Notes under the pieces: model-generated | Databases searched by the model: none | What the model was told of the DNA's origin: nothing | What the model saw: the letters and a program-made list of their open reading frames with translations, nothing else | Shown: piece after piece, positions 1 through 64,000 of the stretch | How the letters are laid out: every line of letters begins with the position of its first letter | Numbering within the stretch: position 1 is the first letter of the stretch | NCBI GenBank assembly: GCA_016933025.1 | Contig: JAFGBT010000006.1 | Coordinates: 1 to 64,000, forward strand | Source: Spirochaetota bacterium | GTDB lineage: Bacteria > Spirochaetota > UBA4802 > UBA5550 | Direction: 5' to 3' | DNA length: 64,000 bases | Position numbers and translations under genes: made by a program

Positions 1-1
1 G

Positions 2-3000
2 CTCAGCTATGCAGATCCACAGATCCTTGAGGTCGGTACAGTCGTCTCCATAAACCCGACGCTCAACCCGACGGCCTACTCCTATCCCCTCACCTACTCC
101 GTCGTGCCCGCGCTGCCGACTGGCCTGACCCTGAATACCTCTACCGGCGAGATATCCGGCACGCCGACCTTGGAAACTGCGGCGAGCAACTATACGGTGA
201 CTGCCTACAACTCCGGCGGGACACAAAGCTTCACGATCAACATCACGGTCAATTATCCGGCCCTCGCCGGACTCAGCTATATAGATCCGCAGATCCTTGA
301 CGTCGGTACAGTCGTCTCCATCACCCCGACGCTTGACCCGGCCGGCTATTCCTATCCGCTGACCTACTCAGTCATACCGGCACTCCCGGCAGGACTGTCC
401 CTTGACACCGGCACCGGAGAAATATCCGGCACGCCGACCTTGGAAACTGCGGCGGGCAACTACACCGTGACCGCCGACAACTCCGGCGGGACACAAAGCT
501 TCACGATCAACATCACGGTCAACCCGGTGCTTGCGACGCTTACCACGACCCTGCCCGTATACGCTTCCCTGACCCAGGCGGATAGCGGCGGCGACATCTC
601 AAACACGGGCGGCGGGACAATCACCGAGCACGGCGTATGCTGGAATACGACCGGAACCCCGACAACCGCCGACTCCTGCACGGCGCTGGGTGCCGGCGTG
701 GCCGGCCCGTTCAGCTCCACAATGAACGGGCTTACGGTCGGCTTTACCTATTACGTGAGGGCGTACGCGGTCAACGGTGCCGGCACGGCGTACGGAAATG
801 AAGTTTCATACGCGCACGGTTCGCTCATCCAGCCGAACCTCACGAGCGTTACGATCAGGTCGGACAACGCGAACACGCTACTGGCGGGAATTGGCAATAC
901 CGTCACCCTTTCATTTACTTCCCACATTCCGATCATGGCCCCGTCCGTGTCGATAGCCGGCCACGACGAAGGGACCGGCGTAAACGTGACCGGGGCCTCA
1001 ACCACCTGGCAGGCGACATACACGATGCAAGATGGGGACGCGGACGGCACGGTCCCGTTTGTGATTTCCAACATCCGGAGCCTGCTCCTCGTCTCCTCGC
1101 CGGATGTGAATGCAACGACCGACTCGTTGTACGTTGATTTTGACGGGACGGTCCCGACCGTGTCCATCGGCACGCCGTCCGCAACCGTGATTAACGGCTC
1201 CGGCTCTGTCGATTTCGGCATCACCTACTCCGGCGCCGACACCGTGAACCTGACCCAGGCCGATGTCACCCTCACTACCACTGTAAGCGCAAACTGCGGC
1301 ACCATCACCGTCACCGGCGGTGCCACCGCGGCGCCTACTGTGACCCTCTCGGCCTGCACCGGCAACGGCACGGTCGCCATCAACATCGGCGCCGGCACCT
1401 CGTCCGACACGGCCGGCAATACCAATGTCCTCACGGGCCCGGGCACTCCGTTTACCGTTGACACGACGGCACCCGCCGGCTATACCGCCTCAATCGACCA
1501 GGCGTACATCAATACGACAAACCAGACGGCGCTCTCAGTCTCATTCAGTGGCGCAGAAATTGGATCGACGTATAATCTCGTCATTTCTGATGGCGCCGAT
1601 ACCTTTACCAGCAGCAGCACGATTACCATTGACCCTGGTACATTTGTCAACATCGACGTTTCCGGACTGGCAGACGGCACCCTTACCCTGAGCTTTACCC
1701 TGACCGACCCGGTCGGCAACACCGGCATAACGGTTACCGACACCGCGATCAAGGACACGGTCATACCCGCGGTCGCATTCACTTCGACGCCGGATATTAA
1801 TGCGGCCAACCAGACGAGCTATACCGTATCAGGCACCTGTTCCGATGACGGGCGCATGGTGATAGTTAGCATCAACGGCGTGGATACGCTGGGCCCGTCC
1901 TGCCTCGGCGGGACATTCTCCGCAACGGGAATGGACGTCAGCGCAGAACCGGAAGGGACAGTTCTGGTAGAGGCACGCCACACCGACGAGGCGGCCAACG
2001 CGGCAACGCCAGCGTCTTCATCAGTTGCAAAAGACACTATAGCCCCGACAGTGACCATAGGCACGCCGTCGCCAACCGTGGTTAACGGCTCCGGATCGGT
2101 CGATTTCGGCATCACCTGCACAGGCGCCGACACGGTAAACCTGACCATTCTTGACCTGAGCCTCAGCACCACGGGCGACGCAAACTGCGGTAATTTCAAC
2201 GTCGCCAACGGCACCTCCATGGCGCCGATTGTGACCCTTTCAAGTTGCACGGGGAATGGGACGGTCCGACTCTCCATCGATCCCGGCACCTCGTCCGACC
2301 TGGCCGGCAACACGGACCCGGGCGCGGGGCCGAGCGCCTTTTTCACCGTGGATACGATCGCGCCGGGTTTGTCGTGGAATTCGGTTCCTGCAATATACTC
2401 AAGCAACCAGAGCGGTTATACAGTCACCGGATACTGTGACGAGAACGGGTTGCCGGTAACCGTAACGATAAGCGACGGGATCAACCCCGACGTTGTAGAC
2501 TCCCCGACATGCACCAGCAGTCAATTCACCACGGCATCCCTTGACGTAAGCGGCCTGTCCGACGTAACGGTGAATGTATCTGCCGATCATGCTGACGCGG
2601 CCGGGAACAATACGCACATAGACACATCGGTGACCAAGGATGTGATCGCGCCGTCCGTGTATTTCACATCTACGCCTGATATAAATATCTCGAACCAGCT
2701 CACTTATTCGGTGTCCGGGTACTGTTCGGAGGAAGGGCTGCAGGTGCGGGTCAATATCGGCGGGGATGCCGCTTTCGTGACCTGTACGGGCAACGCATTC
2801 ACACGCACCATGGACGCAAGCGGGTTCCCCGAAACTTCCATATCCATGACAACGGAACAATGGGACGCTGTGAATAATTACACCTCGGATTCGGCCTCTG
2901 TAATGAAAGACACGGTCGCGCCGACGGTCGCCATCACCAGCAGCGCCTCGCCCGGCCCGACCAGCGCCTCGCCCATACCGGTAACCATCACCTTCAGCGA

Positions 3001-6000
3001 GGACGTCACGGTTTTTATGGATACCGATATCAGCGTCACCAACGGCTCGGTGACCAACTTCGCGGGAGGGCCGTCAATCTATACCGCCGACATCGTTCCG
3101 ACGGGATTCGGCACGGTAACTGTTGACGTGAACGCCGGCGTTGGCTTTGATAGTGCCGGCAACCCCAACGACGCGGCGCCGCAGTTCAGCATAGACTACC
3201 TGAACGACGACGCGAGCCTGTCGAACCTGACGGTTACTCCAAACGACGGCTGGTCACCCTCGTTCAACTCGGGAATCTATACATATAATGTATACGAAAG
3301 CTCTTCATACGGTTCAGCAACCGTAACCGCAACGCTTTCGGATACCAACGCCACCGTTACGATCAACAGTATCCCGGGCGCGAGCCAGAGCTTCATTCTG
3401 AACCCGGGCACTATCGTGGTAACCATTCTGGTGACCGCGCAGGACGGCACCACCACCCAGAGCTACACGGTGAACATGGTGGTGCCATGGCCCGCCGATA
3501 TAAATGTCCTTCAATCGACTCCAGCGGGAAGTACCTTTTACTTCAACGATATTTACGTCGGGAATTCCGACGGACCGCGGACCTTCACGATCCAGAACCT
3601 CGGGGATGAGTCTCTTAATGTATCAAACTGCTCCCTGTCAGGAACCAATCAATCGGATTTCAGCCTGTCTGGCTGGACCTCGGGAACAATAAACGGGGGC
3701 GGGAGCCAAAACCTGCTGGTCACCTTCACCCCGAACCCGTCAGGACCGGAAACGCGCACTGCTACACTGACAATCACCTCCGATGACCCGAATGAGCCTT
3801 CGTATATCATCTATCTCCAGGGCGTCTGCTACGAGCCGGATATCAACGTCAAGAGGGGCATAGTCGATTACCCGTCGGGGAGCAGCACCTACGACTTCGG
3901 GACCGTGCAGAACGGCGCGACCAAGACGGTCATCTTCACGGTGGAGAACACCGGAAGCGGCATCCTCACCATTTCCGACCTCTTTTGTTCGGACACGGCC
4001 ACGTTTGCTACGGACTATCCAGGAATAAGCACCGAATTCTACAACCTCGAGAGCGGGACCAGCGTGACCTTTACCGTCACCTTCAGACCGACGATACCGG
4101 GCACCAACAGCTATGCCGCGACCATCTCGCTCACCTCCAACGATTACGATGCCGGAGAGCAAATATACGACATCAGCCTCAGCGGAACGGGAGTCGACGA
4201 CGCGATCCCGGACATCGATGTCAGGGTCGGCGCGGTGGAATACCTGTCCGGCGACACCTACACCTTCGACACCGTGATGAACACCGACATATCGCGGACG
4301 ACGTTCGTGATATTGAACCGCGGCGTCGGCGGGCTGGAGATCTCAGGCATCACCCTGGCAGACGGCACCCGGTATGCAATTTCCAGCGGCCCGGGCACCA
4401 CGAGCATACCGGGCGGCGGCGCCACGGCCTTCACGGTCGAGTACTGCCCAATGTCCTCGGACCCCGAGACCGACACCATCACCATCACATCAAACGATCC
4501 TGACTTGGGATATGAGGACAATTACACGATAAACCTCACCGGCCATGGCAACGGGAGCTCGCTCCCGACCATCGATGTCACCATTAACGGAGTTGAGTTC
4601 CCGTCAGGCAGCCTGTACGACTTCGGCTTTGCCGGTTACGGCGAGTACAACGAACCCGTAACCTTCACCATTACAAACAACGGGTACGCCGCCCTCGACC
4701 TCACGGCCGGTTATCCGTCGGTAGATACTGAAGATGAAACTGTTTTCCAAATCTCAGGGTTGACCGGAACCAGTATTTGGCCTTCGGGCACGGCAACCTT
4801 CGAAGTCACCTTCACGCCGGATGCCGTCGGCCCCTTCTCGACCGTGCTCACGATCGAATCCAATACCGAGACCTACACGCTCAACCTGAACGGCGGTGGC
4901 CTTCCCTGGTCTACGCCTGACATCAAGGTGACCGATATCGGTGAAACCGAAACATACCTGTCCGGCACCTACTTCGTTTTCGACGAGGTATTGATCGACG
5001 ACACGTTGACCGCGAACTTCCTGGTGAAGAACGTGAGCATGGCCGCGATTGCCGACCTCAATATTAACAACGTAACGATAACCGGCGTGCACGCGAGTGA
5101 TTTCTCGATAATCACAACTCCCGCGACGCCCCCCGCGACGCCTGTTGCCTCAGGAGGAATCGGCGGAAACGCGATGGACATCAGCTTCACGCCTTCCGGA
5201 GAGGGAATGCGCACGGCGAACCTGATCATCGAGACCAATGATCCGGACGAGCATTACTACGTCATCCGCCTTGCCGGTTTCGGCGTTATGCCGATCAGGG
5301 TGGTCCACGCAGGCGGCAGCAGTTACACATCCGTATACGATCCAATAACCAACACGTTTACCATGGACGGCGTTTCCTTGTCGACCCTGGCAAGGGCGGG
5401 AGCTCAATCGTTTAAATTCGAGTCACCCAGTGGTTATACCGGACAGTACTTGGTGCTCCATGGAAGCTATGACACCGGACAGCATACAACAATATATGAC
5501 CCAGCCGGCCATACATTCATGGGCGGAGAGCAGACGGGCATAGCCGTTCTTGCCGGGGCGAACAGCTTCAAACTGACGACCGCCCCGTACGAAAATCAAA
5601 TTCTTATTGTATGCGGCGGCGGAAGCACAAATAGCCTGCGTTTCAATCCAACCCTTACATCAGGCTATTTTACAACTAACCCCGTTACATTTGGAACTGC
5701 CGTAGGTGACGGTTCTTTCAACTTCACGGACCTTGACGGCAATACGGTAATAGTATACGGCAACAATAGCCCATATTACCGGGTATACAACCAGAGCACG
5801 AATACGCTCGGTCCAACCTATGATATGTATTACACCCGCTATGCCAGCATAGGAGCAGGAGGCCACGCGTTCAGAATTACATCCGGTCTGTATGCAGGGT
5901 ATATGCTTATAATTGAAGGCGGTGGATCAACTGCCGCCTGGTTATTCTATCCTTCAACAATCCCGACAATAACCCTTCATGCGGAGACCCTGAGCAGCAT

Positions 6001-6334
6001 CGCCGACACAGGAAGTTTCAGCATCCCGATCCGGAGCGGCCCGAACGCCGGGATGGCTCTGATCGTGCATGGCGGATCTTCCCCCACAACGTCACTTTAT
6101 TATACTGACGGCCACCTTGGCAACGGGCCTGCATTATCGGGTCCGGTCGGAGATGGCGCGTTCGCTTTTCAAATAACCGGCGGCGAATATAAAGGAATGT
6201 TTATGATTGTCTATAATTACACTCAGACCACGATATTCAATCCGGATACGCTGGCCTTTATTGATCTTGGAACAGATGAAATACCGGGAACGTATTATAT
6301 CGGCGCAGGTGCCCATTGTTTCCCGGACAGGTAG
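2..6334 (+). CDS. Giant Ig-like / Hydin-repeat surface protein (5' end outside window)
   Basis: The frame is open from base 2, so the start lies upstream of the window; about 2110 residues are visible. Domains in order: two near-identical 90-residue putative-Ig (He_PIG type, GEISGTPT motif) repeats at 2-523; a fibronectin-III-like domain to about 830; a series of bacterial Ig-like modules, in which one module (VNGSGSVDFGIT) occurs twice near 1190 and 2085; a cadherin-like beta-sandwich at about 3190-3480; five choice-of-anchor-D/Hydin-like repeats of about 115 residues (3490-5285); and a C-terminal Kelch-like region of about 350 residues. No membrane anchor or sorting signal is visible at the C-terminus. 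The likely role is a secreted or surface adhesin, inferred from architecture only. A strong terminator follows, so it is the last gene of its transcript. Confidence 0.85.
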   Translation, partial: LSYADPQILEVGTVVSINPTLNPTAYSYPLTYSVVPALPTGLTLNTSTGEISGTPTLETAASNYTVTAYNSGGTQSFTINITVNYPALAGLSYIDPQILDVGTVVSITPTLDPAGYSYPLTYSVIPALPAGLSLDTGTGEISGTPTLETAAGNYTVTADNSGGTQSFTINITVNPVLATLTTTLPVYASLTQADSGGDISNTGGGTITEHGVCWNTTGTPTTADSCTALGAGVAGPFSSTMNGLTVGFTYYVRAYAVNGAGTAYGNEVSYAHGSLIQPNLTSVTIRSDNANTLLAGIGNTVTLSFTSHIPIMAPSVSIAGHDEGTGVNVTGASTTWQATYTMQDGDADGTVPFVISNIRSLLLVSSPDVNATTDSLYVDFDGTVPTVSIGTPSATVINGSGSVDFGITYSGADTVNLTQADVTLTTTVSANCGTITVTGGATAAPTVTLSACTGNGTVAINIGAGTSSDTAGNTNVLTGPGTPFTVDTTAPAGYTASIDQAYINTTNQTALSVSFSGAEIGSTYNLVISDGADTFTSSSTITIDPGTFVNIDVSGLADGTLTLSFTLTDPVGNTGITVTDTAIKDTVIPAVAFTSTPDINAANQTSYTVSGTCSDDGRMVIVSINGVDTLGPSCLGGTFSATGMDVSAEPEGTVLVEARHTDEAANAATPASSSVAKDTIAPTVTIGTPSPTVVNGSGSVDFGITCTGADTVNLTILDLSLSTTGDANCGNFNVANGTSMAPIVTLSSCTGNGTVRLSIDPGTSSDLAGNTDPGAGPSAFFTVDTIAPGLSWNSVPAIYSSNQSGYTVTGYCDENGLPVTVTISDGINPDVVDSPTCTSSQFTTASLDVSGLSDVTVNVSADHADAAGNNTHIDTSVTKDVIAPSVYFTSTPDINISNQLTYSVSGYCSEEGLQVRVNIGGDAAFVTCTGNAFTRTMDASGFPETSISMTTEQWDAVNNYTSDSASVMKDTVAPTVAITSSASPGPTSASPIPVTITFSEDVTVFMDTDISVTNGSVTNFAGGPSIYTADIVPTGFGTVTVDVNAGVGFDSAGNPNDAAPQFSIDYLNDDASLSNLTVTPNDGWSPSFNSGIYTYNVYESSSYGSATVTATLSDTNATVTINSIPGASQSFILNPGTIVVTILVTAQDGTTTQSYTVNMVVPWPADINVLQSTPAGSTFYFNDIYVGNSDGPRTFTIQNLGDESLNVSNCSLSGTNQSDFSLSGWTSGTINGGGSQNLLVTFTPNPSGPETRTATLTITSDDPNEPSYIIYLQGVCYEPDINVKRGIVDYPSGSSTYDFGTVQNGATKTVIFTVENTGSGILTISDLFCSDTATFATDYPGISTEFYNLESGTSVTFTVTFRPTIPGTNSYAATISLTSNDYDAGEQIYDISLSGTGVDDAIPDIDVRVGAVEYLSGDTYTFDTVMNTDISRTTFVILNRGVGGLEISGITLADGTRYAISSGPGTTSIPGGGATAFTVEYCPMSSDPETDTITITSNDPDLGYEDNYTINLTGHGNGSSLPTIDVTINGVEFPSGSLYDFGFAGYGEYNEPVTFTITNNGYAALDLTAGYPSVDTEDETVFQISGLTGTSIWPSGTATFEVTFTPDAVGPFSTVLTIESNTETYTLNLNGGGLPWSTPDIKVTDIGETETYLSGTYFVFDEVLIDDTLTANFLVKNVSMAAIADLNINNVTITGVHASDFSIITTPATPPATPVASGGIGGNAMDISFTPSGEGMRTANLIIETNDPDEHYYVIRLAGFGVMPIRVVHAGGSSYTSVYDPITNTFTMDGVSLSTLARAGAQSFKFESPSGYTGQYLVLHGSYDTGQHTTIYDPAGHTFMGGEQTGIAVLAGANSFKLTTAPYENQILIVCGGGSTNSLRFNPTLTSGYFTTNPVTFGTAVGDGSFNFTDLDGNTVIVYGNNSPYYRVYNQSTNTLGPTYDMYYTRYASIGAGGHAFRITSGLYAGYMLIIEGGGSTAAWLFYPSTIPTITLHAETLSSIADTGSFSIPIRSGPNAGMALIVHGGSSPTTSLYYTDGHLGNGPALSGPVGDGAFAFQITGGEYKGMFMIVYNYTQTTIFNPDTLAFIDLGTDEIPGTYYIGAGAHCFPDR

Positions 6335-6349
6335 AACGAACACCCAAAG

Positions 6350-6377
6350 GCGCGGCCCAAAAGGCCGCGCTTTTTTT
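6350..6377 (+). terminator. Rho-independent terminator after the Ig-like protein gene
   Basis: An 8-bp perfect GC stem (GCGCGGCC/GGCCGCGC) with a CAAAA loop is followed by seven T. It lies 16 bases past the stop codon. Confidence 0.9.
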
Positions 6378-6390
6378 ATCTTCGTGAATG

Positions 6391-6659
6391 TGGGGTCAGA
6401 GTAAACTTGCACCGATAGTTATTGGTATCCATGCCCCCGGGGGTCAGAGCAACCCGCCTTCGGGCAGGCATATTCCTGATTACCAGAAAAAGTCCCTATC
6501 ATTCCCAGAAATATTCCTTGCCTTAAAACAGGGTGTTAGGCTAATTATCCTCATATCGCCATCTTAATAATTTAAAGCAAATTCAATTATTATTTAATGT
6601 GAGCGGCCCCATCCATGGGCAGCGGCGGAATATGCTCATAATACACGCGGAGGACTATC
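6391..6659. repeat. Intergenic region with a degenerate GGGGTCAGAGTAA / CCGATAGTTAT repeat
   Basis: The first 70 bases hold two GGGTCAGAG(T/C)AA(C) half-units and one degenerate copy (CCGATAGTTATTGG, 6412-6425) of the palindrome seen cleanly at 14712 and 14760. The rest, to the start of the next gene, is AT-rich without a clear gene. It presumably contains the promoter of the NHL lipoprotein gene, but I could not choose a convincing -35/-10 pair. Confidence 0.5.
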
Positions 6660-9600
6660 ATGAAAACCTATTCCACGATCGAAACAAGGACTGCTAAGCT
6701 CGGGGCGGTCCTGTGCGCGCTATCCCTCCTTCTGCCCGCCTGCGGCGGGAAATCCGACAGCGGCCTGCTCAAAGCGCTCTTCCTGGGCGGAAGCGGCGAC
6801 AAAAGCGGCAGTACGCTCATCCCGGCCGCAACGGGCGGCGTGGTGCAATTGAACGACGAGGTGAAGCTCACGGTAGCGCCGGAAGCGCTCGCCGAGGACC
6901 TGACCATATCCATCGAGCGAACATCGAGCGTGCCAGCCGGAGAAGCTGATGGTCTCAGCCCGTTCGGCCAGGCGTACCGGTTCCTGCCGCAAGGCACCGG
7001 CTTCGACCTCGGCGAGCCCGCAGTCCTCGAGATGTACTACGACGCAGCCGAGCTGGCCCGGCTTGGCCTGAGCCCGCAGACCATCCAGATATGCTACTAC
7101 GACGAGGAATTGAAATGCTACGTGCCGGTCAACTGCTTCGTGGACACCGTGCAGCACAAGGTAACAGCTCTTATCGAACATTTCACCATATACCTCCCGA
7201 TGGCAATGGCGCTCCTTCCGACAAACAATGAGCCGTACGTCGGACTCCTGGCACCCTGGCCCACCACGATCAGGGCCGGCGCGCCAATCTACGTACGGGC
7301 AACGGTGACCGATTACGACGGCGCGATCGCGGGCGCCACGCTCCGCTACTGCAAGCTTCATGGCGCCGGCGCGGGTGTGTGGTACGAGGTCCGCATGGCC
7401 AAGGAAACAGGTTCCACGGACGGATTCCAGACCTACGGCTACCTGCTCCCGGCCTCGTTTCTCACCGATGCAGACCTTGGCGATGGCAACGATCTTGAGT
7501 ATACAGTCCAGGCCACGGATAACCTTGGCGCCGTCCGAACCTCAGGGGTCAGAAGATACAACGTGACCCGCACCTACCAGCCGGGCAGCCTCTTCATAAA
7601 CCCGCCTGCCGTCGACATAGCCGCGGGATTCGAGCGCTTCATGCTCGCGCGCGGTGTGGACAGCAATGACAGGACCTTCTCCCTCGTTCCCGAAACCTTT
7701 GTGATGGCGGGCGGGAGCGGCGTGCTCGAAAACCGCTTCTCGCTGGGCATCTTGCTCAGTGCGACGACCCCGACACCGGCTGGCACGCCCGATCAGCTTA
7801 CCATCGGCTTTGACGGCGAGAGCGCATCCGCATCGATCAGCGTGTACGCGGGTGAGCTCGAGTCGATAGAGATACTTGACACCAGCGGCATTTCAATACC
7901 GGGCGACCTGTTCCTGTCCGAGGGAACCTCCTATGCTTTCGACGTGGTCGGCCGCGACGGGTATGGAAACACCATCCCGGTGATCCCGGTATGGTCCGCC
8001 GACGCCTCCATAGGCGCCATGGATCCGGACGGCATCCTCGACACGACCGGCTGCCTCGGCCCCGGCGTGGTGACCGCCTCTCTCGGATATTTCACGGACA
8101 CGCAGAACGTCTACGTGCAGAGCCGGGCGAAGGAGATCACCGACTTTTCCATCAACGGGGTCGCGGGCCAAATAGCCTACCCGTTCATTACAGTGACCCT
8201 TCCCTGGGGTACGGACGTGACCGGCCTGGTGGCGGCATTCAGCATAACCGGCACCGGCATCACCGTGGACGGCGACGTCCAGGAGAGCGGCGTGACCGCG
8301 AACGACTTTACCGACCCGGTGGTCTACCGGGTGACGGCCGAGGACGGGTCCTCGCAGGACTACACAGTGCAGGTGAGGATGCTCAGCCCGTACAAGGACA
8401 TCACGGCGTTTTCGATTAGCGGCGCAAATGTGACAATAATCGGCACAAACATAACCGCATACCTGCCGAACGGCACTGATGCGACCTCGCTGGTGGCATC
8501 ATTCACCACGACTGGTCAGAGTGTCACAGTGGGCGGCGTGGTCCAGGAAAGCGGCGTGACCGCGAATGATTTTACGGAGGCGGTTGTGTACACGGTGCAC
8601 GCGGAAGACGGAAGCACGAAGGATTACACCGTCACCGTTTCTTTAGTAGCGGACATCCAGGGGCTGGTGAGCCATTTTGCCGGAACCGTAGGCGGGGCCG
8701 GGAAGAGTGATGGGATCGGGAGCGACGCCCGTTTTTCATTTCCCACCGATGTGACGACAGACGGCGTTGATCTCTATGTGGCTGATTCAAGAAACCACAC
8801 GATACGCAGAATAGCGATCGCCACGGGCGAAGTGACCACCTTCGCCGGGCTGGCAGAGAATTCCGGGTCGTCGGACGGCATCGGGAGCGATGCCAGATTT
8901 AAGACGCCCAGCGGAATCGCCACTGACGGCGTTAATCTCTTCGTGGCTGACACGGGAAATCACACTATACGCAGAATAGCGATCGCCACGGGCGAAGTGA
9001 CCACGCTCGCGGGCATGGCCTTGCATGCATCATCCGCGGACGGCACCGGGGCCGAGGCGCGGTTTAATACTCCTCACGGCATCACGGTAAACGACGGCAA
9101 CCTGTATGTTGCTGACATGTATAATCACACCATCCGCAAGATAGTGATAGCCACGGGCGAGGTGACCACCCTCGCAGGGCAGGCGGGTACTTCCGGATAC
9201 GGCGACGGCATCGGAACCGCGGCAAAATTCAACACACCCGTCGGTATTACAACAAATGGCGTTTATCTCTATGTAACAGATTCAATGAATTATGTAATCC
9301 GCATGATTGACATTGCCACGGCCCGCGTATACTCCATGGCCGGATACTACAATGAGCCTGGAACAACGGACGGAACTGGAGCAACAGCGCGGTTTAACGT
9401 CACGCGTGGTATCACCTGCGACGGCGTCAATCTATATGTTGCAGAGTACAATGCGCATTCCATCCGGAAAATTGAGATCGCCAGCTCATCGGTGACCACG
9501 ATTGCCGGAATTCCAACTGCCTGGGGCTATACTGACGGCATTGGGAGCGCGGCCAGATTTAACTGCCCATGGGGGATCGCGACCGACGGCGCGAACCTAT

Positions 9601-10634
9601 ACGTCGCGGAATACTTTAGCCATAAGATCAGAAAGATTGAAATCGCCACCTCCTCGGTGACCAGCCTTGCCGGCATGGCGAGTGAACATGGAAGCACGGA
9701 CGATACCGGGACAGCCGCTCGCTTTTACCACCCATCCGGGATCACCAGCGACGGATCCAATCTCTATGTTGCCGATACGGAGAACCAGACTATCAGGAAG
9801 ATTGTGGCGGCCACCAGCGAGGTCACGACCTTCGCAGGATTAGCGGGCAATGGCGGGTATACGGATGGAATCGGAAGCGCGGCCAGGTTTACCAATCCAC
9901 ACGGGATAACCACCGATGGCACCAATCTATATGTGACTGATTATCAGAACTCGACGATACGAAAAATCGTTATTGCCACCAGGGAAGTGTCAACACTTGC
10001 CGGTCTTGCCCGTGAATGTGGATCCGCGGACGGAACAGGAAGTGAGGCCAGGTTTTACACACCTTGTGGTATTACCACTACAGGCGGCAATCTTTATGTA
10101 ACAGACGTGTATATGCACACGATCAGGAAGATAGTTATCGCCTCCGGGGAAGTCTCAACACTTGCCGGACTCGCGGGAACGTACGGGTCGGCGGACGGAA
10201 CAGGAAGCGCGGCCCGGTTCCGCTCCCCAATCGGGATAACCACCGATGGAGCCAATCTATACGTGGCTGACTCCAGTAACTATACGATCAGGAAGATAGT
10301 TATCGCCACAGGAGAGGTTACCACCCTTGCAGGATCGGCTTCGATTTCGGGTTATTTTAACGGGATCGGTAGCGCGGCAAGGTTCAGCACCCCAACCGGG
10401 ATAACCACCGATGGAGTCTATCTTTTTGTGACTGAATTAATAAATGCAACAGTCCGCAAGATAGTTATCGCCACCGGAGAGGTTACCACTCTTGCCGGGA
10501 ATCCTGGTATTTTCGGATCGAAAGACGGGTACGGAAGCGAAGCCAGCTTCAGTCTTTCCTATGATATTTTTCATGACGGCACGCGTCTCTACGTGGCCGA
10601 CAGCAACAATAATTGCATCAGGGTAATCGAATGA
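6660..10634 (+). CDS. NHL-repeat lipoprotein, copy 1
   Basis: A 1324-residue exported lipoprotein. The N-terminus is a signal peptide with lipobox LLPAC, giving a lipidated Cys28. Then come a Gly/Ser-rich linker, a ZU5-like region (about residues 60-180, ending in an EHFT motif), an Ig-like section, and two DUF5018-like repeats (about residues 495-660, each with a GVTANDFT motif). Twelve tandem NHL-type repeats of about 55 residues follow, from about residue 667 to the end (consensus DGIGSAARF..P.GITTDG.NLYVAD..N.TIRKI.IATGEVTTLAG). Twelve repeats would suit two six-bladed propellers. It is followed 48 bases later by a full-length paralogue. The likely role is a cell-surface binding protein; the ligand is unknown. 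ATG at 6660 follows a GGAGGA-like site. Confidence 0.88.
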   Translation: MKTYSTIETRTAKLGAVLCALSLLLPACGGKSDSGLLKALFLGGSGDKSGSTLIPAATGGVVQLNDEVKLTVAPEALAEDLTISIERTSSVPAGEADGLSPFGQAYRFLPQGTGFDLGEPAVLEMYYDAAELARLGLSPQTIQICYYDEELKCYVPVNCFVDTVQHKVTALIEHFTIYLPMAMALLPTNNEPYVGLLAPWPTTIRAGAPIYVRATVTDYDGAIAGATLRYCKLHGAGAGVWYEVRMAKETGSTDGFQTYGYLLPASFLTDADLGDGNDLEYTVQATDNLGAVRTSGVRRYNVTRTYQPGSLFINPPAVDIAAGFERFMLARGVDSNDRTFSLVPETFVMAGGSGVLENRFSLGILLSATTPTPAGTPDQLTIGFDGESASASISVYAGELESIEILDTSGISIPGDLFLSEGTSYAFDVVGRDGYGNTIPVIPVWSADASIGAMDPDGILDTTGCLGPGVVTASLGYFTDTQNVYVQSRAKEITDFSINGVAGQIAYPFITVTLPWGTDVTGLVAAFSITGTGITVDGDVQESGVTANDFTDPVVYRVTAEDGSSQDYTVQVRMLSPYKDITAFSISGANVTIIGTNITAYLPNGTDATSLVASFTTTGQSVTVGGVVQESGVTANDFTEAVVYTVHAEDGSTKDYTVTVSLVADIQGLVSHFAGTVGGAGKSDGIGSDARFSFPTDVTTDGVDLYVADSRNHTIRRIAIATGEVTTFAGLAENSGSSDGIGSDARFKTPSGIATDGVNLFVADTGNHTIRRIAIATGEVTTLAGMALHASSADGTGAEARFNTPHGITVNDGNLYVADMYNHTIRKIVIATGEVTTLAGQAGTSGYGDGIGTAAKFNTPVGITTNGVYLYVTDSMNYVIRMIDIATARVYSMAGYYNEPGTTDGTGATARFNVTRGITCDGVNLYVAEYNAHSIRKIEIASSSVTTIAGIPTAWGYTDGIGSAARFNCPWGIATDGANLYVAEYFSHKIRKIEIATSSVTSLAGMASEHGSTDDTGTAARFYHPSGITSDGSNLYVADTENQTIRKIVAATSEVTTFAGLAGNGGYTDGIGSAARFTNPHGITTDGTNLYVTDYQNSTIRKIVIATREVSTLAGLARECGSADGTGSEARFYTPCGITTTGGNLYVTDVYMHTIRKIVIASGEVSTLAGLAGTYGSADGTGSAARFRSPIGITTDGANLYVADSSNYTIRKIVIATGEVTTLAGSASISGYFNGIGSAARFSTPTGITTDGVYLFVTELINATVRKIVIATGEVTTLAGNPGIFGSKDGYGSEASFSLSYDIFHDGTRLYVADSNNNCIRVIE

Positions 10635-10681
10635 TTGCGTATAACAGAATTCATACTGACAATACAAACGGGGGTCGTGAT

Positions 10682-13600
10682 ATGAAACTCTTAACAGCGA
10701 CAAAAACGGCGGCAAAAACAGGCGCACTGCTCATTGCGCTTTCAATGCTTATTTTACCGGGTTGCGGCTCAAAAACAGACAGCGGCCTGCTCGGCGCTCT
10801 CTTCCTATCAGGCGGCGACGACAAATCCGGGTCCGCACTCATCTCCGCAGCGAGCGGCGGCGTGGTGCAACTGAACGACGAGGTGACGCTCACTGTCCCC
10901 CCGTATTCAATAGCGGACGATACGACAATAACCATTGAGCGGGTCAGGGACATTCCCGGCGGCGATGCCGGCAGCCTCTCGGCCTTCGGACAGGCGTACC
11001 GATTCCTGCCGCGCGGCACGGAGTTCGACATGGCGGCGCCCGCGGTACTCGAAATGAACTACGACAGCGCCGCGCTGGACCGCCTTGGTTTCGATCCCGG
11101 AACCATGCAGATATGCTACTTCGACGAGGATCTGGAGAGCTACGTGCCGGTCAACTGTGCCGTAGATACGGCGCGGAGGAAAATCACCGCGTACATCGAG
11201 CACTTTACCGTGTACCTCCCGATGGCGAAGGCGCTCCTCCCGACGAACAACGACCCGTACGTGGGCGTGCAGGCCCCCTGGCCCAACCCGATACGCGCGG
11301 GCGCGCCCATATATATACGGGCCACGGTGACCGACTTCGACGGCTCCATCGCCGGCGTCACGCTCCGGTACCGGAAGCTCCATGGCGCCGGAGCCGGCGT
11401 CTGGCATACCGCGCGGATGACGAAAGAAGTCAACCCGCAGGCGACGCTCCACACCTACGGCCACCTGGTTCCCGCGGATTTCCTCCCGGCGTCCGATATC
11501 GGCGACGGCAATGATATCGAGTACCGTATCGAGGCGGTTGACAATCTCGCCTCGGTCAGGAACTCCGTGGTGAGAAGATATGACGTGACCCTGTCCTACC
11601 AGGAAGGCAGCCTCTCACTCAACCCGGCGGCAGTCGACATCGCGGTTGGGTTTCAGCGGCTCATGTCCCCGCGCGGCGTGGACAGCAACGACGCGGTATT
11701 CACCCTCGTTCCTGAAATGTCTGTCATGGCGGAAGGAAGCTGCCTGCTGGAGAACCGTTATGCCCGGGGCATACTGCTGAAAGCCGTGACGCAGACAACG
11801 CCCGGCACGCCTGACGAACTCACGGTCGGTTTTGGCAGCGAGAGCGCGACCGCCTCGATAAATGTTCACGCGGGCGAGATCGAATCGATAGAAATCCTGA
11901 ATAACTGCGGTCTCCCCATCGGCCACACCATTTACATGACCGAGGGGACCGTGTATAGCTTTGACGTGGTCGGCCGCGACGGGTACGGGAACGCCATTCC
12001 GGTCCTGCCGGTCTGGACCGCTGATCCTTCCATTGGCATAATTGACCCTGACGGCGTTCTCGACACGACGGGCTGTCAGGGTCCCGGCGTCATTACCGCG
12101 TCACTTTCATATCTGAGCGACACGCAGAATGTCTATGTGTATAGCCGGGCCAAGGATATTACGGCCTTTTCGATCAACGGGATCGACGGCGAGATTGCCT
12201 ACCCCTTTATCACCGTAACCCTGCCGTGGGGAACGGACGTGACCGGCCTTGTGGCGTCATTCAGCACAACCGGAACGAGCGTAACCGTGGACGGCGATGC
12301 CCAGGATAGCGGCGTGACCGCCAACGACTTCACCGATCCGGTGGTCTACCGGGTGACGGCAGAGAACGGGTCGACGCAGGACTACACGGTGCAGGTGAGG
12401 ATGCTCAGCCCGTACAAGGACATCACCGCGTTTTCGATCAATGGTATCCCCGGCGTCATCAGTGACACGAATATAACGGTGAGGCAGCCAATAGGCACTG
12501 ATGTAACCTCTCTGGTGGCTGAATTCAGCACGACGGGCCAGAGCGTAGCTGTCGGCGGCGTGACCCAGGCGAGCGGGGTGACCGCCAATGACTTCACCGA
12601 CACGGTTATATATACGGTCACCGCCATGGATGGCAGCACCAAGAATTATTCGGTCGCAGTTCAGCAATTCTTGGGACTGGTGAGTCATTTCGCCGGTAGC
12701 GTGGGCGGTTATGGCGATACGAATGGTATCGGGCAGGAGGCAAGATTCTGGAATCCTCGCGGCATAGCCAGTGATGGGACGAGCCTTTATGTTGCCGATT
12801 CATACAATTATTCAATTCGAAAGCTAGATATTGCCACAGGTGAAGTGACAACGTTTGCCGGTTCGCCAGGTAACGTTGGCAATAGTGATGGCATTGGATC
12901 CAATGCAAGATTTTCCAACCTCGGGGGAATAGTTTGTGATGGATCAAACCTCTATGTTGCCTCAACAGGCAATCAAACGATACGTAAAATCGTTATAGCC
13001 ACGCGCGAAGTAACAACTATTGCCGGCCTGGCATATACATATGGCTCAGCCGATGGAGTCGGGCAAAGCGCTCGATTTAATAACCCGAACGGCATCACGT
13101 ATGACGGCACAAACCTCTATGTTGCCGATACGGGAAACAGTACGATAAGAAAGATCGTCATAAACACCGGAGAAGTAACGACAATAGCGGGCCTGGCGGG
13201 TACGGTCGGTTCGGCAGACGGCACCGGCCAGAATGCATTGTTCAGAAATCCCCTGGACATTACGTATGACGGCATAAATCTGTATGTTGCCGACACAAAT
13301 AATTTTACCATCAGGAAGATAGACCTGTCCAGCGGCCAGGTAACAACTGTTGCCGGCCTGGCCGGAACGTCCGGGATAGCCGATGGAATCGGCCAGAATG
13401 CGCGGTTTCAATTTATATATGGAATAATGGCTGATGGTATAAATATATATGTAGCAAGCGGTTCCGTTATAAGAAAAATCGTTATTTCGACAATGCAGGT
13501 AAGCACAATTGCCGGTATGAACAACACTACCGGTTCGCTTGACGGCATAGGACAAAGCGCCCAGTTCTACTCACCTTCAGGGCTATGCAAACAGGGGAAT

Positions 13601-14629
13601 GTTCTTTTTGTAGCCGATTCGGGGAATAATACAATTCGCAGGTTTGATCTCGATACAGCGGAAGTCACCACGATTGCCGGCCTGGCCGGAAGCACGGGTT
13701 CAACCGACGCAGTTGGATTGGATGCGCGGTTTTATTATCCTAATGGAATAACCAGTGATGGATCATACTTATATGTAACACAAACATATACCATCCGCAG
13801 AATTGATATGTCAACGGGCATGACGACAACCATTGCCGGTCTTCATGGTGCCGCAGGTTCTACCGATGGTATAGGACAAAATGCCCGATTCAGCAATCCG
13901 AGCGGAATCGCCTTTGATGGCGTGAACCTTTTTGTGACAGATTCTAATTCAATACGAAAAATAGTGATTTCAACCGGCGAGGTTACAACTCTTGCCGGTG
14001 TGGCCGGAAGTGCCGGATCAACAGATGCAACAGGGCTTAATGCGCGTTTTTCAAATCCATTAGCGCTCACGGTAGTCGGTAGCGACCTCTATGTAGCGGA
14101 TACAGGCAATAATACGATACGCAGGATTGTCCTGGCTTCAGGGGAAGTCACTACTCTCGCCGGACTGGCAGGAACCAGCGGATCTACCAACGGCACCGGA
14201 CAAAACGCACGATTTTATACTCCATGCGGCCTGACAAACGACGGCGCCAATCTTTTTGTAACTGACCTGTCGAACCAAACAATAAGAAAGATCGTAATTA
14301 ATACTGCTGAAGTGACAACCCTTGCCGGCCTGGCGGGATTTTATGGTTCAACTGATGGAATCGGCCAGGCTGCGAGGTTTAGAAGTCCATACGGGATCGC
14401 CACTGATGGCATGAATCTTTATGTTACTGAACAGGAGAACTTTACCGTGCGCAGGATACAAATTGCAACAAACGAGGTAACAACTATTGCAGGCCTGGCG
14501 CGAAACAGGGGTTCTGCTGACGGTTACGGTTCAGCTGCCAGTTTCAACAATCCCAGAGGGATTGTATACGTTGACTTTGAGTTGTATGTTGCGGACAGGA
14601 GCAACAGCTGCATCAGGAAAATCGAATAG
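10682..14629 (+). CDS. NHL-repeat lipoprotein, copy 2
   Basis: A paralogue of the preceding gene with the same plan: lipobox LILPGC (lipidated Cys28), ZU5-like region, Ig-like section, two DUF5018-like repeats, and twelve NHL repeats. The frame is open upstream to 10613, overlapping the previous gene. The ATG at 10682 is preferred because it directly begins a signal peptide and follows a G-rich site. The first half is very close to copy 1. The NHL half has diverged and is visibly more AT-rich; two or three repeats (units 5, 7 and 8) have lost two or three residues. This is consistent with tandem duplication followed by uneven divergence or gene conversion. The two genes are probably co-transcribed, ending at the terminator at 14645. 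Confidence 0.87.
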   Translation: MKLLTATKTAAKTGALLIALSMLILPGCGSKTDSGLLGALFLSGGDDKSGSALISAASGGVVQLNDEVTLTVPPYSIADDTTITIERVRDIPGGDAGSLSAFGQAYRFLPRGTEFDMAAPAVLEMNYDSAALDRLGFDPGTMQICYFDEDLESYVPVNCAVDTARRKITAYIEHFTVYLPMAKALLPTNNDPYVGVQAPWPNPIRAGAPIYIRATVTDFDGSIAGVTLRYRKLHGAGAGVWHTARMTKEVNPQATLHTYGHLVPADFLPASDIGDGNDIEYRIEAVDNLASVRNSVVRRYDVTLSYQEGSLSLNPAAVDIAVGFQRLMSPRGVDSNDAVFTLVPEMSVMAEGSCLLENRYARGILLKAVTQTTPGTPDELTVGFGSESATASINVHAGEIESIEILNNCGLPIGHTIYMTEGTVYSFDVVGRDGYGNAIPVLPVWTADPSIGIIDPDGVLDTTGCQGPGVITASLSYLSDTQNVYVYSRAKDITAFSINGIDGEIAYPFITVTLPWGTDVTGLVASFSTTGTSVTVDGDAQDSGVTANDFTDPVVYRVTAENGSTQDYTVQVRMLSPYKDITAFSINGIPGVISDTNITVRQPIGTDVTSLVAEFSTTGQSVAVGGVTQASGVTANDFTDTVIYTVTAMDGSTKNYSVAVQQFLGLVSHFAGSVGGYGDTNGIGQEARFWNPRGIASDGTSLYVADSYNYSIRKLDIATGEVTTFAGSPGNVGNSDGIGSNARFSNLGGIVCDGSNLYVASTGNQTIRKIVIATREVTTIAGLAYTYGSADGVGQSARFNNPNGITYDGTNLYVADTGNSTIRKIVINTGEVTTIAGLAGTVGSADGTGQNALFRNPLDITYDGINLYVADTNNFTIRKIDLSSGQVTTVAGLAGTSGIADGIGQNARFQFIYGIMADGINIYVASGSVIRKIVISTMQVSTIAGMNNTTGSLDGIGQSAQFYSPSGLCKQGNVLFVADSGNNTIRRFDLDTAEVTTIAGLAGSTGSTDAVGLDARFYYPNGITSDGSYLYVTQTYTIRRIDMSTGMTTTIAGLHGAAGSTDGIGQNARFSNPSGIAFDGVNLFVTDSNSIRKIVISTGEVTTLAGVAGSAGSTDATGLNARFSNPLALTVVGSDLYVADTGNNTIRRIVLASGEVTTLAGLAGTSGSTNGTGQNARFYTPCGLTNDGANLFVTDLSNQTIRKIVINTAEVTTLAGLAGFYGSTDGIGQAARFRSPYGIATDGMNLYVTEQENFTVRRIQIATNEVTTIAGLARNRGSADGYGSAASFNNPRGIVYVDFELYVADRSNSCIRKIE

Positions 14630-14644
14630 CGGGATTAATCCGAA

Positions 14645-14673
14645 GGCGCGGCCGGTTGGCCGCGCCTTTTTTT
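14645..14673 (+). terminator. Rho-independent terminator after the NHL gene pair
   Basis: A 9-bp perfect stem (GGCGCGGCC/GGCCGCGCC) with a four-base loop is followed by seven T, 15 bases after the stop codon. Its stem core matches the terminator at 6350, as if copied together with these surface-protein genes. Confidence 0.92.
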
Positions 14674-14685
14674 ATCGTCACAGAA

Positions 14686-14778
14686 CCCCGGGTGTCAGAG
14701 TAACCCGGTCGCCGATAGTTATCGGTATCCTCACTCCGGGTGTCAGAGCAACCCGGCCGCCGATAGTTATCGGTATTA
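14686..14778. repeat. Two tandem copies of a 48-base repeat carrying the palindrome CCGATAGTTATCGG
   Basis: The unit is GGGTGTCAGAGTAACCCGG, then a short spacer, then CCGATAGTTATCGGTAT. It occurs twice in a row, with palindromes at 14712-14725 and 14760-14773. The second copy runs into the 3' end of the htpX-like gene. A degenerate copy is at 6391-6430. Similar GGGGTCAGAG-containing repeats are known as REP-like elements in other bacteria; a link here is inference. Confidence 0.7.
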
Positions 14779-15591
14779 CATCTCCCCGGCCATCTTCTTC
14801 AGCCGCTCCACTCGCTTTTTGATCGGCGGATGGGTGGCAAACACCTCGCCGATGCTGTCCGCGGAAAAGGGATGGACGATGAACAGGTGCGCGGTCTGCG
14901 GGCTGTGGTCCGGCATCGGCGACCTCTGCACGCCGCGCTCCAGCTTGAGGAGGGCGCTCGCCAGATACATCGGCCTGCCGGTCAGCCTTGCCGAGAACTC
15001 GTCCGCCGCGTACTCCCGCTCGCGCGATATGGCCATGGTGACCACCGTGGCAGCTATCGGCGCCAGCACCGCTACCGCTATCCTCTTGCCGGTGCTGGCC
15101 CTGCCGCTCCCTCCGAAAAACAGCGCCATCCTCGAGAGTATCAGCAGTCCGCCGGAAATGGTCGCGGCCGCGGTTGAAATCAGGGTGTCGCGGTTGTACA
15201 CGTGCCCTAGCTCGTGCGCCATGACCCCTGCCAGCTCGCCGTCGTCCATGATCGCGAGGAGCCCCTCGGTCGCGGCCACGGCCGCGTGGTCCGGGTCCCT
15301 GCCGGTGGCGAAGGCGTTCGGGGAGCTGCCCGGTATGATGTAGGCCTTCGGAAGCGGAAGCCCGGCCTCGCGCGCGAGGCTGTGGGTCACCCGCTCGAGC
15401 CGGTGGCCGGCCGGCACCGGCTCCGCGTTATAGGCCGACAGGACAAGGCTGTCCGAAAACCAGTAGGTCGCGACGTTCATTACGCAGGCAAAGGCGAAGG
15501 CGACGATCATCCCCTTTCTCCCGGCTATCATTCTCCCTACCAGTATGAACAGGGCCGTGAGCGCGAAGAGCAGCAGAAATGTCTTGAACAT
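14776..15591 (-). CDS. htpX: HtpX-like M48 family membrane zinc metalloprotease
   Basis: 271 residues. Two N-terminal membrane segments (about residues 3-20 and 28-46) are followed by the M48 catalytic domain with zinc motif HELGH at residues 126-130 and a downstream EYAADEFSA segment that would supply the third zinc ligand. A further hydrophobic pair lies between them. The known family role is proteolytic quality control of misfolded inner-membrane proteins. Length is close to the usual 280-290. ATG at 15591 follows a GAGGTGGG site. The gene stands alone, convergent to the NHL pair. Confidence 0.9.
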   Translation of the reverse strand: MFKTFLLLFALTALFILVGRMIAGRKGMIVAFAFACVMNVATYWFSDSLVLSAYNAEPVPAGHRLERVTHSLAREAGLPLPKAYIIPGSSPNAFATGRDPDHAAVAATEGLLAIMDDGELAGVMAHELGHVYNRDTLISTAAATISGGLLILSRMALFFGGSGRASTGKRIAVAVLAPIAATVVTMAISREREYAADEFSARLTGRPMYLASALLKLERGVQRSPMPDHSPQTAHLFIVHPFSADSIGEVFATHPPIKKRVERLKKMAGEM

Positions 15592-15806
15592 GGGAACCCA
15601 CCTCTTTGGATTGCGATTCTTGCGCCTTCACTATCATACATGCCATAATGAATGTCAACCAAAAGATCTTGCCGTTACGGCGTCAGCCGAATGCGAGCGA
15701 AGCAGTGGAGCTGGAATTTTTCAATCCGAGCATTTTTGCCTTGCGCAATCACTCATCTTCTATAATCCTGCCCCATCAAACAATGGATCACGGATAAGGT
15801 ACTGTA

Positions 15807-16451
15807 TTGATAACGATAAGACCGCAAGAACGAGCATCATTCATCACGCACTTCATCGGGTTCCTGTTCGCGATTGCGGGCACGGCGTATCTCCTGGCCC
15901 ACAGTTGGGGCGACACGCATAAATTCGCGACGCTCGCGGTGTACGGCCTCGCCGTGATATTCCTATTCGCCTCGAGTTCGCTCTATCATGCATTCAAAAA
16001 AACGGAGAATGACACCGGCTTTTTCAGAAAAATGGACCATTTCGCGATATTCTTGATGATAGCCGGGACCTACACGCCCCCGACCTGGGAATACCTGTCG
16101 GGCGGGTGGCGCATCGGGATCCTCGGCGCGCAGTGGACGCTGGTGCTGTTCGGCGTATTCTTCAAGTTCTTCTACCTGAACGCCCCCCGGGCGCTCTCGG
16201 CCGGGGTATACGTGGCCATGGGCTGGCTCGCGGTCATACCGATCCACAAGTTCTTCATCGCGATGCCCCTCGCCATGTTTCTGCTGTTCATCGCGGGCGG
16301 GATAGCCTTCACGGCAGGCGCGGTCATCTACGCGCGCAAGAGGCCGGACCCCCTCCCCGGGACCTTCGGCTTCCACGAGATATTCCATCTCTTCATACTC
16401 GCGGGAGCGGGCATCCATTTCGCCGCAATGCTCTATCTTCTTCCCGCGTAA
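15807..16451 (+). CDS. Hemolysin III / PAQR family membrane protein (copy 1)
   Basis: 214 residues, about seven membrane segments. It carries the family signatures SSSLYHAF, a conserved DH(FA)(A)IF segment (MDHFAIFLMIAGTYTP) and GFHEIFHLFILAGAGIHF, whose Ser/His/Asp residues form the metal site in PAQR/adiponectin-receptor-type proteins. The start is TTG at 15807, preceded by GATAAGG; no better in-frame ATG precedes the first membrane segment. Its true bacterial activity (lipid hydrolase versus membrane stress) is not settled. A second, divergent copy is at 21822-22538. Confidence 0.85.
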   Translation: MITIRPQERASFITHFIGFLFAIAGTAYLLAHSWGDTHKFATLAVYGLAVIFLFASSSLYHAFKKTENDTGFFRKMDHFAIFLMIAGTYTPPTWEYLSGGWRIGILGAQWTLVLFGVFFKFFYLNAPRALSAGVYVAMGWLAVIPIHKFFIAMPLAMFLLFIAGGIAFTAGAVIYARKRPDPLPGTFGFHEIFHLFILAGAGIHFAAMLYLLPA

Positions 16452-16532
16452 TGCCGGATCGCTTTCGGCCGGTCATTTTTCTATTGACCGTTGCCCGAGC
16501 GGAATGTCTGATAGTAACCGGGAAGCGACACC

Positions 16533-17588
16533 ATGAGCAATTTCTTCTTCAATTTGACGCCGGACATCATCATCAAGGCGATCGAGGACGGCGGCTTCGA
16601 GCCGACCGGCCACTGCATGGCGCTCAACAGCTTCGAGAACAGGGTCTACGACCTGCGCCTGGAGGACGGGTCGCACGTGGTGAGCAAGTTCTACCGGCCC
16701 GGGCGCTGGAGCCGCGACCAGATCCGCGAGGAGCACGAGTTCCTCTTCGAGCTGAGGGACGACGAGATACCGGTCTGCGCGCCCTTCCGCTTCCCTGACG
16801 GCGGCACCATCCGCGAGATCGAGGGGATCTACTACACGATCTGGCCCCGCACCGGGGGCCGCGTTCCGGACGAGCTTTCCGACGAGGAAATCGGGATACT
16901 GGGAAGGCTCTGCGCGCGGATCCACAACAACGGCGCGGCAAAAAAGGCAGAACACCGCATCGAGCTGACGGGCGAGACCTACGGCCTCCGACCCCTCTCC
17001 TTTCTCGAGCAGGGCGGGTTCCTCCCCCAGCACTGTTCCAAACGCTACGCGGACGCTGTGAGGGAGATCGTCGCCATCTACGAGGAGCTGCGCACGGGCG
17101 TCCCTTTCCACCGGATACACGGCGACTGCCACCTCGGCAATCTCCTGCACGGGAGCGAGGGATGGTTCTTCCTCGACTTCGACGACTTCCTCTCAGGACC
17201 GGCGGTCCAGGACGTCTGGATGCTGGTGCCTGCGCGGGACGCCGAGGGCCTTCGTCAGCGCGAGCTGTTTCTCGAGGCCTACCGGCAGTTCCGCGACTTC
17301 GACGCCTCGTGGCTCAGGCTCGTGGAGCCGCTCCGGGCCCTACGGTACATCCGGTACGCGGCCTGGATCGCCCAGCGCTGGGACGACCCGGCGTTTCCAG
17401 CCGCCTTCCCGCATTTCGGAACGGTCGAGTACTGGGAAAGCGAGACCGCCGACCTGGAGGACCAGCTCGACTTCTTCCACGGCAGCACCGGCGACATACC
17501 GGAGACCGTACGACGCGCGGAGGAGCCGGAAGAGGAGAAGAAGGAGCTGACGAACAAGGACTTTTTCTGGGATTGGGAGGAGAAATAA
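16533..17588 (+). CDS. srkA: SrkA/RdoA (YihE)-like stress response protein kinase
   Basis: 351 residues with an aminoglycoside-phosphotransferase-like kinase fold. A putative ATP lysine is near residue 52 (SKFYRP), the catalytic loop HGDCHLGN is at residues 196-203 (Asp198, Asn203), and the metal-binding LDFDD segment is at about 214-218. Overall similarity to E. coli SrkA, which counters stress-induced killing, is clear, and the length is close to the family's ~330; a charged Glu/Lys tail adds about 20 residues. ATG follows GGGAAG. It ends at a large inverted repeat shared with the convergent yciH gene. Confidence 0.88.
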   Translation: MSNFFFNLTPDIIIKAIEDGGFEPTGHCMALNSFENRVYDLRLEDGSHVVSKFYRPGRWSRDQIREEHEFLFELRDDEIPVCAPFRFPDGGTIREIEGIYYTIWPRTGGRVPDELSDEEIGILGRLCARIHNNGAAKKAEHRIELTGETYGLRPLSFLEQGGFLPQHCSKRYADAVREIVAIYEELRTGVPFHRIHGDCHLGNLLHGSEGWFFLDFDDFLSGPAVQDVWMLVPARDAEGLRQRELFLEAYRQFRDFDASWLRLVEPLRALRYIRYAAWIAQRWDDPAFPAAFPHFGTVEYWESETADLEDQLDFFHGSTGDIPETVRRAEEPEEEKKELTNKDFFWDWEEK

Positions 17589-17598
17589 ATTTTTTATA

Positions 17599-17693
17599 AG
17601 CCTCGGCGAAAAAGCTTCGCGCCTGCGGAACTCGTACAAAAAAAGTGAAAACTCAAACAGTCCTCGGCTGCTCAGCTCTTTTTCGCCGAGGCT
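17599..17693. terminator. Long inverted repeat between convergent genes, possible bidirectional terminator
   Basis: AGCCTCGGCGAAAAAGC at 17599-17615 pairs with CTTTTTCGCCGAGGCT at 17678-17693 (16 bp), separated by about 60 bases. The stem includes A/T runs on the loop side. It lies between srkA (+) and yciH (-). The large loop is unusual for a simple terminator. Confidence 0.5.
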
Positions 17694-17744
17694 CTATAAT
17701 TATTCTTAATTCAATAAATAATAAAAGATAGCAGTACTGGGTTT

Positions 17745-18074
17745 TTATGCGCCTGACCTCTTTACCGTATACCCTTCTTGGGATAGATATTGTATGATGT
17801 AGTCGGTCCGGTCGCCCTGGATGATTATGACGCCGTCCTTGACGGTCCCGCCGGCGCCGCACTTCTGCTTCAGCCTTCCCGCGAGTTCGGACAATTGAGG
17901 TGGCGCGAGCGGCAGGCCGTAGACGGCCGTGACGGTCTTTCCGCCCCTCCCCTTGCTCTCCCGCCGCACCCTGACGATGCCGTCACGTTTGACGCTTGAC
18001 GACTGCGGGGACGCCGCCTTCTGTTTTTTCCGGAGGTCTCCCGAGCCGGTCGAATAGACGATATCATCTGGCAT
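17745..18074 (-). CDS. yciH: SUI1/YciH-like translation initiation factor
   Basis: 109 residues with a C-terminal SUI1/eIF1 fold, including VRRESKGRGGKTVTAVYGL, the conserved KQKCGAGGTVKDG segment and a terminal IIQGDRTDYIIQYL strand-helix. Family members modulate fidelity of start-site selection; the bacterial role is less defined. It lies 22 bases downstream of the cyclophilin gene on the same strand, so the two are probably co-transcribed. Confidence 0.92.
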   Translation of the reverse strand: MPDDIVYSTGSGDLRKKQKAASPQSSSVKRDGIVRVRRESKGRGGKTVTAVYGLPLAPPQLSELAGRLKQKCGAGGTVKDGVIIIQGDRTDYIIQYLSQEGYTVKRSGA

Positions 18075-18096
18075 GATTGGCCGCCGCTCCCTGCTG

Positions 18097-18600
18097 TTAC
18101 TTCAAGATATTGTTCCATTCCTTGATGGCATCCGGAACCTGCGCGAACAGTTCCTCCATGTCGCCGTTGATCGTGATCGATTCTATTGTATCCCCCTGGC
18201 GGATGCTGTTGACTGTCTTCTGGTCTTCCTCGCCGACGACCAATCCGAACACCGTGTGCTTCCCGTTGAGCCAGGGGGTCGGCACGTGGGTGATGAAAAA
18301 CTGGCTCCCGTTCGTGTTCGGCCCGGCGTTTGCCATCGAGAGGATCCCCGGCCTGTCGTGCTTCAATTCGGGCGTGCATTCATCTTTAAAGGTATAGCCG
18401 GGCCCGCCCGTGCCGGTCCCTTTCGGGCATCCGCCCTGTATCATGAAGTTGTCGATGACGCGGTGGAACTTCAGGCCGTTGTAAAAACCGCGCTGCGCCA
18501 GGTTCGTGAAATTCGCCACAGTAAGCGGCGCTTTATCCGAAAAAAGGTTCAGGTTGATGTCGCCCTTGTCGGTCTTGATGATTGCTGTTAATTCGGCCAT
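18097..18600 (-). CDS. ppi: Cyclophilin-type peptidyl-prolyl cis-trans isomerase
   Basis: 167 residues from the chosen ATG at 18600, which follows a clear AAGGAG. The frame is open 40 residues further upstream, but that part lacks cyclophilin similarity and a ribosome site. Cyclophilin signatures are [26 protein letters not shown] and LNGKHTVFG. No signal peptide is seen, so it is probably cytoplasmic. It catalyses proline isomerization during protein folding. It forms an operon with yciH. Confidence 0.92.
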
Positions 18601-18758
18601 TGAACTCTCCTTGTATGAAAAAATACTCATGCGGCGGTTGCGGCGTGTTTGTATCGCAGTTTTTATCCCGCATCCTTTTTTTTCAAGAATTATTTTTGAA
18701 CAAAATCCGACGCACGCCATTCCTCAAAAAATTAAAAACCGACATGTCAGTTTTATGA

Positions 18759-18786
18759 TTGACATATTTAATTGCCAAATTTAAAT
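18759..18786 (+). promoter_or_regulatory. Possible sigma70-type promoter for the START-domain gene
   Basis: TTGACA at 18759-18764 is followed, 16 bases later, by TTAAAT (18781-18786). It sits 100 bases before the GTG start in an AT-rich gap. Confidence 0.35.
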
Positions 18787-18886
18787 GGAACAACATACAT
18801 ACAGAATATCGCTATCTCACTTGCTTATCGAAACATTACGAACAATAGTATCACCATAAAATAATTTCAATCAGGGGAGGTTTACA

Positions 18887-19882
18887 GTGAAAAAGTATTG
18901 TGCAATAGCCATGATAACTTTTGTCAGCGTTCTCCTTTCGCTCCAACCCTCGAGCGCCGCCAGCTGGTCAAAGATCAAGGACAGCAGCGGCATCAAGGTG
19001 TACGAGCGGGCAGTTCCGGGGACCGATCTGATGGAGTACATGGGCGTCACCACGATCGACGCGAAAATGGAAGTTATCGGCGAAGTCCTTCGTGACGTGC
19101 CGCGTTACAACAAGTGGCTCGCGGACTGCTACGGCGCGCAGGTTGAGAAAAAATTCTCCAAAAACGACATGGTCATATACATGGTCCTGAAGCCGCCCGT
19201 GATCCAGGAGCGGGACATCGTGCTGAAAGACAGAACGGTCTACGACTATGCGAACGGTAATGCGCTGATATCCTTTCAGGCGACCGAAGAAGTGAAAATA
19301 CCACTGGAAGACAAGCGCGTCAGGGTCAAGATTATGAACGGCCTCTTCAGAATGGACTACCTGGGGCGCGCCAAGACGAAGTTCATCTACACGCTCAAAG
19401 TCGATCCGGGCGGAGACATCCCCAAGAAGGTCGCCTACGCGGTCATGAAAGGCTACCCCTACACGACCCTGAAGGGGCTGAAAAAGATGGTGAACGACCA
19501 GAAGTACATCAAGGCGGCCAAAGGGACGGAGGAAGAAAGGGAGATCGACCGGCGCGCCGTCAACCCGGGAGCCGTGGAGAAGGTCCTCACCCTCAGGCTG
19601 ATGAAGTACGTTAAGAACAAGGGCGCGCTGGGAGCGGTCATCGCCGCCGACAGGGCGGGAATCCAGGAAATCGCCAAATCAGGCGGCTCATACCCGGTTG
19701 TGGAGAAGGTGACAACGCGCATATACACTAATTATTTCTCGAAATTCGTAGATAAGTCCGAGGTCGACAGGCTGAAGAACAACAAGAAGATGATTGAAGA
19801 AATAACCGAGATGGTGCTGAGCGACTGCGGCGCAGTCTTTCTAACGGTCGACGATATCGTGAAGAAATACAGTAAAAAATAG
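18887..19882 (+). CDS. Exported START-domain lipid-binding-like protein
   Basis: 331 residues. The signal peptide is about residues 1-24 (cleavage near SSAAS), followed by a START/SRPBCC domain to about residue 205 (WSKIKDSSGIKVYER, WLADCYGAQVEK, PVIQERDIVLKD), then a C-terminal helical region of about 120 residues of unknown function. START domains bind lipids in a deep cavity, so a periplasmic lipid carrier is plausible but inferred. The start is GTG at 18887 with AGGGGAGG upstream. Confidence 0.8.
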   Translation: MKKYCAIAMITFVSVLLSLQPSSAASWSKIKDSSGIKVYERAVPGTDLMEYMGVTTIDAKMEVIGEVLRDVPRYNKWLADCYGAQVEKKFSKNDMVIYMVLKPPVIQERDIVLKDRTVYDYANGNALISFQATEEVKIPLEDKRVRVKIMNGLFRMDYLGRAKTKFIYTLKVDPGGDIPKKVAYAVMKGYPYTTLKGLKKMVNDQKYIKAAKGTEEEREIDRRAVNPGAVEKVLTLRLMKYVKNKGALGAVIAADRAGIQEIAKSGGSYPVVEKVTTRIYTNYFSKFVDKSEVDRLKNNKKMIEEITEMVLSDCGAVFLTVDDIVKKYSKK

Positions 19883-19943
19883 CGGTATCGACATATCGGC
19901 GCTCGCATCCCGGGAGCGCCGATGCAGCATGCGCAATCAAACG

Positions 19944-19972
19944 CGGCAATGTAAAAGCATTGCCGTGTTTTT
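19944..19972 (+). terminator. Rho-independent terminator after the START-domain gene
   Basis: CGGCAATG/CATTGCCG stem with TAAAAG loop, followed by TGTTTTT. A second strong hairpin without T tract (ATCGGCGCTC/GAGCGCCGAT, 19895-19923) lies just upstream. Confidence 0.8.
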
Positions 19973-20028
19973 AGTGTTTCCATTATATCCGAGATATCGT
20001 TGCATGCCTCGACTCAGCTCGGCATGAC

Positions 20029-20084
20029 ATGTCACCCCGAGCCCTTCGGCTTCGCTCAGGGCAGACTCCGTCGAGGGGTGACAT
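20029..20084. repeat. Inverted-repeat element (ATGTCACCCC ... GGGGTGACAT)
   Basis: Ten-base perfect terminal inverted repeats at 20029-20038 and 20075-20084 enclose a second imperfect hairpin (GCCCTTCGGCTTCGCTCAGGGC). It resembles short dispersed palindromic repeats common in environmental genomes; it abuts the 3' end of the gene at 20092. Confidence 0.55.
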
Positions 20085-20091
20085 ACTCCTG

Positions 20092-21549
20092 TCACAGCTT
20101 CAGGCTATCCAGGTCCGTCTTGAAGACCTTGAGCAGCTTCGCGGTGAGCTTCACAGCCTCGACGGTGAAGGAGTCGTCCGCCATCATCTTTTTGCTCCAG
20201 ACCCTCAGGCCGTAGCGTATGAAGTAATTGTCGATGAATTCGCTCGTTGCGTTGAATTCCAGCATCACGTTGTTCGGGTCGCGGGCATCCCAATTGAAGC
20301 TAACGTACGATCCCTTCCCCTCGTCAGCCTGTACCATGACCGTGGAAAAATCGTATATCAACTGTTCCATGTTGGTCGGGATGAAGAGATCAATGACCCA
20401 GGCCGGAATTATATTGTAATAACTGCCGGAAATCGCGGTCCGCGGGATATCCTCCATCCGGATTTTCAAGTGTCCCCGGGCGGAGCTCTCGTTCCATTTC
20501 ACGCGGATAATCACGTTGTTCGTGGTGAACTTCAGGCCATGGACGTCATGGACCATATCCATCACCGCGTAAAACGCGATATTCCTGACCGCTGCCGGCG
20601 ATACCGCTTCGCCGAGCACGGGCTTCCCCGCGCCGTCCCATGGGACAAAACGGCCGCGCCTCGTGTAAAACGACATGGAGAGAACGTCATCGCGGCTGTC
20701 GAACACGATTATACAATACGTATGCCCGGCCCCGTTCTTAAAGGTTAGCTTGATCTTATAGAGATCCCGGATCTTCCTGATCGATTTCGCCAGGCGCGGG
20801 AAGTCCTCCTTCAGGTTGTCGAGCCGGTATCCATACCTGACGTCGACGCGGGTGTACTTCACGCCCGCGTGTTTCTCTACTGAAAGAAGGGATCGTATCT
20901 CGGCATACCGCTCGAAGAAACCGGATACGCCGGGGAATGATTTATGAAAGGCGTTCACCACGCCACGGGCGTCCCCTTCCAGGTTTGTAAAGAGGCCGCA
21001 CTCCGGCGCCTTCAGGAGGCGCAGGTTGTCGGGGTCGATGACCCTGAAAAGGCCGTCAACGAATGCCAGGCCGTTCCGGTGAGAGTAGCGCTTGGTCGCG
21101 GTGAGGGAATTGATCGACATGATGAACGAGCGCCCGCCCGTGATGCACCGGTCGTTTTTCTTCATGGAATAACGCGTGCGGAAATCCCAGATGCGGGAAA
21201 CCTCGCACCGGTCCTCGTCCGAGGTCACCAGGTTCACGCTGTAGTGGTCGTCCCTGTTGCACCCCTGGAAGGTGACGCCCCGGTACCCGTCTTCGTAATC
21301 GGTGCAATACCTGCTGTTGTAGATCTTCATGAAATCGAAGCGCTCGAGGGACTTCATCAGGTCTTTCCTGAATTTCTCTGTCTCCCTGTCGCTCCGTACC
21401 TGCACCGAGGTCTTTTCGATGAGCCGCGCGACCTCTTTCATCGCTTCGCCGCCCTTCCGGCCCGGCACGATATCGCGCACCATGTCATCAAAGGTATACG
21501 CCCCGATGTTCATTGAAGATATAAAGACCGCTATCATTAATACCGACAT
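20092..21549 (-). CDS. Exported protein of unknown function
   Basis: I do not recognise this family. It has 485 residues from the ATG at 21549, preferred over the one at 21555 because AGGA then sits eight bases upstream. The N-terminus (MSVLMIAVFISSMNIGAYT) is a signal peptide. The rest is mixed alpha/beta with charged segments and several Cys (RYCTDYEDGYRGVTFQGCNRDD near residue 100, DRCITGG, APECGLF). No enzymatic motif stands out. It stands alone in its orientation, between repeats on both sides. Confidence 0.65.
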   Translation of the reverse strand: MSVLMIAVFISSMNIGAYTFDDMVRDIVPGRKGGEAMKEVARLIEKTSVQVRSDRETEKFRKDLMKSLERFDFMKIYNSRYCTDYEDGYRGVTFQGCNRDDHYSVNLVTSDEDRCEVSRIWDFRTRYSMKKNDRCITGGRSFIMSINSLTATKRYSHRNGLAFVDGLFRVIDPDNLRLLKAPECGLFTNLEGDARGVVNAFHKSFPGVSGFFERYAEIRSLLSVEKHAGVKYTRVDVRYGYRLDNLKEDFPRLAKSIRKIRDLYKIKLTFKNGAGHTYCIIVFDSRDDVLSMSFYTRRGRFVPWDGAGKPVLGEAVSPAAVRNIAFYAVMDMVHDVHGLKFTTNNVIIRVKWNESSARGHLKIRMEDIPRTAISGSYYNIIPAWVIDLFIPTNMEQLIYDFSTVMVQADEGKGSYVSFNWDARDPNNVMLEFNATSEFIDNYFIRYGLRVWSKKMMADDSFTVEAVKLTAKLLKVFKTDLDSLKL

Positions 21550-21599
21550 ATGCATATTCCTGTGTTAAACAGCATACAAATGACTGCCTAAAATCAAGT

Positions 21600-21815
21600 G
21601 CCATTGCGAGGAGGGACTGACCTAAAGTCTTTTTTCGACGTCCCCCACCCCCCGGGAGGGGGCTTGAGACACAACCCCGGCGAAACAATCGGATTTTCTA
21701 TTCCAATCACTCAATGAATAATAAGATATATCCAGAATAGACTGCCGTCAATAACAAGATCGCTTCGCTCCGCTCGCGATGACACAAGATAGTTGAGTGA
21801 TTTTTGATTTGATAA
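21600..21815. repeat. Repeat-rich intergenic stretch
   Basis: It contains a GC-rich palindromic block (21640-21681; read on the minus strand it begins GGGGTTGTGTCTCAAGCCCCC) related to the elements at 26464 and 31284. It also contains an inverted repeat AATCACTCAA (near 21706) / TTGAGTGATT (near 21793) around a GATCGCTTCGCTCCGCTCGCGATGAC-like palindrome. No gene is seen. Confidence 0.5.
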
Positions 21816-21821
21816 ATAACC

Positions 21822-22538
21822 TTAACCGGCTGCCCGCGAGAGGCATTCCCGGATAATGACATACGATCTGATCGAGAAATAGAGCGCCACAGCATGAAGG
21901 CCGGCCGCGGCGAGGACTACGACATGAAATATGCCGTGAAAACCGATGCGGTCCGGCATAACATCCGGCCTCCTGGCGGCGTATATGATACCGCCCGCGC
22001 CGTACATCAGGAGACCGGCTATCAGCATCCACCTGAGAACGCTTATGGGGACCGTCACCGGGCCGGCCGGTATGCCGTTCACGGGATTCCATAATAAAAT
22101 GATCGGCACCGCCGACGCGACGCAGAGCGGCGCATAGATGGCGACGTTCACCCAGTTGGGAGAGACCAGGTGCCTCATTTTTACGGCAATGCCCAGGACC
22201 GCGAAAATCCAGACAAAGGCCAGCACGCTCCAGAGTACCGGACCGGACCCGTAAATGTACATGGGCCCCACATAGGACCCCGCCATCATGATAAAGATGG
22301 CCGCGTGGTCGAGCCTCAGCCAGAAGCCCCGCTCGATCCCCTCGGGCTTCATGGCGTGATAAATAAAGCTCGAGGTGAACAGGATGAAGTATGAAAAGGT
22401 GGTAATGAAAACCGCCGCCGCCAGCGGCGCGCCATGGTCCGCTGCCAGCGCCGTAAGGACAACGGTCAGGGCCAGGCTTGCAACCGCGCCGAAGAGGTGC
22501 GTGTATGAATTGAAGAGTTCTTTTTGCTGTATCGCCAT
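21822..22538 (-). CDS. Hemolysin III / PAQR family membrane protein (copy 2)
   Basis: 238 residues, about seven membrane segments. Family motifs are TSSFIYHAMKPEG, LRLDHAAIFIMMAGSYVGP and IGFHGIFHVVVLAAAGLHAVALYF. It is more divergent from copy 1 (15807-16451) than a recent duplicate would be. Start ATG at 22538, with only a weak ribosome site. A basic linker (YAARRPDVMPDRIGFH) precedes the last membrane segment. Function is as uncertain as for copy 1. Confidence 0.84.
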   Translation of the reverse strand: MAIQQKELFNSYTHLFGAVASLALTVVLTALAADHGAPLAAAVFITTFSYFILFTSSFIYHAMKPEGIERGFWLRLDHAAIFIMMAGSYVGPMYIYGSGPVLWSVLAFVWIFAVLGIAVKMRHLVSPNWVNVAIYAPLCVASAVPIILLWNPVNGIPAGPVTVPISVLRWMLIAGLLMYGAGGIIYAARRPDVMPDRIGFHGIFHVVVLAAAGLHAVALYFSIRSYVIIRECLSRAAG

Positions 22539-22675
22539 TTCACGCTGAATCCCGCCCGTGCTTCACAATGCAGCACTATTACCGCACGGATGAAATGTCA
22601 TGCATTTGTACAAAATGACCTTGCAATGTCAAATGATTTACAGGCAGCGCCTTACGGCGGGTCACAATCGCGTTC

Positions 22676-23287
22676 TCAGGTGGCGATGTCCCGGTCGGTT
22701 ATTACCGCGGTGCCGGCCTTGTCGACGTACCTCGGAGTAACGGTCTGGTAAAACTCTCTGATGACCCTCATGTCTTTTTCAATATCGCCGGTCGTGGTGA
22801 TAAGAGGGCCTGCCCCCCCGGTTTTACTCGCGTAATCCAGGAAGCCGAGGAGCACCGGGACACGCGCGCCCTCGGCGATACGATAAAACCCGGTTTTCCA
22901 GTGGCTCGTCCTTTTACGGGTTCCCTCAGGGGCGATGGCGAGCACGAACCGCTCGTTCTCCTTAAACGCGCGCACCACCTGGTCCACGGTATTGCCGGCA
23001 TGGGACCGGTCGATCGGCACGCCGCCGATCCACTTCATGACAGGGCCGAACGGCCACCGGAACAGCTGGTTTTTGGCCATGAAATAGGCGTCCAGCCTGA
23101 AGGCGAACGCCACGATGATGCCGTAGAAGAGGTCCCAGTTAGAGGTGTGCGGCGCAACGACGATGATATAGCGATTCTCTTTCGGCAGGCTGCCGACCGT
23201 GCGCCAGCCGAGCAGCTTCAAAAAAAAGAGGGATATCCCCCTGAATATCGATTGTATTACCGGTGTGTTGAAAATTGTAAGATGCAT
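22676..23287 (-). CDS. PlsC-like lysophospholipid acyltransferase
   Basis: 203 residues from ATG 23287; an in-frame TTG 24 bases earlier has no ribosome site. The acyltransferase motifs are H47-T-S-N-W-D52 (the HX4D catalytic dyad) and PEGTRKR. Family members transfer acyl groups from acyl-ACP or acyl-CoA to lysophospholipids or related alcohols. One N-terminal hydrophobic segment suggests association with the inner membrane. The compact size and the HTSNWD version match the small 1-acyl-sn-glycerol-3-phosphate acyltransferase group; the exact acceptor is unknown. Confidence 0.85.
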   Translation of the reverse strand: MHLTIFNTPVIQSIFRGISLFFLKLLGWRTVGSLPKENRYIIVVAPHTSNWDLFYGIIVAFAFRLDAYFMAKNQLFRWPFGPVMKWIGGVPIDRSHAGNTVDQVVRAFKENERFVLAIAPEGTRKRTSHWKTGFYRIAEGARVPVLLGFLDYASKTGGAGPLITTTGDIEKDMRVIREFYQTVTPRYVDKAGTAVITDRDIAT

Positions 23288-23417
23288 GGCGCCCCGCAGT
23301 TGAAACGGCAATTATTGATATATTAGCATTAAAACAGGGCGTGGTCCAGTAACCCCGCCCAGTGGATAAAGACAGGTTTTTTAATGATTCAGTTGCAACT
23401 AATTTAAAATTTTCCGG

Positions 23418-24515
23418 TCAGAGGGCCGCCCCTCCCGTTGTCAGGATGTACATCACGGCCGCCGCGGCAATCAAGAATACAATAGCCCAAAAAGAGATAT
23501 GCATGAAATCCCTTCTCAAAAAAATTATGGCCGAATAATTTGAGACAACGGAAGACGGTTTTCTTTCGCCGATTATATACACACCCCCGATCAGCCTGAC
23601 GATCTCTTTCGAAACCGCCATCTTCCAGGCCCTCCCTATATCCGCCTTCGCGACGCTCGGGTCGCCGCTGTAGGTGAACCACGGCTTTTTCTGGTGGTAC
23701 ATCTTGTCCGCCGTGAGCAGGAGCCGCACCCCCTCCTCCAGCGGCAGGCCGAGTGCCCTGAGTGTGCCTTTCAGGAGCGGTATCCGCTTCACGACAGCCT
23801 CGAGGAAGCGGGCCGCCTTCCTGACCGACTCCGGCACGGAGAGCATGGACGATCCGTAGTCGCGGTAATCGGCTGCTACGAGTTCCGGGTTCTCATTGAG
23901 AATGATGGAGGTCTCCCACCCGGCCGCGTGCTCAATATCTACGAGGCCCTTTTTCTCAAAAGGCTTCAGCTTCCGTCCGAGCTCTGCCTCGAGCAGGGGA
24001 AATTTCTTTCCGAAAATAAAATCCTGGTACACCAGAATGCCGGGGGAGGTCATCTTCATGCCGTACCGCCTGTTGCAGGTCCTGCAGGCGTCGTCGAGGG
24101 CGAGGTTGTGCTTCGGCCCGCCGTGGCCGTTGGTGAGCACGAGGTTTTTAAACCCCCAGCGTTTCAGGGAGCGGCCGTATTCGACCAGCGCCCGGTAGAC
24201 CGTCCTCCGTGAGAACTCGATGCTCCCGGGGAGCGGGAGCTCGTCCGTGCCGATGTTCAGGAGCGGCAGCAGCACGACCGTCCAGTCCCCGTGCGCGCGC
24301 GCGAAGAAAATGCCGGTCTGTTCCGCCATCACCACCGCCGACGTCATGTCGGTGTCGTTGGGCAGGTGCCAGCCGTGCGCCTCGAGCGAGCCGACCGGGA
24401 GTATAAAAAGGGTCCTGTCCCTGTCGAGCGCATCGAACTCCCCGAGGAGGCAATGGCACGCGTGACGTAAGTTTTTGGGAAACGCCCCTGGTTTCATTTT
24501 TTTTACCGCCGCCAT
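23418..24515 (-). CDS. Creatininase-family amidohydrolase with C-terminal membrane anchor
   Basis: 365 residues from ATG 24515, chosen because AAGGAG lies at a good distance; the open frame begins nine bases earlier with TTG. Creatininase-fold metal-site motifs are present: PVGSLEAHGWHLPNDTD, NGHGGPKHN and HAAGWETS. Beyond the usual ~250-residue domain there is an extension (GVRLLLTADKMYHQKKPWFTY), and the protein ends in a hydrophobic segment (IVFLIAAAAVMYIL), so it is likely tail-anchored with the enzyme in the cytoplasm. Relatives act on cyclic amides, formamides or peptide termini (for example MftE). The substrate here is unknown. It is divergent from the radical SAM gene at 24801. Confidence 0.78.
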   Translation of the reverse strand: MAAVKKMKPGAFPKNLRHACHCLLGEFDALDRDRTLFILPVGSLEAHGWHLPNDTDMTSAVVMAEQTGIFFARAHGDWTVVLLPLLNIGTDELPLPGSIEFSRRTVYRALVEYGRSLKRWGFKNLVLTNGHGGPKHNLALDDACRTCNRRYGMKMTSPGILVYQDFIFGKKFPLLEAELGRKLKPFEKKGLVDIEHAAGWETSIILNENPELVAADYRDYGSSMLSVPESVRKAARFLEAVVKRIPLLKGTLRALGLPLEEGVRLLLTADKMYHQKKPWFTYSGDPSVAKADIGRAWKMAVSKEIVRLIGGVYIIGERKPSSVVSNYSAIIFLRRDFMHISFWAIVFLIAAAAVMYILTTGGAAL

Positions 24516-24800
24516 ATCATGCAATCTCCTTCATGCTTTGTCTGCCCTTAGCCCGATAAGCCAATATACTGGACGTTGTCCAAAATATCATTGACAAAAA
24601 TATTTGTGGGGATAATCGTAAAACTTTCAACAAATAAAAATCAGCCATCCTTAAAAGATTCACTACATCCCATCAGAGATGAGCCGTGCGACAGTGACGG
24701 ACCATGCCCGCGCGCGAGGCCGAATACGCAATTCCGGCGGTGACGGGCCCGGTACACAATCATTGCACATAAAACACATATATATATGGAGGGATTTATC

Positions 24801-26414
24801 ATGAAAAGGATATCGATCATTGTGCCTCTGGAAGGCCCGGGGAAATATGATTTCATCAGCGGCTTCTTCGTGAATCCGCCCTACGGGATCCTTCCGGTGG
24901 CGACCAGGCTGAAAAAGCACGGGTACGAGGTGAAGGTATTTGCCGAGATCATCAGCAAGGACATCGATTGGGACTACGTGTTCCTTTCGGATTACATCGC
25001 CTTCTGCACCATGACCACCTTCAGCGCGCCAAAGGCCTACCGGTACGCAAAAAAGATACGGGCTAAATCGAAGGTCCCGATCATATGGGGGGGCGTCCAC
25101 GCCTCCATACTACCGGAGGAATGCCTGGAGCACTGCGACTACGTGGTCCGGGGCGAGGGCGAGGACACCATCGTCGAGCTCCTCGACGCCATTGAAGAGA
25201 ACCGGGACGTGAGCGCCATCAAGAATTTATCGTTCAAAACCGCGGACGGGAAGATGATCCACAATCCGTACCGCGAGTTCATGAAGGACTTCGACGACAA
25301 GGTCGACACATCGCTGATCCACGGGTACGGGCCGCTGTCGAAAAACGTCGATCCGATGGAGGCCTTCGTGCGCCACGGCAGGGTCCACCTCCAGCCGATC
25401 CAGGCGTCGCGCGGCTGTCCCTATAACTGCCGCTTCTGCATGTGCCCGCGGGAGTTCGGCCGGACCTACCGGACGCGGGACATCGACACGATCATCGCGG
25501 AGATCGACGACGGCCTGACGCGCCTGAAGAACAACGTCTTCATTTTTGTCGACAACGATTTCGCCCTCGACCGGAAGCGGACGAAGGTCCTCATGTCCAG
25601 GATCATCGAGCGGTTCGGCCGGGATACCCTGAACCTGGTCGGGTTCACCAGGCCCGAGGTCGGCGAGGACCCGGAGCTGATGGAGCTGATGAGGGACGCC
25701 GGGTTCAAGGTGCTGGTCCTCGGGATCGAATCGACATCCGACGCGGTCCTCCAGGAGCTCGACAAGAAGCAGACGGCCGCGCGCATCGAAAAAAACATCG
25801 ACGCGATCCATTCATGCGGCCTCGGAATATGGGCGGCCATGGTCGTCGGCGCCGACGCGGACACCATCGATACCGTACGGGACTCGGTCGACTTTCTTCT
25901 CAAAAAGAACTTCTTCCTGCTCGGATTCAACTCCCTCACGCCGGCGATATACCAGACAAAGGTCTTCGGCATACCGCAGCACTTCCCCGACAACCGGTAT
26001 ATCCATAACGACTGGCGTTTCTTCACCGGTGCCTTCGTCAATCATTTCCCGAAAAACATACGGCCGAGCACGCTCCAGAGAGAGATAAAGAACGGTTATT
26101 CGAAATTCTACTCGTTCTCCAAGAACCGGAAGGAGCTCTCCACCTACCTGACGCCCCTGTTCATGCTGGCGCGGCTCCTCCGCTTTTATCCGTCGGCGAT
26201 CATGGCGTGGCAGAAGCTCATCCGGCCCATTGACGCCTATGGCGGAATAGCGCGGCGGGTCTACACCATGAAGCCCCTGTTCAAGGCCATGGACAATTAT
26301 CTTCCGTTCCTGGAAAAGGCCGAGGAGGGACTGTACGACGGCGAGAGGCTCATTGAAGAGAGGCTCCCGCCGGTCGACAATCTGGACCTGATGAAACGTC
26401 TGCCGATAGATTGA
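24801..26414 (+). CDS. B12-binding radical SAM protein
   Basis: 537 residues. ATG 24801 is chosen because GGAGGG lies just before it, inside the apparent 5' extension from 24786. An N-terminal cobalamin-binding-like Rossmann domain (about 1-150, with IIWGGVHASILPEE) precedes a radical SAM domain with the CX3CX2C cluster at Cys206, Cys210 and Cys213 (RGCPYNCRFCMC) and an extra Cys215. The C-terminal ~150 residues are helical. Such class B/BchE-like enzymes often methylate unactivated carbon in lipids or natural products. No substrate can be assigned. TTGACA at 24591 with GATAAT-like sequence may be part of a weak promoter. Confidence 0.85.
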   Translation: MKRISIIVPLEGPGKYDFISGFFVNPPYGILPVATRLKKHGYEVKVFAEIISKDIDWDYVFLSDYIAFCTMTTFSAPKAYRYAKKIRAKSKVPIIWGGVHASILPEECLEHCDYVVRGEGEDTIVELLDAIEENRDVSAIKNLSFKTADGKMIHNPYREFMKDFDDKVDTSLIHGYGPLSKNVDPMEAFVRHGRVHLQPIQASRGCPYNCRFCMCPREFGRTYRTRDIDTIIAEIDDGLTRLKNNVFIFVDNDFALDRKRTKVLMSRIIERFGRDTLNLVGFTRPEVGEDPELMELMRDAGFKVLVLGIESTSDAVLQELDKKQTAARIEKNIDAIHSCGLGIWAAMVVGADADTIDTVRDSVDFLLKKNFFLLGFNSLTPAIYQTKVFGIPQHFPDNRYIHNDWRFFTGAFVNHFPKNIRPSTLQREIKNGYSKFYSFSKNRKELSTYLTPLFMLARLLRFYPSAIMAWQKLIRPIDAYGGIARRVYTMKPLFKAMDNYLPFLEKAEEGLYDGERLIEERLPPVDNLDLMKRLPID

Positions 26415-26463
26415 AATAAAATCATTGATTTATTTTCCAGCCGCATGAAATATAAGCGGGGGC

Positions 26464-26641
26464 TGTCTCACAAGCCCCCTAAATCCCCCAAAGGGGGACT
26501 TGCCCTCACCCCCGACACTGAGTGACAGGATGTCACGAATGCAGCAGCGTACACGGATGTACAAGCTGCTGCCTCCCATAGGGAGAGGGGAGAAGGTGTC
26601 ATATATATTTTCTTATAGCCCCCCTCTGGGGGGTTGGGGGG
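26464..26641. repeat. Composite palindromic repeat element A
   Basis: The left block (26464-26501, TGTCTCACA...AAATCCCCC...GGGGGACTT) and the right block (26617-26641, AGCCCCCCTCTGGGGGG...) both recur at 31289-31375. Between them lie two hairpins: GTGACA/TGTCAC (26522-26536) and GCAGCAGC/GCTGCTGC with an inner GTAC/GTAC (26541-26572). The GACAGGATGTC hairpin also occurs inside the 41959 element. No coding potential. Confidence 0.65.
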
Positions 26642-26704
26642 GAGTTGCCATTGACTTCGGGTACAGCTCCCGGCCGATTCTTCCGTGAAAACGATTAAAA
26701 TACC

Positions 26705-27457
26705 ATGCCGCCCATCGAACCCGTCATAATCAATATCGTGGACGACCCCGATGACCTTGACATCGAGGCTCATGCCGCCGTCCCTTCGCCCTTTCTCTCG
26801 GGTATCACCGGCGCCGGCCCGTGGCACGGCACGTTCATGAACATGTTCATGCAGGAAGGCGACGACGCGGAGCCGATTGAATACGTCAGCTGCGCCGGGC
26901 CCGCCTCCGGAGTCGGCACGGGACCCGTGATGATAACCATTGAATCCCACCACACCTTCGGCGACGGACGCCACCCCACCACCAGGCTGTGCGTGAGATT
27001 TCTCCTGGAGCACCTCGCCGGAATCGACACGGCCCGCCGCGACAGCATGGCGCTCATTGACGCGGGCACCGGAACCGGGGTCCTCTCGATTATCGCCGCC
27101 GAGCTCGGCATCGGCGCCATCGACGCCGTCGACCTGTACCGCCACGCGGTCCAGTGCGCGGCCAGGAACATCGCCGTCAACGGGTGCGCGCGCATCAGGC
27201 TCCACGAGTCGGACATCGCCTCCTTCGAGACCGGGCGGCGCTACGATATCGTCGCCGCCAACCTGGTGACCGACGTTATCATCGCAAACATCGGGAAGCT
27301 CATCGGCCTCACCGCGCCCGGGGGCGTGATCATCGCCAGCGGGATCAGCGCCGCCAGCGACGAAAGGGCCCGGGCGTGCTTCAGCGAACGGGGGCTGCGG
27401 ATTGCGGAGTCCGCCGTGATGGACGGCTGGTGCGGATATCTGCTCGCCGTAGAGTAA
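26705..27457 (+). CDS. prmA: PrmA-like protein methyltransferase (ribosomal protein L11 methyltransferase family)
   Basis: 250 residues, a bit shorter than typical PrmA (about 290) because the N-terminal substrate-recognition domain is reduced. Motifs are FGDGRHPTT (family FGTGxHPTT), DAGTGTGVLSI (SAM-binding motif I, usually DxGCGSG) and VAANLVTDVI (family VANI). PrmA trimethylates L11, but the altered motif I and short N-terminus make a related target possible. No clear ribosome site precedes the ATG. It is convergent with the methylase at 27475, 17 bases away. Confidence 0.75.
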   Translation: MPPIEPVIINIVDDPDDLDIEAHAAVPSPFLSGITGAGPWHGTFMNMFMQEGDDAEPIEYVSCAGPASGVGTGPVMITIESHHTFGDGRHPTTRLCVRFLLEHLAGIDTARRDSMALIDAGTGTGVLSIIAAELGIGAIDAVDLYRHAVQCAARNIAVNGCARIRLHESDIASFETGRRYDIVAANLVTDVIIANIGKLIGLTAPGGVIIASGISAASDERARACFSERGLRIAESAVMDGWCGYLLAVE

Positions 27458-27474
27458 CGGGTGGATCCGGACGA

Positions 27475-29454
27475 TCAGGGAACAATCAGGCGCGAGATTC
27501 TTGTCCGTATGCTCTTTTTATTCTGCATGATGTCCTCGACCTCGGCCGTGATCCGCCGCACCTCGGCGCCGTCCAGATGCACCGGAAGCACAACCTCCAG
27601 GAGCCGGTTGCCGAGCGTCGACAGCGTCGCCTGGATGAAGGTCTTGACGCCGATCTGTTTCTGCACGATGGGGCGGTTCAGGAGATAGAGCAGGTAGTAC
27701 GCATTCAGGCGCGCACTTTCCAGGACGCGGATTTTCCTCAGGTGGCTCTGTATGACGCACTTCTCGTCCAGGTCGGTAACGAGCGCGCACCGCCCGATCA
27801 GAAAGGTGCCGTCGTTGACGAAGAGGATGTCGCCGGCCCTGACGTCCTGCGCGTCCCGGTATTTCAGGTAGACCTCCTCGGACACGCACTTGACCGGGTC
27901 GATCTTGATCTCCCAGTTGACGATGTCCGTGGTCCGCACAAAGGGAACCGGGCCCGTCCCGTAATACCGGGAGCCGATCTCGTTCCCCCTGGCGATCCCG
28001 ATCACGCCGTCACGGACAAGATCGCCGATCGATATCATCGCATACCGGCCCGTGCCCGCGAGCGCCGACAGCTCCTGTTTTATCTCGGGGCTGTACGACT
28101 CGGGGATATATATGTTATCGTTGATATCTGCCGTGTCCATGAGAAAGCCGAGGTGGTCTTCGCTGATGCGCCGGTCGTGGAGAAAATCAGAGAACTTTTC
28201 GGTTATTGCGGGAGTATCGTCATCGATGATTCTTTCGCCGTGATCATCCAGCACAAAAGTGCCGTCGGCATTCATCCGGTAAATCTCTTTGCCGTTCTTG
28301 TTGTGGCCTACCGCGTCGGCAATGGCCATGAATATTCTCTTCCTGCTCCTTTTCTTCTTCTCGATAAAGAGCACGCTCGTCTTGGTATGAGTGCTCGGCT
28401 GAAAGGCCTCATGGGAAAGGCCGACGACGCCTATTATGGACGCATGCTTTTTCACATATTCCCAGATGTACCGGTCAGAGGGGTTGCCGAATATCCCCTC
28501 GGGGAGAACGATGCCGGCCCTTCCCCCCTGTTTCAACAGCTGGATCACCCGCTCGATGAAGAGAATCTGGGGCGGCTGCTTATCGAGCATGTTATCCGTC
28601 ATGACCCACGCGCCGTCGCGTCGTTTCCAGTGCCGGCCAAGCTCGTACTGCTCAAGGAGGCCGCCGACAACCGGGATTTTCGCGCCGAAGGGCGGGTTTG
28701 TCATGACCATGTCGAATGATTCAAGGTCAACCTCGCCGCGCGCTTCAGGCGACCAGGCGCGGGGGTCTTCCAGGCTGTTCTCGCAGAAGACATGGTATTC
28801 CCCCTCCCCCAGGAGCGTGAGGTATATTTTCGCGAGCCGGGACAGAAATAGGTCCTTGTCCAGGCCGTATATCCGGTGCCGGCCGTTTCCCTTTTGCTGG
28901 TAATGCCGGACGATATGCGCGAGGAACCCGCCGCTGCCGCATGCAGGGTCGATGACCATCTCCCCGGGGTCGGGCTCCAGAACCTCGATCATCATCCGGA
29001 CAATGTTGCGCGGCGTGAAGAACTGGCCCTCGCCGCCCCTGAACGAGGTGCCGATAAGCTCCTCGAACGCGTCTGCGATGATGTCCCGCTCGGCGTCGAG
29101 GATGGAACGGGGCTCCAGCTTCGAAACGATGAAGGAAAGGTCCGCCGGGCTTACCTCGATTTTCTCATTTGTTTCAAAAATATCGGGGTGCTGTTTTTTC
29201 ACGCGCTCGAACAGAGATTGCATCCTGGCCGCAAGTTCCGGAGCGCCTTCGTCAGGCCTCCGGGTAAACTCGACCGGCCGGTCTCCCGATTTCTCCCGCT
29301 CATCGAAGATCTTGCAGAAGAGAAGGCGCATGATGTTCCGGGCGATCGTTTCGTCCCTGGTGATCCCGGTGACGTTGCCGGCGAAATAGTCCCGTATGTC
29401 CCGGAATATCTCCTTGAGGTTGTGCATGGGGATCAGGTCTTTCTTGTGGAGCAC
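27475..29454 (-). CDS. N6-adenine DNA methyltransferase fused to a type I specificity (TRD) domain
   Basis: 659 residues. HsdM-like N-terminal helical domain (1-130), FFTPRNIVRMM entry motif, SAM motif I DPACGSGGF (169-177) and catalytic motif NPPF (253-256) mark an adenine-N6 methylase. From about residue 485 to the end there is a single HsdS-like target-recognition domain with a coiled-coil tail. No restriction subunit (HsdR) is in this window, and a single TRD would recognise a half-site or act as a dimer, as in type IIG-like or orphan systems. GTG start at 29454 with GGAG upstream. Co-directional with the acyl-AMP ligase gene 15 bases upstream. Confidence 0.82.
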   Translation of the reverse strand: MLHKKDLIPMHNLKEIFRDIRDYFAGNVTGITRDETIARNIMRLLFCKIFDEREKSGDRPVEFTRRPDEGAPELAARMQSLFERVKKQHPDIFETNEKIEVSPADLSFIVSKLEPRSILDAERDIIADAFEELIGTSFRGGEGQFFTPRNIVRMMIEVLEPDPGEMVIDPACGSGGFLAHIVRHYQQKGNGRHRIYGLDKDLFLSRLAKIYLTLLGEGEYHVFCENSLEDPRAWSPEARGEVDLESFDMVMTNPPFGAKIPVVGGLLEQYELGRHWKRRDGAWVMTDNMLDKQPPQILFIERVIQLLKQGGRAGIVLPEGIFGNPSDRYIWEYVKKHASIIGVVGLSHEAFQPSTHTKTSVLFIEKKKRSRKRIFMAIADAVGHNKNGKEIYRMNADGTFVLDDHGERIIDDDTPAITEKFSDFLHDRRISEDHLGFLMDTADINDNIYIPESYSPEIKQELSALAGTGRYAMISIGDLVRDGVIGIARGNEIGSRYYGTGPVPFVRTTDIVNWEIKIDPVKCVSEEVYLKYRDAQDVRAGDILFVNDGTFLIGRCALVTDLDEKCVIQSHLRKIRVLESARLNAYYLLYLLNRPIVQKQIGVKTFIQATLSTLGNRLLEVVLPVHLDGAEVRRITAEVEDIMQNKKSIRTRISRLIVP

Positions 29455-29469
29455 TGGTTTCTCCGGCCT

Positions 29470-31269
29470 CTAATATGCGGTCCCCTTGCCGGCCCACCTG
29501 GCGATCTCCCTGAAATCGCCGCGCAGGAACGACTCCCTGCAGGCGAAGCGCTGCAGCTTCCCGCTTGACGTCTTGAGGACCTGGCCGCTCTCCACCAGAA
29601 CCACCGCGTCCGGATAGAGCTCATAGGTGCCGCCGACCGCCTTGCGTATTCTCTGGATCACCTCGTCGGCGTTCAGTCTGTTCATCTGGCTCTGCTTTAT
29701 CTCCTGCACGATGACGAGGCCCGCTGCCCCCTCGTCCTCCACGGAAAAGGCCGCGCCGCACCCTTTCCTCAGTGCCGGATGGCAGGCCTGCACCGTCCGC
29801 TCGATATCATGAGGGTAGTAATTCTGCCCCCGGATGATAAGGACATCCTTGATGCGGCCGGTAACGAACAGCTCATTATCGACCATGAACCCGAGGTCGC
29901 CCGTCCTGAGATACGGTCCCCCGCCCGTGTCCGAGAGATGCGCCATGAAGGTCTCCTTGTTCGCTTCCGGCGAGTCCCAGTACCCGCGCGTGACGCAGGG
30001 GCCGGCAATCCATATCTCTCCGATCCGGTCCTCCGGGCATTTCGTCAGGGTGTCCGGATCCACGATGATTACTTCATGGCCCGGGACCGGGCTGCCGCAG
30101 CCGACGATATTCACGGCGCCCGTTTCTGAATCGGCTAATACCACCCTGTTTCTCATGAGTTCCTCCTCGACGACGGAACGGACCATCGGCGCCCGGTTGA
30201 CCGCCCCGCACGTCACCATCAGCGTCGCCTCGGCCAGGCCGTAGCTCGGCAGGAATGTCTCGCGCCGAAAACCGCATTCCCTGAAGGACTGGTAAAAACG
30301 CTCCATGGTCTCGGTCAGGATAGGCTCGGCGCCGTTGAGCGCCACATGCCATCCGCTCAGGTCCAGTCCCTTCTTTTGCTCCGCCGTCACCCTTCGGCAC
30401 ACATGGTCATACGCGAAATTCGGGCCGCCGGTCACGGACGCCCTGGTGTCCGAGATCTCCTTGAGCCAGATGTAGGGATCGTACAGAAAGGTCAGCGGCG
30501 ATATCAGGGTGAAGGGATGGCCGCTCCATATCGGGAGGAGTATCCCGCCGATCAACCCCATGTCGTGATACTGCGGCAGCCAGGTCACCCCGCAGGTGTA
30601 GTTCCTGGAAAAGCCGAAGGACCTGCTGAGCACCAGCAGGTTCGTCAGGACATTCACGTGGCTGATCATGACGCCCTTGGGAAGGCCCGTCGAACCGGAG
30701 GTGTACTGGAGAAACGCAACATCATACGGCGCGATGTCCGGATCGTTCCATCCGCTTCCGCCGCGCGCCAGAACATCCGTCGCGATGCAGGAGCTTTTTT
30801 TCATCCGGTATTTCCCGGAAAAGACCGGTTCAATGTGAGGCAGGAAGTCGGAGGTCGTGAGCACGGCGCACGGCTTCGCGTTCTGCATGATTGCGTCCAG
30901 CCGCTGCATTGAAAGCTCCACCCGCGTCAGATTGGGCGGGTAGACCGGCACCGCGATCACGCCGGCATAGAGGCAGCCGAAGAACGCGCCGAGATAATCG
31001 AGCCCGGGCGGATACACCAGGAGCGCCCGGTCGCCCTTCCCCGCCGCTGACTGGAGAGCAGCCGCCGCCGCCATGGCCGAAACCTCCAGCTCCCCGTAGG
31101 TTATTGCCGACCGGTGATAGTCGCCCTCCTCATCCTCGTGCAGATACCAGCAGGCCGTTTCCCCGGGCTGACGAGATGCCCGGTACCGGAGGACATCGAC
31201 CAGCGTATGGAAGTTCTTGACCTCGCTCCGGTAGGACAGTATTTCGAAATCAGATTCGGGAACATTCAT
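29470..31269 (-). CDS. Fatty acyl-AMP ligase (FAAL, FadD32-like)
   Basis: 599 residues, the usual FAAL length. ANL-superfamily motifs are YTSGSTGLPKG (189-199), YGLAEAT, YLRTGDLGF and GRIKDVLIIRGQNYYPHDIE. The WLPQYHDMGLIGG motif and the long N-terminal domain mark the FAAL group, which makes acyl-adenylates and hands the acyl group to an acyl carrier protein rather than to CoA. The ACP, PP-loop and acyl-ACP reductase genes directly upstream on the same strand are its likely partners. The 148 bases before the start carry a repeat (31284-31402). Confidence 0.9.
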   Translation of the reverse strand: MNVPESDFEILSYRSEVKNFHTLVDVLRYRASRQPGETACWYLHEDEEGDYHRSAITYGELEVSAMAAAAALQSAAGKGDRALLVYPPGLDYLGAFFGCLYAGVIAVPVYPPNLTRVELSMQRLDAIMQNAKPCAVLTTSDFLPHIEPVFSGKYRMKKSSCIATDVLARGGSGWNDPDIAPYDVAFLQYTSGSTGLPKGVMISHVNVLTNLLVLSRSFGFSRNYTCGVTWLPQYHDMGLIGGILLPIWSGHPFTLISPLTFLYDPYIWLKEISDTRASVTGGPNFAYDHVCRRVTAEQKKGLDLSGWHVALNGAEPILTETMERFYQSFRECGFRRETFLPSYGLAEATLMVTCGAVNRAPMVRSVVEEELMRNRVVLADSETGAVNIVGCGSPVPGHEVIIVDPDTLTKCPEDRIGEIWIAGPCVTRGYWDSPEANKETFMAHLSDTGGGPYLRTGDLGFMVDNELFVTGRIKDVLIIRGQNYYPHDIERTVQACHPALRKGCGAAFSVEDEGAAGLVIVQEIKQSQMNRLNADEVIQRIRKAVGGTYELYPDAVVLVESGQVLKTSSGKLQRFACRESFLRGDFREIARWAGKGTAY

Positions 31270-31283
31270 AGACCCTCACCCCC

Positions 31284-31402
31284 GGGGTTGTCTCACACGC
31301 CCCATAAATCCCCCGCAGGGGGACTTTATCCGACAGACAAAATTGGAAAGCCCCCCTCTGGGGGGTTTGGGGGGCTATCCAAAAGATTTTTTGGACAACC
31401 CC
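31284..31402. repeat. Composite palindromic repeat element B with terminal inverted repeats
   Basis: GGGGTTGTCT at 31284-31293 pairs with GGACAACCCC at 31393-31402 (nine of ten positions). Inside are the blocks AAATCCCCC...GGGGGACTT and AGCCCCCCTCTGGGGGG that recur in element A (26464-26641). It could be a miniature mobile element; it separates two genes that otherwise look like one operon. Confidence 0.6.
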
Positions 31403-31417
31403 AAAGTACAAAAAAGG

Positions 31418-32962
31418 TCACTCCCTCTCTTTTATAATCTTACGCGCGGTCTCAAACCGCTCTTCCGGGACCACCTGGCCGAAGCACTGGAGGGGGGCCG
31501 GCCGGAACCCGATTTTCTCGGCCCGCTCCATGATATCGCCGGCAAGCGCCGGTTCGGCCGTCCCCAGCCCGTAATTGCCGGTGTGATCGGTCATCGCGAG
31601 AGTGAGTATCTCCGCGAAACAGCCGTAGGTCTCCTTGCAGCTGAGGAGCCGGGTAAGCGGCGCGTCCATCAGGTCGGGCATGTTTCTGGCGGAGTCGATG
31701 TCGGTGGAGACCGGCACGCTCACGGCCCCGCCCTCGACCAGGACGATGTCCCTGCGCCGGCTCATAACCGTCCGGGAAACATTCTTCGGGAACGAGTCGT
31801 CTATGACGATCGCGCCCTTCTTCAGCAGGCGCGCCGGGACCACCGATGTCGGTGAATTTGTCGCCACGATTATCAGGTCGGCATGCGCGATCGCCTCCAT
31901 CTTCACGGAAAGGGCTATATCAAGCCGATCGTTGATCTTCAGGAGCTCTTCTTTAAGTCCCTCCAGCTTCTTCTGCGAGGCAAAGCTGAGCATCTCGACC
32001 AGCAGGAGCCGCCGGGCGCCCCTGGCCGCCAGCAGTTTCGCGCACCCGGATCCGATGGAGCCGGCCGCGCCGACAACGGCGATACGCGCAGAGCCGAGGT
32101 CCAATCCGGTCCTCGAGCAGGCGATTCCGGCTATCTGCAATATATTGCCGATCGTATAGGCGTGCCCGGTGGTGAAGCCGATGTCAGGCAGGCGCTCCGA
32201 CAGGTGCTTTCCCCCCTCCGCGAACGAGGCGACCAGGCCGGCCATGGCGGCGCGGCGCGCGCCCAGCCGGTCCGCCAGGGATGCGGCCTGCATGATCTTT
32301 TTATGCCGGAGCTTTCCGTCCCGCAGAAGCTGCTCCGTTGAATTGGCGATAAAGATAATCCAGCCGAGGAGTGGCCGTCCGTCGATCCGTATCACCAGTT
32401 CGTTGACCACCGGATACGAATGCCGGAACCAGCGCTCCCTCTTTTTTTCAGGCATCTTTCCGATGAACCAGCATTCACGGTTGAGATCGTCCCGCAGGCC
32501 GTAATGCGCGAGGTGGGCGAAATCGCCCCGCTTGTCGTCGTTATGATATCGAAGAATAAAATCCTTCAGGATCACCATTTTTTCTTTCAACAGCGGCCTG
32601 TCGCCTCTCGAATGCCTGGTCTCTGCCAGGAGGTCGATATACTCCTCCTCTTCGCCGAGCAGGCAGGGGGCTATGGCGTCGTAGACTTCATCAACGATCA
32701 GCCTCTTCTGCGCAAAGGGGATGTCGAAGGCCCGCGCGAACAGCTCTTTTTTCGGCGCGAGCTCGATCATGTAATTGAAGAGCGAATAAGGGGACCCGCC
32801 CGTGCCCAGAAGCGGCGCATTCAGCCCCAGGACCTGGGAAAGGAGCGGCACCACTGTGTACGGCGACGCGAAACGCTCCGGGGAAACGCCCGCGAAAATG
32901 GAGCCGGCCTCGTCCATGGCCGTCTTGAGGTGCCCTATGTCGGAGCCCGCCCTCTTCTTCAT
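31418..32962 (-). CDS. Long-chain acyl-ACP reductase (AAR)-like enzyme with extended N-terminus
   Basis: 514 residues. The C-terminal half matches the cyanobacterial AAR plan: TTGHAYT (264-270), NADPH motif VVGAAGSIGSG (296-306), the IDDSFPKN segment (387-394; AAR has IDGGYPKN), and YGCFAE with Cys448 at the position of the AAR acyl-thioester cysteine (FACFAE). AAR reduces acyl-ACP to fatty aldehyde with NADPH. Family members are about 340 residues; here about 170 extra residues of no recognised domain precede. It overlaps the PP-loop gene by four bases (ATGA), so the two are translationally coupled. No aldehyde deformylating oxygenase is nearby. Confidence 0.8.
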   Translation of the reverse strand: MKKRAGSDIGHLKTAMDEAGSIFAGVSPERFASPYTVVPLLSQVLGLNAPLLGTGGSPYSLFNYMIELAPKKELFARAFDIPFAQKRLIVDEVYDAIAPCLLGEEEEYIDLLAETRHSRGDRPLLKEKMVILKDFILRYHNDDKRGDFAHLAHYGLRDDLNRECWFIGKMPEKKRERWFRHSYPVVNELVIRIDGRPLLGWIIFIANSTEQLLRDGKLRHKKIMQAASLADRLGARRAAMAGLVASFAEGGKHLSERLPDIGFTTGHAYTIGNILQIAGIACSRTGLDLGSARIAVVGAAGSIGSGCAKLLAARGARRLLLVEMLSFASQKKLEGLKEELLKINDRLDIALSVKMEAIAHADLIIVATNSPTSVVPARLLKKGAIVIDDSFPKNVSRTVMSRRRDIVLVEGGAVSVPVSTDIDSARNMPDLMDAPLTRLLSCKETYGCFAEILTLAMTDHTGNYGLGTAEPALAGDIMERAEKIGFRPAPLQCFGQVVPEERFETARKIIKERE

Positions 32963-34029
32963 TTCAAGATATCCTCCCTGTCAAGGCCGAGCATCTCCAG
33001 GGAATGCCTCATGGCGACGCACCCTTCATCGACCCTCTCGGCCTCGAGGGCCGCCCCGAGCGTCATTCTCCCGGTCCTCACCAGGAAGCTGAGCTCGCCC
33101 GCGTAGGGATGATAGCCGAGCTTCCGCACGCAGGCGTAATTGCCGAGCGCGTTGATCATGCAGTTGGTCGAGCAGGGGTCGGTATCGTCCGGCTTCTCCC
33201 ACCCCAGTGCCGCGAGCTCCCGATAGATCGCGTCCTCATCATATTCAATGAGACCATGGAACGGGAACAGCACTTTCGGAACGGATTCGCCTTCCTTGAT
33301 GTACTGGCCCGGGAAAAAATAGGGGTCAATGTCACTGCCGAAGAGTTCGTGAAGAGGGTCCCTTCCTATCTTGATGACGTCCAGCGGGTCGTCCCTGTAC
33401 ACCTCCGAGGAAAAAAAGACGCAGGAATTCACCTTAAGGTAGTTCTCGAGGCTTATGACCGGATACTGCCCCGGCGTATAGCCGATGAACATAAGCGGCG
33501 CCTTCAATCGCCTGGCAGCCCTGATGGTGGTCCCGAATACCATGCCCTGGCACGCAACGCAGAGAGGACTCAGCATGGCGAGGAGCTCCTTGGGAAAGGG
33601 CGTCTCCCTGGTCAGAACATGGGTGAACACCGCCTTCATCAGCGGCATCGGAGGCCGGGTGATGATGCATTTCACCTTCAGGCGGTCAGTCACCCTGCGG
33701 ATATTCCTGAGCGCCGCCGGAGAGATAAAGCCGTTGTCGAGGACATGGGCCGCGACCTTCAGGCCATGGGCCTCCACCAGGTACTTCAGCAGAAAGGAGC
33801 TGTCCTTGCCCCCGCTGTATGCGACGACGCAGTGATAGGGACGCCTTTCGCGTCTGATTTTCCTGATGGTTTTCAGGAATCCCCTGCGGAGCTCGGCGGA
33901 GATGGCGGCCTCCCGGTCGCGGTACACGTCGTAATACAGGCAGTAATTGCAGACGCCGTCAGGGCCGAACTGCACGCCTGGATAGGCTTCCGGGAGACCG
34001 CACCGGCTGCATCGAGAAAGTGATTTCAT
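32959..34029 (-). CDS. PP-loop ATPase related to N-acetyl sugar amidotransferase (WbpG-like)
   Basis: 356 residues. An N-terminal zinc-ribbon-like CX2C...CX2C (Cys7, Cys10, Cys27, Cys30; CSRCGLPEAYPGVQF) is followed by the adenylating PP-loop SGGKDS (72-77). Later Cys residues (LCVACQG; DTDPCSTNCMIN) may help thio or amido transfer. The closest family I recognise is the LPS N-acetyl sugar amidotransferase group, which activates a carbonyl and exchanges it for nitrogen, but sulfur-transfer roles exist in the same superfamily. It overlaps ACP (ATGA) and AAR (ATGA), so its substrate may be carrier-bound. Confidence 0.78.
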   Translation of the reverse strand: MKSLSRCSRCGLPEAYPGVQFGPDGVCNYCLYYDVYRDREAAISAELRRGFLKTIRKIRRERRPYHCVVAYSGGKDSSFLLKYLVEAHGLKVAAHVLDNGFISPAALRNIRRVTDRLKVKCIITRPPMPLMKAVFTHVLTRETPFPKELLAMLSPLCVACQGMVFGTTIRAARRLKAPLMFIGYTPGQYPVISLENYLKVNSCVFFSSEVYRDDPLDVIKIGRDPLHELFGSDIDPYFFPGQYIKEGESVPKVLFPFHGLIEYDEDAIYRELAALGWEKPDDTDPCSTNCMINALGNYACVRKLGYHPYAGELSFLVRTGRMTLGAALEAERVDEGCVAMRHSLEMLGLDREDILK

Positions 34030-34283
34030 GGCGTAATCTTTTTACCCGTCTTCTTAACCAGATACCGTATGATATCATCAACCGTGCTCACCTTCGCCAT
34101 CGCGGCCTGAGGAATCCTGATCCCGAGCTCATCCTGAAGAGCAAATAGAATCTCCACCGCATGTACCGAGTCGCATCCCAGGTCTTCCACCAGGAGCGTC
34201 TCCGGTGATATGGTGCTTTTCTCAATGCCGAGTACATCCGAGACAATGCTTGCAACCGTTCTCTCGATAGAATCCTTTTTCAT
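34026..34283 (-). CDS. Acyl carrier protein
   Basis: 85 residues from ATG 34283. The frame is open further, and ATG 34310 is an alternative start. The phosphopantetheine-attachment segment DLGCDSVHAVEI has the serine in a DSV rather than the more common DSL context. Length and the acidic four-helix pattern fit a standalone carrier. It overlaps the PP-loop gene by four bases. It is likely the carrier loaded by the acyl-AMP ligase and used by the reductase downstream. Confidence 0.88.
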   Translation of the reverse strand: MKKDSIERTVASIVSDVLGIEKSTISPETLLVEDLGCDSVHAVEILFALQDELGIRIPQAAMAKVSTVDDIIRYLVKKTGKKITP

Positions 34284-34970
34284 GACCAACCCGTCGATTG
34301 ATTGAACCATCAATGCCCTGTATCCTTTATATGACGATATGGGTTTAAAATCAATAATATTATGCCCTCCCCGCCCCCACAGGGAGAGGGGGAGTAAAAA
34401 TACTTCATACGCAGCAAGAGGCCCATCACACGCCAGCCGCGAAAAACCTCTACTGTATATGTTTATCAAATAAACAAAATCGATTTTTTGTAACCACGGC
34501 TCCAGTGATAACGGGACATGTCTTATGAGGATAGCGAAAGGTTAAGGCATTATATATTTGAGCTGCACTGCCCTGCCAGTGCGGTATTGATTTACGATCT
34601 ATGGTGATACGCGGTTTTTGTCAAGAAAAAGTGCATGGCGAACAGCCATTTACAGGCACGAATATAAGAAAAAAAACATTAATTGGTTTTATCCTATATA
34701 TCAATGGATTGCAGTATTGATAAATAATATTACTAAATATTAATAACAATACGTCTCCCTGGAATGAATCATATGGCAATAAATTATCAGAAATTGCGAA
34801 ACAAAAAGTCACTCTGCCAACAATGTTAAAAAACGAATCGAGCTTCAATAATATAATTCCTTGATATGCATCGATGATTTGCCAAGATCACTGAATCAAT
34901 AATTTAAAAATAACAAATATACTTATTGATGGATCGCATAACATTTATAATGCCTATTATAATATTATTA
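34284..34970. other. AT-rich intergenic region with repeat fragments
   Basis: About 690 bases without a convincing gene. A palindromic GC-rich block (34366-34393, CTCCCC...GGGGGAG) resembles part of element A, and CGCCAGCCGCGAAAAACCTC at 34431-34450 matches one arm of the cloverleaf element at 41959. From 34450 on the DNA is strongly AT-rich. Promoters for ACP (-) and for the gene at 35030 (+) must lie here. Confidence 0.55.
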
Positions 34971-34998
34971 TTGACATATTAATAGTAATAAATATAGT
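34971..34998 (+). promoter_or_regulatory. Sigma70-type promoter for the small protein gene at 35030
   Basis: TTGACA (34971-34976) and TATAGT (34993-34998) with a 16-base spacer, about 30 bases before the gene. Confidence 0.6.
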
Positions 34999-35029
34999 AT
35001 TATATAAATAATTCAAATGGAGGATACTA

Positions 35030-35257
35030 ATGGCTGAAAAAGGATATTTCGTGGATTTTGTCGCGGATGCTGCAAAGGATTACAAAATGGGAAAATCTTT
35101 AATCGAATATTTGAAAAAAACCACTAATGCGGCAAAACTATCAAAATGGTTTGCATCAAAAGGATATTTGGTATCCAAAGACGACTGTGCAAAATTAATA
35201 AAGAACAAGAAGGGAATAGTTAACATAAAAGAGCAGTCGGTAAAATTTGCATATTGA
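35030..35257 (+). CDS. Small Nif11-like protein
   Basis: 75 residues, Lys-rich (pI basic), AT-rich gene. ATG follows GGAGG at ideal spacing and a good promoter. The pattern of acidic-hydrophobic start, a helix (SLIEYLKKTTNAAKLSKWFASKGY) and a second short helix (SKDDCAKLIKNKKGI) resembles Nif11-like leader domains. In some organisms these precede RiPP core peptides; in others they stand alone. There is no Gly-Gly cleavage site and no Cys/Ser-rich core here; one Cys only. I assign the resemblance with caution. No modifying enzyme adjoins directly. Confidence 0.6.
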   Translation: MAEKGYFVDFVADAAKDYKMGKSLIEYLKKTTNAAKLSKWFASKGYLVSKDDCAKLIKNKKGIVNIKEQSVKFAY

Positions 35258-35289
35258 AAATAATTTTTTTTAAAAACCAGTAATTTAAC

Positions 35290-35603
35290 ATGCGATTTAT
35301 CAATTACGGATTTATTAGTATTTTTTTTTTATAATTCCGACCTTCGCTGTCACAGAAAATGACCTTCATGAAGGGCGGTTTATTATATCTTCAGGCGAAG
35401 AAGTTATTGAATTACCACAAAAATGGTTCTTCATAAATGATGATTCAAAACCTCATTTTGGAACAGACAGGGACAAGTACAAATATACACTAATAAATTC
35501 CAACTCGTCTTGGAAATCCTGGGAAAAAGTCAAAGACCATACAGGAAATGCATGGTATAGCATTGATATATATTTAGGACCAAACATCAATAATCTTTCA
35601 CTA
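35290..35603 (+). other. Unannotated 5' part of the hybrid kinase gene, interrupted by a one-base frameshift in a T10 tract
   Basis: ATG at 35290 opens a typical signal peptide (MRFINYGFISIFF...) that runs into ten consecutive T (35321-35330) and stops at 35332. The frame used by the kinase is open from 35319 and continues the same signal peptide (FFFIIPTFA, then VTENDLHEG) without a stop into the ATG at 35604. One extra T (11) or a loss of two (8) would join both parts. The stretch 35350-35603 encodes the start of a periplasmic sensory domain (ELPQKWFFIND, WKSWEKVKDHTGNAWYSI). No strong ribosome site precedes 35290. Confidence 0.7.
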
Positions 35604-38552
35604 ATGCTTCCTCCGCAATACCGGGGTACGCAGATATATCTCAATACTCACCTTATTTATGAAACGAGAAAGTTTGACCACAAAGGGAATTCTCCATTCA
35701 TAGTTGGAAAGCCTGATATAATTCCATTACCTGACACCCTCATCAATACAGGAATTAATACACTTGCATTTAGAACCGGTTCTCTAAATGACGATGGGGG
35801 ATTTAATGGATATACGTACATAGGACCGAGATTAAAAATTAAATTAAAATTTCTAAGAAAAATTCTCTGGGATGGCATCCTGGGGTTTATTAATATATAT
35901 ATCGCCTTGTATTTCATGTTTATTTTTTTTAAAAGGCAAAAAGAACGATACTACTTATACTTTTCGTTATTATCGTTATCAATTGGGCTATGGATCATCG
36001 GATATAAACATTTAATATTATTTTTGTTTGATCATCAAATAGTCTATATTTTCATTACATATATTCCCGCAATCACCGTCTGTATATTTCTTTTAGAGTT
36101 TATTCATTCATATTTCAACATCGAGAAAAACATTACGGTAAAAATATTAATAATTATTTTTATTATTCTTGCATGCGAGTTGCTTGTTGAACAGACAATT
36201 ACCTCTCAAATCACTTATTATGCAAGATATCTATATTCAATTTTTATGGTATTATCATTATTGAGTATTATCTATTCCATATCTATTTCCATTAAAGAAA
36301 TTTCAAAAAACACTCCTTATTCAAACAGGATTCTGATAAGTCTTATAATACTATTACTAACGACTGGGTACAGCTCTTTAACCTTTATGGATATTATCAA
36401 ATCCGAGCCTGTTTTAGTCGAAGGCTTTTTCATCATGTCCTTGATCTTCGCCTCCATACTCGCATCCAGGTTCGCCCAGGTTCACACGGACCTTGAGAAG
36501 GCCCACAATGACCTCCTGGTGCTCGACAAAATGAAGGATGACTTCCTGGCAACTACGAGCCATGAACTGCGCACGCCGCTCCACGGCATCATGGGCATAG
36601 CCGAGTCGCTCACGGACGGCACGCTCGGGCCGGTGAACGCCGCGCAGAAGGAGAACCTCGAGCTGATCCGCTCCAGCTCGTCGCACCTGACGTCGCTGGT
36701 GAACGAGATCCTCGACTTCAGCAAGATGCGGGCCGGCAGGGCGGACCTCATCCTCGACAACATCCGCGTGGACGACATCGCGGCCACCGTGGTCTCCCTC
36801 CTCCGTCCGTCCGCCGCGGAACGGGGACTCGAGATCACGGCGGATCTTAAAAAGCCGCCGGCCATCAAGGCGGACCGGAACCGGCTGCGGCAGATCTTCA
36901 TCAACCTGGTCGGCAACGCGGTCAAGTACACGGAAACCGGTTCCATCACCGTGACCGTGGAGCCTGCCGAAAGCGGGGTCAGAGTAACAGTTCGGGACAC
37001 CGGCCCCGGCATAGACGCGAAGGACCTCGAGCGGATATGGGAGCCCTTCACCCAGGCGGAAGACCCGGACCGCCGCAGGGCCGGGGGCACGGGCCTGGGC
37101 CTGGCGATCACCAAATACCTGGTGGAGCTCCACGACGGCCGTATCTGGGCTGAAAGCGAAAAGGGCAAAGGAAGCGCCTTCATGTTCGAGCTGCCGGCCG
37201 AACCGAAGTCGCGCGGCATCTTGAAAGAGACCGCTGCTATTGAGCCGCTTCAGCCGTCCGCCGGAGAAGCGGCCATCGCCGTTGCGGAGCCGAGCGAAGA
37301 TCAGGGTTACAGGATCAAATCTAAGTATTCGTCGGCGGTCATTCTCGCGGTCGACGACGATCCGGTGAGCATCAGGGTGGTCGAGAACCTCTGCCTCCTG
37401 GTCGGCTACGACCTGGTGACCGCGGCAAACGGCCCCGAGGCCCTTTCAGTCATCTACGAACGCGAGGTGGACCTGGTCCTCCTTGACCTGATGCTCCCGG
37501 GCATGAGCGGCTTCGAGGTGTGCCAGGAGATCCGCAAGCTGGAAAAGGCGCGGTACATCCCGATCATCATGGTGACGGCCCGCGACGGCACAGGAGATTT
37601 GGTAAAAGGGTTCACCACCGGCGCCAACGACTACGTGACCAAGCCCTTCAACCGGGAGGAGCTCCTGGTGCGCATCGAGAACCAGCTCGTTATCAAGCAG
37701 ATGCTCGACATGGAGAAATCGGTCATCAACGGACTCCGCCAGGAGAAGGACTCCATCTCAAACCTGTACCAGCGGAGCATGGACCTGAAGGAGTCGACCC
37801 TCCAGATGGTCGAGTGGGAGCACATCATACGCGAAGACCTGGACATCGCCACATCGTTCCAGCTCAAGCTGATGACCCATGAGAGAAGCATCCCCGGCAT
37901 CGAGACCAGCGTGCGCTACCGGCCGCTCCTGAAAATCGGCGGCGACCTCTACGATATTTTCGAGTTCCGGCCCGGCGTGGCGCGCGTGTTCATCGCGGAC
38001 GCCACCGGCCACGGCATCACCGCCTCCCTCAACACCGTGAAAATCCTGTCCGAGTACGCGGCGGTGAAGGAGACCCTCTCCGCGCCGGAGGTCGTGATGA
38101 ACTACATGAACCGACGCTTCGTCCAGCTCTTCCGCGACTACCAGATCGTGTTCACCTGCGTTGTCGCCGATATCAACATAGCCGAATCGACCATTGTCGC
38201 GGCCCAGGCGGGGCATCCGGCACAGCTTATCCTGCGCGGCCGGGAGTCGATTCAGGTACGGCCGCCGGGGCCGATTATCGGATTTTCCGCGCAGATGGAG
38301 TACCAGGAGGAGACCCACGAATTCAGGCAGGGCGACATCTTCTTCCTCTACACCGACGGCCTCCTCGAGCTGTCACAGCCGGACGCGGGCGGCCCCCTCC
38401 CCTATGACACGGACATCCTTGCCAAAGCCGTGGCCGATTCCTTCGATGCCAGGGGCATCGAGGAGGGAGGCGAAGAGCTGTTGAAGCAATTCCGCGCGGG
38501 AAGGAAAAGGCTGGACGACGACGTGACGTTTATCGCGATACGGAAATTATAA
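35604..38552 (+). CDS. 7TM sensor hybrid histidine kinase with receiver and SpoIIE-type phosphatase
   Basis: 982 residues from ATG 35604, but the true N-terminus very likely lies upstream (see 35290-35603). Order: rest of a 7TMR-DISM-type periplasmic beta-domain (to residue ~85, PPQYRGTQIYLN...NTLAFRTGS), six or seven membrane segments (to ~285), HisKA with SHELRTP (His320), HATPase (NLVGNAVKYT, DTGPGI, GTGLGLAI), a receiver (phospho-acceptor Asp628 in LLDLMLPG), a linker, and a PP2C/SpoIIE domain (KIGGDLYDIF, ADATGHGI, LYTDGLLEL). The output is thus probably dephosphorylation of an anti-sigma antagonist or related protein. Codons are AT-rich to about 36410, then GC-rich. It overlaps the convergent radical SAM gene by six bases. 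Confidence 0.9.
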   Translation: MLPPQYRGTQIYLNTHLIYETRKFDHKGNSPFIVGKPDIIPLPDTLINTGINTLAFRTGSLNDDGGFNGYTYIGPRLKIKLKFLRKILWDGILGFINIYIALYFMFIFFKRQKERYYLYFSLLSLSIGLWIIGYKHLILFLFDHQIVYIFITYIPAITVCIFLLEFIHSYFNIEKNITVKILIIIFIILACELLVEQTITSQITYYARYLYSIFMVLSLLSIIYSISISIKEISKNTPYSNRILISLIILLLTTGYSSLTFMDIIKSEPVLVEGFFIMSLIFASILASRFAQVHTDLEKAHNDLLVLDKMKDDFLATTSHELRTPLHGIMGIAESLTDGTLGPVNAAQKENLELIRSSSSHLTSLVNEILDFSKMRAGRADLILDNIRVDDIAATVVSLLRPSAAERGLEITADLKKPPAIKADRNRLRQIFINLVGNAVKYTETGSITVTVEPAESGVRVTVRDTGPGIDAKDLERIWEPFTQAEDPDRRRAGGTGLGLAITKYLVELHDGRIWAESEKGKGSAFMFELPAEPKSRGILKETAAIEPLQPSAGEAAIAVAEPSEDQGYRIKSKYSSAVILAVDDDPVSIRVVENLCLLVGYDLVTAANGPEALSVIYEREVDLVLLDLMLPGMSGFEVCQEIRKLEKARYIPIIMVTARDGTGDLVKGFTTGANDYVTKPFNREELLVRIENQLVIKQMLDMEKSVINGLRQEKDSISNLYQRSMDLKESTLQMVEWEHIIREDLDIATSFQLKLMTHERSIPGIETSVRYRPLLKIGGDLYDIFEFRPGVARVFIADATGHGITASLNTVKILSEYAAVKETLSAPEVVMNYMNRRFVQLFRDYQIVFTCVVADINIAESTIVAAQAGHPAQLILRGRESIQVRPPGPIIGFSAQMEYQEETHEFRQGDIFFLYTDGLLELSQPDAGGPLPYDTDILAKAVADSFDARGIEEGGEELLKQFRAGRKRLDDDVTFIAIRKL

Positions 38553-39572
38553 CAGCCCCATCACCCTCTTACAAAAAGGCAGATCCTCGTTCATATCCCT
38601 GAATGGCTCCGACGGCCGCGCCATGCCTCCCGCGCGACAGAGCGTGAGATGCGGGCAGGCGCCGCACGATTTGTCATCGGCTGACACGGCCGACCGGTAT
38701 TCTGGCGAATCGAGGACCGCGCCGAGCATGCCGGAATCGTAAGCGCCGAATGAATCGCGCGTCGAATGCGCCAGGGTGATGCTCCGGTCCGCCATGACGA
38801 TGACGCCGCCGCCGCGGTGGAGATGCAACGCCGCCGGGATCCATGGCATGGTGATGGCCCTCGCCACCGCGACCGCCAGCGGGTTCTGAAGCACCGACAC
38901 CCTGAAGCCGTACAGGTTGAGAAGCGCCACGATTCGCACCAGGGCGACGAAGTATTCAGGCGTCAGGAGATCGGCCGAAAGGTCGAAGGCGTCGCCGTTG
39001 ACCCTTACGAGCTGTATGAGGGTGAGCTCCCGCACCGCCGGGTAATTGGAAAAAAGGAACTCGGCGAACCGGGGGAGGTCCGGAACGAGTCCCATCCCGA
39101 CCGTCGTGAATACGCTCGTAGCCAGTCCCGCATCGAGCGCCGCCTCGATGCCCCTGACCGCGGCCGCGTACGAGCCGGCTCCGCGGACGGCGTCATGGAG
39201 CCGCTCCGGGCCCTGGAGGCTTATGGAGATCGACAGCTTTTTGCCGCGGCCTGCCAGCTTCCCGGCCGTCTCCCGGTCCAGGAGCGTCCCGTTGGTATTG
39301 ATAAATATCGACTCGTACCCGAGCGCCAGAGCGTAATCGACGGCCCCGAACAGCGGCTCCCACAAAAGCGGCTCGCCGCCGGTGAAGTGGATGTTGTGGT
39401 AACCGAGTTCGCGGCCCTCCCGGATAACCGATTTCGCCAGCTCGCTCGGCAGATCGACCGCGGCCGATTTTCCCGCACGGACGAAACAGTGCCCGCAGGA
39501 ACTGTTGCAGCGGGTGGTCACTTCGATGCTGAGGAGCTCTGATGACAGGGTCTGGCGGAGATCGTCTTCCAT
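38547..39572 (-). CDS. Radical SAM protein with SPASM-like C-terminal cysteines
   Basis: 341 residues. The canonical cluster is Cys22, Cys26, Cys29 (TTRCNSSCGHCF), followed by HFTGGEPLLW and INTNGTLL typical of SPASM/peptide-modifying radical SAM enzymes. At the C-terminus CGACPHLTLCRAGG plus a later FCKR may bind an auxiliary cluster. Relatives mature peptides or enzymes, or modify sugars and lipids. Here the gene follows the isoprenoid synthase-like gene with a two-base gap, so a joint pathway is probable. No precursor peptide is evident beside it. Confidence 0.82.
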   Translation of the reverse strand: MEDDLRQTLSSELLSIEVTTRCNSSCGHCFVRAGKSAAVDLPSELAKSVIREGRELGYHNIHFTGGEPLLWEPLFGAVDYALALGYESIFINTNGTLLDRETAGKLAGRGKKLSISISLQGPERLHDAVRGAGSYAAAVRGIEAALDAGLATSVFTTVGMGLVPDLPRFAEFLFSNYPAVRELTLIQLVRVNGDAFDLSADLLTPEYFVALVRIVALLNLYGFRVSVLQNPLAVAVARAITMPWIPAALHLHRGGGVIVMADRSITLAHSTRDSFGAYDSGMLGAVLDSPEYRSAVSADDKSCGACPHLTLCRAGGMARPSEPFRDMNEDLPFCKRVMGLL

Positions 39573-39574
39573 GA

Positions 39575-40564
39575 CTAGGCCCCCTTGTCCCGGCCCGCCA
39601 GGGGCGCGGCCAGCGCCGTGAATTCTTGGGCAAGGCCGGCCATGCCCAGCCTTTCCGCGGTGGACGCGGCGTTATCCAGTTCATGCACGATCCGGCCCTT
39701 CAGAGTCTCGATTATCCCCCACTCGTCTATCATCGCGCAGAGATCGCCGATCCCCGCGCCGCCGCCCTTCTTCCCGCGGTGAAACGAATCCCAGAGCTCC
39801 CTCCCCTCCGGGTCCAGGCATACGTGGACGGCGCTCCGCGCGCCGCGGGCGATGTCTTCTTCAAGGTCATGCAGGTCGTCCATGAGGCGCCATGCTATGC
39901 CGAACGACTCGTAGGCTCCTTTCAGCGACACGGCAAAGCCGCCGTCGCCGCATCTCATGGCCGTTAGTACCGGCATGACGGTCCAGGTGCCCATCTGCCT
40001 CCTGAACAGCGAGCAGTAGTCGTCAAGGGTCACGGGCGCATTCGCACCGCTCATGCCGGCGTAGTAGTCGTCGATTGATCGGCGGGCGGCTTCGGCGCCG
40101 CCCGGCACCGGCGCGGCAAAGGGCTCGATGCACGCGTTCATCCGCCGCCACATCTCTCCGCGCACCATAAGGGTGAGATGGGTAGCCGGCACCTCGCCGT
40201 CCACAAGATGATCGTCGAGTGAATGGAGCTGCATAGCCATGGCATGGCCGCCGATAGCCGGGTCGAGCTCCTCACCGGAAAGGGGTACCGGAGCACCCGA
40301 AGCTGAGGCAAGCCAGTAGAGGACAGTCCATGCCGGAGGATAAAAGTTCTTGAAGAAATCAAGGGGCTCGCCGATGCGGAGGCCGGCGTACTCCATGAGG
40401 AAAATCATGGCCCCCGCCCGGGCCGACTCGGGAAGCGAGCGGCAGAAGTCCATTACCGCTCCATTCAGTCTCTGATAGAAAACGGCGGCCCCGGACGTAT
40501 CGACGGGCCCGAACCCGACGGCGGCGCATCTGCCGAGAATCGATCGTGCTCTGTTCATGCCCAT
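39575..40564 (-). CDS. Class I isoprenoid synthase-like enzyme (polyprenyl synthetase superfamily)
   Basis: 329 residues, mostly helical. Two Asp-rich metal motifs: DDHLVD at residues 117-122 and DDLHDLEED at 229-237. These fit the two aspartate clusters of trans-prenyltransferase-type enzymes, although the rest is quite different from FPP/GGPP synthases. It could make or cyclize a prenyl chain; the product is unknown. The start overlaps the stop of the upstream gene by one base (TGATG), and the radical SAM gene follows after two bases. Confidence 0.75.
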   Translation of the reverse strand: MGMNRARSILGRCAAVGFGPVDTSGAAVFYQRLNGAVMDFCRSLPESARAGAMIFLMEYAGLRIGEPLDFFKNFYPPAWTVLYWLASASGAPVPLSGEELDPAIGGHAMAMQLHSLDDHLVDGEVPATHLTLMVRGEMWRRMNACIEPFAAPVPGGAEAARRSIDDYYAGMSGANAPVTLDDYCSLFRRQMGTWTVMPVLTAMRCGDGGFAVSLKGAYESFGIAWRLMDDLHDLEEDIARGARSAVHVCLDPEGRELWDSFHRGKKGGGAGIGDLCAMIDEWGIIETLKGRIVHELDNAASTAERLGMAGLAQEFTALAAPLAGRDKGA

Positions 40565-41118
40565 CAGAAATCGAGGCGTTTATCAGCCGGCTTTTTTTTC
40601 ATTTCTTTGTCGTACGCCTCTTTCTTCTTCTGCAGCAGCATGTCCGTATACTGCACCTCGTAATTGTCCCACGAGGTAATGTTCTGGAAGAATATCTCGT
40701 ACCGCCTGCCTGCCAAGTGCCAATAGATCGTGAGGTCAAGCGCATTGGACATGGTCCGCTTTTCCGGCTGGCCGTACTTGTCCTCAATGACCTTGACGAC
40801 CTCATCGGGCGACGGATTCGACCTGTTTTTCTTCATCTTGACATTGATTTTATACAGGATACTATTCTGATCAAACAGCAGCGCAATGACCGACACCTGT
40901 GAGCCGAGCTCCTTTCTCATCAGGACGATGGAGCCGCTCGCCTCGCCCGAAACAGCGTATTCGCCGGAAAACTCGCCCTGAATAACCTGGCGCACCTCTT
41001 CCCTGCTCTGGCCCAGGACGAGCTTACGGTAACCGACATCGTTTTTCTGGGCCGTTGCCGGGACGGCGCAGTTCGCGGTCAGTACAAATAATAATCCATA
41101 CAGTTGTATCTTTGTCAT
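40564..41118 (-). CDS. Exported protein of unknown function
   Basis: 184 residues from ATG 41118, chosen because GGAGGG precedes it and a signal peptide starts there (MTKIQLYGLLFVLTANC...ATAQ). The longer open frame upstream (to 41217) overlaps nothing but lacks a ribosome site. The mature part has a KLVLGQSREEVRQVI opening, as in short periplasmic proteins of the SmpA/OmlA-like kind (resemblance only), and a Lys-rich C-terminus. It heads the isoprenoid synthase and radical SAM genes, with a one-base overlap. Confidence 0.68.
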   Translation of the reverse strand: MTKIQLYGLLFVLTANCAVPATAQKNDVGYRKLVLGQSREEVRQVIQGEFSGEYAVSGEASGSIVLMRKELGSQVSVIALLFDQNSILYKINVKMKKNRSNPSPDEVVKVIEDKYGQPEKRTMSNALDLTIYWHLAGRRYEIFFQNITSWDNYEVQYTDMLLQKKKEAYDKEMKKKPADKRLDF

Positions 41119-41167
41119 AACCGACCCTCCGATAATACAGCAATCATCATGATTCGCCCATCGCTTA

Positions 41168-41941
41168 TCAGGCGAATCCTCTGCAGAACGAGTCCATGTT
41201 GTTTCCAATTGCGTCATGGTTATACCCCCCCTCGAGGAGGGCGTAGCGCTTACCGCCGCAGAGCTTCTCCGAATACTCCCTCATCAGCCGACCCAGCTCC
41301 CCGTAATCCTCCGGCTCAAGGAGCCCGCCCCAGTCGTCGATCCCCTGGTCGAACCCGGCTGACGCCGCGAATATGTCGATTTCGCCGAGCCCCTTCATGT
41401 ACTCCTCGACCTCGGCGATGTACTCCCCCCGGTCTCCGGACATCGGGTTCAGGATATCGACGCGGAAGCCGTCCCGGCGGTTCTCCAGTATGTTGATATT
41501 GCCGTCGCCGGTGTGAAGATCGAAGTCGAGTATAAAGGCGCTCTGTATCTTCCCCTCGGCCCGGAGCCTCAGGAGGCTGACGCTCATGTTGTTGAAGTAG
41601 CAGAAACCCCAGCACGAATCGGCCGAGGCGTGGTGGCCGGGAGGGCGGATCACAGCGAATGACGGGTGGCCGGCGTACGCTCTCTCCGCGGCGAGAATGG
41701 CGCCCCCGGCCGCCAGTGACGCCAGCTCGTAGAGGTGGCGGTCCATCTTGATCCGCTGAACGTGCGAACCGCCGTGCGCGCGGAGGATATCCTCCTCTGA
41801 AGCGGGATCCGGCCTGATGATCTCGTAGAACCTGCTGTCGCTCCCAACTATATCCATGATGCCGTCAAGACGGCCCGGCGCCGCCGCGGGATCATGGGCA
41901 TAGGCGGAATCGTAGTATTTTTCGTGGAATATGATTTTCAT
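41168..41941 (-). CDS. Histone-deacetylase-fold amidohydrolase
   Basis: 257 residues. Arginase/deacetylase-fold motifs: RPPGHHA (99-105), WGFCYFNNMSVS, zinc ligands in DFDLHTGDG (Asp141, His143), and the terminal LEGGYNHD. The family includes AcuC, acetylpolyamine amidohydrolases and other zinc deacylases. It is shorter than typical AcuC (about 370), closer to compact polyamine-type deacetylases. It lies 49 bases upstream of the exported-protein gene on the same strand, so it may head the isoprenoid operon. Confidence 0.87.
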   Translation of the reverse strand: MKIIFHEKYYDSAYAHDPAAAPGRLDGIMDIVGSDSRFYEIIRPDPASEEDILRAHGGSHVQRIKMDRHLYELASLAAGGAILAAERAYAGHPSFAVIRPPGHHASADSCWGFCYFNNMSVSLLRLRAEGKIQSAFILDFDLHTGDGNINILENRRDGFRVDILNPMSGDRGEYIAEVEEYMKGLGEIDIFAASAGFDQGIDDWGGLLEPEDYGELGRLMREYSEKLCGGKRYALLEGGYNHDAIGNNMDSFCRGFA

Positions 41942-41958
41942 GAAGGAACCTCGCAGTA

Positions 41959-42063
41959 CCGGCAGGGGAGTTTATCGCTCGCCAGCCGCGAAAAAAACCT
42001 CCTGTTTTCGCGGCTGAATCGGCGACATCCTGTCGCCCACTCGCTGATAAACTCCCCTGCCGG
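41959..42063. repeat. 105-bp cloverleaf-like palindromic element
   Basis: An 18-bp perfect outer inverted repeat (41959-41976 with 42046-42063) encloses two inner hairpins: AGCCGCGAAAA/TTTTCGCGGCT (11 bp, 41984-41994 with 42005-42015) and GGCGACA/TGTCGCC (42021-42037). It could fold into a three-way junction in DNA or RNA. One arm is shared with 34431-34450, and the GACAGGATGTC hairpin (minus strand) with 26522-26536. It sits between two divergent genes. No transposase adjoins. Confidence 0.7.
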
Positions 42064-42274
42064 ATATACTAGTGTTCTTATCTCGGCATTATAATTCCGC
42101 TATTAAATTTTTCAAGGATATTATCAGCAATAATATGCTTGCATTTTTGCAAATGCTTCGTCCAGATTATGGCGGCGTGATAGCGTGCACTGCCGGATTG
42201 CGCTTGATTCCGGCATGAGCATCTATCATGCACATTTCTTCATGAAATATATATGTTTTCTGAGGAAGGTTGTC

Positions 42275-42955
42275 ATGCGGGCAATTTTTGAAATCTATAG
42301 AGACAAATCAGGCGAATACAGATTCAGGCTAAAGGCCGCCAACGGGGAAGTAATTGCCGTGAGCGAGGGTTACTCGACCAAGATAAGCTGCATCAGCGGT
42401 ATCGACTCGGTCAGAATCAACGCGGCCTCAGCGCTGGTGGTGGAGCTGAACCCGGACAGGGATCTCCTGGCGGCATGCGACGCGGGCGACCTTGCCGCCG
42501 CCCGCCGGGCGCTCGCCGATGGAGCGAAACCCAACGCAGTCGATCGAGAGGGAGAATCCGCATTGATTGAGGCGGCTGAATCCGGCAACCTGGAGCTGGT
42601 AAAGCTCCTGGTGCAGAAAAAGGCCGAGGTCAACCAGGTCGATTTCACCGGCGAGACGCCGCTCCACGAAGCGAGCGAAGAAGGGCACGATGAGATCGTC
42701 CGCTATTTGATACGGCGGTCCGCCAATCTCGACGCGAAGGACAACAGGGGAAATACCCCGCTCCACAAGGCGCTCCTCGGGGGGAAGGCGGGCGCCGCCA
42801 GAATTCTTGTAGCCGCAGGCGCGAAGACAAACGTCCCTAACAAAATGGGAAGTACGCCCGAGATGATCGCGAGAGAACGGGGGATACCGCTTGCGAAGAA
42901 GAGGGCCGCACCGAAAAAATCTGTGAAAAAAGCCGCAAAGAAAAAGAAAAAATAG
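42275..42955 (+). CDS. YegP-domain (DUF1508) ankyrin-repeat protein with lysine-rich tail
   Basis: 226 residues from ATG 42275, which follows GAGGAAGG; the 30-residue upstream extension is not supported. Residues 1-55 are a YegP/DUF1508 domain (FEIYRDKSGEYRFRLKAANGEVIAVSEGY). Then about four ankyrin repeats (DREGESALIEAAESGNLELVKLL; TGETPLHEASEEGHDEIVRYL; RGNTPLHKALLGGKAGAARIL; MGSTPEMIARERG). The last 25 residues are almost all Lys, Ala and Arg, like histone H1-type tails that bind nucleic acid. The three-part fusion is unusual. Confidence 0.82.
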   Translation: MRAIFEIYRDKSGEYRFRLKAANGEVIAVSEGYSTKISCISGIDSVRINAASALVVELNPDRDLLAACDAGDLAAARRALADGAKPNAVDREGESALIEAAESGNLELVKLLVQKKAEVNQVDFTGETPLHEASEEGHDEIVRYLIRRSANLDAKDNRGNTPLHKALLGGKAGAARILVAAGAKTNVPNKMGSTPEMIARERGIPLAKKRAAPKKSVKKAAKKKKK

Positions 42956-42982
42956 CCGCTGCAGAAGGCGCCTTATTAGATT

Positions 42983-43023
42983 GTTATCGGTAAAAAACAA
43001 GCATATCAACCGATAACTATCGG
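42983..43023. repeat. Inverted repeat carrying the CCGATAACTATCGG palindrome
   Basis: GTTATCGGT (42983-42991) and ACCGATAAC (43009-43017) form a 9-bp inverted repeat, and the right arm is also part of CCGATAACTATCGG (43010-43023), the same palindrome as at 14712 on the opposite strand. Confidence 0.65.
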
Positions 43024-43116
43024 ACGCGGGTAAAAACAACTCAAAATCTTCTTGAAAAACCTGATAATTCAAAGCAGATAGGCCCGAAAAGGCCATTCCA
43101 TTCCGAGGTGACTATG

Positions 43117-43869
43117 ATGTCTTATAAAACGATTATATTCGATTCGAACTCGGGCGTCGCCCGGATCACCATGAACAGGCAGGATGCTATGAACGCCATC
43201 ACGCCCGCCATGCTGGAGGAGCTCAAGGATGCCGTGCTCGCAGCGGGGAAAGACGACGCGGTCCGGGTCATAGCGCTCACCGGGGCCGGCAGGGCCTTCT
43301 GCGCCGGCGTTGACCTGAAGTCGCTGGGGGACCGGAAGCTCGAGCGGGGCAAGGTGGGAGACATCCTTGACCTGCCGGCGCGCGAGCTGATACTCGCCAT
43401 ACGTGAGGCGAAGAAGCCGGTGATCGCCCTGATAAACGGCTTCTGCTTCACCGGCGCCCTGGAGATCATGCTGGCCTGCGACATCGCAATCGCAGCGGAA
43501 GATGCCAAGATAGGCGACACCCACGCCAAGTGGGGACTACGTCCCACCTGGGGAATGAGCGCCCGCCTCCCCCGCCGTGTCGGTTTCCACAGGGCGAAGG
43601 AGCTCTCGTTCACCGCTGATTCCATAACGGGGAAAGAGGCGGAACGGATCGGACTGGTAAACCGGGCAGTGCCGGGAGACAAACTCGAGGAGTCCTTCCA
43701 GGCCATGGCAAAAAAAATCATGGCCAACAGCAGGGAATCGGTGGCTGCGTACAAGAAGCTGTACAACGAAAACGAAACCCTCTCTCTCGATGACAGCCTG
43801 ATGATTGAGTTCGATAGCGAATTTGAAATTGGCGACACCGAGGAGCGACTGGGACAGTTCAGGCGATAG
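43117..43869 (+). CDS. Enoyl-CoA hydratase/isomerase family protein
   Basis: 250 residues from ATG 43117, the one of two adjacent ATGs with good spacing from GAGGTGA. Crotonase-fold oxyanion motifs AFCAGVDLKSLG and FTGALEIMLACDIAIAAEDAKIGDTHAKWGL are present; the segment after the second motif has Asp/His rather than the Glu of classic hydratases, so isomerase or other crotonase chemistry is possible. The last codons (AGG CGA TAG) fall inside a copy of the dispersed palindrome at 43864-43876. Confidence 0.85.
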   Translation: MSYKTIIFDSNSGVARITMNRQDAMNAITPAMLEELKDAVLAAGKDDAVRVIALTGAGRAFCAGVDLKSLGDRKLERGKVGDILDLPARELILAIREAKKPVIALINGFCFTGALEIMLACDIAIAAEDAKIGDTHAKWGLRPTWGMSARLPRRVGFHRAKELSFTADSITGKEAERIGLVNRAVPGDKLEESFQAMAKKIMANSRESVAAYKKLYNENETLSLDDSLMIEFDSEFEIGDTEERLGQFRR

Positions 43870-43878
43870 TTATCGGTA
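43864..43878. repeat. Palindrome copy overlapping the stop codon of the enoyl-CoA hydratase gene
   Basis: CGATAGTTATCGGTA matches the dispersed element; the stop codon TAG (43867-43869) is part of it. Confidence 0.7.
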
Positions 43879-43891
43879 CCGTGCAGCGTAT

Positions 43892-45241
43892 TCATCTGTC
43901 CGCATATTTCCGTATCGCCAGATAATAGGCGCGCGCGACAAGGGCAACCCTTTCCGGCACTTTCCCATTACTGATTTCAACGAGTCTGACTGCCTCCTGC
44001 ATGTTGTTCTGCAGCAGTGGTTCACCGAGACAAAGCGGGCCGCGTACCAGGCGGGTCATCCTTAAATTTCGCGAGTAGACCCCCTTCCGGCAGATGCCCG
44101 CCCTGCGCGCGCCGGGGAAGCGGTCACCGGCAGGGGCAACTCCGAGAAGCTTCCTGAAGTTCCCGATCACATAGGACGAAAACCGTATCGACTCCTCGAG
44201 GTCGCTGGTAAGAATAAGCCTGAGGAACTCTATGCGCGACTCGACGGTATCGAGCTCACCGCGGAGAAAACAGCCGGGCACAAATGCCAGGCAAAAGTTT
44301 CGCCCCGTTTCCGACGTGGAGTCGACCACCTCCTCGCAAGCCGCCTTAAACGCCGCGGGGGACCGGTGCGGTTTTTCCATGACACGCAGCAGCCGGCCGT
44401 ATTTTTCCCTGAACCCGGCGGATTCCCCGAATGAATTATAATGGACGCTCACGGCAAGGTGCGGCCTGAAGGCGTTTATGATATTCGCGCGGTTCGGCAT
44501 CTCGTATTCGCTGTTGAAAAACTTGTAGCGCCTCTTTTCATTCGTGTCATTGAGAAGCTTCTCCGCATGTTCCGGGGTGATGAAGCCTTCATGCTGTTTC
44601 TCCCTCACCGACCGGCGGAAGTCGCGCCGGACCCAACGGTCAAAGGGAATGGGATATGTCTGGCGGCCCTGCTCTCTGGTGAGCATCACCTCCGCGCCGT
44701 CCCGCTCAAGGAGCTCTTTCAGTTCCATGGCCGTTGCCAGGTTGAGGCGCGCCTCGTAAAAGGTGATCGGCTTCCCGTCCGGGGCGAACAGCCACATGTA
44801 CTTGTTCTCCCGTTTCGCCTCGCTCATGGACCCGGCATTGTGCCCCGGGTCTATGGCGACCCTAAGTCCGGCAAGCGGCAGGACCGGATCCCCGCCGGGA
44901 CGGAACGGCGTTTCATCCATTGACAGCAGCTTCGTCCTGATATCTTGGTCAAACCGTCCTCCGCCCTTTGACAGATAGGCATCCCGGATTGACCTGCTGT
45001 CGAAGACGCGGAACATCTTAGCCGCAAGAGCATATTCGTCACGATAAATCCTGCATTCTATTCTGCCCTTTTCTTTGTCTTCGGGTGAAGCATAGATGGT
45101 TAATGAATCGCTCTCCAGCGAATAAAATCCGTTCAGCGAGATATCGCCGACGAGAAGCTTCAGGCGGCAATTCATTTTGTCGCAACCGCTCACCATCGCA
45201 ACGAGCAGGAAAATAATCGTGCATCTTAAATAATTCAACAA
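43892..45241 (-). CDS. N-acetylmuramoyl-L-alanine amidase lipoprotein
   Basis: 449 residues. Lipobox MVSGC gives Cys20. Residues 20-120 are of unknown fold. The amidase_3 zinc domain begins at AIDPGHNAG (His134), with the second ligand in FYEARLNL (Glu163) and the third in VSVHYNSF. The enzyme would cut the amide bond between MurNAc and the stem peptide in the periplasm, here likely tethered to a membrane. A 60-residue insertion (RREQGRQTYPIPFDRWVRR... region) and a long C-terminal extension with three Cys differ from typical AmiC. Downstream end is near the palindrome at 43864. Confidence 0.83.
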   Translation of the reverse strand: MLNYLRCTIIFLLVAMVSGCDKMNCRLKLLVGDISLNGFYSLESDSLTIYASPEDKEKGRIECRIYRDEYALAAKMFRVFDSRSIRDAYLSKGGGRFDQDIRTKLLSMDETPFRPGGDPVLPLAGLRVAIDPGHNAGSMSEAKRENKYMWLFAPDGKPITFYEARLNLATAMELKELLERDGAEVMLTREQGRQTYPIPFDRWVRRDFRRSVREKQHEGFITPEHAEKLLNDTNEKRRYKFFNSEYEMPNRANIINAFRPHLAVSVHYNSFGESAGFREKYGRLLRVMEKPHRSPAAFKAACEEVVDSTSETGRNFCLAFVPGCFLRGELDTVESRIEFLRLILTSDLEESIRFSSYVIGNFRKLLGVAPAGDRFPGARRAGICRKGVYSRNLRMTRLVRGPLCLGEPLLQNNMQEAVRLVEISNGKVPERVALVARAYYLAIRKYADR

Positions 45242-45601
45242 TTACTCCTATCAATGGCACCCATATAAATTCTTTTTTCAGCATGTCGCAATGCATTGTA
45301 TGCATGCAGTTCCCAATAAGTCATCACAAAAAAAAATATATTGATGTAATTGTCATCGCGGGGAGAAACCCGGCAGAACCGGGATATCCTCCATCGAATG
45401 AACCATGCTCATGATGGCGAGATGCTGGCCATCATTCCCCTAAGACTACGTGCGGGTTCCCTGAAAACTTTTCACTCATCATATAACTTTTTCTTGATAT
45501 GATCTATATACCATCTGTATTATTAAATAGGGATACAGCCATATCCTGTTACGGCTGTTATAACTGCCGCAGCAATCATTAAATATATAACGGGGTTGGC
45601 C
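45242..45601. other. Intergenic region, nothing recognised
   Basis: 360 bases between divergent genes. It has a small ACAGCC/GGCTGT hairpin (45535-45558) and otherwise no repeat or promoter I can defend. Confidence 0.4.
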
Positions 45602-45820
45602 ATGAAGGATACAATCAAACAGGTTATTATTCCGCATGCAATCGGGCTGGCTGTGATGATCGTCGGCTGGTATATCAGTATTGCCGATGTAGGTCTCTCG
45701 ACCCGTCTCAAGACCTACCAGGAGATCAGGTTTATCTCGATCCCGACCATCCTGGGGCTCATCCTGATATTTGCCGGCGCCTATTTCCCCAGGATATGGG
45801 CAAAGATTAAAATGAAATAA
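45602..45820 (+). CDS. Small two-helix membrane protein
   Basis: 72 residues from ATG 45602 (an in-frame TTG is two codons earlier). Two membrane segments, about 12-30 and 46-65, separated by a short polar loop with QEIRF, and a basic end (RIWAKIKMK) that suggests cytoplasmic termini. No family recognised. It is flanked by long intergenic regions, so it is monocistronic. Confidence 0.6.
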   Translation: MKDTIKQVIIPHAIGLAVMIVGWYISIADVGLSTRLKTYQEIRFISIPTILGLILIFAGAYFPRIWAKIKMK

Positions 45821-46277
45821 ATGTAGACAATATATAGCGTTCTGTTATTAATTCCTATCCGGTTAATAAATACCTGGATAGAGCACCCTCCTAATCAATA
45901 TCATTTAAATTTTTATCTGATTATAAATTCCTGATATAAACATGTTCAGGCCAATGGCAATGCATGGCCAAAATAAGGTTTTATCGGCGTCTGATTATGG
46001 CCTTTCCGGGCAATACATGAGAAAACAAATAAGGGGATTAACTCATCTGAAAAAGCCCGTAAAAACAGGTGACATAATAATTAAATGAACAATTCAGCCT
46101 ATGTGTATTAGTATTTTATACTACCACCTCATAAGATGGCTAATTTTTGATACATCAGACCCGTGCCAGACAATTAAATATATTAATTGTATATATTTAG
46201 CATCATAAATTTTTGGAAGTTCGCAAGATAGTGAATTCATTTTTTCGAATAAGCTCGTACCGCCCGGACGGTTGGAG
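45821..46277. other. AT-rich intergenic region
   Basis: About 455 bases before the seven-gene cluster. It is AT-rich with no open reading frame or repeat I can support; the cluster promoter must be here. Confidence 0.4.
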
Positions 46278-47645
46278 ATGTTTAATGAAGATTCTTATGG
46301 GTCTTCATGGAAAAGGATACGAAATATGATACGATTTATTTTTTATCTTGCCGTATCAGTTATAAAAGTCCACTTCAATAACCTGCTTTCAAGGAAGAGG
46401 TTGTTAAAGAACACTGAAAAAAGAGTGCTCAGGACCATCCGGCGGGCCTATGAAGACGTTCCCTATTATAAAAAGCTGTATGATGAATGGGGCGTCGATA
46501 TATCCGAAATAAAAACGATAGACGATTTGAGGCTCCTCCCCTGCATAACCAAGGACGAGATTCGCGAGAACTTCCCCGGCGGCATAATTTCCAGAAAAAA
46601 CAGGCTGGAGAAATGCCATTATTCAGCCACAACCGGTTCTACCGGGAAATCCCTTCCTTTTGTTTTCACAAAATCGACCTTCGCCTTCTACATCGCGACC
46701 GGCCTCCGGATGTACACCATGATAGGCTACCGTCCCTGGCATAAAATGGTATATATCAAGTATACCAAGCTTGACTACCCGCGTTTCGGGCCCTTTTTCC
46801 GCACGGAGCATATTCCTTCTACCATTCCGGTTGAACAGCAGATTGCCCAGCTGAGGAACGCCAAGCCCGATCTCCTGCTCGGGTACGCCTCGATTGTTTT
46901 CGAAATCGCCCAAAAGCTTACCGCGGACGATCTCCAGCACATCAGGCCGAAGTTCATCGGTATAAATTCCGAGCTGTCGACCCAGCACCAGAGGGACTTC
47001 ATCTCCCAGGTTTTCGGATGCCCGGTATATGACGAGTATTCAACCGAGGAGACGTGGATGGTGGCCTCGCAGTGCAGGGAAGGCAACTACCACCTCTACA
47101 TCGACAACGTCTGGGTCGAGTTTCTCGATAAAAACGGCAAGCCTGCGAGGCCCGGCGAGCAGGGCGAAATGGTCCTTACCACGACCCGGAGCTCCGCCAT
47201 GCCGTTCATACGCTACCGGATTGGCGACATCGGGCGGTACAGCGACTCTTCCTGCACATGCAGCCTCGGGTATCCCATCCTTAAGTCCTTTGAAGGAAGG
47301 TCGGACGACTCCTTCATACTCCCGAGCGGCAAATACATTTCATCCCTTAAGATCCTGAACACCTTCACGAAGTATATAAAGAAATACCTCTATCTCATGG
47401 AGGAATTCAAGATTATCCAGAAAGACAGCGGTTTTGTGGTTATCGAGCTCGTCAGGGGCAGTGAATACAACGATCAACATTTCCAGGAACTGGTTGACAG
47501 CCTTCATGCGATCTTCGGCGAACCGGTAACCATCAGCATTGAATTCGTCGATCACATAGAGATTAAAAACGGCATCAAGCGGAAGGCGATTGAATCATGG
47601 GTGAACAACAGGGAAAATGATACGGTCCTTACATCTGCTGTGTGA
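46278..47645 (+). CDS. PaaK/CapK-like adenylate-forming ligase
   Basis: 455 residues from ATG 46278 (TTG 46272 also possible; neither has an ideal ribosome site). PaaK family features: RRAYEDVPYYKKLYDEWGVD, the ATP motif SATTGSTGKS, YDEYSTEE, and FIRYRIGDIGRY. Members activate aryl or carboxylic acids as AMP esters, and many sit in polysaccharide (CapK) or secondary-metabolite clusters. A hydrophobic N-terminal segment (IRFIFYLAVSVIKVHF) is atypical for soluble PaaK and suggests membrane association. It is the first of seven co-directional genes. Confidence 0.85.
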   Translation: MFNEDSYGSSWKRIRNMIRFIFYLAVSVIKVHFNNLLSRKRLLKNTEKRVLRTIRRAYEDVPYYKKLYDEWGVDISEIKTIDDLRLLPCITKDEIRENFPGGIISRKNRLEKCHYSATTGSTGKSLPFVFTKSTFAFYIATGLRMYTMIGYRPWHKMVYIKYTKLDYPRFGPFFRTEHIPSTIPVEQQIAQLRNAKPDLLLGYASIVFEIAQKLTADDLQHIRPKFIGINSELSTQHQRDFISQVFGCPVYDEYSTEETWMVASQCREGNYHLYIDNVWVEFLDKNGKPARPGEQGEMVLTTTRSSAMPFIRYRIGDIGRYSDSSCTCSLGYPILKSFEGRSDDSFILPSGKYISSLKILNTFTKYIKKYLYLMEEFKIIQKDSGFVVIELVRGSEYNDQHFQELVDSLHAIFGEPVTISIEFVDHIEIKNGIKRKAIESWVNNRENDTVLTSAV

Positions 47646-47698
47646 CAGGACATGAAATAGATACTATATGATTCAGTACTAATGGAGGATAACACATA

Positions 47699-49240
47699 AT
47701 GTTTAAATCAAGAGTCATAGCAATTTTACTCGCAACCTTTTCGGCGGGCCTATTCTACAACAACGCGTTCCCGTGTGACGTCGCCGTCGTGTCGGCGCGC
47801 GTATCCTCGACCGGCAGGCCCTTCATATGGAAAAACAGGGACTGCTCGGCGTCCTGGCACCAGGAGATCAAGTATTTCGAGCCGGTCAGCACCAGGACGG
47901 GGGGCTACCTGATGGTCTGCGCGTTTGACGACACTGCCGATTTCAACAACGGAACGCCGGTAAACCCATCAGGCGGCGTGAACGAGGCGGGCTTTGCCAT
48001 ATCCTGCACCTCGGTATATGAAGAACTGGTACCCCTCCACGAAGCGGTCAACATCAACACCGATTTGATCAGGCATGCCCTGCAGGAGTGCGTCACCATC
48101 AGCGATCTTGACAAGCTGTTCAAGGGCTTCTCAGCCAGGCACGTCGGCAAGGTCATCAGCGGCAATTTCGTCGCCATCGACGCTTACGGCGGCGCCGCAC
48201 TGTACGAGGCCTATACCGGGATGATACTCGGCATGGTCCGCCCGGTCCAGTACCGGAAATACGACGCCAACAACGGCAAGGTGACCGAATTCAACGGCCT
48301 TTTTACCTTCACAAAGACCCCGAGCCAGGGTGACAGCTTCATCGGCTTCGTGAACCGCGCCAACTCCAACACGTACATACCATACAACTACGGCGAGGAA
48401 CGCAGGTGGCGCGCCGAGGAGATCCTTACCGATCTCGCGAACACGGGGAGGCTGAACCACCAGAACTGCATGATCGAGGTGGCCAAGGACGTCAACGGCC
48501 AGCAGCTGGACGCCAACGGAAACCAGATCGACCCGAACACGGTTCTCGATAACTACAGCACCACCTACTGCATCAGCCGGGCCGCCACCAGGCTCGGTAT
48601 GGTGGTTGACGGTGTTGCTTCGGGCAGCGACCCCCGCCTGAGCGTGTTCTGGTGCGTGCTGGGAGAGCCTTCTGCCGGCATCTTCATCCCCTACTTTGCC
48701 CATGCCCGCTCGACATCATGGCTCTCCTGGATTGATGATATTGAGCTTGACGGGACCCGGTATGACCTGAACGACACGTCGCTCTTGGCCAGGGCATGCA
48801 ATCGCCGTGAAATTTACGAGAACCTATTGTATGATGACAATTTGGGAGACTATTTGTCGGGCATGTATGATAAAAAAATCAACAAGCTGGAGCTCGCCAA
48901 GGTGCAGGAATGGACGTTCCCGCTCGAGAACTACCTGGTGCAGAGATGCGAAGAGGTGATGTCCGACATGACTCTTCACCCCTCCTATATTACCCCTGAA
49001 AACCTGAGGGGCTTCTCTGACTATTGCGCCTGGTATGCATACATGAATTACAACGAGGGTACTGACGATTATTACGCATGGGAATACGCCAAGCCATGGG
49101 ATCCCGTCTGGACCGGAACAACCCGCGGCGGCCTTGACGATGACGGCGGCTATTCTTCATCATTACCATTTACCGGGTATTCGAGCACTACCAACATGTC
49201 GCTTTTCGGTTTAATATTCACGGTTCTCGGAATGCTATAA
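47699..49240 (+). CDS. Exported Ntn-hydrolase (choloylglycine/penicillin-acyltransferase-like superfamily)
   Basis: 513 residues. A signal peptide ends at ...NNAFP, so Cys26 becomes the free N-terminal nucleophile (CDVAVVSARVSSTGRPFIWKNRDCS), as in Ntn-hydrolases of the C45/C59/C69 kind. GGVNEAGFAISCTS and a SGNFVAIDA segment fit the fold. Family members hydrolyse or transfer acyl groups on amides. A C-terminal hydrophobic end (FGLIFTVLGML) resembles a weak anchor. TAATGGAGGATAACACATA precedes the ATG, a clear ribosome site. Periplasmic or surface amide chemistry is inferred. Confidence 0.8.
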   Translation: MFKSRVIAILLATFSAGLFYNNAFPCDVAVVSARVSSTGRPFIWKNRDCSASWHQEIKYFEPVSTRTGGYLMVCAFDDTADFNNGTPVNPSGGVNEAGFAISCTSVYEELVPLHEAVNINTDLIRHALQECVTISDLDKLFKGFSARHVGKVISGNFVAIDAYGGAALYEAYTGMILGMVRPVQYRKYDANNGKVTEFNGLFTFTKTPSQGDSFIGFVNRANSNTYIPYNYGEERRWRAEEILTDLANTGRLNHQNCMIEVAKDVNGQQLDANGNQIDPNTVLDNYSTTYCISRAATRLGMVVDGVASGSDPRLSVFWCVLGEPSAGIFIPYFAHARSTSWLSWIDDIELDGTRYDLNDTSLLARACNRREIYENLLYDDNLGDYLSGMYDKKINKLELAKVQEWTFPLENYLVQRCEEVMSDMTLHPSYITPENLRGFSDYCAWYAYMNYNEGTDDYYAWEYAKPWDPVWTGTTRGGLDDDGGYSSSLPFTGYSSTTNMSLFGLIFTVLGML

Positions 49241-49283
49241 TAAAGGGCACGGGAAAAAACTCGGGATACGTTGAGACAACAAG

Positions 49284-50336
49284 ATGATTCCAGCACTTAA
49301 ATTACAGGATTATAACCGACCGGTCGAAGCGCCGCAGAAAAGGGTTGAACCAGAGCGCCAACCGGCGGCGCCCGTCAGCGAAAAGCGGACGATCCTATAC
49401 TATGTCAAGATAGCGGCCCCCTGGGTCGTGGGCATAGCCATCCTGGCATACCTTGTCTGGCGGATCGAGTTCAGCGCCCTGGTGAACGCGCTCGCGCGCG
49501 CCGACGTCGTCCTCTACGCTGCGGTGCTGGCCGCTTTCATAATCCTGAATTTTCTCGTGGACACGCAGAATCTCCAGGCAATCCTCACTCATTCCCGGCA
49601 CAGCATATCGTTCTCGGAAACGATGATGATACGGGGCGCCTCATACCTCCTCATGATCGTCGATTATACGCTGGGGATGAGCAGTATCGCATATTATTTA
49701 AAAAAATCAAAGGGGATCCCCTTTATCCGCGGAATGGGCCTGATGTTCGTATTGAACTTCACGACGCAAGCCTCTCTTCTGGTAATGGCCCTTGCCGGCT
49801 GCCTCCTCATGTCAGGATCGCCTTCGCACTGGCTTTCTAAAATGGCAATCGGATGCGGGGCGCTCCTTGCCTCCTCGCTGATCTTTCTCATCGGTTTGAA
49901 ATTGCTCCCCGAAAAGTCAATTTTCAGGAAGATCAAACGGAACGATCTCATGAAGGGGCTGGTCGAAAGCTCGGCGCGGACCTATCTCATAAACACACTG
50001 TACCGATGCGGCTTTTACTTCACCTTCATACTTTTCTTCTATGTGGCCGTCAGGGCATTCAACATGGACATTCCCTTCATGGCTCTGATCGCCTATGTCC
50101 CGGTCATCCTGCTCATCATCAGCATCCCGATATCGGCATTCGGGCTCGGGACATCCCAGGCTGCCATGCTCTTCCTGTTCAGGGACTATGGCACGCCGGC
50201 GCAGATCCTCGCCTTCAGCCTTGTTTACTCCGCCTCAATAATCATCGTACGAGGAATCATCGGGGCCTGTTATTACGGTATTATCACCAAGCGTGTTTCA
50301 TATAAAACAAAGATTTTACATGGAGAGGTATCATGA
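49284..50336 (+). CDS. LPG-synthase-type (UPF0104) integral membrane protein, flippase-like
   Basis: 350 residues. A cytoplasmic Pro/Arg-rich head (1-35) precedes about seven or eight membrane helices with the lysylphosphatidylglycerol-synthase TM-domain pattern (AFGLGTSQAAMLFLF near the end). In MprF this domain flips aminoacylated lipids, and similar proteins sit in polyprenyl or glycolipid clusters. There is no aminoacyltransferase domain. The stop overlaps the start of the CapA gene by four bases (ATGA). Confidence 0.82.
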   Translation: MIPALKLQDYNRPVEAPQKRVEPERQPAAPVSEKRTILYYVKIAAPWVVGIAILAYLVWRIEFSALVNALARADVVLYAAVLAAFIILNFLVDTQNLQAILTHSRHSISFSETMMIRGASYLLMIVDYTLGMSSIAYYLKKSKGIPFIRGMGLMFVLNFTTQASLLVMALAGCLLMSGSPSHWLSKMAIGCGALLASSLIFLIGLKLLPEKSIFRKIKRNDLMKGLVESSARTYLINTLYRCGFYFTFILFFYVAVRAFNMDIPFMALIAYVPVILLIISIPISAFGLGTSQAAMLFLFRDYGTPAQILAFSLVYSASIIIVRGIIGACYYGIITKRVSYKTKILHGEVS

Positions 50337-51589
50337 AAAAGACAGGAATAATCGCGCTATATGCAATATTTCTCGCAAGCGTAATCGCGCTTTTCGGATG
50401 CGGCGGCAACAGCGGGAATGATTTCCTGGGAATGCTTTCCGGCCAGGTGTCCGACCGTACACCGACGGACGACTCCGTTGACTATCAACCGGGTGATACC
50501 GGATACGGAACGGTCATCCCGAGCACAAACCCGGACAGCGATACTGTCGTTATTCCGGGCGATACGGAAACCGGCACAGGGACCGGAACCGGCACGGGGA
50601 CTGGAACGGGTACGGGGACCGGAACGGGTACGGGGACCGGAACGGGTACGGGGACCGGAACGGGTACGGGGACCGGAACGGGTACGGGCACAACCACAGT
50701 AGATGAAACCGTTAAACTGGTATTCACCGGTGACGTTATGCTTGCGCGTAAAGTCGCGGATGTGGTTGCAAGCAACGGCAATAATTACCAGTACCCGTTT
50801 ATGCATGTTGCCAGCTATTTAAGCGGTGCTGATTTCACCTTTGTCAACCTGGAGAGCATAATAAGCGACACTGGATTCCCGGACCTCACCCAGTCACTGC
50901 AGGGCATTGCGTTCCGGGCCGAGCCGGCAGCCATTAATGGCCTGACCTATGCCGGCATTGATATCGTTTCAGTCGCAAACAACCATGCTTTCGATTACGG
51001 CCGGGTAGCATTTGAAGACTGCCTGGCGCGGCTGACTGGCGCGGGAATCGCCTATATCGGCGGCGGTACCTTTGAAGATGCATATACCCCGAAAATATTC
51101 ACCATAAAGGGTGTTACATTCGCATTTTTGGCATTCACCCTCATTGGAGACGAGTTCGGCATGCGGGCGCAAAAGGACGACCCGCTGCAGGGATTGACCG
51201 CTCAGACCGGTGTCGCGTGGTTCTACAAAAAATACGCTGGTCCCGCAATAAATCAGGCTAAGAGACTGGCGGATATCGTCATCGTTTCAATACATTTTGG
51301 CGTTGAATATTCGACAATGCCGAGTGCGCTCCAGGATATGTACGGCCACTATTGCGTGGACCAGGGGGCGAACCTTGTCATCGGCCACCACCCCCACGTG
51401 ATAAACCCGGTCATGGTATATACCAAGGGATTCATCGCGTACTCGCTCGGCAATTTTATTTTCGATCAAAGCGATGAGGCCACCAAGAAGGGACTGGTAC
51501 TGGAAGTAATCGTGCGGAACAAAAAAATCGCCGAGGTAACGAGGAAACACGTTCAGATCAATTCAACGTATCAACCGGTGTTTCAATAA
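50333..51589 (+). CDS. CapA-family lipoprotein with Thr-Gly repeat linker
   Basis: 418 residues. Lipobox ALFGC gives lipidated Cys23. A linker follows (residues ~24-80), then about 20 Thr-Gly pairs (50571-50692). The CapA/metallophosphoesterase-like domain starts at KLVFTGDVMLAR, with FVNLESIIS, SVANNHAFDYG, IVSIHFGVEY, GHHPHVINPV and YSLGNFIFDQ. CapA acts in poly-gamma-glutamate capsule formation. No PgsB/PgsC partner is seen here. It is co-translated with the upstream flippase-like gene. Confidence 0.88.
   Translation: MKKTGIIALYAIFLASVIALFGCGGNSGNDFLGMLSGQVSDRTPTDDSVDYQPGDTGYGTVIPSTNPDSDTVVIPGDTETGTGTGTGTGTGTGTGTGTGTGTGTGTGTGTGTGTGTGTGTTTVDETVKLVFTGDVMLARKVADVVASNGNNYQYPFMHVASYLSGADFTFVNLESIISDTGFPDLTQSLQGIAFRAEPAAINGLTYAGIDIVSVANNHAFDYGRVAFEDCLARLTGAGIAYIGGGTFEDAYTPKIFTIKGVTFAFLAFTLIGDEFGMRAQKDDPLQGLTAQTGVAWFYKKYAGPAINQAKRLADIVIVSIHFGVEYSTMPSALQDMYGHYCVDQGANLVIGHHPHVINPVMVYTKGFIAYSLGNFIFDQSDEATKKGLVLEVIVRNKKIAEVTRKHVQINSTYQPVFQ
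50571..50692 (+). repeat. Short tandem repeat encoding Thr-Gly pairs
   Basis: Repeated GGNACNGGNAC units, with an 18-base sub-period (ACCGGAACGGGTACGGGG) seen at least four times. Length is likely to vary by slippage in multiples of six bases, keeping frame. Confidence 0.9.
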
Positions 51590-51595
51590 AAGAGT

Positions 51596-52606
51596 ATGAT
51601 AGCATTTAGAATCGACAACAGCGTCTCAGAGCGCAACCCTGTACGGAAGCTTGAGGAAAGACTCGAGGATCTCATCCCTCTCAAGCATTTCATCATAACA
51701 GGGTTTGCACGCAACGGCCTCTTTCTCCTCGTCAAGGCCTGCAAGTGGGAAAAGGCGGAGATCATTGTGCCGGCTTTCACCTGCTCCATAATCAGGCATA
51801 CGATTGAGGAAGCGGGCGCCGTTCCAGTGCCTGTCGATTCTGAGGATAACGGGATAAACATCGATCCCCGGAAAATTGAGAGGGCGATAACGCCGCTAAC
51901 CAGGGCATTATATGTCGTCCATACATATGGCACTGCAGCACAAATTGAAGCAATAGCCGCCATAGCGAAGAAGCATCGTTTGATGCTCATAGAAGACCTG
52001 GCTCATGCGCCTTTTGCGCTCTATAACGACAAACCGCTCGGCACGTTTGGCGATTTTGCCATCCTGAGCTTTACGAAAAAAATCATTAATTATGAAGGCG
52101 GGTCGATTGGCACAAACAATACCACCGTATACAAAAAAATGCTCCTGTTACAAAAAGAATACCAGCGCAGCCGCTCGATTTCCCTCAATTTTTTTATCGA
52201 TAATTACGTCCGTCTGGTCGGTTCCTGGTGGGAAACCAAGTTCTCTCCTGCGGCCCTTCTGTTGATGAAACTGAATGATATAATTAATGTAGTCATTCAT
52301 AAGGGAGCATACGGCATCAAGATTGATCATGAAAGATTTCATCCAAGCACGACAGCATGCCGGATAACCATCCGTCAGCTCGACTCGCTGTTTAAAAAAT
52401 ATCGAGATGAGGACAAAACTGCCTCGCAAAAGCAGTATTTTACAGGAACAGTAATGGAGCAGAACCGCCTCTACAGGCTGCTGTCATTCAGGACCTGGAG
52501 AAACAGCAACAGCCCGGGCTTATATCCGAGGGCAGACTATCTTTACAGCAATTATAGAATTTTTTCGAAGGCCATACACCTCTTCGGGCAGTTGACATCA
52601 TCCTGA
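51596..52606 (+). CDS. DegT/DnrJ/EryC1/StrS-family PLP-dependent aminotransferase
   Basis: 336 residues. Family pattern: ARNGLFLLVKACKWEKAEIIVPAFTCS (SxG/R...AL and PxFT), VVHTYGTAAQIEAI (HxYG), IEDLAHA (ED.A.A, PLP contact) and SFTKKI with Lys161 or Lys162 as the internal aldimine lysine (family SFxxTK). Usual length is about 370; this is a little short at the C-terminus. It transfers amino groups to keto-sugars or related ketones. It starts six bases after the CapA stop. The substrate may be an aminosugar or, given the neighbours, an amino ketone; unknown. Confidence 0.82.
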   Translation: MIAFRIDNSVSERNPVRKLEERLEDLIPLKHFIITGFARNGLFLLVKACKWEKAEIIVPAFTCSIIRHTIEEAGAVPVPVDSEDNGINIDPRKIERAITPLTRALYVVHTYGTAAQIEAIAAIAKKHRLMLIEDLAHAPFALYNDKPLGTFGDFAILSFTKKIINYEGGSIGTNNTTVYKKMLLLQKEYQRSRSISLNFFIDNYVRLVGSWWETKFSPAALLLMKLNDIINVVIHKGAYGIKIDHERFHPSTTACRITIRQLDSLFKKYRDEDKTASQKQYFTGTVMEQNRLYRLLSFRTWRNSNSPGLYPRADYLYSNYRIFSKAIHLFGQLTSS

Positions 52607-52674
52607 AGCGGAATGGATACAGACTATTAATAACCGAGGCAAACAAGCAGAGAAAATTACAAAAGGGGGACCAA

Positions 52675-53751
52675 ATGATAGTATCTCAGGAAGCCATCAT
52701 CAAATCAATTACAGGGAAAGAAAGATCTTCGCATCGCATACCGGTGAACTGCGGAGACAATTTCATATTGCACCACAAGGGGTTCAACTATTACGCGGTT
52801 GATCTCAGAAATTCCAATTTTGACGACATCGAGGATATTATCGCCGGGTGCGAGGCGGTTGAAAACGACACGTGGAAAGCACAAGAGGACTTCTTCCAGT
52901 ACATCAGGAAAAGCGACATCCTCGTCTATGCAGAAAAAAACGAGCGCATTGTCGGTTTCAATCTGATCTCCCTGCTTCTTATTAATGAATATTGTTTTTA
53001 TACGATTGACGAAGCGATGGTGCTCCGGGCTTTCCAGGGCAACAATATTGCCCGCAACGTCGTTATTACCGCCCTCTGGTGGTTCCTTAAAAAAATCGAC
53101 CTCGGCAGCGCAGTAAAGAAGGCGGTCCTGGTATCAATCTCCGCCAATCCGAAAGTGGTCAATAACTACTTTAAAAACAAGTACGTGCTTCGCGTGTTCG
53201 ATACTTCATTTTTCCCTTCGGATGAGCTGATCACCCTTCACCGGGCCTATCTTACTAAAAATAATTTTTTCCTGGTTGATAACCGTTTTCCATTCTGCGT
53301 GAAAAACCTCTTCCCCGGATCGCAGCAGCTTGACTGGACCAATAAAAAATATCAATTCCATAATGAAATCGTAAAGCGAATGCCCCCGGAATTTGATCAT
53401 AAAAAACGGGGCGACGCATGGGCGTTCATGCTGGCCGGCAATTTGAAGCTCGGCTACACGGTCATACGCATTATGACCTTCCTTTTCCTCGGGACGAAAA
53501 CATTGTTCAATAAGAACATAGGCCTCCTGAAGAGCAAGAAACACCTTGTGAGCAAACCCCAGCTGACAAGAATAAGGCTGATCGACGGAAGGTTTATTGA
53601 ACGGCGGAATATCGACAGAAGAACCATCGAGAGACGCATTGCCGATCGCCGGATGATTAATCTGGGATGCGATGCGAACGGCATCGACAGGCGAACATCC
53701 GAAAGGCGTGACGGCGAAAGAAGAAACCTTGACCGGAGGCTGGCCAGGTAG
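52675..53751 (+). CDS. GNAT-like acyltransferase with Arg-Arg repeat tail
   Basis: 358 residues. A central GNAT-like segment (about 80-175) includes a likely acyl-CoA/ACP loop in AMVLRAFQGNNIARNVV. The closest known roles are N-acylation of amines or sugars. Past residue ~300 the tail is a run of ERR/DRR motifs (IERRNIDRRTIERRIADRR..., then IDRRTSERRDGERRNLDRR), strongly basic with a regular four-residue beat. Similar ERRxxDRR runs occur near PilZ or receiver proteins elsewhere. ATG at 52675 follows AAAGGGGGA. Confidence 0.65.
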   Translation: MIVSQEAIIKSITGKERSSHRIPVNCGDNFILHHKGFNYYAVDLRNSNFDDIEDIIAGCEAVENDTWKAQEDFFQYIRKSDILVYAEKNERIVGFNLISLLLINEYCFYTIDEAMVLRAFQGNNIARNVVITALWWFLKKIDLGSAVKKAVLVSISANPKVVNNYFKNKYVLRVFDTSFFPSDELITLHRAYLTKNNFFLVDNRFPFCVKNLFPGSQQLDWTNKKYQFHNEIVKRMPPEFDHKKRGDAWAFMLAGNLKLGYTVIRIMTFLFLGTKTLFNKNIGLLKSKKHLVSKPQLTRIRLIDGRFIERRNIDRRTIERRIADRRMINLGCDANGIDRRTSERRDGERRNLDRRLAR

Positions 53752-53817
53752 GCATCTGGCGCACTTCGTTCTGTAAAAATTTTATCCTGCTTGCCACTCT
53801 TTACTCTGAGAGCTGAC

Positions 53818-55047
53818 ATGAACATGAAGTCTGTTAACACCCACAACAGGCCCTATACCAGGGCGCTGTCTGTAAATGAACGCTTCTGGCTCGTCATCGA
53901 CAGGATAAATCCCCCATTTTCGATACAGGTAGTCTGCGAAGGCCAGGGCGCGTTCGATCTTTCCAAATGGAAAAAGGCGGTCGAGATTGCATCGGCGGCA
54001 AATCCGGGCAGCAGGCTGATACTGAAAGGAATGCTGAGCAACTGTCGCTGGGTCGATTCGGGAATCTCTCCGTCCGTGCGCGAAGTGGACGGAAGCTCCT
54101 GGTCGGGGAACGGCCCCGAAGGGGCTCCCTTCCTCTACAAACCACTGAACGTCTCCAGGGGACCCACTTGCGAAGTCCTTATAATTCACGGGAATCCTAT
54201 CAGGGTCGCCTTCCGCGTCCATCATGGCGTGATGGATTCGCGGGGGATTATTTTCTGGGTTGAGGAAATCTTCCGCGCTCTCCGCGGAGAGCCACTTTTC
54301 GGTTCTCATTCACTGATGACCGACTGGGATGTCGCCAGATCATTTCAGAATGAATATCGCAAACCGTTCCCCCATGACAACCTCTCGCTCACAGGCCGGG
54401 CAGAAGGAGATGAACCGGGCATTATATGGGGCCGCAAGCGGCTCCTCGGGCAATACAAGCAACTGATTGCCCAGGTCGCTCATGCCGCCGCCAGGGAAGC
54501 GAGGCTTCACGGGAGAGGAAACGTTCGTTTCGCCATTCCGGTAGATCTGAGATCCCGCATTGAAGGACTCAGGTCAACCGGAAATCTTGCCATAGGCATT
54601 TACATCGACATCAAACCGGAAACAACGGTTGAAGAGATTGATTTAGAAATTTCACGACAGATTGCGGAAAAACGGGATGGTATGATTGATCGATGGGATT
54701 CCATATACAGAGTAATTCCAATCGCTATTATGAGCAAGGTATTGAACAGAAGAATATCCGCCAACCATAAAAATGGGCTCTACAGTCTATCCGGCATTAT
54801 AACAGATGCCGGCTGGTTCAACCTTGAAAGGTATTCTGGCGGCGGATTTATCGCGGACAATATCTTCTTTGTACCTCCCGCGATGCCATACCCCCCGGTC
54901 CTGATCGCCCTGTACGGAACAGATAAGTGGGTCGAGATTCTTTACGGGGCCCCCCGGGTGCTCGCCACGGGCGGCCGGCTCGATTCAGCAATTGAGCGCA
55001 TTGCATCGAGCCTTATTACCGCATGTTCAGACTCGGCTGGCGTTTGA
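53818..55047 (+). CDS. Condensation-domain acyltransferase (PapA/NRPS C-domain-like)
   Basis: 409 residues from ATG 53818, chosen over a TTG 27 bases earlier. A half-length condensation-fold protein: catalytic motif HHGVMDS at residues 135-141 (HHxxxD, with Ser in place of the usual Gly). Then a second half with the GNLAIGIYIDIKPE and FNLERYSGGGF segments typical of the C-terminal half. PapA-type enzymes transfer acyl groups from carrier proteins to alcohols or amines. It is the last gene of the seven-gene cluster. No adjacent carrier domain is found, but the ACP at 34026 could serve. Confidence 0.78.
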   Translation: MNMKSVNTHNRPYTRALSVNERFWLVIDRINPPFSIQVVCEGQGAFDLSKWKKAVEIASAANPGSRLILKGMLSNCRWVDSGISPSVREVDGSSWSGNGPEGAPFLYKPLNVSRGPTCEVLIIHGNPIRVAFRVHHGVMDSRGIIFWVEEIFRALRGEPLFGSHSLMTDWDVARSFQNEYRKPFPHDNLSLTGRAEGDEPGIIWGRKRLLGQYKQLIAQVAHAAAREARLHGRGNVRFAIPVDLRSRIEGLRSTGNLAIGIYIDIKPETTVEEIDLEISRQIAEKRDGMIDRWDSIYRVIPIAIMSKVLNRRISANHKNGLYSLSGIITDAGWFNLERYSGGGFIADNIFFVPPAMPYPPVLIALYGTDKWVEILYGAPRVLATGGRLDSAIERIASSLITACSDSAGV

Positions 55048-55081
55048 AAAAAGCGGAAAATATTCGTAGTTAAGGGTATGA

Positions 55082-55534
55082 TTATATAATCAGATGACAG
55101 TTGGGTATTTTTTTCGGTATCCCCCAATAAAACTGCCAGCAGACAACACCGTCAATGATAATATTTGAAAAGATATAATTTGAACAATGATAGTTATCGG
55201 TATCAATATCATATAGTAAAGCTGTATCATTAAGATACTTTTCAATGGCATAAGAAATCAGACCTGAAAGCGAAAACTTGCATACCTTCCTCAAATCCGA
55301 ACAGTATTCATACTCACCGGGGCTAAGAACGATATGATGGTTGCTCCATCTCTTTTGAGGATCCCTCTTCTGATATCTGACACGTCTCCATGTTTTCACA
55401 TTCCTGCCCGACTCATCCTTTAATTTGTGCAATAAAAACGAAATAATCGCTCGCTGCGATTTCCCTGATAAAGCGGAAATCCTGATCAACCTGTTCTTAA
55501 GCACAATATTGATATTAATTGTAGTTTCAATCAT
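55082..55534 (-). CDS. Unknown AT-rich gene with ribbon-helix-helix-like N-terminus
   Basis: 150 residues. ETTININIVLKNRLIRISALSGKSQRAIISFLL looks like a short ribbon-helix-helix DNA-binding segment, and HIVLSPGEYEYCSDLRKVCKFSLSGLISYAIEKYL follows a recurring pattern of such proteins. The C-terminal 40 residues are Cys/Trp/Ile-rich. A copy of the dispersed palindrome lies inside the gene at 55189-55203 and encodes DTDNY. Composition is strongly AT-rich, unlike the flanking genes. A regulator role is inference. Confidence 0.5.
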   Translation of the reverse strand: MIETTININIVLKNRLIRISALSGKSQRAIISFLLHKLKDESGRNVKTWRRVRYQKRDPQKRWSNHHIVLSPGEYEYCSDLRKVCKFSLSGLISYAIEKYLNDTALLYDIDTDNYHCSNYIFSNIIIDGVVCWQFYWGIPKKIPNCHLII

Positions 55535-55624
55535 AATTATTGCCCCCTTATCAATGCTTATTTATTATACGAATGGCATAAAATATATTGAAAAAAATTT
55601 AAATTAAGATATGATTTACCGAAT

Positions 55625-56011
55625 ATGAAACTTCCAATGTTTATCACCTGCGCTTCCGTGATACTGCTTGCATTGGCATACACGATAGTTCCTGCCCTTT
55701 CGCTTGACCAGATTCTCAAGTTATACATCTGCCAGACAGAACGCGAACTGGATAATATCACGGCCTGGGAATATGACAACCCTGTTAAATATCGCCAGGC
55801 AACGAGGAACGGGACCCTAACACCTCTTGACGCGGCGAGGCAACGGGCCGGCAGTCTCATCTCGAATGAGACGATATATTGCGATTCGGAAAATCAGTTC
55901 ATAATCAACGAGGAAAACACGGCGGCAAGCAACACGAAGCGTTTAGACAACCGTGAGCTGGAACACTACTGCCCCAGGACATTAAAAAAATACGGCCATC
56001 CCTGCAAATAA
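55625..56011 (+). CDS. Small exported protein of unknown function
   Basis: 128 residues. The signal peptide is residues 1-26 (MKLPMFITCASVILLALAYT...). The mature part has four Cys (ICQTERE, YCDSENQ, HYCPRTL, HPCK), which may pair as disulfides. No family recognised. ATG at 55625 follows no clear ribosome site. It is convergent to the flagellar operon, with that operon's terminator between. Confidence 0.55.
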   Translation: MKLPMFITCASVILLALAYTIVPALSLDQILKLYICQTERELDNITAWEYDNPVKYRQATRNGTLTPLDAARQRAGSLISNETIYCDSENQFIINEENTAASNTKRLDNRELEHYCPRTLKKYGHPCK

Positions 56012-56030
56012 CCGGAAGAAACCATCTGTC

Positions 56031-56059
56031 ATAAAAAATATCCCCGCTTTAGCGGGGAT
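56031..56059 (-). terminator. Terminator of the flagellar flgG-flgJ operon
   Basis: Read on the minus strand: ATCCCCGC/GCGGGGAT stem (56040-56059) followed by ATTTTTTAT. Confidence 0.85.
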
Positions 56060-56091
56060 GAGATTACGGGGGAAATAATGATAAAATATCA

Positions 56092-56502
56092 CTACACCTT
56101 CCGGCTAAGCTGGTCATACAACATTTTTGCCAAGCCCAGGTTGGAATTTCTCGAGAGACTCATGGCATATTCATCATACAGCATATCCTCGAATATCTCT
56201 TCTGCAAAACCGCCGTTGATCCATCCGGATTTTGGCACGGTTTTCCGCATTTCCTTCAGCATTTTACCGACAAAAAGGGATTCCATCTCGATACAGGCAT
56301 CCCAGAGCCGTCTGTCTGTCTTTGAAGATTTTATCTGCGAACTATTTTCGAGTTGCATCTGTTTCTGCAATGCTTGCTGGAATGGCACACCGTTTGATTC
56401 AGGAGAAACCTCGAGATGCTTCGGCACCCTGATCAGTCGTGCTGCGAAGTCAACATTCTCGTGATTCTGTCTCGACAGCGGTGTTGCACTCTGACCCTGC
56501 AT
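56092..56502 (-). CDS. flgJ: Flagellar rod-binding protein FlgJ (N-terminal domain only)
   Basis: 136 residues. Only the rod-cap/chaperone part is present (CIEMESLFVGKMLKEMRKTV, FAEEIFEDMLYDEYAMSLS); there is no muramidase domain. This short type is found in spirochaetes and alpha-proteobacteria. It follows flgI by three bases. Confidence 0.9.
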   Translation of the reverse strand: MQGQSATPLSRQNHENVDFAARLIRVPKHLEVSPESNGVPFQQALQKQMQLENSSQIKSSKTDRRLWDACIEMESLFVGKMLKEMRKTVPKSGWINGGFAEEIFEDMLYDEYAMSLSRNSNLGLAKMLYDQLSRKV

Positions 56503-56505
56503 GAC

Positions 56506-57525
56506 TCACCTCACAATCAGATCGGCATGTAGCGCACCTGATACTTTCAGCGCCTTTAAAATTGATATGATATCGGTGGTTGTTGCGCCAACGGCGTTCA
56601 ATGAATCAACCAGGTCTTTCACCGTTGCCGACTCTTTTAATTCCGAAGCCGAAACCTTCTTCCCGGTTTCCCTGACTTCAACTGTTAGTCCTTCACGGCT
56701 GACCATGGCGGCCGAGAGCTTGACCTCGCCGCCGGTTACAATTGTGCCGTCGCGTTCGTTTACCACAACCTTCGCCCGGTAGACCGGATTGATTTCGATA
56801 TTCTCTATGGTTGATATGAATTCCGGGATACTGACATTTTTCAACAGGCGCACCTGAATCCTGCCCCCGCTCGCCATCACCGGGTTCGATTCAGGATACT
56901 TGCCCGCCACGGCCTTGATTATCCCATCCCCAACTGTGTAGTCCCATTCTTTGAGAACAAGATATATATAATTTTCATCCTTTTCTTTATTATGAAACAC
57001 GATTTCGGGGCTGATCTCGCGCTCAACCACAGCACCGTTCGCGATCTGCCCGACCGTCCGTACCGCCCTGCGATCGTTCCTTGATCGGGATACCGCAAGA
57101 GTGCCCTGTGCCACGGCGTATATACGACCGTCTCCCCCGCGAAGGGGCGACTGGATGAGAATGCCGCCCTCTATGGATTTCGCATCGCCAATGGATGAAA
57201 CTGTCACGTCGATCCGGTCGCCGATCCTCACGAAAGGCGCCAGCCTCCCAGTTATCAGCACTGCCGCTGTATTGGCTGATGTAACCTCGTCACCTTCCAT
57301 GCCAAGGTTTTTTAGAAGATTTTTCAGCGACGAATTGGTAAGGGGAGATTTTTTCGTATCTCCTGTTCCCTGGAGTCCCACCACGAGTCCGTAGCCGTAC
57401 ACCTGGTTTTCCTTGAGCCCGTCTATGAATGATATGTCTTTTAGTTTAACGGCAACTTCCGCCGAAACGGAAAGAGACGGGAGGAGTGTTAAGGCTGATA
57501 GCAGTATGATAGCAAAATTTTTCAT
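56506..57525 (-). CDS. flgI: Flagellar P-ring protein FlgI
   Basis: 339 residues with an N-terminal signal peptide (MKNFAIILLSALTLLPSLSVSA), then the conserved VKLKDISFIDGLKENQVYGYGLVVGLQGTGD and GDRIDVTVSSIGDAKSIEGGILIQSPLRG segments. It forms the ring around the rod in the peptidoglycan layer. Four bases separate it from flgH upstream. Confidence 0.96.
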   Translation of the reverse strand: MKNFAIILLSALTLLPSLSVSAEVAVKLKDISFIDGLKENQVYGYGLVVGLQGTGDTKKSPLTNSSLKNLLKNLGMEGDEVTSANTAAVLITGRLAPFVRIGDRIDVTVSSIGDAKSIEGGILIQSPLRGGDGRIYAVAQGTLAVSRSRNDRRAVRTVGQIANGAVVEREISPEIVFHNKEKDENYIYLVLKEWDYTVGDGIIKAVAGKYPESNPVMASGGRIQVRLLKNVSIPEFISTIENIEINPVYRAKVVVNERDGTIVTGGEVKLSAAMVSREGLTVEVRETGKKVSASELKESATVKDLVDSLNAVGATTTDIISILKALKVSGALHADLIVR

Positions 57526-57529
57526 GTTC

Positions 57530-58156
57530 TTACCGGGTCAGCTCTCCAAGCATTTTTTTCAGGTAATCGATAATGATCTGCTGCTTTTCCTCTTCTGTCA
57601 GGGCGCTGCTGGCCATCTCGTCCTTCTTCAAGGGCGGGCGCTCGATATTAATTCCCTGCTTCAGACCCCGTATCTCCATGGTGAAATCCGCGACGCTGTT
57701 CGAGTCAACGGCCCTTCCCTTCAGCGTGGCCGGATCGACGAGGCCGGTGATGGTTACTATATTGGTCACGCCGCTGAAGGTATAGGTACGGCTCCCGGCA
57801 ACGCTCAGCATCGGCCCAACCCTGTTGAGCACCCTCGTGGCGATGGACATGGAGAGCCTGTTCTTGCCGGAAAACCGCGTGCTGTCGTCATTGCTGATTT
57901 TTTTATCCGCGGCCACTTTGGGAAGAAAGCCCGTAATGGTCATGTCCGGATTCGAGGAGACGGCAGAGCTGTCTCTGTTGCTCATCGAGAACGTAAATTT
58001 CATATCAGAAATATCATTGACGTTAACAACGATAACGGCACCAACTTTGATGTCTCCCTCGGAGGCGTAGGGGTTGCGATCCTGCCAGATGGTCTTTGCG
58101 TTGAGGATGCATCCGAATAGTATTATAAGCGCGTATGCGGCAAATGTTCTTTTCAT
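57530..58156 (-). CDS. flgH: Flagellar L-ring protein FlgH
   Basis: 208 residues. Lipobox ILFGC (Cys16) fits the outer-membrane lipoprotein nature of FlgH. VGAVIVVNVNDISD, NRLSMSIATRVLNRVGPMLSVAGSRTYTFSG and VTITGLVDPATL are family segments. Length is slightly shorter than E. coli (232). It overlaps flgA by four bases. Confidence 0.94.
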   Translation of the reverse strand: MKRTFAAYALIILFGCILNAKTIWQDRNPYASEGDIKVGAVIVVNVNDISDMKFTFSMSNRDSSAVSSNPDMTITGFLPKVAADKKISNDDSTRFSGKNRLSMSIATRVLNRVGPMLSVAGSRTYTFSGVTNIVTITGLVDPATLKGRAVDSNSVADFTMEIRGLKQGINIERPPLKKDEMASSALTEEEKQQIIIDYLKKMLGELTR

Positions 58157-58668
58157 AATGACAGTTCGACCACCCGATCATTTATAATCGTGCCGCGAGA
58201 TACGACGGTTCCCTTCAGCTTAACCGGTATGACGTCCCCGACCGCGCCGTCATGCATCGCCGTCCCCGGCACTTCAACCCGCATGCAACGGCCAACCACC
58301 TGGAACCGCACGGCCTTCCCCTTTTTCACGACAACAGGAGCCGCGGCCATGGCCGCGTCCGCACCGGCAGTCTCGCGAAACACGCGTACGCCGCTGCCGT
58401 AGATAGCAACATCCCCCACCCCGCTTTCCCTGAGGATATCCAGCACTTCATTCTTGTCAAGGTACCCGTCGCTCACGCGACCCTCGTCGACAACGATGCC
58501 GCTTATGCGAATTGTCGTCCCGGGATCAGCCTCAATTTTGGCGATATCCGAAAAAACAATATTCTCTGATGTACGGTTCACACGGGGGTAGAGAAAGATA
58601 TCACCCCCCGCGAAGCAGGGCGCTGAAAGCGCGATCAATACAATTACAGCGCCGCATCTCAACATCAA
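58153..58668 (-). CDS. flgA: Flagellar P-ring assembly protein FlgA
   Basis: 171 residues with a signal peptide (cleavage after ..SAPCFA). The SAF-type domain at the C-terminus (VVVKKGKAVRFQVVGRCMRVEVPGTAMHDGAVGDVIPVK) is characteristic. It is a periplasmic chaperone for FlgI. Five bases after flgG, overlapping flgH. Confidence 0.93.
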   Translation of the reverse strand: MMLRCGAVIVLIALSAPCFAGGDIFLYPRVNRTSENIVFSDIAKIEADPGTTIRISGIVVDEGRVSDGYLDKNEVLDILRESGVGDVAIYGSGVRVFRETAGADAAMAAAPVVVKKGKAVRFQVVGRCMRVEVPGTAMHDGAVGDVIPVKLKGTVVSRGTIINDRVVELSL

Positions 58669-58673
58669 TCTGA

Positions 58674-59468
58674 TTACCTCTTCAATCCGATTGCCGTCCC
58701 CAGCATGGAATCGGAGGTCTGAATCGCCTTTGAATTCACCTCATACGCCCGCTGGGCAACGATCATATTCACCATCTCTTCAACGATCTTCACGTTTGAC
58801 ATTTCGAGGAATCCCTGGTGCGTTTTGGCCATGCCGTCAATTCCCGGCATACCCGCTATCTCTTCCCCCGAAGCGGGGGTCGTTTTAAACAGGTTGCCGC
58901 CTATGCTCTGGAGGCCCGCCGGATTTATGAACCGATATATTTCTATCTGCCCCACTTCGACGGGATCATCGTCTCCGACGACCTTGACGGTCACCCTCCC
59001 CGTCTGGCTGATTGCAAGGCTCTCAGCGATGAAGTTCTCAGGTAGCACAATCGGCGGTTCGAGGAGGTAGCCGTTAGCGGTCACCACCTGGCGGTTGGAA
59101 TCTATCTTGAACGAGCCGTCGCGCGTGTACGCGAACGTCCCGTCATACAGCTGGATCTTGAAAAACCCCTCGCCTTCAAGGGCGAGATCAAGTTTATTCT
59201 CCGTGCTCTGCAGTGATCCCTGTGAGAACATCTTCTGGGTCGCGGATACCTTAACGCCATGCCCCACCTGGATTCCGGTCGGCACCTCGGAAACCTCGGT
59301 CGCCGGCGTACCCGCCATGAGGAGCGTCTGGTATATCAGATCCTCGAATTCAGCTCTCATCTTTTTAAAGCCGGTGGTATTAACGTTAGCCAGGTTATTA
59401 GAAATCGTGTCGATGTTGAATTGCTGTCCCACCATGCCTGAAGCTGCCGTCCACAATGATCTCATCAT
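58674..59468 (-). CDS. flgG: Flagellar distal rod protein FlgG
   Basis: 264 residues, the standard length. Signatures: MRSLWTAASGMVGQQFNIDTISNNLANVNTTGFKK at the N-terminus, GFFKIQLYDGTFAYTRDGSFK, and the C-terminal LEMSNVKIVEEMVNMIVAQRAYEVNSKAIQTSDSML. It is the first gene of this operon; flgF, usually adjacent, is not present upstream, where the region is noncoding and divergent. Confidence 0.96.
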   Translation of the reverse strand: MMRSLWTAASGMVGQQFNIDTISNNLANVNTTGFKKMRAEFEDLIYQTLLMAGTPATEVSEVPTGIQVGHGVKVSATQKMFSQGSLQSTENKLDLALEGEGFFKIQLYDGTFAYTRDGSFKIDSNRQVVTANGYLLEPPIVLPENFIAESLAISQTGRVTVKVVGDDDPVEVGQIEIYRFINPAGLQSIGGNLFKTTPASGEEIAGMPGIDGMAKTHQGFLEMSNVKIVEEMVNMIVAQRAYEVNSKAIQTSDSMLGTAIGLKR

Positions 59469-59710
59469 AATCGTTCACCCCTGCACATTTATTTGCTCAT
59501 GTTTTGTCCGGTTGACGGCCAAAAAAATATTTGACGAATATTTTATTCTTAACGAGGATAGCAAAGTCTATCACTCATTTACATTTTCGGATAAAAATCC
59601 CCTGGAAAATACGATTTTTATCATAAAAATCACTATTTTCGCTGAAAACGGATATCTCTATATTCACGGGTGAGGATTTGGCGCATATTTTTACGAGGAG
59701 ATCTCTTATC

Positions 59711-60418
59711 ATGCAAAAAAATGCCATATTTCTGATATTATTCTGTTTTGCGCTTTACGCAGGCTGCATGGCGACCAATTCAAAAATCAAGGAAAGGGCC
59801 TTTAATCTCGCTGACAGCATTACCATAGAAGGAACGCCCGCAAACGGAACCATCTATAAAGACTACTGGACGGATAAATCACTCAGGGCCGAGGGTCCGG
59901 TAATTGGAGGGAAAAAAAACGGGTCGTGGAAATTCTACTTCAGGGGATCGGAAGGAAAGTCGGTCATGGCGGAGATTGATTTTAAGAATGATATTATTGA
60001 CGGCAAGATGAAGGAGTTCTACCCGACCGGCAGGAAAAAATTTGAGGCAGAGTATAAAAACGGCATCCTGAACGGCCGCTTCATGACCTATTATGAGTCA
60101 GGAATCGGCAGGCTTGAGGAATACTACAAGGACGGCACGAAATGCGGAAAATCGTTTGAATATTATAACAACGGCTACACGAAAGAAAACGCGTTCTTCC
60201 AGAACGGCGTCCGTAACGGCATGTCCACCACCTTTTATTCAAACGGAAAACGCGAATCAAACGGCCGCTATATTAACGGCAAGAAGAACGGAATATGGGA
60301 GCACTACGACAAGGATGGCATGCTCCAGGCCAAGGGGAGATATACGGATGACAGGCAGACTGGCATCTGGTCGTATTATGATAAAAATGGCAAGGTAGAA
60401 GAAAAGGCCTTCAATTAA
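59711..60418 (+). CDS. YwqK/MORN-type repeat lipoprotein
   Basis: 235 residues from ATG 59711, preceded by GAGGAG. Lipobox LYAGC (Cys19). From residue ~55 to the end there are about seven repeats of about 23 residues with NG.W..Y...G patterns (KNGSWKFYFR, LNGRFMTYYESG, KNGIWEHYDKDG, QTGIWSYYDKNG), as in the toxin-antitoxin YwqK family and MORN-like beta hairpins. The role is unknown; surface or periplasmic. Adenylate kinase follows seven bases later on the same strand. Confidence 0.82.
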   Translation: MQKNAIFLILFCFALYAGCMATNSKIKERAFNLADSITIEGTPANGTIYKDYWTDKSLRAEGPVIGGKKNGSWKFYFRGSEGKSVMAEIDFKNDIIDGKMKEFYPTGRKKFEAEYKNGILNGRFMTYYESGIGRLEEYYKDGTKCGKSFEYYNNGYTKENAFFQNGVRNGMSTTFYSNGKRESNGRYINGKKNGIWEHYDKDGMLQAKGRYTDDRQTGIWSYYDKNGKVEEKAFN

Positions 60419-60425
60419 TTAACCT

Positions 60426-61049
60426 ATGAAACTGGTACTCATCGGTCCTCCCGGTTCAGGCAAGGGGACGCAGGCGGTCAAAATACGCGAGCGATACGAC
60501 ATCCCGCACCTCTCATCGGGCGACGTTTTACGTAAAGAGGCGTCCGCCGGAACCGAATTCGGTAAAAAAATCAAGCCCTACATGGAAAGCGGCGAAATCG
60601 GACCGGCCGAACTCATCACCGATGTTATCCTGCATTACATTGAGGAACACTGTCCGGACGGTTTTATCCTCGACGGCTTCCCGCGAACACTGTACCAGGC
60701 TGAAAAACTCGGAGACGCCCACGACATTAAAGCCGCGATATTCATCGACGTATCGGAACGGGAAATCGTTTCCCGCATTACCGGTCGTCGCATGTGCCGG
60801 AACTGCAATATCATCTACCATGTGACGAACAAACCGCCCCGCGTGGAGAATACCTGCGATAAATGCGGACTCCCGCTCTACCAGAGGCCGGACGACAATG
60901 AGGAGACGATCATCAATCGCATACAGGTATACAACAAGGAAACAAAACCGGTACTCGATTATTACCGCGAGGCGGGGACCCTTCGCACCATGAACGGCGA
61001 ACGGGACACTGATACCATATTTTCCGATATTGTCAAGCTGATCGGGTGA
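60426..61049 (+). CDS. adk: Adenylate kinase
   Basis: 207 residues. P-loop GPPGSGKGTQ (7-16), LDGFPRTLYQ, and a lid with four Cys (CRNC...CDKC), i.e. a zinc-lid form. It interconverts ATP + AMP and 2 ADP. It lies seven bases after the YwqK lipoprotein gene and converges with the DAHP synthase gene. Confidence 0.96.
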   Translation: MKLVLIGPPGSGKGTQAVKIRERYDIPHLSSGDVLRKEASAGTEFGKKIKPYMESGEIGPAELITDVILHYIEEHCPDGFILDGFPRTLYQAEKLGDAHDIKAAIFIDVSEREIVSRITGRRMCRNCNIIYHVTNKPPRVENTCDKCGLPLYQRPDDNEETIINRIQVYNKETKPVLDYYREAGTLRTMNGERDTDTIFSDIVKLIG

Positions 61050-61068
61050 GGATGCTCAGAGAGCATCC
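61050..61068. terminator. Hairpin between convergent adk and DAHP synthase genes
   Basis: GGATGCTC/GAGCATCC, 8-bp stem with three-base loop, overlapping the last codons of the DAHP synthase gene. No T tract on either side, so its terminator role is uncertain. Confidence 0.4.
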
Positions 61069-62084
61069 GCCAGTTCCAGGATGAGCCTCTCCGAATCGTC
61101 CCAGCCGAGGCAGGGGTCCGTTATTGACTTGCCGAATTCCTCCCCGGACGAATCCTGCGATCCTTCTATAAGATAGCTCTCGATCATGAAACCCTTGACC
61201 ATCTTAGCGATCTGTCCGCTGTACTTAATGACACGCATGACCTCCATGACAATACGCGGCTGTTCCTTGTACTTTTTCCCCGAATTGGAATGGTTCGTGT
61301 CGATGATAACGCTCGGATTTGCGAGAGAACGGTCCAGGAACATCTCCGAGAGGATTATCAGATCCTCGTAGTGGTAATTGGGGAAATGGTTCCCATAACG
61401 GTCCACAGACCCGCGCAGCACACCATGCGCCAGGGGGTTCCCGCTTGTTGAAACCTCCCACCCGTTGTAGACAAACACGTGGGGCTGCTGGGCCGCGTAT
61501 ATGGAATCAAGCATGACACGTAAATCTCCGGAGGTGGGATTCTTGAGCCCCACCGGCACATCAAGCCCGCTCACCGTAAGCCGATGCTCCTGGTTCTCCA
61601 CTGACCGGGCGCCGACAGCCACGTATGAGAGGATGTCTGCGAGGTAGGGGTAGTTGCCCGGGTAGAGCATCTCGTCGGCCGCGGGGAGACCTGAAAGCTC
61701 GAAGGCCTTAATATGCATCGCCCGGATCGCCTGTAGCCCCTTGGTCATGTCCGGCTTTTCGCGGTGGTCAGGCTGGTGGAGCATGCCCTTGTATCCTTTC
61801 CCGGTCGTCCGCGGTTTGTTGGTATATATCCGGGGAACGAGTACCAGCTTGTCCCGCACCCGCTCTTGGAGACGTGAGAGCCTGGTGACATACTCATACA
61901 CCGCCTCGGCATAATGGGCCGAGCAGGGACCGATGAGCACTAAGAGGCGTCGGTCCGCGCCGGTGAAGATATTCATTATTTCTGCGTCACGCTTCTTCTT
62001 CAGCTCATTAAGCTCATTCGAAATCGGCTGATTCGCTAAAATCTCTTGCACTGAAGGATATTTACAGACATAGTTGAGAGCCAT
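61056..62084 (-). CDS. aroG: 3-deoxy-7-phosphoheptulonate (DAHP) synthase, class I
   Basis: 342 residues. The conserved segments are LVLIGPCSAH, PRIYTNKPRTTGKGYKGM, VGARSVENQEHR, GLKNPTSGD, VIIDTNHSNSGK and GFMIESYL. It joins PEP and erythrose 4-phosphate, the first step to aromatic amino acids. Length and motifs match the AroF/G/H alpha class, so feedback regulation is plausible but the isozyme type is not clear. Confidence 0.95.
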   Translation of the reverse strand: MALNYVCKYPSVQEILANQPISNELNELKKKRDAEIMNIFTGADRRLLVLIGPCSAHYAEAVYEYVTRLSRLQERVRDKLVLVPRIYTNKPRTTGKGYKGMLHQPDHREKPDMTKGLQAIRAMHIKAFELSGLPAADEMLYPGNYPYLADILSYVAVGARSVENQEHRLTVSGLDVPVGLKNPTSGDLRVMLDSIYAAQQPHVFVYNGWEVSTSGNPLAHGVLRGSVDRYGNHFPNYHYEDLIILSEMFLDRSLANPSVIIDTNHSNSGKKYKEQPRIVMEVMRVIKYSGQIAKMVKGFMIESYLIEGSQDSSGEEFGKSITDPCLGWDDSERLILELADAL

Positions 62085-62128
62085 ATTGTTATCCCTTTAA
62101 CGGTCCGGCCTCGGCATGTGCCGCCGGT

Positions 62129-62938
62129 TCATCCGAAGTATTTAACAGCGTTCGTGAAGATCGTAAACCCATCAGCCCGCTCAGGGATGTCTTTGCCCTC
62201 CCTGACGAGCCGTTCTTTAATGCATGTCCAGTCATCGCGCTGGGTGAAAAACATCCCCCGCTCCGGGTGCGGCATCATCCCCATGATCCTTCCGGTCCGG
62301 TCGCACACTGAGGCGACATCGTTCATCGACCCATTGGGATTATAGGGAAACTCCCCCCGGGCCGGGGCGCCCCCCGGCTTCACGTAGCGCATGGTGACCA
62401 GGCCGCTCTTCTCGATGAGTGATAAATCCTCGCCGGGAGCGAAAAAATTTCCTTCCCCGTGGGCCACCGGTATATGGAGCAAGCGAATCCCGCGGGTGAA
62501 GACCGACGGGCTCTTGTTTTCAACCGCCAGGTCGACCCAGCGGCACTGGTAGCGAAAGGTCCTGTTGTGCTCGAGCGCGGCCTCGGCCTCGCCGGTAAAC
62601 CCGCGTATCGCCGGGATGATGCCGATATTTATCATCACCTGGAAACCGTTGCAGATACCGAGCATCAGGGTATCCCGCTCAATAAAGCGCCTGAGCTCAT
62701 CCATCAGGTTGTTCTTTATCCTGTTTGCCAGCGCCTTGCCGCTCCCGGTGTCGTCTCCATAGGAGAAACCTCCGGGGAACGAAAAGACCTGGTACCGGTC
62801 TATCATCGACCGGTTCTCGATCAGGTCATTGATGTGGACGATATCGGCGTCGGCGCCCGCCATCCGGAACGCGAATGCAGTCTCGTCGTCGCAGTTGATG
62901 CCGTACCCGGCTAACACTAGTACCCGTGGCTTTGCCAT
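62129..62938 (-). CDS. purQ: Phosphoribosylformylglycinamidine synthase, glutaminase subunit
   Basis: 269 residues. Class I glutaminase: LVLAGYGINCDDE, FPGGFSYGDD, nucleophile Cys96 in LGICNGFQ, and HPERG. It supplies ammonia for FGAM formation, the fourth step of purine synthesis. Four bases after the large subunit gene. Confidence 0.95.
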   Translation of the reverse strand: MAKPRVLVLAGYGINCDDETAFAFRMAGADADIVHINDLIENRSMIDRYQVFSFPGGFSYGDDTGSGKALANRIKNNLMDELRRFIERDTLMLGICNGFQVMINIGIIPAIRGFTGEAEAALEHNRTFRYQCRWVDLAVENKSPSVFTRGIRLLHIPVAHGEGNFFAPGEDLSLIEKSGLVTMRYVKPGGAPARGEFPYNPNGSMNDVASVCDRTGRIMGMMPHPERGMFFTQRDDWTCIKERLVREGKDIPERADGFTIFTNAVKYFG

Positions 62939-62942
62939 ACCG

Positions 62943-64000
62943 CTAAAAATCCTTGAACACTCCTTTATATGCCTTTACTACCGAATCCAGCTTCGTTTTC
63001 ACAACGGCCTTCCCCTTTCTTCCCCTGATTTTAATAACCGGGGATTTTTCGACCCTCCCCAGCAGCCCGATCGGCACGCTACTGAAGAGGCGCTCAAACT
63101 CATCCCTGTTATCAGGGCTGACGGAAAGCAGGAGCCTCCCCTGGGACTCGGAGAATAGTATAACATCATCACGCTCCGTATCGGCCTGAATGGCGGCGAG
63201 GTCGGCTGATACGCCTAGCATCCCGGCCATTGCCGATTTTGCGAGAGCGACGCCGAGGCCGCCTCGCTCTATGCTTATGCTGGAGGATATTATCCCCTGC
63301 TCGAACGCCCGCTTGAGCGCGCGGTAGCTCCTGACGAACTCATCCGCAGCGACCCCGGGGACCTCGCCGGCGGTGAATTTTCTTCCGGATATGCCCTCGC
63401 CCGCGTACGCGAGATATTCACTCCCTCCGGTCTCGTCTCCGGTCACACCGATGCAATACACCAGGTCGCCCGGAAACTTGAAGTCAATGGTCTGGCATTT
63501 TCTGATATCGTCAACCACGCCTATCGACGAAACCAGGAGCGTCGGGGGGATCGATATCATCACCTCGTTGAAATTTTCATCATACCCCCTGAAATCGTTG
63601 AACATGCTGTCCTTGCCCGATATGAAAGGGGTACCGTAGGCCAGGGCGTAATCGTAACAGCCGCGGGCCGCTTCACGCAGCTGGCCCAGCCGCTCGGGAT
63701 TGGTCGAATCGCACCAGCAGAAGTTATCGAGGATAGCCATCTTATCAAGATTCCCCCCGACAGATAGCGCATTCCTTATGGCCGTGTCAATAGAGCAGGC
63801 GGCCATCCGGTAGGGATCGATGTCGCTGTACGATGGATACAGGCCCTGCGACAACACGACCCCGCGCCAGGAATCGAGCACCGGCCGGATGACCGTCGCG
63901 TTGCCGTTCACTCTCCCCCTTCCCTGCAGCGGCTTGATCACCGAGTTTGCCTGAACCTCGTGATCATACTGGGTCGACACGAATTCGAAGCTCGCGATGT
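62943..64000 (-). CDS. purL: Phosphoribosylformylglycinamidine synthase, large subunit (5' part outside window)
   Basis: The frame is open to the window edge and reads IASFEFVSTQYDHEVQ before the apparent start, a conserved PurL stretch, so the gene continues beyond base 64000. Visible: C-terminal ~350 residues with FISGKDSM, VYCIGVTGDETGGS and the second half of the ATP-grasp-like synthase fold. With the separate PurQ this is a two-subunit enzyme; PurS would be expected only with the small PurL, and the visible part cannot decide. Confidence 0.93.
   Translation of the reverse strand, partial: IASFEFVSTQYDHEVQANSVIKPLQGRGRVNGNATVIRPVLDSWRGVVLSQGLYPSYSDIDPYRMAACSIDTAIRNALSVGGNLDKMAILDNFCWCDSTNPERLGQLREAARGCYDYALAYGTPFISGKDSMFNDFRGYDENFNEVMISIPPTLLVSSIGVVDDIRKCQTIDFKFPGDLVYCIGVTGDETGGSEYLAYAGEGISGRKFTAGEVPGVAADEFVRSYRALKRAFEQGIISSSISIERGGLGVALAKSAMAGMLGVSADLAAIQADTERDDVILFSESQGRLLLSVSPDNRDEFERLFSSVPIGLLGRVEKSPVIKIRGRKGKAVVKTKLDSVVKAYKGVFKDF

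Follow-up and report, generated by a model that had tools for sequence, protein, structure and literature searches.

Several described systems combine some of the steps that may be brought together in the locus considered here. In the ornithine lipid pathways (OlsBA, OlsF, OlsH/OlsI; PMC11631085, PMC12493201), amide formation by a GNAT-type or GH3 enzyme is followed by ester acylation, as is proposed here, and N-acyl ornithine is the product of one bacterial GH3 enzyme (PMC12493201); in pyoverdine biosynthesis (PMC6206403), an acylated precursor is exported and then deacylated outside the cytoplasm by PvdQ, a two-chain Ntn acylase. The logic proposed for the seven-gene block described below would, by analogy, be comparable to both the aminolipid pathways and the periplasmic deacylation by PvdQ. 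Unlike the Ols pathways, however, the block contains no OlsB (PF13444, the profile of OlsB-type aminolipid N-acyltransferases, has no match in any of the seven proteins), OlsF or GH3; O-acylation is proposed to depend on a PapA-like protein rather than on the PlsC-like or alpha/beta-hydrolase enzymes of those pathways, and a flippase-like protein and two extracytoplasmic enzymes are added, whereas a GH3 gene is common to the aminolipid pathways and to distant versions of the block. The difference from the PvdQ system lies in the Ntn hydrolase, which is C69-like and of a different family by the tests used here, and in the absence of an NRPS from the window's genome. Every protein of the block comes from a known superfamily; novelty lies in how they are combined, in the recurrence of this set and in the array formed by an acyltransferase family that had gone unrecognised. 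A literature search combining PaaK, PGA_cap and the flippase domain returned no paper, which is weak evidence of novelty, subscription journals being mostly outside its scope.

The block is located on contig 6 of a 4.06-Mb Spirochaetota assembly, within the window, as the whole 64,000-nucleotide stretch of DNA analysed is called here, and consists of seven co-directional open reading frames on the + strand (46326-55047), present at the positions given in the first-pass annotation:

46326-47645, + strand: PaaK-type adenylate-forming ligase (NCBIfam PaaK families, solved PaaK 4r1l, motifs)
47699-49240, + strand: predicted exported Ntn amide hydrolase, Peptidase_C69/C45-like (profile-profile comparison, invariant residues)
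49284-50336, + strand: flippase-like membrane protein (PF03706)
50333-51589, + strand: CapA/PGA_cap lipoprotein of metallophosphoesterase fold, its lipobox followed by a (Thr-Gly)n linker (PF09587)
50579-50688, + strand: 18-bp in-frame tandem repeat within CapA, 6.1 copies (TRF score 199)
51596-52606, + strand: DegT/DnrJ/EryC1/StrS aminotransferase with the PLP-lysine motif SFTKK (PF01041, alignment)
52675-53751, + strand: GNAT-like N-acyltransferase, a weak assignment, with Arg-rich C-terminal repeats (Acetyltransf_1)
53818-55047, + strand: Cond, a standalone condensation-type (PapA-like) acyltransferase with the motif HHGVMDSRG (hhalign, HxxxD)

With the corrected starts of the first and last genes, the intergenic distances are, in order, 53, 43, -4 (an ATGA overlap), 6, 68 and 66 bases, so that the first description of the genes as lying on one strand with short gaps or overlaps, including the ATGA shared by the flippase and CapA genes and the six bases between CapA and DegT, is borne out. 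The PaaK start has been moved from TTG at 46272 to ATG at 46326, where the relatives start and which is preceded by AAGGA; this ATG is probably the true start. The Cond start has been moved from TTG at 53791 to ATG at 53818 or 53824. No convincing terminator was found in a + strand scan between the seven genes, and promoter-like matches were more numerous than in shuffled sequences, yet scattered over both strands. Comparison with PHROGs gave no matches. The family assignments made earlier are upheld overall, those of the flippase-like protein, CapA and DegT being solid and that of GNAT weak. Elsewhere in the window, ankyrin repeats are fused to a DUF1508 domain (42185-42955), and a single protein combines a 7TM-DISM sensor, a histidine kinase, a receiver and a SpoIIE phosphatase (35604-38552).

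The reading preferred here, with confidence a little above even, is that the block may constitute one pathway by which the cell makes an acylated amine or amide resembling a lipid or a lipopeptide, passes it through the inner membrane and completes it on the outer side; the steps, their order, the substrates and the product are derived from protein families and anatomy. In this scheme, the PaaK-type ligase would activate a carboxylic acid as acyl-AMP, the acceptor of the acyl group being CoA, a hydroxyl or an amine. DegT would supply the amine by transamination, GNAT would N-acylate it, and Cond would O-acylate the product, with a different group added by each of the several distinct copies found in relatives. 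The flippase-like protein would then carry the product over the inner membrane, outside which an acyl group in amide linkage would be cut off or transferred by the exported Ntn hydrolase, and a second finishing step would fall to the lipoprotein CapA, a putative metal-site enzyme of the MslH/PGA_cap fold. If true, this would define the genes for a new acylated amine that is exported by uncultured spirochaetes and by other bacteria; it would also offer, for PGA_cap and C69-like proteins at large, a test case of product finishing outside the cell by a secreted Ntn hydrolase together with CapA, a lipoprotein of calcineurin fold.

The linkage of the genes is far beyond chance, since the order PaaK-Ntn-flippase-CapA-DegT-GNAT followed by one to four Cond copies is repeated in four congeners (the window's genome, G000, together with G003, G005 and G004, the block of the last being split between two contigs whose ends share 87 bp exactly), and a second genus (G016) keeps this order for genes one to six, which five Cond copies face, at a different place in the chromosome away from flagellar genes. 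Within the genus, the block has an amidase gene on one side and flgJ/flgI on the other; in a sixth congener, G002, it is absent and the amidase, lipase and flgJ genes are contiguous, giving an empty site which, set beside the occupied sites of the congeners, indicates that the block is gained or lost as a whole. Of the 20 family genomes, the 8 with Ntn are precisely those with Cond (Fisher p 8e-6; by genus, 0.002). The conserved order, the presence or absence as a unit and this co-occurrence, together with the confinement of GNAT and the intact catalytic residues described below, argue for a single pathway. The modules are, however, apart in two genomes, which counts against it: the fifth congener, G001, carries PaaK-flippase-DegT-GNAT and three Cond copies, with Ntn-CapA together on another contig, and the more distant G010 carries GNAT-Ntn-Ntn-PaaK2-flippase-C39-like-CapA, with PaaK and three Cond copies at a separate place. 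No acyl carrier protein is present, which also counts against a single pathway, as do the weak GNAT assignment and the residues lost from CapA in G003 and G005, both described below.

Other distant versions of the block differ in composition and order. PaaK-Ntn-PaaK2-CapA-DegT is found in G028, from another family, and Ntn-PaaK2-flippase-C39-like in G013; a metagenome-assembled genome labelled Proteobacteria (L054, G393) has GNAT-DegT-Ntn-flippase-CapA, with five Cond copies elsewhere, and its relatives have either PaaK-Ntn-flippase (L098, L102) or Ntn, a gene for a 264-aa protein, a GH3 acyl-amide synthetase, PaaK, PaaK2, flippase, HlyD and an RND pump (L103, L104). The proposal that the 264-aa protein of G410/G474 is the same GNAT is unsupported (hhalign 2%). 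The gene set is modular and recurs with changing partners in distant bacteria; the flippase and the secreted Ntn hydrolase are its least variable parts. Elsewhere PaaK is replaced or accompanied by GH3, a second PaaK or an NRPS, each of which is an adenylating or amide-forming system. The association of distant Ntn genes with ligases and flippase, and with GH3 and HlyD/RND partners (L098, L102, L103, L104), is a further argument for a common pathway. The partial separation in G001 and G010 could instead reflect two independent neighbouring modules without a common product, one for cytoplasmic acylation (PaaK and the Cond array) and one for the envelope (Ntn and CapA), an interpretation that is unlikely in view of the exact Ntn/Cond co-occurrence in the family and the re-linking of the genes in rearranged orders in distant genomes. 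The first-pass annotation had proposed a single envelope-directed acyl/amide pathway and had named unlinked genes in close relatives as one observation that would count against it: such unlinking exists in part, in G001 and G010, and weakens the proposal, but clustering is otherwise conserved and, together with the empty G002 site and the distant GH3, second PaaK and HlyD-RND partners, speaks in its favour. The tandem Cond copies of relatives, the modular make-up of the set and the NRPS near the G016 array go beyond that first description.

The ligase matches the NCBIfam PaaK families at 2e-36 to 8e-29, every one far below its equivalog cut-off; the score for the PaaK equivalog TIGR02155 (100.4 bits against a cut-off of 646.3) identifies a PaaK-like ligase and not PaaK itself. 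A sequence search of solved structures retrieved PaaK 4r1l at 1e-29, and the adenylation motifs are intact in the alignment (the P-loop TTGSTGK, YSTEE, RYRIGD, KRK and the C-terminal Lys). Cys268, His274, Cys328 and Cys330 are invariant across 7 relatives. NatL2, from nataxazole biosynthesis, is likewise a PaaK-family adenylating ligase, with a zinc site formed by Cys248, His254, Cys308 and Cys310 (PMC7204872; PDB 6siw); the spacing of these ligands, Cys-x5-His ... Cys-x-Cys, is identical in the window protein, although the overall identity to NatL2 is only distant (3.8e-15) and ordinary PaaK is the better match (1e-29).

In the Ntn hydrolase, the nucleophile Cys26 immediately follows the signal peptide, the KN/SRD and G-x-N-E-x-G signatures used as the family criterion are present, and Cys26, Lys45, Arg47, Asp48 and Asn95 are invariant in 15 diverse homologues, in most of which Ala precedes the N-terminal Cys; this Ala-Cys arrangement would fit nucleophile exposure through signal-peptide cleavage. 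The family profile matches Peptidase_C69 proteins (hhalign 96.9%, E 1.3e-10), whereas single-sequence matches are weak (14.9 bits for Pfam AAT against a cut-off of 23.2, and 6.7e-5, below cut-off, for NCBIfam C45), a sequence search against solved structures gave no match, and the predicted model is too poor for use (mean pLDDT 41.5). Judged from these sequence features, the protein is a signal-peptide-bearing C69-like amide hydrolase, for which amide hydrolysis and autoproteolysis are predicted. Its family is rare: 9 of the 393 Spirochaetota genomes and 4 of the 291 genomes of the other class sampled have a strong match. Several paralogues in G393, G394 and G474 are unlinked to partners and count against a single pathway; those at L096 and L097 (G393) and L105 (G474) have no partner genes nearby. 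Ntn acylases can quench acyl signals (PMC5474475), and PaaK enzymes are typical of catabolism, so that the block could serve degradation or signal quenching, with Ntn and CapA dismantling environmental acyl amides and PaaK feeding the released acid to catabolism. This is very improbable, as the block has no uptake transporter or beta-oxidation genes, and the acyltransferase arrays, the flippase and the RND partners indicate synthesis and export.

The flippase-like protein is a clear member of PF03706 (LPG_synthase_TM; 8.2e-18, 65.3 bits against a cut-off of 33.4), the proteins of which may be regarded as flippases by analogy only. CapA is equally clear (PF09587; 3.4e-69, 233.6 bits against a cut-off of 27) and shares its fold family with the lasso-peptide epimerase MslH (PMC10406935; PDB 8gq9), the catalytic dyads and most calcium ligands of which are conserved: the equivalent residues Asp134, Glu174, Asn217, His218, Asp221, His321 and His355 are present, and His261 of MslH is replaced by Gly323. 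Apart from this replacement, the window protein differs from MslH in being a lipoprotein and in having no lasso peptide genes nearby and no CapB/CapC; synthetase partners of the latter type, which belong to the poly-gamma-glutamate capsule system, are absent from the seven genes and the annotated neighbours. In the CapA proteins of G003 and G005 (L025, L024), the equivalents of Asn217 and His355, which correspond to catalytic or metal residues of MslH, have been lost with the gene still in place, which implies that the catalytic step is not essential everywhere, and these two proteins are possibly non-catalytic. The 18-bp repeat (50579-50688) encodes the Thr-Gly linker, the length and sequence of which vary between species, so that the repeat copy number may vary.

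DegT is firmly assigned (PF01041; 2.2e-40, 139.4 bits against a cut-off of 19.8), with the PLP lysine in SFTKK, and is about 22 residues shorter internally than its relatives in the alignment. GNAT is less secure: Acetyltransf_1 is matched in 5 of 6 family members, with a best E of 0.0038, below cut-off; no NCBIfam profile is matched, hence not that of the exosortase acyltransferase (FeeM/exosortase-associated N-acyl amino acid synthase); the sequence search against solved structures gave no match, and the predicted model (mean pLDDT 39.1) is too poor for use. The family is confined to cluster-bearing genomes, save for one match in G028 that covers the Arg-rich repeats only. These C-terminal repeats form an ERR/DRR array (53587-53745), retained yet variable among relatives. 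The nearest solved relatives of DegT, perosamine synthetase and KDO8N transaminase, would also suit the decoration of a surface glycolipid or polysaccharide, with DegT forming an amino sugar, GNAT and Cond acylating it and the flippase moving the glycolipid; CapA comes from a capsule-named family, and a second locus in the window's genome (contig 2) places a flippase paralogue (52%) and two Cond copies with a GT28/UGT-type glycosyltransferase. Nevertheless, no glycosyltransferase, nucleotide-sugar enzyme, Wzx/Wzy or CapB/CapC is found in the block or its distant versions, and GH3 and NRPS partners are better suited to acyl amides or peptides, which leaves this alternative with a rather low probability.

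Cond has no Pfam match and none to solved structures in the sequence search. The alignment of its family with standalone Condensation/PapA_C proteins is full-length (hhalign 97.5%, E 6e-12, 378 residues), against only 12.5% for NRPS condensation domains, and the catalytic H-x3-D (HxxxD) is kept in 40 of 40 copies; these comparisons define a predicted acyltransferase family missed by Pfam and kin to PapA-like standalone condensation proteins. The HHxxxD motif, the length and the profile resemble those of PapA_C-bearing proteins such as the PapA-type acyltransferases of mycobacterial lipids, from which Cond differs in the lack of a Pfam match, in its tandem arrays of 3-5 copies and in its deep, separately conserved lineages. 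The window's Cond is the first member of such arrays in relatives, and in the tree the tandem copies of each genome fall in separate old clades (op1 to op4) common to several species; their placement in different old interspecies clades shows that they are not recent duplicates, and the distinct copies probably add different groups or act at different sites. If the preferred reading is right, the block would add to the known enzymes a Pfam-unrecognised acyltransferase family with old, separately conserved tandem copies. In the window's genome, the first copy is in the block and two are on contig 2, as described above; four tandem copies on contig 9 (L033:8597-13545) adjoin a CMAS-like methyltransferase and an HpaB 4-hydroxyphenylacetate hydroxylase, possibly a second acylation locus.

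In other genomes, three Cond copies lie beside two KASIII genes (G393), and in G016 a distance of 0.66 kb separates the array from a divergent NRPS that is encoded by two genes and may have a fatty-acyl loading domain; the company kept by Cond, with KASIII, with the flippase paralogue and glycosyltransferase in the window's genome and near the NRPS, is consistent with a single acylation and export pathway. The G016 arrangement, in which the neighbours of the NRPS are a thioesterase, two further standalone condensation proteins and a protein of beta-lactamase fold, may also point to a tailoring and export set for a non-ribosomal lipopeptide, with Ntn as the deacylase. This is quite unlikely, because PF00668 (Condensation) has no match in the window's genome or in the three cluster-bearing congeners, an absence that rules out NRPS as a general partner. 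A more far-reaching possibility, which we regard as doubtful, is that exported acyl amides, whether natural products or lipids, form a widespread class that has yet to be described: they would be built by interchangeable amide-forming engines (PaaK, GH3 plus a PaaK pair, or NRPS) that have in common one flippase and an extracytoplasmic Ntn hydrolase, often with CapA, as a finishing unit, and would be polyacylated by arrays of a new PapA-like acyltransferase family. The G016 NRPS cluster (L141, L142) amounts to more than 7500 residues and includes an SDR in addition to the proteins already named.
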